From: Bacteroidota bacterium
GTDB taxonomy: Bacteria > Bacteroidota > Bacteroidia > 2-12-FULL-35-15
Direction of reading: 5' to 3'
Length of the DNA: 37,941 nt
Assembly (NCBI GenBank): GCA_023251835.1
Contig: JAHEXZ010000049.1
Coordinates: 1 to 37,941 of the forward strand
Part shown: piece after piece, positions 1 to 37,941 of the stretch
How positions within the stretch are numbered: the stretch's first letter is position 1
Layout: every line of letters starts with the position of its first letter
Translations under genes and position numbers: made by a program
Notes under the pieces: generated by a model
What the model was told of the DNA's origin: nothing
Seen by the model: only the letters and a program-made list of their open reading frames with translations
The model's database searches: none

Positions 1-114
1 ACTACCAAACTTGAACAGGGGCTATGAGCACCATTAAAAAAGACGGCTTTTGTAAACACTGCTTTACGGTACGCAAGTTACTTCATAGGATTGAGAGCGC
101 CAGCTGTTATAAAC

Positions 115-366
115 TTGAAACAAAAAGAAACAAAAAATTCAAGAAAAGGTCATCGGCATTCGCACAAGCTGGCTCAGCCCCCGCTACCTTTTCTGGCCAC
201 CGCGCCTCTCTGAAGTTAGATCGGTGCGGCTGATGTCCACGAAAAGTGCGAACTGCAAGTTGCTCAGCATTGACGCGTTGATTGGGGCGAAAGAGCAAGC
301 TTGCAGTTGGTTGGAGTTCATCCTGAGCGAAGTCGAAGGATGGTGTCTTTTTCTTTGTTTCTTTCT
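115..366. repeat. Intergenic repeat element with inverted A/T-rich ends
   Basis: The block begins with a purine tract of the form GAAACAAAAAGAAACAAA and ends with its approximate complement (TCTTTTTCTTTGTTTCTTTC). Inside are a 15/16-bp inverted repeat (251-265 against 293-308, 27-nt loop) and a smaller palindrome at 319-342 whose arms are CATCCT and AGGATG around GAGCGAAGTCGA. It is visibly GC-richer than the flanks. The inner palindrome resembles short repeats I know from intergenic DNA of many Bacteroidetes. The extent is approximate, and membership of a genome-wide family cannot be tested from one window. Confidence 0.6.
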
Positions 367-467
367 GGAGCCTGCCCTGAGTTTTGACGAAGGGGACAAG
401 CAAAAGAAAGAAAAATGCTCAATAATAAAACTATATTTGATTATTACTATGATTTTTCATAAAGTTC

Positions 468-482
468 TGCGTAACATCAGTT
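468..482 (+). repeat. Solo copy of the TGCGTAACATNAGTT end repeat
   Basis: The 15 bases TGCGTAACATCAGTT match both ends of the element at 5187-5466 except at one variable position. No partner copy in opposite orientation is visible nearby. It may be a remnant of the same element or a motif it shares. Confidence 0.5.
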
Positions 483-493
483 TTAACTTAACA

Positions 494-1621
494 CTAACGA
501 CTAACAGCCTTTTCAGCACATTGCCAAAGTGCATTTGCTGTTTTCTCCCAGCTGAAATCGAGTTTTCTCTTTCTGCCCTTTTCAATTAATGAATTACGTA
601 TATCATGGTTATTATACAGAGTCAACATGGCATCAGCAATTGAATTTACAGAAAATGGATCAACCAGCAAAGCAGCATCAGCAGCAACTTCGGGCATAGA
701 AGTTACATTACTGGTTATAACAGGTATATCACAATTCATTGCTTCAAGAATAGGAATTCCAAAACCTTCAAAATAGGGAACATAAACAAGGGCAATTGTA
801 GCACCCGTAATATTTACCAAATCTTCTGTTGATAAGTGTCCGGTAAATACTACGTCTTTTTTATTTTTCATATTCAGATAAGCATGCTTTATTTCTTTTG
901 TCCAATAATATTTTTCACCCACAATCAAAAGCTTTGCATCTGTATACTGAGTTTGTTTAAATGCGTCAAATGCCTGAAACAGGCGGCAAATATTTTTGCG
1001 CGGATGCAATGCCCCTACAAATAAAAAATAATCACAATTTTGTGAATACCTTTGCTTTACCCGTTGTTTTATTTCTTCAGGAACGGGTTTGTATAACTGA
1101 TTACAGCCATTATATACCACATCAATATTCTGAGGGTTAATACCATATTGTTTTACTATATCGTTTTTAGAAAACTGTGATACTGTTGCTATCCTGCTGG
1201 CTTTATGAGCAAATTTCGGAAAAAAATAATGATAATACTTACGCACCGGAAAAGGTAAGTCGTTTGGATAATGCTCAAAATTCAAATCATGGATTACAGC
1301 CAATTGTTTTACATTCGCATGAAGAGATAAATAACCATCAGGAGAAATAAATAAATCCGGCTTGTATTTATTTAAAAAGCCGGCAACGCTATATTCAAAC
1401 CACCAATAAAATAGAACCGGGTGACGTGCCTGTGGGGAGAGAATGAGCGGGGTAATATTATCTGAAAAGATAAATTCTTCGTCAAAATCACGGTCAAATA
1501 AAAAAACAAAATGATGTTCAGGATGTGCAATAGTAATACGTTTCAATGTTTCGTATGAAAACCATCCTATACCTTCCAGTTTATTTTTTAGTAATAAGCG
1601 GGTGTTGACAACTATTTCCAT
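494..1621 (-). CDS. GT4-family glycosyltransferase
   Basis: A 375-residue retaining glycosyltransferase (GT-B fold, GT4/RfaG type) that would transfer a sugar from a nucleotide-sugar donor onto a growing surface glycan at the cytoplasmic face of the inner membrane. The start is placed at the ATG giving MEIVVNTRLLL, the usual first beta-strand of GT4 enzymes; the frame is open 20 codons further but that part is not family-like. Visible motifs are IHDLNFEHYP in the N-terminal half, VGALHPRKNI opening the C-terminal Rossmann domain, and the EGFGIPILEAM donor-binding motif (E-x7-E), followed by PVITSN and DPFSVNSIADAM. No membrane segment is seen. It is divergent from the FkbM-flippase-wzz run. 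The acceptor and sugar cannot be told from sequence. Confidence 0.9.
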   Translation of the reverse strand: MEIVVNTRLLLKNKLEGIGWFSYETLKRITIAHPEHHFVFLFDRDFDEEFIFSDNITPLILSPQARHPVLFYWWFEYSVAGFLNKYKPDLFISPDGYLSLHANVKQLAVIHDLNFEHYPNDLPFPVRKYYHYFFPKFAHKASRIATVSQFSKNDIVKQYGINPQNIDVVYNGCNQLYKPVPEEIKQRVKQRYSQNCDYFLFVGALHPRKNICRLFQAFDAFKQTQYTDAKLLIVGEKYYWTKEIKHAYLNMKNKKDVVFTGHLSTEDLVNITGATIALVYVPYFEGFGIPILEAMNCDIPVITSNVTSMPEVAADAALLVDPFSVNSIADAMLTLYNNHDIRNSLIEKGRKRKLDFSWEKTANALWQCAEKAVSR

Positions 1622-1720
1622 TTGCTCTGACGAAAGTACAGAAAATTTGCACTTGTTTATGCTCCGGCTATTTGAGTACACTATGTCTCCATTTTATACT
1701 TCGACTGAATGAATTTTCAA

Positions 1721-1817
1721 TAGTTCGACAAGCTCACTAACCATTGCAAACTCATTCGCTCAGTATTACTGAACCTTACCGACTTTGCTATCGAAAACTC
1801 AGTAAGATTCAGTATAT
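1721..1817. repeat. REP-like intergenic repeats upstream of the FkbM gene
   Basis: Two parts are seen. Around 1721-1745 lies a sequence whose complement reads GGTTAGTGAGCTTGTCGAAC, a motif I know as a common intergenic repeat in Bacteroidetes. At 1783-1817 is a 35-nt sequence that recurs with three mismatches at 17949-17983, in the Bat operon, again just upstream of a gene and in the same orientation. The frame of the FkbM gene runs through this repeat, which argues for the later start used here. Confidence 0.55.
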
Positions 1818-1863
1818 TTCGCATGCATACTATTCGCCAAAAAACAATACTTTTACAACCCGG

Positions 1864-2601
1864 ATGAAAAATACTGTAAAATATATATTACATAAGTTGC
1901 TGGGCTTTAAGAATTACCTTTTTGTATTCTCATTGTTTAAAATATACACACTTAAACGTGATAAAAATGAGAAAGACTTTTTTCAGTTTCTGAGCCTGAT
2001 CCCTGAAAACACTGCAATACTTGATATTGGTGCTAATATTGGCATTATGACAGTGCACCTGGCCCGTTCAGTTAAAAATGCTACCATTTATTGTTTTGAA
2101 CCCATACCTGCAAATATTGAAACCTTTAAACGTATTGTTAAACATTTTAATCTGCAAAAAGTACATCTCTTTGAAATAGCTTTAGGAAATACTGAAGGGG
2201 AAGTTGAAATGGTTATGCCGGTAATTAATGCAGTAAAAATGCAGGGGTTAAGCCATGTAATACATAATTCCATTAAAGAAAATAATGAAGGGAAACGTTA
2301 TAAAGTTCCGCTTAGAATGCTTGACAATATAGAAACCATACAGCATATTCCACAACGGATAAGTGCCATAAAAATTGATGTTGAAAATTTTGAATTCTTT
2401 GTATTGGATGGAGCACGTAATATATTAGTTAAAAATAAACCCATAGTATATGCCGAACTTTGGGATAATGCCAACAGGCAGCAATGTTTTAAACTGTTTG
2501 ATACACTTAACTACACTACATATATAGTAGCCGGTGAGAAGTTGACCGTATTTAATCCTACAGTGCATAAGACACAAAATTTCATATTTGTACCCGCTTA
2601 A
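1864..2601 (+). CDS. FkbM-family SAM-dependent methyltransferase
   Basis: A 245-residue class I methyltransferase of the FkbM family, which O-methylates sugars or polyketide-like acceptors using S-adenosylmethionine. The SAM-binding glycine loop is DIGANIG (residues 54-60), followed by the post-I acidic strand CFEP (77-80). The C-terminal half carries the FkbM signature around AIKIDVENFEFFVLDGA. The frame is open 40 codons further upstream, but that part is made from an intergenic repeat, so the ATG giving MKNTVKYILHKLLG is used. The gene is followed after 19 nt by the flippase and is probably co-transcribed. In this setting it likely methylates a sugar of the exported polysaccharide; the position methylated is unknown. 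Confidence 0.87.
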   Translation: MKNTVKYILHKLLGFKNYLFVFSLFKIYTLKRDKNEKDFFQFLSLIPENTAILDIGANIGIMTVHLARSVKNATIYCFEPIPANIETFKRIVKHFNLQKVHLFEIALGNTEGEVEMVMPVINAVKMQGLSHVIHNSIKENNEGKRYKVPLRMLDNIETIQHIPQRISAIKIDVENFEFFVLDGARNILVKNKPIVYAELWDNANRQQCFKLFDTLNYTTYIVAGEKLTVFNPTVHKTQNFIFVPA

Positions 2602-2620
2602 AAAATCGTATTTTCGTCTG

Positions 2621-4066
2621 ATGCAAAAGAAATTTATTACCAACCTTGCCTTCCTGCTGTTTATGAACCTGTTCATAAAACCCATTTATATTCTGGGTAT
2701 TGAAACACAGGTGCAAAACCAGGTAGGCACTGCCAATTATGGAGTTTATTTTGCTATATTCAACTTTTCCTTCCTGCTGGCAATCCTGCTTGATTTTGGG
2801 ATTACTAATTTTAACAATAGAAACATTGCACAAAACAATCATTTACTTACCAAACATTTTTCGGGCTTATTTATTTTAAAGCTGCTTCTTGCTGTCATTT
2901 ATATTATAGTGGTAGCAATCATTGGGTTACTCATCGGTTATGATACACGTTTGATGAAACTATTATTAATACAGGGATTTAATATGTTCCTGCTGTATTT
3001 TATAAACTACATGCGTTCCAATCTGGCTGGCTTACATCTGTTTAAGACAGATGCTATTGTTTCAGTGCTGGATAGAACACTATTGATTATATTCTGCATC
3101 ATTATGTTTACCACCGGAGTCTTAAAAAGGCCGGATGGAATTATGTTTTTTGTGTATGCACAAACACTCAGCTATTTTTTAACATCAGTTACAGCATTTC
3201 TTATTATTTTAAGTAAAACGCACTCATTTACCCTTAAATGGAATTGGGCATTTTCATTAATGATATTAAAGAAAAGTATGCCGTTTGCTATTCTTACTTT
3301 GTTAATGTCATTTTATAACCGGATAGATACAGTAATGATAGAACGTTTATTGCCAGCAGGTGTTGGCGATGTACAATCTGGTATTTACGCTCAGGCTTTT
3401 CGGTTGTTAGACGCAGCCAACATGATTTCTTTTTTATCAGCAGGTATGTTGCTGCCTGTATTTTCAAGGATGTTGAAACATAAAGAATCAGTGGAACCAC
3501 TTGTAAAACTTATATCAACGCTGCTGCTTTCCCTGTCTGTTGTTGTGGGAATCAGCTGTGTTTTCTACAACCAGGAACTTATGGAGCTTTTATATGCATT
3601 ACATACCAAAGAATCTGCAAAAATATTCAGCCTGCTCATGTTAAGCTTTATTGCTATTTCCACCACCTATATATTTGGAACTCTGCTCACTGCCAATGGT
3701 AATCTAAAACAATTAAATATTATGGCAGCATCCGGTATGGTGCTGAATATTTCCTTAAACGTTATACTTATAAAGCAGTTTGAAGCTTTTGGTTCTGCCA
3801 TTTCAAGCATGGCAACCCAATATTTAACAGCAATTATTCAGGTAATTATTGCACAACGGGTATTTAAATTCAAGATTAATTACCGGTTAATCAACACGTT
3901 AATAATATTTACACTTGGTGTTGTGGCCATTAATTATGGTTCTAAAATGTTGCACTTTAACTGGATGGTAAATTTTATAATGATGGTAGCTGCATGTGGC
4001 CTATGGGCATTTATATCAGGGGTATTAAATATAAAATCTATATTACGGGTGCTAAAATATGGATAA
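2621..4066 (+). CDS. Wzx-like polysaccharide flippase (MOP superfamily)
   Basis: A 481-residue inner-membrane protein with about 12-14 hydrophobic helices, typical in length and layout for O-antigen/exopolysaccharide flippases of the MOP superfamily. It would move undecaprenyl-linked repeat units from the cytoplasmic to the periplasmic face. The N-terminal helix with TQVQNQVGTANYGVYFA is like other family members, as are the later polar positions (YNRIDTVMIERLL) and GIYAQAFRLLDAANMIS. A TTG 33 nt upstream would extend the frame into the FkbM gene, so the ATG giving MQKKFITNLAF is preferred. No separate promoter is visible; it is probably transcribed with the FkbM gene. Confidence 0.88.
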   Translation: MQKKFITNLAFLLFMNLFIKPIYILGIETQVQNQVGTANYGVYFAIFNFSFLLAILLDFGITNFNNRNIAQNNHLLTKHFSGLFILKLLLAVIYIIVVAIIGLLIGYDTRLMKLLLIQGFNMFLLYFINYMRSNLAGLHLFKTDAIVSVLDRTLLIIFCIIMFTTGVLKRPDGIMFFVYAQTLSYFLTSVTAFLIILSKTHSFTLKWNWAFSLMILKKSMPFAILTLLMSFYNRIDTVMIERLLPAGVGDVQSGIYAQAFRLLDAANMISFLSAGMLLPVFSRMLKHKESVEPLVKLISTLLLSLSVVVGISCVFYNQELMELLYALHTKESAKIFSLLMLSFIAISTTYIFGTLLTANGNLKQLNIMAASGMVLNISLNVILIKQFEAFGSAISSMATQYLTAIIQVIIAQRVFKFKINYRLINTLIIFTLGVVAINYGSKMLHFNWMVNFIMMVAACGLWAFISGVLNIKSILRVLKYG

Positions 4067-4078
4067 CGGGCCGCTAAA

Positions 4079-4109
4079 TTAGTCCTTTCCCCATTTTTTC
4101 CTATTTTTG
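4079..4109 (+). promoter_or_regulatory. Predicted promoter of the first wzz-like gene
   Basis: The -7 box TATTTTTG (4102-4109) matches TAnnTTTG exactly. Twenty bases upstream is TTA (4079-4081), one base off the TTG -33 element. It sits between the flippase stop and the ATG at 4140 and would give a leader of about 25 nt. It also argues against the TTG codon at 4107 as a start. Confidence 0.5.
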
Positions 4110-4139
4110 TTGCCCAATCAAATCTTTATCTTATTTAAA

Positions 4140-5156
4140 ATGGAGCAAAAAGCGCAAGCCACAGAAGACTTCAATTCACTGAATATACTGTACTTTTTAT
4201 ATAAATGGCGTAAACCACTAATTATTATTGCAATAGCGGCTGTAGTTATTTCCAGTATTGTTTCATTAACCATTCGGCCTAAATACAAATCAACAGTAAT
4301 TCTGTTTCCGGCAACAACAAACTCTATTTCCAAGGCCCTTTTGAGTGAAACCAACTTTAAAAATGATGACGTTCTTGCATTTGGTGCTGAAGAAGAAGCT
4401 GAACAGATGTTACAGATATTAAATTCTGATGAGATAAGAGCTAAAATCTCTGAAAAATACAACTTAATGAAGCACTATGGTATTGACTCCACAGATAAAT
4501 TTAAACGCACCAAATTATACGAAGAGTTTCAAAGCAGCATCACTTTTAAACGCACTGAATACATGTCAGTTAAAATTGAAGTGATGGATACTGATCCGGA
4601 TACGGCTGCCCTTATTGCCAATGATATTGCTGCATTACATGACTCAACCAAAATACGTATGCAGCGCGAGCGTGCATTACAGGCATTAAATATTGTTAAA
4701 AAGGAATTCTTAAGTAAAGAAGCAGAAATAAACCGAATGGCTGATTCTGTTAAAATGTTGAACAGGCTCGGCCTTTATGACTATGAATCCCAATCAGAAG
4801 TAACAAATGAACAATATGCAATAGCCCTTGCAAAAGGAGATCAACGAGCAGTAAAAGCACTTGAAGAAAAGTTGAAAATAATTGCCAACTACGGCAGTGC
4901 TTATGTATCATTTCGGGACAACCTGGAACTACAACGCAAACAATTGAATTTGCTTAAAACAAAATATGAAGGAGCAAAGGCTGATGCAGAACAACTACTT
5001 CCGCAAAAGTTTGTTGTGAGTAATGCTTTCCCGGCCGAAAAAAAATCATACCCCGTTCGCTGGATTATTGTAATGGTTTCAACCATAACCACTTTGCTTA
5101 TATCTGTTATTGGCATTTTATTGATTGAAAATTTTAAACAGTTCCGGGCTAAATAA
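4140..5156 (+). CDS. Wzz-like polysaccharide chain-length/export protein (copy 1)
   Basis: A 338-residue polysaccharide co-polymerase of the Wzz type. It has an N-terminal membrane helix (PLIIIAIAAVVISSIVSLTI), a long periplasmic helical region, and a C-terminal helix (WIIVMVSTITTLLISVIGILL) preceded by the proline-containing FPAEKKSYPVRW segment typical of the family. There is no cytoplasmic tyrosine-kinase domain, so it is the Wzz or split-Wzc type. It would control chain length during Wzy-dependent polymerisation in the inner membrane. The start is the ATG giving MEQKAQATEDF, just downstream of a predicted promoter. It is paralogous to the gene at 5490-6494: a 29-nt stretch encoding the KKSYPVRWI segment is identical in both (5040-5068 and 6333-6361). 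Confidence 0.85.
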   Translation: MEQKAQATEDFNSLNILYFLYKWRKPLIIIAIAAVVISSIVSLTIRPKYKSTVILFPATTNSISKALLSETNFKNDDVLAFGAEEEAEQMLQILNSDEIRAKISEKYNLMKHYGIDSTDKFKRTKLYEEFQSSITFKRTEYMSVKIEVMDTDPDTAALIANDIAALHDSTKIRMQRERALQALNIVKKEFLSKEAEINRMADSVKMLNRLGLYDYESQSEVTNEQYAIALAKGDQRAVKALEEKLKIIANYGSAYVSFRDNLELQRKQLNLLKTKYEGAKADAEQLLPQKFVVSNAFPAEKKSYPVRWIIVMVSTITTLLISVIGILLIENFKQFRAK

Positions 5157-5186
5157 TGTACAGACTTATTATTATTTTGAGTTAAT

Positions 5187-5466
5187 AACTCATGTTACGC
5201 AAAGAAAAAGATTTTAAAATGATAGACTTTTATACTTGTAATGGACAAGAGAATTGACAAAGAGAGAAGGGTAATTTTCTCAAAAAGACAATAAAAGTGA
5301 CTGCTTTAAATAATTCATAATCACTATCATTGTCATTTCGAATCCTGCTGAAGGCAGGAAGAGAAATCTTTGCAATTGATTGACAAGATTTCTCACTGCG
5401 TTCGAAATGACAGGTGGAAATATAGAGATATTCTGAATTAGATATAAATTTTGCGTAACATTAGTT
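5187..5466. mobile_element. MITE-like element with TGCGTAACATNAGTT inverted ends
   Basis: This stretch (and the whole 5157-5489 gap) has no gene. It is bounded by a 15-bp inverted repeat: AACTCATGTTACGCA at 5187-5201 and TGCGTAACATTAGTT at 5452-5466, with one variable position. Similarity continues a few bases outward (TTA/TAA). A third copy of the end lies alone at 468-482. The interior contains the palindrome at 5331-5412 and no open frame of note. Size, ends and lack of coding suggest a non-autonomous miniature element; no transposase is in the window and a target-site duplication is not clear. Confidence 0.5.
5331..5412. repeat. 82-bp nested palindrome (REP-like)
   Basis: Perfect outer arms TGTCATTTCGAA (5331-5342) and TTCGAAATGACA (5401-5412) enclose perfect inner arms GAGAAATCTT (5361-5370) and AAGATTTCTC (5385-5394). 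A small extra hairpin CCTGC-TGAAG-GCAGG lies at 5344-5358. This TGTCATTTCGA...AGAAATCT arrangement is one I know from intergenic repeats of many Bacteroidetes. It could form a stable cruciform or RNA hairpin between the two wzz genes. Confidence 0.8.
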
Positions 5467-5489
5467 AATAAAAATCAAATTCCATAGTA

Positions 5490-6494
5490 ATGAACGAATA
5501 CACACAAAGTAATCGCTATTTTTTAAGGCTGATAATGGGCTGGAAAGTTCATTTCATAGTTGTAACAATTATTTCAATTGTTGCTGCATCCATTTTTTCA
5601 AGTGAATTTTTTATGCCTCCAAAATATAAATCATTTGCGGTGATTTATCCTTCCAATATTATACCCTATAGCACTGAAACACCCTCTGAACAGATACTCC
5701 AGTTACTGGAATCCGGTGATATAAGAAATATGCTGATCAACAAATTTAATCTGGCCCAACATTACGATATTGATACAGCCAAATATTCCGCAGTTTCCGA
5801 ACTGATTAATACCTACGAATCAAATGTAGAAGTAAAACGAACTCCATTTAATTCTATAGAAATTAAAGTATATGATACAGATCCGAAGATTGCTTGTGAT
5901 ATGGTAATGAAAATTATCAATTCTTTAAACCTGAAAGCTAGAAGCCTTCAACGTGATAAAACAAAAGAAGTGGTGGTGATATATAAGAATTTAATGGACA
6001 CAAAAAAAAGACAGGTAGATTCAATTGATGCTATTTTGCAGGAGTTTAGGGTAAAATATCAACTGTTAGACTATGATATACAAACGAAAGAAGTAACCAG
6101 AAACTATTTGAAAGGGCTGAGCAGTGGTACACGCAAAGAAAACCTGAAAGACATAGATGTAATGATGCGTAATCTGGAAGAAAAAGGCGGTGAATATTAC
6201 AAGACAAAACAAACACTTGATGTAATATTAAAAAGTTATAATGCTGCAAAACTTGATTATGACCAGGCATTGAGCGATCTTAACAAAGAGCTCACTTATA
6301 CTAACATTGTTAGTAAACCATTTCCTGCCGATAAAAAATCATACCCCGTTCGCTGGATTATCGTTTTGATTTCAGTGATTTCAGCCAATTTATTCCTGGT
6401 ATTCGTTATCATATTTAATAATTCATTAAAACCCTTTCCTAAACAGGCTCCCGCCAATAAAGAAAACGAAAGCGAAAACAATACACAAAGTTAA
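5490..6494 (+). CDS. Wzz-like polysaccharide chain-length/export protein (copy 2)
   Basis: A 334-residue paralog of the preceding Wzz-like protein with the same layout: N-terminal membrane helix (VHFIVVTIISIVAASIF), a periplasmic helical domain with probable coiled coil (about residues 150-275), the FPADKKSYPVRW segment and a second membrane helix, ending in a short polar tail (PFPKQAPANKENESENNTQS). It also lacks a kinase domain. The start is the first ATG after the repeat element. It is followed 10 nt later by the polymerase/ligase gene, so those two are probably one transcript. Two co-polymerases could set different chain lengths or form a hetero-oligomer; the sequence cannot decide. Confidence 0.84.
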   Translation: MNEYTQSNRYFLRLIMGWKVHFIVVTIISIVAASIFSSEFFMPPKYKSFAVIYPSNIIPYSTETPSEQILQLLESGDIRNMLINKFNLAQHYDIDTAKYSAVSELINTYESNVEVKRTPFNSIEIKVYDTDPKIACDMVMKIINSLNLKARSLQRDKTKEVVVIYKNLMDTKKRQVDSIDAILQEFRVKYQLLDYDIQTKEVTRNYLKGLSSGTRKENLKDIDVMMRNLEEKGGEYYKTKQTLDVILKSYNAAKLDYDQALSDLNKELTYTNIVSKPFPADKKSYPVRWIIVLISVISANLFLVFVIIFNNSLKPFPKQAPANKENESENNTQS

Positions 6495-6504
6495 ATTTGT
6501 TTAT

Positions 6505-7941
6505 ATGGCAGAGCGAAAGAATATAAAATGGATATATGCATTAAGCATTCTGTTTATAATGGCAAATGCTGTGTGTACCTATCTTGAATTTTATTATTTG
6601 AACTTACTCCCGGCAATACTACTGATTATATTATTAGCCTTTTTTGCATTAGACAAGCTTATCCTGTTTGTTGTTTTTCTTACCCCCCTGGCTGTCAACT
6701 TTCAACACCTCGAAGGAGGTTTGGGCCTTAGTTTACCCACAGAACCCATCATTTTTAGTATAATGGTTCTGTTTATTCTAAAGCATCTGCATAAAAATTC
6801 AATGGATATTAAAGTAATGAAACATCCCATTACTATTGCTATTATTATAAACCTGGTGTGGATTTTTGTAACGTGTTTAACCAGCGAACTGCCAATAATA
6901 TCATTTAAGTTTTTAGTTTCACGTTTGTGGTTTGTGATAACATTTTATTTTATCGGTACACAATTATTCAGGAACTATTCTAACGTAAAAAAATTCTACT
7001 GGCTGTATATTACAGCATTTACTGCTATTATTTTCTACACACTGTATAATCATTATTTAATGGGATTTGAAGAAGAACCTGCCAACTATGTAATGTCTCC
7101 TTTTTATAATGATCATACAATTTATGGAGCTATGCTTGCTATGTTTTTTCCTGGCCTTATATTTTTTATCTTGAATAAAAAATACACTACCAGCATTAAA
7201 TTTGCTGCATTTTTATTGTTTGTTATTTATACTACAGCTTTGGTATTTTCATATACCCGTGCAGCATGGCTTAGTTTAGCCACAGCTTTTTTTGCTTACA
7301 TCTTATTACTGTTACGTATTAAATTTACTACTATTCTGTTTGTATTTATAGCTGTATGTTCGGTTCTGCTTATTTACCAGACAGAAATTGTAATGAAATT
7401 GGAAAAAAACAGACAGGATGCTTCACAGGATTTTGATAAACATATTGAATCTATTTCAAATATTTCTACAGACGCTTCCAATCTGGAGCGTTTAAACCGA
7501 TGGAATGCTGCTTTTCGTATGTTTGAAGAACGCCCCTTTTTTGGTTGGGGGCCTGGCACTTATAGTTTTGTATATGCTCCATTCCAACATTCCCATGAAA
7601 AAACAATCATAAGTACCAATATGGGCGATAAAGGGAATGCACATAGCGAATATGTAGGGCCGCTTTGTGAATCGGGTGTTTTGGGCTCACTAACCTTCAT
7701 TGCAATTGTATTGGCCGCACTTTTTACCGGTTTTAGGTTGTACTACACCATCAAAGAAAATGAAATAAAAAAAATGGCGCTTGTAACTTTACTTGGCTTT
7801 ATCACCTATATTGTGCATGGGGCTTTAAATAACTTTTTAGATACAGATAAAGCATCTGTTCCATTTTGGGGCTTTATTGCAATGTTTGTTGCTATAGATG
7901 TGTATCATAAAAATTCTGTTGGAGAAGAGCAGCAGCCCTGA
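6505..7941 (+). CDS. O-antigen polymerase/ligase family membrane protein (Wzy/WaaL-like)
   Basis: A 478-residue multi-pass inner-membrane protein with about 10-12 hydrophobic helices and one large periplasmic loop. The loop and following helix carry the Wzy_C (O-antigen ligase) signature: RWNAAFRMFEERPFFGWGPG, then NAHSEY and the E-x-G-x2-G pattern in LCESGVLGS. Such proteins either polymerise repeat units (Wzy) or ligate glycan to an acceptor (WaaL). Next to a Wzx-like flippase and Wzz-like proteins, polymerase is the likelier role. The ATG at 6505 lies 10 nt after the second wzz stop. It converges with the phosphatase gene at 7992, with 50 nt between them. Confidence 0.83.
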   Translation: MAERKNIKWIYALSILFIMANAVCTYLEFYYLNLLPAILLIILLAFFALDKLILFVVFLTPLAVNFQHLEGGLGLSLPTEPIIFSIMVLFILKHLHKNSMDIKVMKHPITIAIIINLVWIFVTCLTSELPIISFKFLVSRLWFVITFYFIGTQLFRNYSNVKKFYWLYITAFTAIIFYTLYNHYLMGFEEEPANYVMSPFYNDHTIYGAMLAMFFPGLIFFILNKKYTTSIKFAAFLLFVIYTTALVFSYTRAAWLSLATAFFAYILLLLRIKFTTILFVFIAVCSVLLIYQTEIVMKLEKNRQDASQDFDKHIESISNISTDASNLERLNRWNAAFRMFEERPFFGWGPGTYSFVYAPFQHSHEKTIISTNMGDKGNAHSEYVGPLCESGVLGSLTFIAIVLAALFTGFRLYYTIKENEIKKMALVTLLGFITYIVHGALNNFLDTDKASVPFWGFIAMFVAIDVYHKNSVGEEQQP

Positions 7942-7991
7942 AAACAACGTATAATTTCCTGCCGGAAAAATATAAATAACCCCGATTATAG

Positions 7992-9215
7992 TTAGTATAT
8001 TTTTAAGCTGAACAAAGCAATATCATCAATATAGGGTTTGCTTTGTTTATAGCTGATGATGGCTTCCATAATCACCTTATTCAGCGTTTTCATATCAAGG
8101 TCAATATTATCTCTGATAATATTTTTTAATGCCTCTATTCCAAAATCTTCCCCCTGGTCATTTTCAAGTTCAACAAGCCCATCCGTATAACATACAATGG
8201 TAGTTCCCTGAGTAATATTAACAATACCTTCTTTTATTTTTCCAATCTCATCAAACATCCCCAAACCCGTACATCCTATTTTTAGGGCGGTGACAGAATT
8301 TTTTGTAGCTAATACCGGGGGATTATGTGCTGCATTTATATAGGTAAGTGTACGTGTTACCAAATTGTATTTAGCTATAAACAAAGTAATGAACTTTTCT
8401 CCTTTAGCACTTGCAAGCACTTTTGCATTCAGTTCATGAACAAGATCGGTTAATGAAGTTGTATGATTAAATAAAACCCTCAGATTAGCCTGAAAATTTG
8501 ACATCAGTAATGCAGCAGCCACGCCTTTGCCAGATACATCGGCAACACAAAAAGCAAACTCATTTTCATTCAGCCAGATAAAATCATAATAGTCCCCTCC
8601 TACTTCCTGATGAGGCAGATAAAAAGCAGCAGTATCTAACTTGGAATCACTTGGCAATGTGCTTGGAAACAACATAGATTGCATTTCCGATGCCAGTTCC
8701 AGCTCTTTTTTCATTGCAGCCTGCTGCAAACTTTCTTTTGCCAGCTTTTTATTTTCAATAGCTACAACAATAATACTGGCCAATATCTGCACAAAATTTA
8801 AATGCTTGATTGCAGGACTTACTTCTACCTTATCTTCTAAATCACCTATTAAAACATAAGCAAGCGGCAAGGATTTATGATAAACAGGAACAACAATTTC
8901 AAATGATTTACTGAGCGTTTTTTCAGAAAAATTAATTGTACCGATATCTTTGATAGGTAATAAATCCGACTCCACGTTGATAGAATTATATTCATCACCA
9001 ACACCATATTTCAAGATACACTTCCAGCTGTTGTCACTATTGCTAAAAAGCACCAGTTTCCCAATTTTCAATTGGTTTTCAAGAACGTCTTTAAAAATAT
9101 CAAGCAACTGGGAAGTGGAGAAATTATTATTTATAGCCTTAGTAACTTCCAGCAGGGAATTGAGCTTTATATCCTTTATATTTCTTGAATTGTTTCTATT
9201 TGCTTGAGCGGTCAT
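7992..9215 (-). CDS. GAF-PP2C (SpoIIE/RsbU-type) serine phosphatase
   Basis: A 407-residue cytoplasmic protein with a GAF-like sensory domain (about 20-155), a short helical linker rich in K, E and L (about 155-180) and a C-terminal PPM/SpoIIE phosphatase domain. The phosphatase metal ligands are readable: GGDYYD (206-211), ADVSGKG (225-231) and YTDG (D345) near the end. The linker reads ELASEMQSMLFP, typical of RsbU-like phosphatases that act on anti-anti-sigma (STAS) proteins. No STAS or anti-sigma partner is in the window, so the target is unknown. It starts 26 nt downstream of the DUF5615 gene on the same strand and may be read through from it. Confidence 0.87.
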   Translation of the reverse strand: MTAQANRNNSRNIKDIKLNSLLEVTKAINNNFSTSQLLDIFKDVLENQLKIGKLVLFSNSDNSWKCILKYGVGDEYNSINVESDLLPIKDIGTINFSEKTLSKSFEIVVPVYHKSLPLAYVLIGDLEDKVEVSPAIKHLNFVQILASIIVVAIENKKLAKESLQQAAMKKELELASEMQSMLFPSTLPSDSKLDTAAFYLPHQEVGGDYYDFIWLNENEFAFCVADVSGKGVAAALLMSNFQANLRVLFNHTTSLTDLVHELNAKVLASAKGEKFITLFIAKYNLVTRTLTYINAAHNPPVLATKNSVTALKIGCTGLGMFDEIGKIKEGIVNITQGTTIVCYTDGLVELENDQGEDFGIEALKNIIRDNIDLDMKTLNKVIMEAIISYKQSKPYIDDIALFSLKIY

Positions 9216-9241
9216 TATGAGAGAAATTCAAAAGTCTATTT

Positions 9242-9595
9242 TTAATATGGTTTCTGTCTTAACGTTTCTCCATTAAAAACAGTTAACTTTCTGACTGGGT
9301 CAAAACCCTCAATAGAAATAATTTTTTCAATTATTTTCCCTGGTTCATCAGACTCGTAGTTAGTAAGTCTTAAATAAATCACTCCACGGTTAGGTTTATT
9401 GCCGAATTTGAAAATAAGCTCACCATAATCCCTATCAAATGTCAAAATTATTCTCTGCTCTTTTTCTGCCAGTTCTACGACTTCACTGTCAGAAATACCT
9501 GAAAAATCAGAGCCGACAGCCTTTATATCAAAACCTTTACTCCTCAGGTATAAAGTGCTGTCTGCCGGGAAATTTTCATTTGCAAGAAATTTCAT
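9242..9595 (-). CDS. DUF5615 PIN-like protein (putative toxin)
   Basis: A 117-residue protein of the DUF5615 family, which has a PIN-like fold and is thought to act as the RNase-type partner of DUF433 proteins. Family motifs are MKFLANENFP at the N-terminus, ISDSEVVELAEKEQRIILTFDRDYGEL in the middle and GVIYLRL after it. The acidic residues E, D and D of those segments would form the metal site. The start is the ATG that overlaps the TGA of the DUF433 gene (ATGA), a standard translational-coupling arrangement; an upstream in-frame start would lie inside the partner. Toxicity is inferred from the family pairing. Confidence 0.85.
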   Translation of the reverse strand: MKFLANENFPADSTLYLRSKGFDIKAVGSDFSGISDSEVVELAEKEQRIILTFDRDYGELIFKFGNKPNRGVIYLRLTNYESDEPGKIIEKIISIEGFDPVRKLTVFNGETLRQKPY

Positions 9596-9834
9596 GATCC
9601 TGTTTTGCCCAGTGGGAAATAAATAAGCCCATTTTGCATACAATCATAAATATATGCAAAAACCGCTTGTAAAGAGTTATGAGTCAATCTTGGATAATTA
9701 GAAAGAATTTTTTCTTCTGTCCATCCTTGAGCCAATAAAGAAATTATGTGATCAACTGAAATCCGTGTTCCTTTAATTGCTGGTTTACCCAATAAAATCT
9801 CTTTGTCTGAAATAATATAATCCTGCCATTTCAT
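9592..9834 (-). CDS. DUF433 protein (putative antitoxin)
   Basis: An 80-residue protein of the DUF433 family. The family signature is clear: ILLGKPAIKGTRISVDHII, then LLAQGWTEEKILSNYPRL and a helical end. DUF433 proteins are small winged-helix-like proteins usually encoded just before a DUF5615 PIN-like protein, as here, and are taken to be antitoxins and probable autoregulators. The stop overlaps the start of the downstream gene by 4 nt. Upstream is an AT-rich spacer and a palindromic repeat; no convincing promoter was found. Confidence 0.85.
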   Translation of the reverse strand: MKWQDYIISDKEILLGKPAIKGTRISVDHIISLLAQGWTEEKILSNYPRLTHNSLQAVFAYIYDCMQNGLIYFPLGKTGS

Positions 9835-9885
9835 AATCCTTAAAAATACTATTTTTTACTAAATTTTTATTCCAATCGTAAGAAA

Positions 9886-10023
9886 GGGTATATGACAATA
9901 TTTCCCTTTCGGAAATCGGTTTTACCCCTTACCCTGAAGGCAGCCCTGTTTTTCTCAATTTCTCCCTTTAGGGGCATGGTAAAAATTGAGGAAACGTTGG
10001 AAAGGAAAAAATATCGTACACCC
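9886..10023. repeat. Imperfect long palindrome between lpxD and the DUF433 gene
   Basis: The left arm (about 9886-9925) and the complement of the right arm (about 9976-10023) align loosely over GGGTnTA, ATATTT, CCTTTC and TTTTACC. An inner pair CCCCTTA/TTTAGGGG brackets the centre. There is no coding potential. It looks like another REP-type intergenic element; it lies downstream of lpxD on that gene's strand. Confidence 0.45.
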
Positions 10024-10043
10024 ATAAAAAAATAAGAGTGTTT

Positions 10044-10976
10044 CTAAAATTTCACCTTCCTCACCATTTCAGGTAACATCTTAAGAGCAGCGTATTCACG
10101 CATTTTGGTACGAGCCTCACCAGCAGGAGTACCAAAATAAGTTTTACCATCCGGAACACTCTCTGCTACACCGGATTGGGCTAACAGAACAGCCCCCTTT
10201 CCAATGGTTACATCACTCCTCACGCCAGACTGCCCCCACAGAGTGGCGCCATCACCAATAGTTACTACTCCTGAAACACCCACCTGAGAAGCCATTAAAC
10301 ACATTTTGCCTACAACAGTGTCATGACCAATCTGCACGTGGTTATCAATTTTTGTTCCTTCTCCTATCACAGTATTTCCTGAAACACCTTTATCAATGGT
10401 ACACAATGCTCCTATCTCTACATTGTCTTCAATCACCACCCTTCCACATGAGATAAGCTTATCAAACCTGTCAGAACGTTTTTTATAATAAAAAGCATCT
10501 GCTCCTATCACAGTACCGGCATGAATGATAACATTATTTTTTATATGACAGTTATCATAAATAACAACATTGGGATGAATAACACAATCATCACCAATAG
10601 TTACATTATTTCCAAGATACACCCCAGGCATTATAACTGTATTTACACCTATTTTGGCGGTATCACTAACGGCTTTTTGCGAATAATTAATCGGAAAAAA
10701 ATGTAGTACCAATTTATTATAATCCCTGAAAGGATCATCTGATATGAGCAACGCTTTGCCAACAGGGCATTCTACTTTTTTATTGATTAAAATAGTAGTT
10801 GCTTTAGAATTGAGAGCTTTATCATAGTACTTAGGATGATCAACAAAAACCACATCGCCAGGCTCCACCATGTGTATTTCATTCATTCCGCTGATAATAT
10901 GATCAGGGTTGCCTTCAAACTCACAATTAATAAGAGTTGCAATATCTTTTAACTTCTGTAAAGAGGGTAATTTCAT
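10044..10976 (-). CDS. lpxD: LpxD-like UDP-3-O-acylglucosamine N-acyltransferase
   Basis: A 310-residue left-handed beta-helix acyltransferase. LpxD adds a 3-hydroxyacyl chain from acyl-ACP to the 2-amino group of UDP-3-O-acyl-glucosamine in lipid A synthesis. Hexapeptide repeats run from about residue 105 to 290. The segments GTVIGADAFYYK, VEIGALCTIDKG and IDNHVQIGHD follow E. coli LpxD closely, with H218 as the expected catalytic histidine. The N-terminal uridine-binding domain (1-100) is present. The placement after efp matches a gene order known in Bacteroidetes, where a second lpxD-like gene often follows efp. It may therefore be the paralog rather than the main LpxD. It has its own predicted promoter. 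Confidence 0.87.
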   Translation of the reverse strand: MKLPSLQKLKDIATLINCEFEGNPDHIISGMNEIHMVEPGDVVFVDHPKYYDKALNSKATTILINKKVECPVGKALLISDDPFRDYNKLVLHFFPINYSQKAVSDTAKIGVNTVIMPGVYLGNNVTIGDDCVIHPNVVIYDNCHIKNNVIIHAGTVIGADAFYYKKRSDRFDKLISCGRVVIEDNVEIGALCTIDKGVSGNTVIGEGTKIDNHVQIGHDTVVGKMCLMASQVGVSGVVTIGDGATLWGQSGVRSDVTIGKGAVLLAQSGVAESVPDGKTYFGTPAGEARTKMREYAALKMLPEMVRKVKF

Positions 10977-11005
10977 GCCGTGTAATAGAGATTTATTCTA
11001 TGTTT

Positions 11006-11036
11006 CAAATATAAGGATAAAAAAATGCCCCGTCAA
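11006..11036 (-). promoter_or_regulatory. Predicted lpxD promoter, overlapping the efp terminator
   Basis: On the minus strand TTG (11034-11036), a 20-nt spacer and TATATTTG (11006-11013) match the Bacteroidetes consensus exactly. The -33 TTG falls at the edge of the loop of the efp terminator hairpin, and the spacer contains one hairpin arm and the T-run. The leader to the lpxD ATG would be about 25 nt. Confidence 0.65.
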
Positions 11037-11052
11037 CAATCGGACGAGGCAT
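11019..11052 (-). terminator. Rho-independent terminator of efp
   Basis: On the minus strand, 28 nt after the efp stop, the arms ATGCCTCGTC (11043-11052) and GACGGGGCAT (11025-11034) pair over 10 bp with one G-U pair around an 8-nt loop. A run of seven T follows (11019-11025). It is a textbook intrinsic terminator. Confidence 0.88.
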
Positions 11053-11080
11053 GTCATTTATTAGTATGGTTTATACAAAC

Positions 11081-11641
11081 CTATTTTACTCTTTCAGTAT
11101 ATTCAGAAGTACGTGTATCAACACGTATTTTTTCGCCTTCATTAATAAATAAAGGCACCTTTACAATAGCACCGGTTTCCAAAGTAGCAGGTTTTAATGT
11201 ATTAGTTGCTGTGTTTCCTCTTTCGCCAGGTTCAGTATAGGTAACCAAAAGTTCAACAAAAACAGGACCTTCCGCCAATATTGGTTCATCACCCTCAAAG
11301 GATACTTTAACATCCATTCCTTCTTTTAAAAATTTCAAACTATCTCCAAGCAAAAACCCCGGAATATATATCTGCTCGTATGTTTCATTGTTCATGCACA
11401 CAATAAAATCACCTTCGGGGTAAATGTACTGCATCATTTTGTATTCAACACGTACCAATTCTACGTTCTCCCCCACACGGAAACGATTCTCAACCAATTT
11501 ACCGGTTTTTAAGTTACGCATACGCGCCTGGTAAAAAGCACGTAAATTACCCGGTGTACGATGTATATATTCTTCTACTCTGCAAAGTACTCCATCAAAA
11601 CGGATCACTGAACCTACTCCTATGTCGCCTGAAGTTGCCAT
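11081..11641 (-). CDS. efp: Translation elongation factor P
   Basis: A 186-residue EF-P, the tRNA-shaped factor that rescues ribosomes stalled on polyproline stretches by binding between P and E sites. All three beta-barrel domains are present: the KOW-like N-domain, the MNNETYEQI middle domain, and the C-terminal TYTEPGERGNTATNTLKPAT...GAIVKVPLFINEGEKIRVDTRTSEY signature (two separated pieces). The loop that carries the modified residue in other bacteria reads RTPGNLRAF (28-36), so Asn32 sits where E. coli has beta-lysylated Lys34 and where Pseudomonas has rhamnosylated Arg. No modification enzyme (EpmA, EarP, YmfI) is nearby. It has its own promoter and a strong terminator. Confidence 0.97.
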   Translation of the reverse strand: MATSGDIGVGSVIRFDGVLCRVEEYIHRTPGNLRAFYQARMRNLKTGKLVENRFRVGENVELVRVEYKMMQYIYPEGDFIVCMNNETYEQIYIPGFLLGDSLKFLKEGMDVKVSFEGDEPILAEGPVFVELLVTYTEPGERGNTATNTLKPATLETGAIVKVPLFINEGEKIRVDTRTSEYTERVK

Positions 11642-11684
11642 GATTAAATCGTATTTAAATAATTATCTTTTTAATTTCGGTCTG

Positions 11685-11716
11685 CGAAGATACGATTTAT
11701 AAGGCTGATAAGCAAA
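11685..11716 (-). promoter_or_regulatory. Predicted efp promoter
   Basis: On the minus strand TTTG (11713-11716), a 20-nt spacer and TATCTTCG (11685-11692), one base off TAnnTTTG. The leader to the efp ATG would be about 40 nt. The spacer equals that of the lpxD, T9SS-cargo, TonB and arsR promoters. Confidence 0.55.
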
Positions 11717-11746
11717 CGCACAAAAGTTGACAATGGCATCAATTGA

Positions 11747-13879
11747 TTAATTCTTAACCACCTTTTGCTGTATTGTTTGTTTATCAGTAGTTATTTGAAG
11801 AAGATAGATACCTTTTGAAACACCGCTGATATCTATTGTTTTTGAATATTTTCCTAAAAATGTAACAGCTTTCTCCTCATATACTGTCTGGCCTGTTACG
11901 TTTACCAATTTTACAAGAATCTTCTCTGTTTTTCTTTGTTCAAATTGTACATTAATTGTACTACTTGCCGGGTTTGGAAAAATAGCCAGACGAGCATCCG
12001 AAAAATCTTTTACACTTGCAGGAAATTCAATAGTATTAAGTGCTGTATTTGTAATAACAGGGGGATTATAATCAAAATAAATATACGCAGTATTTGTTAG
12101 TTGAGTTCCAGGAGATAAACCCGCATTAAGAGCTATTGAATATTTTACATATCCGTGGCTGTTTGGTTCATCATGCGCTGAATCAGGCAGCATGATATTA
12201 CTAAAGTTAAACTTTAGAATATTGCCTGGTAAAAGTGTGGTTGTCTGTGAATGACTGGAAGATATAATTTCTAAAGTAGAAACATCTAAATCCGCATCCA
12301 ATGTATCTACTACAACTATATTTTGAGCTGCTGCAGTTCCCATATTCTGGAAATTAATTAAGTATTCTAATCGAGAAGTGGAATCTGGAATAAAGCCTGC
12401 TGTTCCTGCTCCATGAGGGTAAACTTCTTTTGAATTCGGGTCATAGGAATTACCAACAACAAAACAAGCTGTATAGATATTGTTGGTGGTGTCTGACTCT
12501 CCTTGTGCCGATGAAATAATTACAGTAAAACAAACCGTATCACCAATAGTAGCAGATGTGTTTGTTGTAACTGTAAAAGGATAGTTAAAATATCCAAAAT
12601 TATTAAGAGAATATACATCGGCTATATTCCAGACCAATGTATCGCCCGTTGAAGCTGCTATAACAGTATCAGGCCATACACCTGAATTATAAGGTCCATT
12701 GTATTGTACAAGAGAATCAAGAATTACAGTGATTGTTCCTGACAACGAATCCTGACCGCAGGACAGAGCATAATTACCAATAAAAGGAAAAACCGGAATT
12801 GTAAGCCCAGGGAAAAAGCCCTGCCATATAGAAATACCAGTAGCAGCCAAATCAATGCCATTACATGCTACAGCAAAATTTTCAGTTGTCAGAGAGGTTG
12901 TTATTGCCGTACTATGAGGCATACTGCCCGGACACGTTATTGAATATCCTGCCGAAGGAAATATTTCTATTGTATAGCTACCAATAGGCACATCAAAGTA
13001 ATAAAAGCCATAAGGATCCGTCCATGCCCATGCAACAAAATTTCCATTCTGAGTTAGTTTAATTTGTGCATTAGCAATATAACTTTCGGTTGAATCATAC
13101 ATACAATTACCATTTTCATCAGTATACGCTCTGCCTGATAATGAACCGCAAGTATCAATATAAACTAAAACACTATCCAAATAGAAACACGATGTATCCA
13201 GAAAATAATTAATATAATAATTACCTGCATCATTTAAACCAACACCATTTACAATAGGATCTTTTTGGTTAGAAGTAAAACCGTTAGGGCCTGCCCAGTT
13301 ATATGTACCGGAACCCAAATGGTCTGTCGCCATTAATTGTAATGAACCACCAACGCATAAGGGGGCATTATAATATGCATGCGTAACACAAACCTCATCA
13401 CAGGAAATAGTACCTGTTCCTCCTGTTACAGAAAAAGTAATATCGGTGGGTTGACCAGAATAATTGGTAATCATCATAATGTAATAATCACCTGCTTGAG
13501 CACTGCCAATAGTTGCAGTTTCACTAGAAGAAGAAGAATAACTACAATCTATAATTTGTGTAGTATTCAGCACATTACAAGCACCTGATGGTGAAGTAAA
13601 TGATCCCCAACATATAAAATCTATATCAACATTGGCTGAATTAGTCATATCAATAGTAAGACTGCCAGCAGTTGCAAATTTAAAATAGAACCAAGCAGGA
13701 TTTGGTTGTGTACCTAAACAACCATAATCCGGCCCCGACTGTGCAACTGTGTTAGTTGAGGCCGGATATATAATTGACGAAGAAGTACAAAAGGGTGTAG
13801 CAGTCAAACACGTTGAAGACTGGCTGAAAATATTATTTATCTGATAAATAAATAAAAACAAGAGTATAGTTCTTTTCAT
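11747..13879 (-). CDS. Large secreted T9SS cargo protein with DUF7619-like and sorting domains
   Basis: A 710-residue exported protein. From N to C: a signal peptide (1-20, ending NNIFSQ); a Cys-rich beta domain with PNPAWFYFKFATAG and DIDFICWGSF (about 20-160); an Ig/PKD-like domain (about 165-240, NWAGPNGFTSNQKDP); an SdrD-B/CNA-B-like domain (about 245-315, GRAYTDENGNCMYDS); a conserved SYDPNSKEVYPHG module (DUF7619-like, about 480-620); and a type IX secretion C-terminal domain (IFPNPASSTINVQF ... GIYLLQITTDKQ). It should be exported by Sec, passed through the outer membrane by T9SS and anchored to or released from the surface. The function is probably adhesive or structural; no catalytic motif was seen. 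The start fits a predicted promoter just upstream. Confidence 0.85.
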   Translation of the reverse strand: MKRTILLFLFIYQINNIFSQSSTCLTATPFCTSSSIIYPASTNTVAQSGPDYGCLGTQPNPAWFYFKFATAGSLTIDMTNSANVDIDFICWGSFTSPSGACNVLNTTQIIDCSYSSSSSETATIGSAQAGDYYIMMITNYSGQPTDITFSVTGGTGTISCDEVCVTHAYYNAPLCVGGSLQLMATDHLGSGTYNWAGPNGFTSNQKDPIVNGVGLNDAGNYYINYFLDTSCFYLDSVLVYIDTCGSLSGRAYTDENGNCMYDSTESYIANAQIKLTQNGNFVAWAWTDPYGFYYFDVPIGSYTIEIFPSAGYSITCPGSMPHSTAITTSLTTENFAVACNGIDLAATGISIWQGFFPGLTIPVFPFIGNYALSCGQDSLSGTITVILDSLVQYNGPYNSGVWPDTVIAASTGDTLVWNIADVYSLNNFGYFNYPFTVTTNTSATIGDTVCFTVIISSAQGESDTTNNIYTACFVVGNSYDPNSKEVYPHGAGTAGFIPDSTSRLEYLINFQNMGTAAAQNIVVVDTLDADLDVSTLEIISSSHSQTTTLLPGNILKFNFSNIMLPDSAHDEPNSHGYVKYSIALNAGLSPGTQLTNTAYIYFDYNPPVITNTALNTIEFPASVKDFSDARLAIFPNPASSTINVQFEQRKTEKILVKLVNVTGQTVYEEKAVTFLGKYSKTIDISGVSKGIYLLQITTDKQTIQQKVVKN

Positions 13880-13896
13880 GGCATAAGGATTTATAC

Positions 13897-13927
13897 CAAA
13901 TATAACTATTATAAACCGATAAAGCAA
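13897..13927 (-). promoter_or_regulatory. Predicted promoter of the T9SS cargo gene
   Basis: On the minus strand TTG (13925-13927), a 20-nt spacer and TATATTTG (13897-13904) match the consensus exactly. It lies inside the 24-codon open extension upstream of the signal peptide, so it also rules out the longer start at 13951. Confidence 0.62.
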
Positions 13928-13963
13928 CCGGAAATAATATTCTATATACACTTTCTTCAGCCC

Positions 13964-14872
13964 CTAAATCGAACTAGCTGTTTCCTTACCTGTACTATAC
14001 TTCTTCTCAGTAGAAATAATTAAATATTTGGAAATACTCCAGAATTTCTCCGGATCAGTGATTGTAAGTTTAATTGTAGAAGTTGCGCCTTCTATAAGTT
14101 TATATGAATCATCCGGGTGAGGAGTAATAAGTTTTACCTGTTTTCCACCAATAGGAATATCTTTTATCTGGGTAATATCTACTTTGGTAAAATAGCCAGG
14201 GTCAAGCGTTGTACTTAATTCAGCCACTTTTCCCAGCCCAATAAAGCCTCCTTCCCTTGTAACTACTCCATTTTTCCTCAGTTCTTTAGTTGTTCCCACA
14301 ACATAATAGGCCGTATTCAGTTTTTCAGTTTTTAAATCCGATTCCATCTTTTCCTGATTGTATTTCATATTCAGATTAGTAAAATCAACAGTCAGTTTCT
14401 CTAACTGATTTTTAAGGTCAGTAATCTCCGTTTCTTTTTCCACTAATTGGTTGGTGAGATTAGTCACAGCCAATTCTAATTCATCAACCTTTAAGTTAGA
14501 TGCTTTTAATTTTTTATTCAGGTTGGTAACTTTCTGTTTGTTTTTATTCAGCAGATCATATATAGTCTGAATATCACTAACAATCTGTTCTTTATCAGAT
14601 TTTTTAAGTTCTGCATGTTTACCGGAACTTGTAGAAATAATTTTCTCCTTGCTTTTTATTTCATTCAGAGTTTGCTGAATTTCATTAAACGATTGAATAA
14701 ATTCTGCCATTGCATCTTCTTTTGAAGTTAAAAGAGAATCTTTTTCCTTTAATTCATTGGTGATGGCAGCATTTATATTAGCCAGGCTATCAACTACTGA
14801 CATTTCTTTTTTTGAAGCGGTATTGCAGGCAAATAAGCCAGCTATTACCAATACCATTAAATACTTGTTCAT
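13964..14872 (-). CDS. Coiled-coil lipoprotein of unknown function
   Basis: A 302-residue predicted lipoprotein. The signal peptide ends in a lipobox, GLFAC (Cys16), followed by NTASKKEMS. Residues about 25-185 are rich in K, E, L and N in heptad-like order and should form a long coiled coil. The C-terminal 110 residues look globular (YYVVGTTKELRKNGVVTREGG, then PIGGKQVKLITPHPDDSYKL). The start is the ATG giving MNKYLMVLV; a TTG three codons earlier is less likely. Coiled-coil lipoproteins of this general form occur across Bacteroidetes, some called adhesin-like, but no function is established that I can name with confidence. It precedes the T9SS cargo gene on the same strand, 84 nt away. Confidence 0.72.
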   Translation of the reverse strand: MNKYLMVLVIAGLFACNTASKKEMSVVDSLANINAAITNELKEKDSLLTSKEDAMAEFIQSFNEIQQTLNEIKSKEKIISTSSGKHAELKKSDKEQIVSDIQTIYDLLNKNKQKVTNLNKKLKASNLKVDELELAVTNLTNQLVEKETEITDLKNQLEKLTVDFTNLNMKYNQEKMESDLKTEKLNTAYYVVGTTKELRKNGVVTREGGFIGLGKVAELSTTLDPGYFTKVDITQIKDIPIGGKQVKLITPHPDDSYKLIEGATSTIKLTITDPEKFWSISKYLIISTEKKYSTGKETASSI

Positions 14873-15022
14873 AATTTTCAAATGATTTAGTTTTTTGTTT
14901 TTTAACGTTTATCTCAGGCACTTATTGCTTATGTTATCTGATAAAAATATATGCCATAGGGAACAAGTTTTTTTACAGCACATCTGGTTTGGATACTTAT
15001 AATTATAAAATGGTATTTTATA

Positions 15023-15775
15023 TTACTTCTTTAACTCCCCGTCCTTATAAATTTCCGTTTTAACCACTTTACCATCTTCATCAAACTCTTTCCAGGCACC
15101 TTCTTTCCTCCCCTTCACATATTTACCGGTTAATTTCATTTTCCCATTCTCAAAGTACTCTGTATAATCGCCTTCTTCCAGGTTGCTCACGGATTTAACT
15201 TCTGAGTTAATATTACCATTTTTATAAAATGTTTTTTGCATTCCATCCAATAAGCCATTTTTATAATGATATTCTATACTTACATAACCTTCAGCAACAT
15301 ACCATTTGGTAACTCCATCACGCACTCCGTTTTTATAATTTCCTTCTTCCTGTAGTTTACCATCTGAATAATAAACATTGCGTATTCCATCCATTTTCCC
15401 CATTTTATAATTTGTTTTATTATGCAGCATACTACCAGAACCGTAAGTAATACTTAACCCATCCAGTGAATCATTTTTATAATTTTCTCTTCCGGTATGA
15501 TGAGCACTTTGATCAATGGTAATGCTAATGCCACTATGTTTGCCATGTTTGTATTCAACAACAGTACCGATAACTCCATTAGGGTGATAAGCTACCCATA
15601 CCCCTTCTTTTTTATCATTGACATAAGTACCATAGAAATCGAGCTTATTAAGCCTTTCTTTCCAAACACCAGTCTTTTTACCGGCTGCATCTATTTTGTT
15701 AGTATCTGCTGGGGTTTGGCCAATACAGTTTATTGTAAAAAACAGAGATAAAATAGTAAACAAAAAAGTTTTCAT
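15023..15775 (-). CDS. Exported MORN-repeat (YwqK-like) protein
   Basis: A 250-residue protein with a signal peptide (about 1-19, ending INCIGQ) followed by about eight MORN_2-type repeats of roughly 22-24 residues with the pattern G-W-x-x-Y-x-x-N-G-x-[IL]-x-x-x-x-x-[YF]-K-x-G-x-x-x-G, for example YHPNGVIGTVVEYKHGKHSG and YYSDGKLQEEGNYKNG. Such proteins are often labelled as YwqK-family antitoxins, but that label rests on a few cases. Here the signal peptide puts it in the periplasm or on the surface, which does not fit a cytoplasmic antitoxin. The repeats probably form a beta-hairpin scaffold. Role unknown. Confidence 0.8.
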   Translation of the reverse strand: MKTFLFTILSLFFTINCIGQTPADTNKIDAAGKKTGVWKERLNKLDFYGTYVNDKKEGVWVAYHPNGVIGTVVEYKHGKHSGISITIDQSAHHTGRENYKNDSLDGLSITYGSGSMLHNKTNYKMGKMDGIRNVYYSDGKLQEEGNYKNGVRDGVTKWYVAEGYVSIEYHYKNGLLDGMQKTFYKNGNINSEVKSVSNLEEGDYTEYFENGKMKLTGKYVKGRKEGAWKEFDEDGKVVKTEIYKDGELKK

Positions 15776-15956
15776 AGTATATAGTATTTTTTATAGGTAC
15801 ACAAATTTCTAATTTTAACGGGAAACAGAATAAATAATTGAATGTTAATTTTTGTTAACGCCACATAAGCCATAATTAGCAAGCTTTTTGCAAAAATTGG
15901 CAATCAGCTTTAACAAATTTTAACAGCGTTGAATCAACTTGAAAATCACTTTTATC

Positions 15957-15964
15957 TACTTTTG
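15957..15964 (+). promoter_or_regulatory. Candidate -7 box of the Bat operon promoter
   Basis: TACTTTTG matches TAnnTTTG exactly and lies 47 nt before the moxR ATG in the divergent gap between the MORN gene and moxR. TTG triplets lie 15 and 25 nt upstream, neither at the 20-nt spacing used elsewhere in the window, so the -33 element is unassigned. Confidence 0.4.
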
Positions 15965-16011
15965 CCCGGTATGAAAAATAGTAATCGGTTATAACAAATT
16001 ATATCGGCAAA

Positions 16012-16998
16012 ATGACTGACATAAAAGAATTAAATGAGCGCATTCAGCAAGAGAGTGCTTTTGTTGACCTGTTAACCATGGAAATGGATAAAGTAATTGT
16101 GGGTCAAAAATACATGGTAGAACGTCTGTTAATCGGACTATTATCTAATGGGCATATTCTGCTGGAAGGCGTTCCCGGACTTGCAAAAACATTAGCAATA
16201 AAATCCTTAGCTTCTACCATTCATGCTCAATTCAGTCGTATCCAGTTTACACCTGATTTATTACCTGCTGACGTTATTGGTACAATGATATACAATCAGA
16301 AAAAAGAAGAGTTTACTGTAAGACAAGGACCTATTTTTGCCAACTTTATTTTAGCCGATGAAATAAACCGTGCTCCTGCAAAAGTACAAAGTGCTTTGCT
16401 GGAAGCTATGCAGGAAAAGCAGGTAACTATTGGCGATCAAACATTCAAGTTACCAAATCCATTCCTAGTATTGGCAACTCAAAATCCTATAGAGCAGGAA
16501 GGAACCTACCCTTTACCTGAAGCACAGGTTGACCGTTTTATGCTAAAAATTGTAGTTGGTTATCCTGGCAAAGAAGAAGAGCGTAAGATTATACGCCAGA
16601 ACCTTGCAAATGAATACCCCACAGCAAATCCTGTTTTACAACAAGAAGACATTCTTAAAGCACGCAAAGTGGTAAAGGATGTGTATATGGATGAAAAAAT
16701 TGAGAAGTATATTATCGATATTGTATTTGCAACCCGCTACCCTGCTGAATACAAGCTTGATAAATTTACGGGATTGATTAACTTTGGCGGTTCTCCCCGT
16801 GCCAGCATTAATCTGGCAATGGCGTCAAAAGCATACGCATTTATCAAACGCAGAGGTTATGTTATACCTGAAGATGTTCGTGCTGTTTGTTCAGATGTAT
16901 TGCGTCATCGTATCGGCTTAACTTATGAAGCGGAAGCCGAAAATATCACAACTGAAATGGTGGTGAATGAAATTTTGAATACGGTGGAAGTGCCTTAA
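16012..16998 (+). CDS. MoxR-family AAA+ ATPase
   Basis: A 328-residue cytoplasmic AAA+ ATPase of the MoxR family and first gene of the Bat operon. Walker A is GVPGLAKT (53-60), Walker B ILADEIN (113-119), sensor 1 LATQNP (154-159), the arginine-finger region AQVDRF (R175) and sensor 2 GGSPRAS. MoxR proteins are thought to act as chaperones that load metals or remodel partners carrying von Willebrand A domains, and four downstream genes fit: one DUF58 protein, BatA and BatB with vWA folds, plus their membrane partners. The DUF58 gene follows after 36 nt. Confidence 0.95.
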   Translation: MTDIKELNERIQQESAFVDLLTMEMDKVIVGQKYMVERLLIGLLSNGHILLEGVPGLAKTLAIKSLASTIHAQFSRIQFTPDLLPADVIGTMIYNQKKEEFTVRQGPIFANFILADEINRAPAKVQSALLEAMQEKQVTIGDQTFKLPNPFLVLATQNPIEQEGTYPLPEAQVDRFMLKIVVGYPGKEEERKIIRQNLANEYPTANPVLQQEDILKARKVVKDVYMDEKIEKYIIDIVFATRYPAEYKLDKFTGLINFGGSPRASINLAMASKAYAFIKRRGYVIPEDVRAVCSDVLRHRIGLTYEAEAENITTEMVVNEILNTVEVP

Positions 16999-17034
16999 AG
17001 TTATTGGTTATTCGTGCAAATTTGTTATTCGTAG

Positions 17035-17898
17035 ATGGAAACAAGTGAGTTATTAAAGAAAGTTAGAAAAATTGAAATTAAAACACGTGGTCTCTCCAAC
17101 CAATTGTTTTCTGGAGAATATCATACTGCTTTTAAAGGCAAAGGAATGACATTTAGTGAGGTACGTGAATACCAGGCGGGAGACGATATCCGCTCCATCG
17201 ACTGGAATGTTACGGCACGCTTTAATAATACTTATGTAAAAGTGTTTGAGGAAGAAAGGGAAATGACCGTGATGCTGGTGGTAGACGTGAGTGCATCAGG
17301 CGAGTTTGGTACTCAAAAACAATTAAAGCAAGAGCTCATCACCGAGTTATGTGCCGTACTTGCTTTTTCAGCAATACAAAATAATGATAAGATAGGTGTT
17401 ATCTTCTTTACCGATAAAATCGAGAAGTTTATTCCGCCAAAGAAAGGCAAAAGCCATATTTTAAGAATCATTCGTGATTTAATTGAGTTTAAACCTGAGC
17501 ATAAAAAAACGGATGTAAGACAGGCATTAAGATACTTAACCAGTGTAATTAAAAAACGTAGTATTGCTTTTTTAATATCTGATTTTATGGCTGACAATTT
17601 CACCGATGCCCTTAAAATAGCAAATAAAAAACATGATTTAGTTGCCCTTCGTATCTATGATAAACGCGAAATGGAATTGCCTGATATGGGGTTGGTTAAA
17701 TTTAAAGATGCTGAAACAGATACATTAAAATGGATCGACACATCGGATAAAAATGTACGTGTTCATTATTATGCAACTGCAAAAAAGCGGGAAACGCTTT
17801 TAAAAGAAATATTTAATAAAAGCGGTGTTGACTCAGCAGATATTAATACTGCGGAAACATATATTAAACCATTAAGTAATTTGTTTAAAAGAAGATAA
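17035..17898 (+). CDS. DUF58 protein with vWA-like fold
   Basis: A 287-residue soluble DUF58 protein. The family hallmark REYQAGDDIRSIDWNVTAR (44-62) is present, followed by a von Willebrand A core with an intact MIDAS start, DVSAS (D84, S86, S88). It is the standard partner of MoxR ATPases and is probably a substrate or adaptor that links MoxR to the membrane Bat proteins. The ATG lies 36 nt after moxR; that gap contains two copies of GTTATTCGT-like sequence. No membrane segment is seen. Confidence 0.92.
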   Translation: METSELLKKVRKIEIKTRGLSNQLFSGEYHTAFKGKGMTFSEVREYQAGDDIRSIDWNVTARFNNTYVKVFEEEREMTVMLVVDVSASGEFGTQKQLKQELITELCAVLAFSAIQNNDKIGVIFFTDKIEKFIPPKKGKSHILRIIRDLIEFKPEHKKTDVRQALRYLTSVIKKRSIAFLISDFMADNFTDALKIANKKHDLVALRIYDKREMELPDMGLVKFKDAETDTLKWIDTSDKNVRVHYYATAKKRETLLKEIFNKSGVDSADINTAETYIKPLSNLFKRR

Positions 17899-17948
17899 CT
17901 TACGAATCAGAATAAAGCGCAGAATTAAGAATCTGAATCTAACCGTTC

Positions 17949-17983
17949 CTTTGCTATCGAAAATTCAGAAAGAATCAGTATAT
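17949..17983 (+). repeat. 35-nt repeat shared with 1783-1817
   Basis: Differs from the copy at 1783-1817 at three positions; the longest identical part is CTTTGCTATCGAAAA. Both copies lie upstream of a gene start in the same orientation (19 nt here, 46 nt there). It is also read in the same frame as the gene that follows, which explains an apparent N-terminal extension that I reject. Confidence 0.6.
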
Positions 17984-18001
17984 ATTGTGCTTTGTGCTAA
18001 A

Positions 18002-18973
18002 ATGAAAATCGAAAAGAAACATACGATGCGGTTTGCAGCTACAATTGTTATATTGTGGCTGCTGGGGTTTTCTCATTCGACATTTGCCCAGGATATTAAA
18101 GCTACTGCAAAGCTTGACACAAACAGCATACGTATAGGCCAACAGGCAAAACTACAACTACGTATTCAATACCGTGTTGATAATGGCCGGCAAGTGAAGA
18201 TATACTGGCCGCATATTACTGATACAATTACAAAACAAATTGAAGTAGTAAGCCAATCGAAAATCGATACAATTATTCCTGACAAAACCGATCCTTTTGA
18301 GTTTATACAAACAAAAACACTTTACATTACCTCTTTTGATTCGGGATACTGGGCAATTCCTCCATTCAAATTCATAGTAAACAATGACACGAATGATGTA
18401 AATACAGAATCACTGCTGTTGGAGGTAGGTACAATAGCTGTTGATACAGCACTTGCTATCAAGGACATAAAAGCACCCTATGAGGAAAATTATAACTGGC
18501 TTGATTGGCTCAAAGATCACATGTATGTGGTATATGGTACATTAATCGCAATATTGGTGATTATCGTTATTATTTTCCTGATACGCTATTTCAAGAAAGT
18601 AGCACCACCAATGGTTACAATAGAAAAACCAAAAATTCCGGCCCATGTGATTGCTTTTGAAAAGCTGGATAAACTTAAAAATGATAAATTATGGCATGAG
18701 GGTAAGCTGAAATTATACCATTCTACACTTTCAGAAATAGTGCGTGAATATATTGAGAACCGCTTTAAAATACAGGCATTGGAACAAACAACAGATGAAA
18801 TATTATTTGGCTTTCGCAATATAGCTATTGATGAAGAAAGCAAAATGAAACTGAAACAACTGCTGTTTTTATCAGACATGGTAAAGTTTGCTAAGGAACT
18901 GCCATTGCCAAACGAAAATGAGATGAGCATGAACAATGCTTATGATTTTATAAATGGAACTAAGAGAGAATAA
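18002..18973 (+). CDS. Bat operon membrane protein with periplasmic and cytoplasmic domains
   Basis: A 323-residue protein found at this place in Bacteroidetes Bat operons. It has a signal peptide (about 9-30, ending STFAQ), a beta-rich periplasmic domain (about 31-165), one membrane helix (about 175-196) and a helical cytoplasmic domain (about 210-323) with LYHSTLSEIVREYIENRFKIQALEQ. That last part resembles the C-terminal helical domain of BatD and DUF4381 proteins and ends in a TTDEIL helix. It may tether the DUF58/MoxR pair to the membrane. ATG 18002 is used; ATG 18026 is possible. Neighbours are 103 nt upstream and 107 nt downstream. Confidence 0.8.
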   Translation: MKIEKKHTMRFAATIVILWLLGFSHSTFAQDIKATAKLDTNSIRIGQQAKLQLRIQYRVDNGRQVKIYWPHITDTITKQIEVVSQSKIDTIIPDKTDPFEFIQTKTLYITSFDSGYWAIPPFKFIVNNDTNDVNTESLLLEVGTIAVDTALAIKDIKAPYEENYNWLDWLKDHMYVVYGTLIAILVIIVIIFLIRYFKKVAPPMVTIEKPKIPAHVIAFEKLDKLKNDKLWHEGKLKLYHSTLSEIVREYIENRFKIQALEQTTDEILFGFRNIAIDEESKMKLKQLLFLSDMVKFAKELPLPNENEMSMNNAYDFINGTKRE

Positions 18974-18980
18974 AATAGAA

Positions 18981-19067
18981 TCCCCACCTCTTAATGATGG
19001 GGGACTCGAATAGTATGATGTTTTTTAAAAAATAAAAATGTGTTACATCACCTCCCATTTGGGGAGG
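18981..19067. repeat. GC-rich hairpins in the Bat operon spacer
   Basis: Two hairpins: TCCCC/GGGGGA (18981-18985 and 18999-19004) and CCTCCC/GGGAGG (19051-19056 and 19062-19067). The second is a sequence type (CCTCCC-ATTTG-GGGAGG) I know as frequent between Bacteroidetes genes. Neither has a T-run long enough on the plus strand to act as a terminator. Confidence 0.55.
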
Positions 19068-19080
19068 GCGGGAAGGGCTT

Positions 19081-20091
19081 ATGTTTGACTTTTTTAACGA
19101 TATAACTTTTGCTAACAAAGAACTGCTTTGGTTGTTGCTGATAATTCCGGCAATTATAGGCTGGTATATATGGAAAAACAAGACCTGTACAGCCGACCTG
19201 AAGGCTTCTTCATTAAATGGATTTGAAGGATTAAAAAAATCATTAAAGCAATACCTTAGGCATAGTTCTATTGTATTGCGTCTGCTTGCATTGGCTCTAT
19301 TAATAGTTGTTTTGGCACGCCCACAATCCCGCTCCAGTTGGAAAGATGTAAAAACAGAAGGAATAGACATTCTGATGTCATTGGATATTTCCGGCAGTAT
19401 GTTAGCTAAAGATTTCAAGCCAAATCGTTTAGAAGCTGCCAAAGAAGTTGCAGTAGATTTTATTGATAGCCGCCCTAACGACCGCATTGGCCTTGTAATT
19501 TTTAGCGGTGAAAGTTTTACACAGTGTCCTTTGACAACAGATCATGCAGTGATTAAAAATCTTTTTTCTGATATTCATACAGGCATGGTTAAGGATGGTA
19601 CTGCTATTGGGAATGGATTGGCAACTGCTGTTTCACGTGTAAAAGACAGTAAGGCCAAAAGCAAGGTGGTGATATTACTTACCGATGGTGTGAATAACCA
19701 GGGCTCTGTTGCTCCCCTCACTGCTGCAGAGATTGCGAAAGCTTTTGGAGTACGTGTATACACTATTGGTGTGGGAACTATCGGCAAAGCATTAGCGCCT
19801 GTAGCCATGTACCCTGATGGCAGTTACCAGTTTGGTTATGTGGATGTAAACATTGATGAGAAATCATTGCGTGAAATCTCAGATATGACAGGTGGAAAAT
19901 ATTTCAGGGCCACTGATAACAAAAAGCTAAAAGAAATATACAAAGAGATTGACCGTCTTGAAAAAACAATTTTTGAAGAGAAAAATTTCACCAATAAAGC
20001 AGAACATTTTTTACCATTTGCTATAAGCGCAGCAATGTTCCTTTTAATAGAATTTTTATTAAAGAATATAGTGTTTAAAAGTGTTCCTTAA
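19081..20091 (+). CDS. batA: BatA, vWA-domain membrane protein
   Basis: A 336-residue BatA-type protein. Two N-terminal membrane helices (about 14-31 and 62-79), a von Willebrand A domain and a C-terminal helix (about 312-330). The MIDAS metal site is complete: DISGS (D102, S104, S106), Thr174 in KDGTAIGNG and LTDG (D202). The loop SGESFTQCPLTTD is typical. BatA and BatB are paralogs thought to form an inner-membrane complex with BatC-E. They were first linked to aerotolerance in Bacteroides fragilis, though their molecular job is not settled. It begins 107 nt after the previous gene. Confidence 0.93.
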   Translation: MFDFFNDITFANKELLWLLLIIPAIIGWYIWKNKTCTADLKASSLNGFEGLKKSLKQYLRHSSIVLRLLALALLIVVLARPQSRSSWKDVKTEGIDILMSLDISGSMLAKDFKPNRLEAAKEVAVDFIDSRPNDRIGLVIFSGESFTQCPLTTDHAVIKNLFSDIHTGMVKDGTAIGNGLATAVSRVKDSKAKSKVVILLTDGVNNQGSVAPLTAAEIAKAFGVRVYTIGVGTIGKALAPVAMYPDGSYQFGYVDVNIDEKSLREISDMTGGKYFRATDNKKLKEIYKEIDRLEKTIFEEKNFTNKAEHFLPFAISAAMFLLIEFLLKNIVFKSVP

Positions 20092-20156
20092 TTAATTGAC
20101 GGTTGGAGGTTAGTAGAAAAAATTAGAGTGTCAAATAAATTCGGAATAGTTAGTTA

Positions 20157-20195
20157 GTAGATTCGTAATTCGTTAAAATTCGTAATTAGTAGATT
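20157..20195 (+). repeat. Direct repeats in the batA-batB spacer
   Basis: ATTCGTAATT occurs at 20161-20170 and 20178-20187, flanked by two copies of TAGTAGATT (20155-20163 and 20187-20195), making a short near-symmetric block just before the batB ATG. A similar GTTATTCGT pair lies before the DUF58 gene. Confidence 0.5.
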
Positions 20196-20196
20196 A

Positions 20197-21234
20197 ATGT
20201 TTCAACTCGAGAATAAATATTTTCTATTTGCGTTAGGGCTTATTCCTGTTTTTATGGTCATTTACTGGCTTTTGAACCGGTGGAGAAAAAAATCTTTGGC
20301 GGCATATGGTTCTATGGCTATCATTCAGCAATTGTTTCCGGATGTATCCACATCCAAGCGCACCTGGAAATTCATCTTGTTCATTCTTGCTTTTATACTG
20401 GTAATTATTGGCATTGTAAATCCACAGGTAGGTACTAAACTGGAAGAAGTAAAACGTAAAGGGGCTGATCTGATGATTTGTCTTGATGTTTCCAACAGCA
20501 TGAATGCAGAAGACTTACAGCCCAATCGTTTGGAAAAAGCAAAACAGGCTATTTCGAAGTTAATCAATAAATTAGAGGGGGACCGTTTGGGAATAATTGT
20601 TTTTGGAGGTGAAGCTTATGTGCAGTTGCCTATAACTACAGATTATTCAGCTGCTAAATTGTTTTTAGAAAGTATTAATACCGGTATGATTCCAACACAG
20701 GGAACAGCTATTGGAAATGCTATTAACCTGGCTGTTGAGTCGTTTGGGAAAGATGAAGGAAAAAATAAAGCTATTGTTGTTATTACGGATGGTGAAAATC
20801 ACGAAGACGATGCGATTAAAGCTGCTGAAGCAGCAGCAGAAAAAGGAATTACTATTCATACAATAGGTATGGGTTCGGCAGATGGTGCACCAATACCTGT
20901 TTACAGAAATGGTATACGGGAAGGATACAGAAAAGATAATGGAGGTAATACAGTGGTAACTAAACTGAATGAACAGATTTTGCAGGAGATTGCAGCAACC
21001 GGAAGTGGTATCTATGTCCGTGCTTCTAATGCTGATGCCGGGTTGAATAATGTATTGAGCGCGATTGACAAGTTAGAGAAAAAACAGTTCGACAGTAAGA
21101 TATACAGTGACTATGAAGATCGTTTTCAATGGTTTATTGCCGCTGCATTGGTATTACTGCTGATTGAGCTATCCCTGTCGGAACGCAAAAGTAAAATTTA
21201 TCAGCGTCTGAATTTATTTAATGATCAAAAATAA
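20197..21234 (+). CDS. batB: BatB, vWA-domain membrane protein
   Basis: A 345-residue paralog of BatA with the same order: membrane helices (about 9-26 and 59-75), a von Willebrand A domain, and a C-terminal helix (about 312-328). MIDAS residues are DVSNS (D97, S99, S101), TQGTAIGNA and ITDGENHED. The IVFGGEAYVQLPITTDYSAA segment is typical of BatB. It should face the periplasm and pair with BatA. batC follows after only 2 nt, so the two are translationally linked, in contrast to the 105-nt gap before this gene. Confidence 0.93.
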   Translation: MFQLENKYFLFALGLIPVFMVIYWLLNRWRKKSLAAYGSMAIIQQLFPDVSTSKRTWKFILFILAFILVIIGIVNPQVGTKLEEVKRKGADLMICLDVSNSMNAEDLQPNRLEKAKQAISKLINKLEGDRLGIIVFGGEAYVQLPITTDYSAAKLFLESINTGMIPTQGTAIGNAINLAVESFGKDEGKNKAIVVITDGENHEDDAIKAAEAAAEKGITIHTIGMGSADGAPIPVYRNGIREGYRKDNGGNTVVTKLNEQILQEIAATGSGIYVRASNADAGLNNVLSAIDKLEKKQFDSKIYSDYEDRFQWFIAAALVLLLIELSLSERKSKIYQRLNLFNDQK

Positions 21235-21236
21235 GA

Positions 21237-22001
21237 ATGCCCCTAACAGATAAACATATTAAAAAAATTAATGGCTCCATTGTAACCCTGTTTTTATTAT
21301 TGTTTCCTGCTATCACTATTTTTTCACAACAGGAAAAACAATTTATACGTGAAGGCAATAAAAAATACGAGGATAAAAAATACAATGAATCGGAACTGAA
21401 TTATAAACTGGGACTAAATAAAAATAAAGATTCCTATAAAGCGACTTTTAATCTTGGAGATGCTTATTACAAACAGGGAAAATATGAAGAAGCTGCAGAA
21501 CAATTCCAGATGCTTACGCATAGAGCCAGCTCAAAAGATACTTTATCAAGAGCATACCATAACCTGGGTAATAGTTTATTACAATCTAAAAAATATGAAG
21601 AAAGCATCAATGCATACAAAAATGCTTTAAAAAACAATCCGAATGATGAGGATACTCGTTACAATTTAGCCTATGCACAAAAAATGTTAAAACAACAGCA
21701 ACAACAAAATAAGGACGATAAGAATAAAGATAACAAGGATAACAAAGACAATAAAAATAATAAAGACCAGGAGAAAAAGGACAAAGAGAAAAAAGATAAA
21801 GAACAGCAGAAAAACGATCAAAAAGAGGATAAAGGCGAACAGAATAAAGATCAGCAAAAGCAACAACAGCAAGGACAAATATCAAAAGAAGATGCACAGC
21901 GGTTGTTAGATGCATTACAGAATGATGAAAAGAATCTTCAGGACAAAATGAAGAAAGAAAAAGCAAAAGGAGTTAAGGTTCAAATTGAAAAAGACTGGTA
22001 A
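21237..22001 (+). CDS. batC: BatC, TPR protein with K/D/N/Q-rich segment
   Basis: A 254-residue exported TPR protein. An N-terminal signal or anchor helix (about 12-30, ending TIFSQ), TPR repeats (about 33-140; GNKKYEDKKYNESELNY, FNLGDAYYKQGKYEEAAEQF, YHNLGNSLLQSKKYEESINA), then a low-complexity segment of K, D, N, E and Q (about 152-215) and a conserved amphipathic end (ISKEDAQRLLDALQNDEKNL). BatC proteins usually show exactly this TPR-plus-charged-linker layout. Minus-strand open frames over the low-complexity part are composition artefacts. It probably scaffolds BatA/BatB in the periplasm. Confidence 0.92.
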   Translation: MPLTDKHIKKINGSIVTLFLLLFPAITIFSQQEKQFIREGNKKYEDKKYNESELNYKLGLNKNKDSYKATFNLGDAYYKQGKYEEAAEQFQMLTHRASSKDTLSRAYHNLGNSLLQSKKYEESINAYKNALKNNPNDEDTRYNLAYAQKMLKQQQQQNKDDKNKDNKDNKDNKNNKDQEKKDKEKKDKEQQKNDQKEDKGEQNKDQQKQQQQGQISKEDAQRLLDALQNDEKNLQDKMKKEKAKGVKVQIEKDW

Positions 22002-22012
22002 TATTTTTTGAA

Positions 22013-22086
22013 TTTCAAGTTTCAGATTTGAGGTTTCAGGTCTCACACAGGTTTGAAATTTAAAACCTGGAACTTGAAACTTGAAA
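22013..22086. repeat. TTTCAAGTTTCA palindrome in the batC-batD spacer
   Basis: The left arm starts TTTCAAGTTTCAGATTTG (22013-) and the complement of the right arm starts TTTCAAGTTTCAAGTTCC (ending at 22086); the first 12 bases are identical, with looser pairing further in. This is another repeat style common between Bacteroidetes genes. It could form an mRNA hairpin between batC and batD. Confidence 0.6.
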
Positions 22087-22108
22087 CGTTAATCCAGACA
22101 AGTAAAAA

Positions 22109-23932
22109 ATGAAAAAGCTGATTTGCATAGCTATTACAATCATATTGTTGGTGAATAGTTCACTGGCTCAGAAACTCACTGCTCAGCTGAGTAAGAGTAA
22201 AGTTGCTGTTGGTGAAACGTTTCAAATCTCATTTTCATTAAATACCAATGGAGGCGGTTTTAAAGCTCCTTCACTTACTGATTTTGATGTATACTCCGGG
22301 CCAAACCAATCTACCAGTATGTCTTTTATTAATGGTTCTATGAGCCAATCTATCACATATTCCTATGTTATAGCTGCAAGAAAAGAAGGTAAATATACTA
22401 TTGGTGCCGCAGGCATAAATGTTGGCGGAACTATTGTACAATCATCTCCTTTAATTATTGAAGTAGTTAAAAGCAGCGCTTCAGCTCAAAGCCAGGGAAG
22501 CAGTAATGTTGCACCACAAAACACATCTGCTTCTTCTGTCGGTGAAAATGTTGGCGATAATTTATTTGTAAAAACCATAGTAAATAAAACAAAAGTATAC
22601 CAGGGTGAGCAGATAACTGTAACGCATAAAGTATATACTCGCTACCAGCTTCGCGGCTTTCAGGATATTAAATTTCCTGACTACAGAGGTTTCTGGGCAC
22701 AGGATGTTCCGGGTAACCAGCAAATACAGGTAGTAAATGAAAATATTGATGGCATTAATTATCAGGTTGGAGAGTTAAAACGCACTTATTTATTTCCACA
22801 ACGCAGCGGGAAATTAGAAATTGAAGCCATGAATATTGAATGTGTAGTAAGAAAACAATCTAACAGACGGCCCCGCGATATTTTCGAACAGTTTTTTGGT
22901 GGTGGTTATGAAGATGCCACTTTTTCTGTGAAGAGCAAACCTGTTGCAATTGAAGTTTTACCTTTGCCTGAAACAAACAAACCATCGGATTTTTCAGGGG
23001 CCGTTGGTAATTATTCTTTTAAAGCCCAGCTCAACAAAGAAAAAGTAAAGGCTAATGATGCAATCAACCTGACAATTACTTTAACCGGCAAAGGAAATAT
23101 TAAGCTGGTAGATCCTTTAAAGATCAGCTTTCCGGAAGATTTTGAAACCTATGAACCTAAAGTCAAAGAAAATATAACATCCGGTTCAGGCGGGGTTAGT
23201 GGTACTAAAACATTTGATTATCTTATTATTCCCCGCCATGCCGGAGATTATAAAATTGACCAGATTAATTTCAGTTATTTTGATCCCGAGAAAAAACAAT
23301 ACATTACACTTCCTTCACCAGAATTTAATATTCATGTTGAAAAAGGAAAAGAGGAAGAGGCAAGCGCCAATGTTTTTAATCCTCGTAGTAAAGAGGATGT
23401 AAAAATATTAGGTAATGATATCCGCTATATTAAAACAGGCGCTATTCATCTGAAACCAAAGAACGATTACTTTTTTGGCTCAGTATTATTTTATTTAGGC
23501 CTGATAAGCCCATTTTTAGCCTTTATAGGATTTATTATTGTCCGTAGAAAAAACATTGAAGCCAACAAAGATGCGATTGCTGTAAAAAGCCGAAAAGCAA
23601 CTAAAATGGCGAAGAAGCGGCTTGCGCTTGCTGAAAAGTATTTCAAAGAAAACAACAAAGAACAATTTTATGTGGAGATATTTAAAGCATTATATGGTTA
23701 TACCGGTGATAAACTAAACATTCCTGTTGCAGATTTGAATAAAGAACACATTACAGGAAAGCTTAAAGCAAGCAACGTGAATGATGCTACTATTCAGCAA
23801 TTGATTTCAATACTTGACAATTGTGAATATGCACGATATGCACCCAGTGCAGTATCCGGTGATTTAAGCAGTATTTATAATAGTACAGTTGAGTTAATCA
23901 CTAAAGTAGAAAATGAAATTAAAGTATCTTAA
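22109..23932 (+). CDS. batD: BatD, oxygen-tolerance family membrane protein
   Basis: A 607-residue BatD-type protein. Signal peptide (1-20, ending NSSLAQ), several immunoglobulin-like beta domains in the periplasm (about 21-440; family segments LNTNGGGFKAPSLTDFDVYSGPN as two pieces, YSYVIAARKEGKYTIGAA, YLFPQRSGKLEIEA), one membrane helix (about 453-475, SVLFYLGLISPFLAFIGFII) and a helical cytoplasmic domain (about 490-607) with AEKYFKENNKEQFYVEIFKA. It probably spans the envelope and gathers BatA-C. batE starts 2 nt after its stop. The spacer before it holds a palindrome. Confidence 0.92.
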   Translation: MKKLICIAITIILLVNSSLAQKLTAQLSKSKVAVGETFQISFSLNTNGGGFKAPSLTDFDVYSGPNQSTSMSFINGSMSQSITYSYVIAARKEGKYTIGAAGINVGGTIVQSSPLIIEVVKSSASAQSQGSSNVAPQNTSASSVGENVGDNLFVKTIVNKTKVYQGEQITVTHKVYTRYQLRGFQDIKFPDYRGFWAQDVPGNQQIQVVNENIDGINYQVGELKRTYLFPQRSGKLEIEAMNIECVVRKQSNRRPRDIFEQFFGGGYEDATFSVKSKPVAIEVLPLPETNKPSDFSGAVGNYSFKAQLNKEKVKANDAINLTITLTGKGNIKLVDPLKISFPEDFETYEPKVKENITSGSGGVSGTKTFDYLIIPRHAGDYKIDQINFSYFDPEKKQYITLPSPEFNIHVEKGKEEEASANVFNPRSKEDVKILGNDIRYIKTGAIHLKPKNDYFFGSVLFYLGLISPFLAFIGFIIVRRKNIEANKDAIAVKSRKATKMAKKRLALAEKYFKENNKEQFYVEIFKALYGYTGDKLNIPVADLNKEHITGKLKASNVNDATIQQLISILDNCEYARYAPSAVSGDLSSIYNSTVELITKVENEIKVS

Positions 23933-23934
23933 AA

Positions 23935-24699
23935 ATGTCTGACAAACTAAAATTTTATGTATTGACGTTTCTATCCGTTCTATGTTCATTTGTAAATGCA
24001 AATGAAAATATCGCTTTGTTAGACAGTGCTAACATAGCCTATTCAAAGGCCGAATATAATAAAGCAGCCAGGTTGTATGACAGCATTATAAAAAGTGGTC
24101 TGGAAGCTCCTGAAATTTATTTTAATATGGGTAATGCCTATTATAAATCAAATAACATTGCGCTGGCAATTTTAAATTATGAGCGTGCATTAAAACTGAA
24201 CCCGGGCAACGAAGATTTTAATTTTAATTTAAAATTAGCCAACCAAAGAATTGAAGATAAAATTGATGCCGCACCTCAACTGTTCCTGACCCAATGGAAA
24301 AACAGTATTGTAGATTTAATGACTGAAAAATTCTGGTCAAAACTGTGTATTCTATTAGTCATAGCATCGTTACTTCTGTTCGCCTTATTTATTACAACCC
24401 AGCATCGCGGGTTAAAGCAATCAGGATTTTTTGGCGGTTCCATACTGATTATTTTAAGTGTTACCATTTTCTTTGTTGCCAGACATAAATATTATCTTAC
24501 AATTAACGGGACTGAAGCTATCATTACTTCGCCTTCTATAACTGTAACGGGTTCTCCCAATGAGAAGGGAACCAAGCTTTTTATTTTGCACGAAGGAACT
24601 AAGGTGAATATTACACAACAAGATTCCAGTTGGGTTGAAATTAAAATTGCCAATGGAAATACCGGCTGGATAAAAAGTTACCAATTAGAGAGGATTTGA
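23935..24699 (+). CDS. batE: BatE, TPR-SH3 membrane protein
   Basis: A 254-residue protein and last gene of the Bat operon. Signal peptide (about 1-22, ending SFVNA), TPR repeats (about 30-105; NMGNAYYKSNNIALAILNYE), two membrane helices (about 127-149 and 163-183) and a C-terminal bacterial SH3 domain (about 188-254; VTGSPNEKGTKLFILHEGTKV split over two strands, ending WIKSYQLERI). The SH3 domain would lie in the periplasm and could bind peptidoglycan or a partner. This matches BatE-type layout. It converges with the DUF4249 gene 32 nt further on. Confidence 0.91.
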   Translation: MSDKLKFYVLTFLSVLCSFVNANENIALLDSANIAYSKAEYNKAARLYDSIIKSGLEAPEIYFNMGNAYYKSNNIALAILNYERALKLNPGNEDFNFNLKLANQRIEDKIDAAPQLFLTQWKNSIVDLMTEKFWSKLCILLVIASLLLFALFITTQHRGLKQSGFFGGSILIILSVTIFFVARHKYYLTINGTEAIITSPSITVTGSPNEKGTKLFILHEGTKVNITQQDSSWVEIKIANGNTGWIKSYQLERI

Positions 24700-24718
24700 G
24701 AGACTATTCAGTATATAA

Positions 24719-24739
24719 CGCATAGTTATAGCTAATGCG
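24719..24739. terminator. Possible bidirectional hairpin between batE and the DUF4249 gene
   Basis: CGCAT (24719-24723) and ATGCG (24735-24739) can pair around an 11-nt loop at the meeting point of two convergent genes. It overlaps the stop codon of the minus-strand gene, the stem is short, and there is no T-run, so function is uncertain. Confidence 0.25.
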
Positions 24740-25574
24740 CAGGCATAATAGTATCATACGTACATCCAAAACCACCCCACACACCCAACGCACCTCCATT
24801 GATATTACTGATAATACTTACCGGTGAGGCAAAAGGGTTTCCATTGGTTTGCATAGCAGCTTCATAAGTAGTATAAAATAGTGCTGTATTATGATCCATT
24901 GTGCAAAATTTAATGTAGATGGTATCTGAATGTTTGTAAAACCCACGTGTTATATCCTCCGGGTCATTTGCTGTGGGGTCATTAGGATCGCTGCCTCTGT
25001 TATAGGCAAAATCAAAACTTTTTCCATCAATAAATTTATCATCAAAGGACGAGCCAAAAGGAGCGAGATAACGTCTGTCTCCTGAACGTTTTGCAAACCA
25101 TTTGTAAGCATTACCATAGCCTGGGGGTTCTGATATATGTGCCCAGGCCCAACCAAGTGTATCACTTGGGGGCTGTGGCTTCCACCATACTGAATCCAAT
25201 GCTATAGGCTCCGGTATTGTAGTTATGGCTGTATATGTTTTACCATCGGCAACAACAGTCAGATAATAGGTTTGATGCGGAACCCCAATAACAACAGAAC
25301 CATTGTATAATACAGGGAGAGAGGCAAATGAATCAATACCCAACGTAAGAGTATCAATAATAATTCCATCCGATACATATACTTTGGCATCAGTAACTAA
25401 TATACTGTTTACATCTATTGCCTGTGACACCGGGCTGCTTCGGGTAACAATAACTTTTGCAGGCTTGCCATTTTCAATGCTTCCTTCAATTACAATTTTT
25501 TTTTCGCCTCCTACAACACCCAGGTTCACATCTTCTGTACAGTTGATGAGGAAGGTAATTAAAAGGAAAAACAT
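24732..25574 (-). CDS. DUF4249 lipoprotein, TonB-receptor partner
   Basis: A 280-residue DUF4249 lipoprotein. The signal peptide MFFLLITFLINC ends in a lipobox with Cys12, followed by TEDVNLG. Family features include KKIVIEGSIENGKPAKVIVTRS split in two strands, YYLTVVADGKTYTAITTIP, and CTMDHNTALFYTTYEAAMQTNGNPF near the end. DUF4249 genes usually follow a TonB-dependent receptor of the carboxypeptidase-regulatory type and probably act with it at the outer membrane as a SusD-like accessory, though the fold and ligand differ. The frame is open 39 codons further upstream, but that part is translated from a palindromic repeat, so the later ATG is the real start. Confidence 0.85.
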   Translation of the reverse strand: MFFLLITFLINCTEDVNLGVVGGEKKIVIEGSIENGKPAKVIVTRSSPVSQAIDVNSILVTDAKVYVSDGIIIDTLTLGIDSFASLPVLYNGSVVIGVPHQTYYLTVVADGKTYTAITTIPEPIALDSVWWKPQPPSDTLGWAWAHISEPPGYGNAYKWFAKRSGDRRYLAPFGSSFDDKFIDGKSFDFAYNRGSDPNDPTANDPEDITRGFYKHSDTIYIKFCTMDHNTALFYTTYEAAMQTNGNPFASPVSIISNINGGALGVWGGFGCTYDTIMPAH

Positions 25575-25652
25575 ACCTCTCCCTAACCCCCGAAAGAAAT
25601 TCGGGGCAGGCTCTCTCCACAACTTGTCCCGAAGCTTCGGGAGGAGAGGGAA
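25575..25652. repeat. Palindromic repeat upstream of the DUF4249 gene
   Basis: Two inner hairpins, CCCCGAA/TTCGGGG (25588-25594 and 25600-25606) and the perfect palindrome CCCGAAGCTTCGGG (25628-25641), sit between outer arms CTCTCC (25577-25582) and GGAGAG (25643-25648). This style is common in Bacteroidetes intergenic DNA. It is GC-rich against its surroundings. It directly abuts the ATG and lies in the transcript between the TonB receptor and DUF4249 genes. Confidence 0.7.
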
Positions 25653-25715
25653 CTTGTATGTGTTAACTATTTTATTTCTTTCTGTCGGCATTTCTAATTT
25701 CTATTTAATCTTAAT

Positions 25716-28193
25716 CTAAAACTTAAAATTCCATGTTACCGATGGCAATATTGGAAATAAATAAATTTGTTTTGCTTTGGCTTTATAATCTCCCGTTGCA
25801 AAGCTTCCTTCATTTGCAAAATAAATGATGTAAGGGTTATGACGATTGTATACATTAAATACACTAAAGCTCCAGCTCGATTCATAGTTTTTTGCCCATT
25901 TCTTTGGAACCACAATTGCAGATACATCTTTTCCTTTTTTCTCATAACGCTTGGTTAATCTCTGTTTTTTGCGTTCAATTTGTTTATTTCGGTCGGGTGT
26001 ATATGTAGCAGAAATATCCATGCGGTGATAAGCCGGCATTCTAAATGCATTTCTATCACCGTATTCCGTAACAAAATTACCATCAATGATGTAATATGCA
26101 ACAGGAACAGTTATAGCATTCCCGGTGCTGTATACCCATACAGCAGAGAATGTCCATTTCTTACTGAGGTCATAACTTGCAATCAAAGAAACATCATGCC
26201 TTCTGTCGTATTTAGCATAAAATTCCCGGCCAAAATTCAATTCAGGAAATTTACGTTTTGTATAGGATAATGTATATCCAAGCCACCCATTGAATTTGCC
26301 TATACGTTTTTTAATAAAAAATTCAGCACCATAAGCCCGGCCCTTACCAAAGGTAAACTGGTTATCAGCATTGTCATTCACATCATTAGAAGGCAAAGAG
26401 CCATCTTTATACTCAATTTGATTTTGTAACTCTTTATAATAAACTTCAACAGATGTTTCATACTTATTTTCCATAAAATTTCTGAAATATCCTAACGAAT
26501 ATTGAGTACCTTTTTGAGGTTGTACCAATTGTGAGCAGGGCACCCAGGTATCAGTGGGAAGTGATATGGCTGAAAGTGAAGCAAGATGTATATATTGCAA
26601 ATTATAAGTGTAGGAAGCCTTTACAGATGATTTGGAATTTAGCTGATAACGTATATTTAAACGGGGCTCAAAGCCTCCATAATCCTTTACTTTTTGATTA
26701 GAAGTAAAATGTATAATTTCAGTTGTTTGCCCACTGATTGGATCCTTTACATAACGGTCAAAAGGACCTATTTGCATAAAGTAAGAATAACGAAGACCTG
26801 CATGAATTCTTAATTTGTCAGTTACATCAAAATCATCTGAAAGGTAAACAGCAGCTTCATGTGCTTTTTCTTTTTTAACATTTCCAAAATCAAAAGTAAC
26901 ATCTCCCTGCTTTGCCGAAACGCTTGTAGGCCGAAATGTATGGAATATATAATTTGCTCCGAATTTAATTTCATTACGTATGTTAGGAAAATAGCTGAAA
27001 TCTACTTTTGCATTCCAGTCACGTATACCGGAGAACAATTCGAACTCAAAACCACTTTGTCCGGCACCAAACCTGAAATTATAATCACTGAATATGACAG
27101 AAGTATTCATGAACAGCTTACTATTGAATAAATGGTTCCAGCGTACCACACCTGTTGAATTTCCCCAGGCTACATCAAGAGTAAATTCAGATGATTTGTC
27201 TTTAAATGAAAGAACATCCCTTCCAAAATATCCGCTGACAAATATTCTGTCTTTATCAGATATCCGGTAATTTACTTTTGCATTCAAATCATAAAAATGA
27301 TAACCCGAATTTTTTAATGGGGAGCCAGGTTTGGCAAATGGCTTGGAAAGAACGTCAATGTATGTTCTTCTGCCGGAGATAATAAATGAACCTGTATCTT
27401 TTTTTATTGGCCCTTGTATAGTTAAACGTGAAGCAATGAGGCCAATTCCGCCTTCGGCATGATATTCTTTATTATTACCTTCTTTCATTGAAATATCCAA
27501 TACAGAAGCAAGGCGACCGCCATATTGTGCCGGCATACCGCCTTTGGTGAGTGTAATGCTCTTTACAGCATCTCCATTAAAAACAGAAAAAAAGCCAAAC
27601 AGGTGTGCTGCATTATATACAACAGCCTCATCCAACAGGATAAGGTTTTGGTCAGGCCCGCCACCACGCACATAAAACCCTGTATTCCCCTCCCCCGCTG
27701 ATTTTACACCAGGTAATAGCTGAATAGTTTTTAGTATATCCACTTCCCCCATAAATGCAGGAATTTTTTTTATTTCCTGCATATCCATTTTTACTGCTCC
27801 TACAGAAGTGCTGGTCACATTTTTATCACTTTTTTCAGAAACAACTTCCACCTCCTGTGTGGTGATCACTTCCATTTTCATGTCAACATTTAAGTGTATA
27901 TCTTTATCAAGAACAATCTCCCTAATAAAGTCCTGATAACCGATATAAGATACCACCAGGTGATAAGTTCCTTTATCAACAGTAATTGAATAAAAACCAT
28001 ATTGGTTTGTATTTGTGCCTTTCAGCAACTCTTTAATGTAAACATTGGCACCAATACTGTATTCCCCGTTTGAAGCATCCTTAACGTAACCGCTAATGGT
28101 GAATGATTTTTTTTCCTGAGCCTGTATATTATTTATTCTGATTAAGAAAAAAGACATAATCAAAAAGAATGTTATATGGGAAGAGTTGCTCAT
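25716..28193 (-). CDS. TonB-dependent outer-membrane receptor
   Basis: An 825-residue outer-membrane receptor. Signal peptide (about 1-25, ending NIQAQ); a carboxypeptidase-regulatory-like beta domain (about 30-110; SGYVKDASNGEYSIGANVYI, NQYGFYSITVDKGTYHLVVSY split over strands); a plug domain (about 130-235) with FYVRGGGPDQNLILLDEAVVY and GGMPAQYGGRLASVLDI; then a 22-strand type barrel ending in SVTWNFKF, with the C-terminal Phe typical of outer-membrane proteins. It would import a scarce nutrient using TonB energy. The substrate cannot be read from sequence; the DUF4249 partner downstream suggests an unassigned, non-Sus-type module. A consensus promoter lies upstream. Confidence 0.92.
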   Translation of the reverse strand: MSNSSHITFFLIMSFFLIRINNIQAQEKKSFTISGYVKDASNGEYSIGANVYIKELLKGTNTNQYGFYSITVDKGTYHLVVSYIGYQDFIREIVLDKDIHLNVDMKMEVITTQEVEVVSEKSDKNVTSTSVGAVKMDMQEIKKIPAFMGEVDILKTIQLLPGVKSAGEGNTGFYVRGGGPDQNLILLDEAVVYNAAHLFGFFSVFNGDAVKSITLTKGGMPAQYGGRLASVLDISMKEGNNKEYHAEGGIGLIASRLTIQGPIKKDTGSFIISGRRTYIDVLSKPFAKPGSPLKNSGYHFYDLNAKVNYRISDKDRIFVSGYFGRDVLSFKDKSSEFTLDVAWGNSTGVVRWNHLFNSKLFMNTSVIFSDYNFRFGAGQSGFEFELFSGIRDWNAKVDFSYFPNIRNEIKFGANYIFHTFRPTSVSAKQGDVTFDFGNVKKEKAHEAAVYLSDDFDVTDKLRIHAGLRYSYFMQIGPFDRYVKDPISGQTTEIIHFTSNQKVKDYGGFEPRLNIRYQLNSKSSVKASYTYNLQYIHLASLSAISLPTDTWVPCSQLVQPQKGTQYSLGYFRNFMENKYETSVEVYYKELQNQIEYKDGSLPSNDVNDNADNQFTFGKGRAYGAEFFIKKRIGKFNGWLGYTLSYTKRKFPELNFGREFYAKYDRRHDVSLIASYDLSKKWTFSAVWVYSTGNAITVPVAYYIIDGNFVTEYGDRNAFRMPAYHRMDISATYTPDRNKQIERKKQRLTKRYEKKGKDVSAIVVPKKWAKNYESSWSFSVFNVYNRHNPYIIYFANEGSFATGDYKAKAKQIYLFPILPSVTWNFKF

Positions 28194-28230
28194 AAAAAAA
28201 GAATTGTTTTATTGAGTCGACATGAAGTAA

Positions 28231-28267
28231 GCTTAGCAAAACTAAGCAAAGGTTTTGGGATTCTCAA
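28231..28267 (-). promoter_or_regulatory. Predicted TonB-receptor promoter with an overlapping dyad
   Basis: On the minus strand TTG (28265-28267), a 20-nt spacer and TAGTTTTG (28237-28244) match the consensus. The perfect dyad GCTTAG-CAAAA-CTAAGC (28231-28247, plus strand) lies over the -7 box and could be an operator. The leader to the ATG would be about 38 nt. Confidence 0.6.
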
Positions 28268-28382
28268 TGTTTAGGATAAATAAACCAGAGGTATAATGCT
28301 AACCATGAGAATTTAGAATTGGCCGCAACTGCTTACTGCTTATATTTATTATCTTTACAACCAAATCAATTATTAAAAACTA

Positions 28383-29258
28383 ATGGATTTAAGCAAATTA
28401 AAAAAGCGTCCGGCATATCCTTTCGAGACCATAGCTGTTGCTGTTTCGTTTTCTCCCCGTTGTTTACCTGTATTGGCTCAGGCTAAATACTTAGCAGATG
28501 TACTTAAAGCCACATTGATTCTGATACATATAGGAGAGAAAAATAGTGAAAAAGAGCGTCAGCTTGATGATCTTATGAATAAGCTGGGTATGGACGACAA
28601 TCATTACCGTGTAATATGGATGGAAGGAGAGCCCGTAGAAACTATATTAAAACTATGTAAATTAAACATGGTAGACTTACTGGTTTTAGGTGCGCTGGAA
28701 AAAGAAAATGTTCTGAAATTTTATCTGGGTTCTATTGCCCGCAATATCAGCCGTAGAGCAAAATGTTCGGTGCTATTGTTAACTAACCCTACTGAACAAC
28801 CTATACGCTATAAAAAAATTGTAGTGAATGGAGTAGAGAATCCCAAAACTGTTCATACAATCAACACAGGCTTTTATCTTGCAAAACATTTAAAATCAAA
28901 AGATGTGACTATCATAAATGAAGTAAATGTTCCCGGACTTACGATGGCTATTGCGGATGAGAGTACAGCACCTGAAGCAAAAGAAATAAAAAAGCACTTT
29001 AACGAAGAGGTAGAAGAAAATATTCATTCTATAATTAAAAAATGCGATACGGAAGGTATAAATGTTACTAACAAGAGTATAAAAGGCAAACCCGGTTATG
29101 CTATCAGCAAATATGCAAAAGACAGGAAAGCAGATATTCTGGTAATCAACTCACCTGATACACACCTGAATTTACTGGACAGAATATTTACACATGATAT
29201 TGAATATATCTTAGCTCATTTACCATGTAATTTATTGATAGTTCACTCAAGAGTGTAG
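28383..29258 (+). CDS. Tandem universal stress protein (UspA family)
   Basis: A 291-residue cytoplasmic protein with two Usp domains (about 14-140 and 145-290). The first has TIAVAVSFSPRC, LLVLGALEKENV and FYLGSIARNISRRAKCSVLLL, with part of the ATP-binding G-S pattern; the second has the fold segments VVNGVENPKTVHTI and DILVINSPDTHLNLLDRIF but no intact G-x2-G-x9-G motif. It may bind nucleotide weakly or not at all. It starts 10 nt before the antiporter, and such pairs are common: a Usp next to a transporter is often a regulatory partner. A TATCTTTA -7-like box is present about 26 nt upstream, without a good -33 element. Confidence 0.85.
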   Translation: MDLSKLKKRPAYPFETIAVAVSFSPRCLPVLAQAKYLADVLKATLILIHIGEKNSEKERQLDDLMNKLGMDDNHYRVIWMEGEPVETILKLCKLNMVDLLVLGALEKENVLKFYLGSIARNISRRAKCSVLLLTNPTEQPIRYKKIVVNGVENPKTVHTINTGFYLAKHLKSKDVTIINEVNVPGLTMAIADESTAPEAKEIKKHFNEEVEENIHSIIKKCDTEGINVTNKSIKGKPGYAISKYAKDRKADILVINSPDTHLNLLDRIFTHDIEYILAHLPCNLLIVHSRV

Positions 29259-29268
29259 TTTTTGTTAT

Positions 29269-30495
29269 ATGATAAAATTAGTACATGGTGATATTATAGT
29301 TTTGCTTGCAGGCATTGGCGGTATATTAATATTGGCTCGCACTTTTGCTGAGCTTGGCAAAAAAATCAAAATGCCTGTAGTGATGGGCGAAATACTATTG
29401 GGTATTATTCTTGGACCCACTATTCTCGGATCAATTACTCCTGAATTTTGTACCTGGGCATTTCCCAAAGCGGGAGCTGCAAAAGTGGCTATGGATGGCA
29501 TTACAAGCCTTGCCGTAGTAATGCTTTTATTTGTTGCTGGTATGGAAGTACAATTACAGATTATGCTCAAACAGGGAAAAACGGCTGTATATACCAGTTT
29601 TACAAGTATGGTTATTCCATTTATACTTGGTTTTTCTGCTGTGTGGCTGCTACCCGGCTTTTTTACTTTTGCCTCCGATAGAAAGCTGGTCTATGCCCTC
29701 TTTTTTGGTATAGCTATGGCTGTTTCTGCATTGCCTGTTATTTCACGCATATTAATGGATTTAAACTTATTTAAAACCAAAGTTGGAATGATTGTAATCG
29801 CTGCGGCTATATTTGATGACTTAATAGGGTGGATTTTATTTTCTTTTGTATTGGGACTAATGGGACAAGAAGGTGAAATCAAAAGCATTGGCTTTACTAT
29901 TGGAATGATAGTTGGCTTTGGTTTGTTCATGCTGGTTATTGGCAGGTCTGTTATTAATGGGGCTTTACCATGGATACAACGTAAACTTTCCTGGCCAGGT
30001 GGTGTACTCTCTATTGCCCTGGGACTTTGTTTTCTTGGAGCTGCATTCACAGAGTATATTGGATTACATGCTATTCTTGGTGCATTTATAGTAGGCATCG
30101 CTTTTGGCGACAGTGTTCATTTACAGGAACGTGAACGTGAAATTATTTATCAGTTTGTTACCAATGTGTTTGCTCCTTTATTTTTTGTATCTATCGGCTT
30201 TAAAGTAAATTTTATAGAAAATTTTGATGGTGCACTTGTAGCATTAGTATTCTTTCTTGCAGTGGGCTGTAAAGTATTCGGTGCTGCCCTGGGTGGATAT
30301 ATGGGTGGACTAACTAAACGCGAATCCTTAGCAGTAGGTTTTGGTTTAAATGCACGCGGTGCTATGGAAATTATTTTAGGAACACTTGCCTTAAATGTTG
30401 GATTAATTGATTCAAAAATGTTTGTTGCCCTTGTTGTAATGGCTTTAATTACCAGTATGATGAGCGGCCCGTTGATGAAAAGGTTTATTGATTAA
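29269..30495 (+). CDS. Cation/proton antiporter (CPA2 family)
   Basis: A 408-residue inner-membrane Na+(K+)/H+ antiporter of the CPA2/KefB-NapA class. About 12-13 hydrophobic helices. The ion-binding motif reads AAIFDDLIGW, with D183-D184, the paired aspartates of the electrogenic antiporters. The N-terminal helix with MPVVMGEILLGIILGP and the late GFGLNARGAMEIILGT segment are also typical. It lacks the C-terminal RCK/TrkA-N domain found in KefB/C, which suits the separate Usp protein encoded just before it. It ends 17 nt before the converging thioesterase gene. Confidence 0.92.
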   Translation: MIKLVHGDIIVLLAGIGGILILARTFAELGKKIKMPVVMGEILLGIILGPTILGSITPEFCTWAFPKAGAAKVAMDGITSLAVVMLLFVAGMEVQLQIMLKQGKTAVYTSFTSMVIPFILGFSAVWLLPGFFTFASDRKLVYALFFGIAMAVSALPVISRILMDLNLFKTKVGMIVIAAAIFDDLIGWILFSFVLGLMGQEGEIKSIGFTIGMIVGFGLFMLVIGRSVINGALPWIQRKLSWPGGVLSIALGLCFLGAAFTEYIGLHAILGAFIVGIAFGDSVHLQEREREIIYQFVTNVFAPLFFVSIGFKVNFIENFDGALVALVFFLAVGCKVFGAALGGYMGGLTKRESLAVGFGLNARGAMEIILGTLALNVGLIDSKMFVALVVMALITSMMSGPLMKRFID

Positions 30496-30512
30496 GTACC
30501 GATGGAAGCAAC

Positions 30513-30929
30513 TCACTCCCCCATCATTTTTGCTTTCCATATTTCCGGGATAGGAATAGTTTCATTGGTTTTATAGTTATAGCAAACAATCACCGCCAAA
30601 CCTTTTGCAGCTTCTATTTCAACTCCATTCACAACACGTACTATGGAACAACTCATATCAAAGCTTTTTGAGCCGATACGCGATACCCAGGTATAAACAA
30701 ATGCCGTATCTTCAAGCAAAACAGGCTGCTTATACTCCATTTCTATCTTAGCCAGTATTATACCGGCATTTACCCAGTCAACTCCTATTCCTTCTTTTTT
30801 GAGTGCTTCAAAATAGGTAAAACGTGCTAATTCAAAATAAGTAATATAATTAGCATTGTTTACATGGCCCATCATATCAATATCTTTAAAACGTATCTGG
30901 ATGGGGGTTTTTTGTTTAAATGGTGTCAT
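30513..30929 (-). CDS. Acyl-CoA thioesterase, 4HBT hot-dog fold
   Basis: A 138-residue hot-dog fold thioesterase of the 4-hydroxybenzoyl-CoA thioesterase/YbgC class. The catalytic loop is RFKDIDMMGHVNNANY, with the conserved Asp of the D-x-x-G-H-V-N-N motif. It would hydrolyse an acyl-CoA or acyl-ACP in the cytoplasm; chain preference cannot be seen. The start is the ATG giving MTPFKQKTPIQIRF; a longer reading would overlap the upstream gene's stop and adds nothing family-like. It lies 40 nt after the WbpM-type gene on the same strand and may share its transcript. Confidence 0.88.
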   Translation of the reverse strand: MTPFKQKTPIQIRFKDIDMMGHVNNANYITYFELARFTYFEALKKEGIGVDWVNAGIILAKIEMEYKQPVLLEDTAFVYTWVSRIGSKSFDMSCSIVRVVNGVEIEAAKGLAVIVCYNYKTNETIPIPEIWKAKMMGE

Positions 30930-30969
30930 TGGGCTATGAATAAAAACTATACTTTTACTTATTGATACA

Positions 30970-32859
30970 TTAAGAATGTTTTGAATCAAGCGATTCGAAA
31001 ATTGAATTATTACTTTTAAACTCCGGTACCAATAATTTCATCTTTTTTACAATAGAGTCATTATCCTGTTTATCAAAAAGCGAAATTAATTCATTTACGG
31101 TATTAGTTATTTCCCTAAAGTCATATTCCTTTACCTTGGCTATCATTATCTGCTTATGATGTGTAGGCAATGTATTTTCCTGGTCGGCAAGCAGTTCTTC
31201 ATACAATTTTTCTCCGGGCCGTAATCCGGTATATACAATTCTTATGTCCTTATCCAAAGTTAACCCGGATAATTTTATCATCTTTTTCGCCAGGTCAACA
31301 ATTTTTATGGATTTTCCCATATCAAAAATGAATATTTCACAACCGTTTCCCATTGCACCAGCCTCCAGCACCAATTGACAAGCTTCTGGAATTGTCATAA
31401 AATAACGCGTAATATCAGGATGAGTGATGGTTACAGGACCTCCATTTTCTATTTGCTGACGAAAACGCGGAATTACAGAGCCATTAGAACCTAACACATT
31501 GCCAAAACGTGTAGTAATAAACTTTGTACCCGATATCTTACCTAATGACTGTGTATATATTTCAGCAATACGTTTGCTTGCCCCCATTACATTAGTTGGA
31601 TTTACTGCTTTATCTGTAGATATCATTACAAACTTTTCTACCTGGTACTTTACAGACAAATCGGCTAAATTTTTTGTGCCAAGCACATTTGTAAGAATAG
31701 ATTCAGAAGGATTGTTTTCCATCATTGGAACATGCTTATAAGCAGCTGCATGAAAAACCAACTGAGGTTTAAACGTACGAAATAGGTTTTCCATGCGGTC
31801 GGTGTTACGTATGTCGCCTATCACTACTTCATAGGACTGTTGCTTATATTTATCAAATAGCTCCATCTCCATATCATACAATGGCGATTCCGCCTGATCC
31901 AATAAAATAAGTTTCTGAGGTTGAAAAGGAATTATCTGCCTTACAATTTCGCTTCCAATACTTCCTGCGGCCCCTGTTACAAGAATAGTTTTATTATGCA
32001 ATTGCTTCTCAATATCAGCTTTATCTAATAAAATAGGATCACGTTCCAACAATTCTTCAATACGCACCTTTTTAATTTGTTTGAAACTTAGTTCCCCATT
32101 AATCCAATTGGTTGGCGCGGGCACTGTCAGCACTTTGGTAGAATAATTCAGACAAATATCAACTATCTGTTGTTTTCGGACAGGTGAAATATCCTGTATG
32201 GAGATAATTACATGAGCCACACTATCATTCTGAAGCAATTCATCCAACTTATCCATACCATATATTTTGCTTCCCTCCATAATTTTCCCCTGTTTTTTTC
32301 TGTCATCATCAATAAATGCAAGAACTTTATATTTTGTTCCTGCATCACGTTCAAGCGTGCGTTTAGTAATAATGCCAGCTTCCCCCGCACCAAAAATAAT
32401 AACACTGCGTTTTTCTTTATTGGGGGTGGCCAGCTCAGAGTAAAGCGCTTTAAAAAGCACACGTAAGCTGATCATCAGAAAAGTGGTAGCCATGTAATCT
32501 ATGATTACAATAGAAAAAGGAATCGGAAACGTACCACTTATAAAATTAAAGCTAATAATATTAATAAGAGCAAATACTATACTACCAGCTGTAACGGCAA
32601 TAAAAATACGTGTTGAATCTTTTGAACTGGTATATCTTACTATTCCCTGAAAAGTTTTTGAAATATAAAAGCTTATTGCCCTTATTCCGATAACTAATAA
32701 AAGAATTAGAGGGAAAGCATTCACTTCCAATTGTGGAATTGAAAAATTAAACCGCAACAGATATGCCAGTATCAGCGAGAATATACAGATACCAAGATCG
32801 ATGAAAAAGATAATCCACCGGGGCATATTGCGTTTAAATAAAAAGCCTAATGTTTTCAT
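30970..32859 (-). CDS. WbpM/CapD-type nucleotide-sugar 4,6-dehydratase, membrane-bound
   Basis: A 629-residue inner-membrane enzyme of the WbpM/FlaA1/CapD family. Four N-terminal membrane helices (about 14-135), a CoA-binding-like Rossmann domain (IIFGAGEAG, 154-162) and the catalytic SDR domain with NAD-binding TGAAGSIG (295-302). The usual Tyr of the SDR triad is Met: STDKAVNPTNVMGASK (414-429), with M425 and K429, which is the mark of the 4,6-dehydratases of this family. It probably converts UDP-GlcNAc to UDP-4-keto-6-deoxy-GlcNAc for glycan synthesis (QuiNAc/FucNAc routes), possibly for the 0.5-8 kb locus. It is divergent from gcvT. Confidence 0.92.
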   Translation of the reverse strand: MKTLGFLFKRNMPRWIIFFIDLGICIFSLILAYLLRFNFSIPQLEVNAFPLILLLVIGIRAISFYISKTFQGIVRYTSSKDSTRIFIAVTAGSIVFALINIISFNFISGTFPIPFSIVIIDYMATTFLMISLRVLFKALYSELATPNKEKRSVIIFGAGEAGIITKRTLERDAGTKYKVLAFIDDDRKKQGKIMEGSKIYGMDKLDELLQNDSVAHVIISIQDISPVRKQQIVDICLNYSTKVLTVPAPTNWINGELSFKQIKKVRIEELLERDPILLDKADIEKQLHNKTILVTGAAGSIGSEIVRQIIPFQPQKLILLDQAESPLYDMEMELFDKYKQQSYEVVIGDIRNTDRMENLFRTFKPQLVFHAAAYKHVPMMENNPSESILTNVLGTKNLADLSVKYQVEKFVMISTDKAVNPTNVMGASKRIAEIYTQSLGKISGTKFITTRFGNVLGSNGSVIPRFRQQIENGGPVTITHPDITRYFMTIPEACQLVLEAGAMGNGCEIFIFDMGKSIKIVDLAKKMIKLSGLTLDKDIRIVYTGLRPGEKLYEELLADQENTLPTHHKQIMIAKVKEYDFREITNTVNELISLFDKQDNDSIVKKMKLLVPEFKSNNSIFESLDSKHS

Positions 32860-32870
32860 AAACAGAAACT

Positions 32871-32878
32871 CAAAGATA
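32871..32878 (-). promoter_or_regulatory. Candidate -7 box for the WbpM-type gene
   Basis: On the minus strand TATCTTTG matches TAnnTTTG exactly and lies 12 nt before the ATG. No TTG is found 19-21 nt upstream, so only half the promoter is supported. Confidence 0.4.
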
Positions 32879-32951
32879 TAAAATTGCTCTCATTTCGGTT
32901 CGATTTTCCGGGTGATATGATTGTTTTTAAATTTTTATCAGCAGCAAGCTG

Positions 32952-32984
32952 TTTTCCTTTCGAAGCAATAAAACCTTACATTTG
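32952..32984 (+). promoter_or_regulatory. Predicted gcvT promoter
   Basis: TACATTTG (32977-32984) matches the -7 consensus exactly. A T-rich stretch TTTTCC at 32952-32957 is a weak -33 candidate at about the usual spacing. The leader would be about 40 nt. It is divergent from the box at 32871-32878. Confidence 0.45.
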
Positions 32985-33030
32985 CATATAATTTGAATCA
33001 ACCAATAAATAACTATTAAAGAGTTTATAA

Positions 33031-34125
33031 ATGGAAACAGCAACTGAATTGAAAAATGTCGCCCTTGTAAATAAGCATATTTCACTTGGAGCTAAAATGG
33101 TACCCTTTGCAGGATACCTGATGCCTGTATCTTACAGTGGTTTAAATGATGAACATGTAACTGTAAGAAATGCCGTTGGAGTATTTGATGTTAGTCATAT
33201 GGGGGAGTTTATTTTAAAAGGTGAAAATGCCTTGGATTTAATTCAGCGTGTTACTTCAAATGATGCATCGGTATTGACGGATGGAAAAATTCAATATTCC
33301 TGCTTACCAAATGATAAAGGCGGTATTGTGGATGATTTGCTGGTTTACCGTATTGATGACAAAACCTACATGCTTGTGGTAAATGCATCCAATATTGATA
33401 AAGATTGGGAATGGATTAAAAAATACAATACAAAGAATGTGGAAATGCATGACATTTCTGACAAAACCTCTTTGCTTGCAGTACAAGGGCCAAAAGCTAT
33501 TTTAGCATTACAGAAACTTACTGATATTAATCTTTCCGAAATTCCTTATTATGCGTTCAAAAAAGGAAAATTCAATGGGGTAGATAATGTATTGATATCA
33601 AATACCGGTTATACCGGAGCAGGAGGTTTTGAAGTATATTTTGAAAATGGTGTAGCCGAAAAAATGTGGAATGCTATATTTGAAGCAGGGGCTGAATATG
33701 GTATAAAACCTATTGGTTTAGGCGCACGTGATACATTACGCTTAGAAATGGGATTCTGCCTGTATGGAAATGATATTGATGATACAACCTCTCCTATTGA
33801 AGCCGGCTTAGGCTGGATTACCAAGTTTACAAAAGATTTTACCAATAAAGCTGCTCTGTCAGAACAAAAAGAAAAAGGCGTTTCTAAAAAATTAGTTGGC
33901 TTTGAAATGATAGAAAGAGGCATACCCCGCCATGATTACATTATTGCTGATGCTGCCGGCAATAGTATTGGCAAAGTAACTTCAGGCACTCAGTCTCCAT
34001 CATTAAGCAAGGGAATTGGAATGGGTTATGTTGCAACAGCATTTTCAAAACCAGATTCTGAAATTTTTATCATTATTCGTGATAAGCCAATTAAGGCTAA
34101 AATTGTAAAGGTTCCATTCAAATAA
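33031..34125 (+). CDS. gcvT: Glycine cleavage system T protein (aminomethyltransferase)
   Basis: A 364-residue T protein. It takes the aminomethyl group from lipoyl H protein to tetrahydrofolate, giving methylene-THF and ammonia, in the cytoplasm. Family segments are clear from end to end: [67 protein letters not shown] and [20 protein letters not shown]. Length is as in other bacteria. The genes for the P, H and L proteins are not in the window, which is common in Bacteroidetes. A -7 promoter box lies about 47 nt upstream. Confidence 0.97.
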
Positions 34126-34193
34126 AGCTCACCCGGCCTGATAATGGATGCGTTTAAATTGGAACCGGCTCAATATCGTAGTTTTTTCTTACA

Positions 34194-34988
34194 ATGGGTG
34201 AGTACATTAAATCCGATGAAGTGAATAGCAAATCTATGAACTCCTCCTTCCTGACAAAATCAGTAGGGGGGGCTGCCGGGGCTTTTGTTGATGTCTGCTT
34301 ATCTCCCTACTTATATCCTGTTTATCATAAAGAAGATACTATTGTAGTAATAATTGATATACTGCGCGCCACATCAGCAATATGTACAGCCTTTCACTAT
34401 GGAGTGGAAAAAATAATTCCCGTTGCCACTCTTGAAGAAGCTGCGGAATATAAAAAAAAGGGATTTTTGGTTGGAGCAGAACGTAATGGTATTGCTATTG
34501 AAGGGTTTGATTTTGGCAATTCTCCTTTTTCTTACACTACAGGTAGAATTAAAGGCCAAACCATAGTTATTTCCACTACTAATGGCACACAAGCTATTGA
34601 AGCAGCTCGTTCTGCATATAAGGTTGTTATAGGAGCCTTTACTAATATTACAGCATTATGCAATTGGTTAAAAGAGCAAAATCGTAATGTTCTGCTCCTT
34701 TGTTCGGGATGGAAAAACCGTTTTAACCTGGAAGATACATTATTTGCAGGAGCTGTAACAGATATCCTTCTGAAAGAAAGAAATTATAAATCGGGGGATG
34801 CTGCTTTAACGGCAAGTTATTTGTATCAGTCGGCACAGAATAATCCATACAGGTATTTACGCCACTCTTCTCATACTGAACGTTTAGCAGCTATGGGATT
34901 AAAAAAAGATATCAAATACTGCTTCACACTTGATCAAACAACGGTTATTCCTGTGTTAGAAAATAAATATTTAGTAAAGATGGCTTAA
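34194..34988 (+). CDS. comB: 2-phosphosulfolactate phosphatase family protein (ComB)
   Basis: A 264-residue protein of the ComB family, which removes phosphate from (2R)-2-phospho-3-sulfolactate to give 3-sulfolactate. The conserved blocks are VCLSPYLYPVYH, VIIDILRATSAICTAF, FLVGAERNGI, GFDFGNSPFSY, ISTTNGTQAI and LLLCSGWKNRF. The family motif block begins only around residue 33; the preceding 32 residues are not conserved and the start could also be the ATG at 34236 (residue 15). In methanogens ComB serves coenzyme M synthesis; bacteria lack that pathway, so a role in sulfolactate or sulfonate metabolism is the usual inference. The gene lies 68 nt after gcvT. Confidence 0.87.
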   Translation: MGEYIKSDEVNSKSMNSSFLTKSVGGAAGAFVDVCLSPYLYPVYHKEDTIVVIIDILRATSAICTAFHYGVEKIIPVATLEEAAEYKKKGFLVGAERNGIAIEGFDFGNSPFSYTTGRIKGQTIVISTTNGTQAIEAARSAYKVVIGAFTNITALCNWLKEQNRNVLLLCSGWKNRFNLEDTLFAGAVTDILLKERNYKSGDAALTASYLYQSAQNNPYRYLRHSSHTERLAAMGLKKDIKYCFTLDQTTVIPVLENKYLVKMA

Positions 34989-35028
34989 TATTGGAATTTT
35001 TATAAATTAGTATATTACTTTATAAATC

Positions 35029-36015
35029 ATGCGTAAACTAATTGTTGTTTTAATAATTGCTCTTATAGTTTTCTTTATTCCGGGAAGGGAACAGGCCTAT
35101 TCATGGGGTTTTTTTGCTCATAAAAAAATCAATCGTATGGCCGTATTTACATTACCAGAAGAAATAATGGGCTTTTACAAGAAACATATTGAATATATTT
35201 CTGAACATGCCGTAGATCCTGACAGACGCAGAAATGCAGTCGCAGATGAAGCAGCGCGGCATTATATTGATATTGACCATTATGGGCCTCATCCTTTTGA
35301 TTCAGTTCCCAAATACTGGAAAGCCGCTGTAAAAAAATATACAGAAGATACACTAAAAGCTTATGGTATAGTTCCATGGCACATCGAAAAGATGGTGTAC
35401 CGGCTGCAGGAAGCCTTTAAAAATGAAAACCTCGACCTGATTTTACATTATTCGGCAGATATAGGGCATTACATTGCTGATGCTCATGTGCCATTACATA
35501 CAACGGAAAATTATAATGGTCAATTAACCAACCAAAAAGGAATACATGGCTTTTGGGAGTCCCGCATTCCAGAGCTTAAATCTGAAGGATATGATTATTG
35601 GCTGGGGCGTGCAAAATATATTGAAAAGCCTATCAATAAAGCATGGAGTGCAGTAAAAGCAAGTCATGCAGCCGTAGACTCTGTATTAAAATTTGAGGCG
35701 GAACTAAACGCTAAATATTCTCTGGATAAAAAATACAGCTTCGAAAACCGGGGCAATACAATGATAAAAGTATATTCAATTGAATATACCGAAGACTATG
35801 ATAAAATGCTCAATGGAATGGTAGAGCGCAGAATGCGCGAAGCCATCATTACAGTTGGCAGCCTTTGGTATACTGCGTGGGTGAATGCCGGCAAGCCGGA
35901 TTTAAGCCGTTTTGAAAATAAAGATATTTCCGATTCACTAAAACGTGTTCATGAGAAAGAACAGGAATTATGGAAAGCAGGGAAGATTGCCGGTGCTAAG
36001 GGGCATGATGATTAG
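35029..36015 (+). CDS. Zinc-dependent phospholipase C/S1-P1 nuclease-like protein
   Basis: A 328-residue exported protein of the zinc-dependent phospholipase C/P1 nuclease superfamily. The signal peptide ends EQAYS, so the mature protein would begin at Trp26 (WGFFAHKKIN), the N-terminal Trp that binds zinc through its backbone in both PC-PLC and P1 nuclease. Other ligands are in place: H31, D81/D83 or H84 around HYIDIDHYG, H140, D144, H147, D151, H157 (HYSADIGHYIADAHVPLH), H173 and E177 (GIHGFWE). It is thus a trinuclear-zinc hydrolase of the periplasm or outside, with phospholipid or nucleic acid phosphodiesters as possible substrates. It starts 40 nt after comB. Confidence 0.85.
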   Translation: MRKLIVVLIIALIVFFIPGREQAYSWGFFAHKKINRMAVFTLPEEIMGFYKKHIEYISEHAVDPDRRRNAVADEAARHYIDIDHYGPHPFDSVPKYWKAAVKKYTEDTLKAYGIVPWHIEKMVYRLQEAFKNENLDLILHYSADIGHYIADAHVPLHTTENYNGQLTNQKGIHGFWESRIPELKSEGYDYWLGRAKYIEKPINKAWSAVKASHAAVDSVLKFEAELNAKYSLDKKYSFENRGNTMIKVYSIEYTEDYDKMLNGMVERRMREAIITVGSLWYTAWVNAGKPDLSRFENKDISDSLKRVHEKEQELWKAGKIAGAKGHDD

Positions 36016-36091
36016 TGCAATCATTTCGTCTGACTGATTAACCTCAATACTAATTGGTATGCTTCTTGCGTTATTCCGTTAAAAAGAAATT

Positions 36092-36724
36092 ATGAAGACA
36101 TATAGTTTACTCTTTCTTTTTATACCTTTTTTCTGTTTTGCTCAGGAAAACAGAAAAAAAGCCACCACTACTAAGCCTTCAACAACCGATTGCCCTACGT
36201 GGAAGAAAAAAGATAAAAGTCCCGGCAAAGCAGAATACTTTCAATACTTAAGAACGGCAAAACCACAGCCCCGGACTCAAAACAATTTCCCTGCAACTAC
36301 TGATTCAAAAATACAACCAACTACTGTTCAACAAAAAACAAAAAACGCAGAACAAACAAAAGAGAAAAAACCTTCCATTCAAAGAACAAAGGAAAACCAA
36401 ACCACTACTGCTGATAAATCTCAAAAAATAGAGAAAAGAATTACAACCGTTTTGGAAGATAAGACCTCTGTAAGTTCTACCGCAGAAGAAAAACACAAAG
36501 AGCCTTCAGAAAAAGCTAAAAAAGAAGAAAAAATTTCTGCTGTTGCAGCCGAAAAAAAGAGTGAGGATAAAAAAGTTATAACTGAAATAACTGATAAATC
36601 ACCATCTGAAACAAGTGAAAAGTTAGACGAGGAAAAAACAAAACTCAAACAAAAATTAACCCGCCTTACAAGGAAAACTACTAAAGTACGCAGGCATAAC
36701 AATTCTAAATGCCCGTCATTCTAA
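36092..36724 (+). CDS. Lys/Thr/Glu-rich exported protein with terminal Cys-Pro motifs
   Basis: A 210-residue protein I do not recognise by family. Signal peptide (about 1-18, ending FCFAQ), then a low-complexity chain very rich in K, T, E and S with no predicted fold (about 60-190). Two short ordered-looking ends each carry a Cys-Pro: TDCPTWKKKDKSPGKAEYF (C34) and NNSKCPSF at the extreme C-terminus (C207). No other cysteine lies between them. The plan suggests a flexible linker joined to partners or to itself at both ends, perhaps as a periplasmic spacer. It lies 76 nt after the phospholipase-like gene and converges with arsC. Confidence 0.65.
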   Translation: MKTYSLLFLFIPFFCFAQENRKKATTTKPSTTDCPTWKKKDKSPGKAEYFQYLRTAKPQPRTQNNFPATTDSKIQPTTVQQKTKNAEQTKEKKPSIQRTKENQTTTADKSQKIEKRITTVLEDKTSVSSTAEEKHKEPSEKAKKEEKISAVAAEKKSEDKKVITEITDKSPSETSEKLDEEKTKLKQKLTRLTRKTTKVRRHNNSKCPSF

Positions 36725-36757
36725 GCTTACACTCTGCTATGTATTTTCTCATTCAGA

Positions 36758-37375
36758 TTAAAGTCTTGAAAAAACATAAAGTGTTTCTAATGCTATCTGG
36801 TGACACCGTTCATCATATTGAACCTCCTGCAAAGGTGTATTGTCAAAAGCTTTAGGATCATCATAAGTAGTTGCTATTTTTAATTCTGCTCCCGGAATAA
36901 AAGGACAGTTCTCTTCTGCATCACCACAGGTCATAATTGCAACAAACTCTTTTCGTGGGTTTGCGGAGTGGTCATAAACTTTAGAAAAACACGCAATTGG
37001 TTTTTCGGCCTGATCAAAAATTACATGGTAAACAGGGTTTTCACCACCATTAATTGTTTTAACGATAAATCCAAGCCGTTTTAGAGCATTAATGGCATTT
37101 ATATTAAAAGCAGTGGCTTCTGTTCCTCCTGAATAAGTATGTACATTATTTACTTTGTAATATTTGGCAGCCACATGCCCCCATATCTGACCAAAAACAC
37201 TTCTTCGTGAATTATGTGTGCAGATATAGATGAGGTTAACAGGTTTGTTTTCTTTTGTTTTATGTGCTATATAGTGTGCAAGTTTATTAAGTATTTGTTT
37301 CCTTTTGGCAGGAATGGTATCAAACTGTTTGATTAAGCCATCACAATATTTTTGTATCGTTGAAATTGAAATCAT
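36758..37375 (-). CDS. arsC: Thioredoxin-type arsenate reductase (low-MW phosphatase fold)
   Basis: A 205-residue protein of the low-molecular-weight phosphatase superfamily. The P-loop is ICTHNSRRS (C-x5-R). A second pair of cysteines in MTCGDAEENCPFIPGAE lies where S. aureus pI258 ArsC has its Cys82-Cys89 relay, and the DDPKAFDN segment supplies the general acid. That trio of cysteines points to arsenate reductase coupled to thioredoxin, not a plain phosphatase. About 45 residues at the N-terminus precede the catalytic core, which the classic ArsC lacks. The start is the ATG giving MISISTIQKYCDGL. It follows arsR by 19 nt and shares its transcript. Confidence 0.85.
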   Translation of the reverse strand: MISISTIQKYCDGLIKQFDTIPAKRKQILNKLAHYIAHKTKENKPVNLIYICTHNSRRSVFGQIWGHVAAKYYKVNNVHTYSGGTEATAFNINAINALKRLGFIVKTINGGENPVYHVIFDQAEKPIACFSKVYDHSANPRKEFVAIMTCGDAEENCPFIPGAELKIATTYDDPKAFDNTPLQEVQYDERCHQIALETLYVFSRL

Positions 37376-37394
37376 GTTTTTTAATTTGTAACCA

Positions 37395-37724
37395 TTAGCA
37401 GCACTTCTTACCTGGTGAATAAGAGGCAAACAAATTATTCAAACACCCCTTCGCAATTTTCCACTCCTTTTCATCAATACAATAACATACTTTTACTCCA
37501 TCAATATCTCCCGTTATCAAACCTGCTTCTTTTAATTCTTTAAGATGTTGTGAAACGGTACTTTGTGAAAGAGGTAATTCATCAACTATATCTCCGCAAA
37601 TACAAGCTTGTTTTTTTATGAGCACTTGTAAAATTGCAACGCGTGCAGGATGAGCCAGCGCCTTTGCGTATCTTGCAATTTTATTTTCCTTGACAGTAAA
37701 TTCCTCTTTTTTTGCTAATCCCAT
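37395..37724 (-). CDS. arsR: ArsR-family metalloregulatory repressor
   Basis: A 109-residue winged-helix repressor of the ArsR/SmtB family. The DNA-binding helix is [18 protein letters not shown] (53-70). The arsenic-sensing pair is C41-x-C43 in KQACICGDI, as in the ELCVCDLC type of ArsR, and more cysteines lie at 80, 82 and 94 and in the tail KKCC (108-109). Binding of As(III) should release DNA and allow expression of itself and arsC. A near-perfect operator lies right upstream over its own -7 box. No arsenite efflux gene is seen; it may lie elsewhere. Confidence 0.93.
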
Positions 37725-37740
37725 TGTGTGAATCTCTCAT

Positions 37741-37782
37741 AATATTAATCGCAAGATTACGATAATATTTGATGAGATACAA
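37741..37782 (-). promoter_or_regulatory. arsR promoter with overlapping operator
   Basis: On the minus strand TTG (37780-37782), a 20-nt spacer and TAATCTTG (37752-37759), one base off TAnnTTTG. The box lies inside ATCGTAATCTTGCGAT (37748-37763), a 16-bp dyad with a single G-T type mismatch, flanked by AATATT arms out to 37741 and 37769. Repressor bound here would cover the -7 element. Confidence 0.68.
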
Positions 37783-37812
37783 GAAATTATATGTCAATTG
37801 GGGGTAAAAAAC

Positions 37813-37841
37813 AAAAAACCTTCGCGATGCAAGGCTTTTTT
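37813..37841. terminator. Possible hairpin near the right edge
   Basis: AAAAAACCTT (37813-37822) and AAGGCTTTTTT (37831-37841) pair around an 8-nt loop with one bulged base. A T-run follows on the plus strand and, by symmetry, on the minus strand. GC content of the stem is low, so its strength is doubtful. Confidence 0.3.
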
Positions 37842-37843
37842 GA

Positions 37844-37941
37844 ATGAATGTGAGCCTCACGGGACAAATATCGAACGAATTAATCGCAGATGCAAGGATT
37901 TTGGCTGAATTATACGATACGCTGAATAAAATTGGGCGTTA
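37844..37941 (+). CDS. Possible start of a gene running off the right edge
   Basis: From the ATG at 37844 the frame stays open for 32 codons to the end of the window and reads MNVSLTGQISNELIADARIL and on to ELYDTLNKIG. The composition is protein-like, with amphipathic helical character. There is no clear ribosome site or promoter, and the start overlaps a hairpin and a short direct repeat (CGC, then ATGCAAGG, at about 37823-37834 and 37883-37896). Too short to assign. Confidence 0.3.
   Translation, partial: MNVSLTGQISNELIADARILAELYDTLNKIGR

Follow-up and report, generated by a model that had tools for sequence, protein, structure and literature searches.

The window, by which we mean the whole stretch of 37,941 nucleotides of Bacteroidota DNA analysed here, encodes an elongation factor P (EF-P) that has an asparagine, Asn32, where E. 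coli EF-P has its modified lysine (Lys34); this asparagine is part of a fixed block, coupled with its neighbours Leu33 and Arg34. Our favoured reading, to which we give a probability of roughly 0.6, is that the protein is functional and works unmodified, by virtue of the way its loop is built. The Asn-tipped EF-P is itself a known, little-studied version of the factor and not a new one. The Asn tip, which the initial annotation of this DNA had singled out, is no news. In the accessible text of two earlier papers it had already been counted: at 2.2% among organisms lacking yjeA/yjeK (Bailly and de Crecy-Lagard 2010; PMC2821294), and in 2.23% of 1166 EF-Ps, with Pro accompanying it in 100% (Volkwein et al. 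2019; PMC6544042).

An EF-P of the asparagine type

The domains PF08207, PF01132 and PF09285 follow one another in the window protein in the order, and over the length of about 186 residues, that define an EF-P (Table 1). Against the NCBIfam family TIGR00038 (efp), where the cut-off is 185.8 bits, the protein scores 218.4, and its AlphaFold2 model has a mean pLDDT of 90.1; the top Foldseek matches are EF-Ps, with a best TM-score of 0.91 (C. glutamicum EF-P, 6s8z) among the 50 matches listed. In its own genome we found one EF-P, the window copy, in an assembly that is 96.56% complete and whose missing part leaves room for another. A second, Lys-tipped EF-P that might do the work instead, a possibility raised in the initial annotation, was looked for in this assembly and not found. 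The best-supported description of the gene, as judged from its sequence, is that of an ordinary EF-P of the asparagine type, in single copy and standard for its organism. Directly upstream of efp, at 11747-13951 on the minus strand, lies a gene whose 734-aa product has a DUF7619 domain and carries a sorting tail for type IX secretion. Elsewhere in the window (9242-9834, minus strand), DUF433 and DUF5615 genes overlap, a pair that we take to resemble a small toxin-antitoxin module.

Table 1. Positions of the efp features in the window, with related features placed by residue or locus
Feature	Position	Strand	Basis or remark
efp, translation elongation factor P, 186 aa	11081..11641	-	complete ORF, 11641->11081
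EF-P domains: EFP_N, residues 5-60; OB domain, 69-121; C-terminal domain, 129-184			Pfam, all over cut-off
beta3-beta4 loop, residues 29-35, TPGNLRA	11537..11557	-	limits from AlphaFold2 model
Asn32 codon, loop tip, equivalent of E. coli Lys34	11546..11548	-	ungapped HMMER alignments
Leu33 and Arg34 codons, companions of the Asn tip	11540..11545	-	comparison of 225 distinct EF-Ps
KTARAAA loops of family f3			loci L165, L168, L170, L171, L172, L179

The position of Asn32 was established in two ways. In the AlphaFold2 model, strands 18-28 and 36-43 enclose the loop and Asn32 is its middle residue; in HMMER alignments with solved EF-Ps the loop is free of gaps and Asn32 lies opposite the Lys of PGK. 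The printed alignments hold five distinct solved EF-Ps (three alignments in one run, five in another), each with Lys at the tip. A match to the DNA pattern for the Asn loop falls at 11534-11554. The equivalence of Asn32 with E. coli Lys34 that the initial annotation had proposed, along with its coordinates and numbering, is borne out by these alignments and by the modelled loop. Faulty sequencing or alignment can practically be dismissed as the source of the Asn: the alignments are ungapped, and an Asn-tipped EF-P is encoded by all 80 of the relatives that we fetched (572 loci were confirmed, of which these are the best 80).

With Asn at the Lys34 position and Pro30 two residues before it, the window protein has both marks of the asparagine type. 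Lysine-type EF-Ps carry Lys where it has Asn32, and the same is true of the 5-aminopentanolylated EF-P of the Bacillus type. Arginine-type EF-Ps combine an Arg tip with the lack of Pro at -2, a residue almost absent from this type in the accessible text of Volkwein et al. (PMC6544042), whereas the window protein has Asn32 and Pro30. Asn32 sits at the modification site itself, which puts it beyond the reach of the chemistries described for Lys and Arg, as the initial annotation had held.

The tip is coupled to its neighbours

The coupling emerged from a comparison of 225 distinct EF-Ps, each at least 150 residues long; the set is weighted towards the window protein's relatives, and the fragment L180 and identical proteins were left out. 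The tip is Asn in 145 of these proteins, Lys in 69, Arg in 9 and Gln in 2. The residue next to the Asn tip is Leu in 139 proteins, Trp in 4 and Lys in 2, and never Gly; Gly directly follows the Lys tip in 69 of 69. Two places after the Asn tip, 144 of the 145 proteins have Arg and one has His (L156); one Lys-tipped protein (L160) also has Arg at this place. Pro at -2 accompanies every Asn tip (145/145) and every Lys tip (69/69), and none of the Arg (0/9) or Gln (0/2) tips. Meanwhile, the codons vary synonymously among the 145 Asn-tipped proteins: Asn is AAT in 63 and AAC in 82, and six Leu codons and six Arg codons are in use at the block's Leu and Arg positions. Residues 27-36 (HRTPGNLRAF) are invariant across 44 aligned sequences, an invariance which argues that the gene is under strong selection.

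This fixed block suggests that the asparagine version of the loop works without the usual modification. In E. coli, the K34N variant of EF-P is inactive, as are variants with Lys34 changed to A, M or Q (accessible text of PMC6544042). Inactivity of K34N alone is what one would predict were activity to depend on the block as a whole rather than on a lone Asn. The same result might be taken to mean that the window loop has decayed, leaving a weak or inactive EF-P for which others, such as ABCF proteins, compensate, but we consider this quite improbable: ten consecutive loop residues that are invariant in 44 relatives, while synonymous codons vary freely, point to selection and not decay, and no other EF-P was found in the genome although its ValS, which carries IPPPNVTG, needs the PPP motif. 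The 34 ORFs of the window contain 8 Pro-Pro motifs, and with ValS they show that the genome has clients for an EF-P.

We also compared AlphaFold models of N-tipped and K-tipped forms. They have the same secondary structure, and a stiffer N loop is unsupported by structure prediction. The pLDDT of the block (residues 31-40) is 89 in the N model versus 83 in the K model, a difference that is uninformative because the K model is lower across the whole N-terminal domain.

Asparagine tips across the Bacteroidota

Our sample of the phylum comprised 395 genomes (Bacteroidota in the GTDB sense) with 56 family codes; EF-P was detected in 386 of them. Asn tips occur in 24 of the 56 codes, EF-Ps having been read from at least one genome per code. 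The pattern PGN(L/F)RAF, which is blind to the NWR, NKR, NLH and NLRAM forms, has matches in 156 of the 395 genomes; the reversed control pattern matched 6 genomes. Eight of the 156 (G012, G194, G198, G249, G273, G008, G119 and G223) were rejected as chance matches or as not EF-P, since the match lies outside the EF-P gene or the EF-P reads Lys. Some 148 genomes remain as PGN(L/F)RAF carriers, not every one of them read individually. The Asn tip is a clade-wide state and no oddity of the window. A different loop is found in family f3, which belongs to the window's class: in 6 of 6 genomes read it is KTARAAA, with an Arg tip and no Pro at -2 (Table 1). EarP was found in none of the 3 f3 genomes searched, a search that had no positive control.

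Candidate modifying enzymes

At the TIGR00462 cut-off, EpmA was found in none of 42 genomes, the window's own included, and 2 of 14 named control genomes were over the cut-off; the three own-genome matches listed in this search fall in ORFs that span 485 to 618 aa, a size that aminoacyl-tRNA synthetases have. EpmB had no match in the own genome, and 8 of the 14 control genomes matched. A beta-lysylated EF-P goes with both EpmA and EpmB in the genome, and neither was detected in this one. EarP was found in 0 of the 42 genomes, and no control genome matched either.

These searches bear on the idea that an unknown enzyme places some undescribed group, such as a sugar or an acyl chain, on Asn32 or Arg34. 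Modification is frequent among the described EF-Ps whose tip is Lys or Arg, and the target of such an enzyme would look much as Asn32 and Arg34 do, being almost fixed (Asn32 in all 145, a set chosen for its tip, and Arg34 in 144 of them). We nevertheless regard a modification of this kind as unlikely: no candidate enzyme surfaced among the families searched, and what efp adjoins is not a recognisable modifier but an lpxD homologue, downstream on the same strand in the window and beside efp in 16 of the 80 fetched loci (the best 80 of 572, 67 of the 80 full-length). Furthermore, the natural His at position 34 of L156 indicates that the Arg is dispensable. The proposal in the initial annotation that Arg34 might take over from the tip can thus be kept in part: a residue so nearly fixed probably matters, but its presence is no proof of a modification target.

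A more specific proposal comes from Volkwein et al., who mention a protein resembling deoxyhypusine synthase (DHS) and suggest it as a modifier of EF-Ps with Lys or Asn tips (accessible text of PMC6544042). The window's own genome does have such a gene (PF01916; G000:C82:59773-60684, L218; E 5.9e-43). In the sample, 302 of 395 genomes have a PF01916 gene. A co-occurrence count based on a single EF-P for each genome, with the Lys paralogues of L127 and L128 set aside, found the gene in 63 of the 64 genomes with an N tip and in 37 of the 65 with another tip (p 3.4e-9 in a naive Fisher test that ignores the tree). On the other hand, tree-aware contrasts, one of them supported, lend no support to a link between the DHS-like gene and the N tip; DHS-like genes are found beside Lys and Arg tips too, and in G279, an N-tip genome that is 99% complete, none was detected. 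The own DHS-like protein also falls below every NCBIfam cut-off in a four-family annotation. DHS chemistry acts on the amine of a lysine, and requires it; an Asn tip does not have one. The DHS homologues known as SpeY produce homospermidine in other bacteria and are described as playing no part in the formation of deoxyhypusine (accessible text of PMC9992855). All told, we think it very unlikely that the own DHS-like protein modifies EF-P.

The initial annotation had framed the matter as a choice between an EF-P that is unmodified and one modified in an undescribed way, and this was the correct choice to pose; of the two, we favour the unmodified state, given that N-L-R is a fixed block, that K34N alone is inactive in E. 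coli and that unmodified EF-Ps have precedents. We infer that the window EF-P is active, and that it would act as follows. Like other EF-Ps, it would bind between the P and E sites, where the beta3-beta4 loop would steady the CCA end of peptidyl-tRNA(Pro), allowing proline-proline bonds to form. P-G-N-(Leu/Trp)-Arg would be a preformed loop that dispenses with modification: Leu33 may stiffen or pack the turn, Asn32 would make the contact at the tip, and tRNA or rRNA may be held by a further backbone contact from Arg34. An actinobacterial subfamily of EF-P reportedly works unmodified (said to be from Pinheiro, 2020), and the work on EfpL, another such precedent, is reportedly due to Sieber.

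Evolution of the loop and its paralogues

The history of the loop was followed on a tree of 97 EF-Ps, thinned at 88% identity and built without residues 24-41; it predates a later set of loci with NWR loops. The Asn label needs 6 changes on this loop-free tree, at least 4 of them forced by well-supported branches; on a loop-inclusive tree of 134 rows it needs 3. Across 4 supported independent contrasts, residue 35 (E. coli numbering) switches with the tip in 4 of 4, and residue 36 does so in nearly all pairings; with four contrasts p cannot fall below 0.125, so these patterns are short of significance.

The loop NPGNWRAF, in which Asn is followed by Trp-Arg, sits on Lys-type flanks in four proteins (L202, family f54; L228, f21; L232, f28; L236, f40), and is a second form of the Asn loop. 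An Asn-Leu-Arg protein, L199 (f36), likewise has Lys-type-like flanks; in it and in the Trp form these read like HV..PG....VRTKLK.

Several genomes carry more than one EF-P. A second EF-P with a Lys tip, HRTPGKGGAF, was seen in Sphingobacteriaceae and in family f2 (L051, L063, L068, L127, L128 and L206-L209), sitting either beside the Asn-tipped EF-P or apart from it. Among the 80 fetched loci, a Lys-tipped EF-P also lies within the fetched flank in 3, all from Pedobacter; Pedobacter sp. Hv1 has its two genes side by side (L051, 3001-3561 and 3709-4269). Two EF-Ps are present in 7 of the 10 f2 genomes of the sample, and the second copy is Lys-tipped in 6 of 6 read. On the loop-free tree, the Lys-tipped Sphingobacteriaceae paralogues nest within the Asn clade (fork 98/98), and because of this position the extra EF-P most likely arose by a change from NLR to KGG after duplication. 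Other combinations were also observed. Gln-tipped paralogues with the loop HAGSGQMQGF (L262 and L263) are second copies in G228 and G337, where the main copy is Asn-tipped; G294 has a Lys-tipped EF-P and an Asn-tipped second copy (L261, HHTPGNLRAM); and f34 genomes have an Asn-tipped EF-P together with an Arg-tipped one (VQTGRGGAYY; second copies L210 and L260).

From these patterns we tentatively propose, at slightly less than even odds, that the asparagine type is a separate functional design, a loop free of modification in which the tip and its neighbours have to change together: it would have been reached more than once, in the Leu form and in the Trp form on a Lys-type background, and would have reverted to Lys-Gly-Gly in Sphingobacteriaceae paralogues that possibly serve different stall sequences.

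Modification of Lys or Arg is usually presented as the key to EF-P activity. If our main reading is true, there would be in nature a large group of EF-Ps, each in single copy and unable to carry those modifications, from which it would follow that the loop itself suffices. The coupled block offers a small and direct test, N-L-R as a unit versus the inactive N alone, and the cultured Sphingobacteriaceae in which Asn- and Lys-tipped copies are adjacent make a comparison within one cell possible.

Comparison with known EF-Ps

A literature search that covered titles, the openings of abstracts and accessible text returned nothing on the mechanism of an Asn tip or on an N-(L/W)-R block, and no activity or mass results for any Asn-tipped EF-P. 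The closest known group is the Asn type of Volkwein et al., with which the window protein shares the Asn tip and the Pro at -2 (here 145 of 145) and from which it does not differ in kind; the L/W-R neighbours and the spread in the Bacteroidota, both given here, are absent from the accessible text of that paper. With the lysine-type EF-P of E. coli it shares the fold, the order of domains, the length of the loop, the PG before the tip and the AF after it. The two differ in the tip itself, Lys-Gly-Gln in E. coli versus Asn-Leu-Arg in the window, and in EpmA and EpmB, which were not found in the window's genome. The fold is also shared with the arginine-type EF-Ps that EarP rhamnosylates, but the window protein has Pro at -2 and no Arg tip.

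EfpL/YeiP was considered as an identity for the window protein and ruled out on its scores of 94.3 and 103.8 bits, against cut-offs of 264 and 216; EfpL has a long loop and an Arg tip, and the window loop has seven residues. In the accessible text of the EfpL study, the Arg at the tip (R33) is unmodified by MS, asparagine tips are listed as well, and stiffening of the loop in actinobacteria is cited as another strategy that is free of modification (PMC11611912). EfpL/YeiP and actinobacterial EF-Ps have Arg or Lys at the tip, whereas the window protein has Asn. What they would share is the principle: for them too it has been proposed that the way the loop is built makes modification unnecessary, and it is the C. 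glutamicum EF-P that lies closest to the window protein by TM-score among the matches listed.
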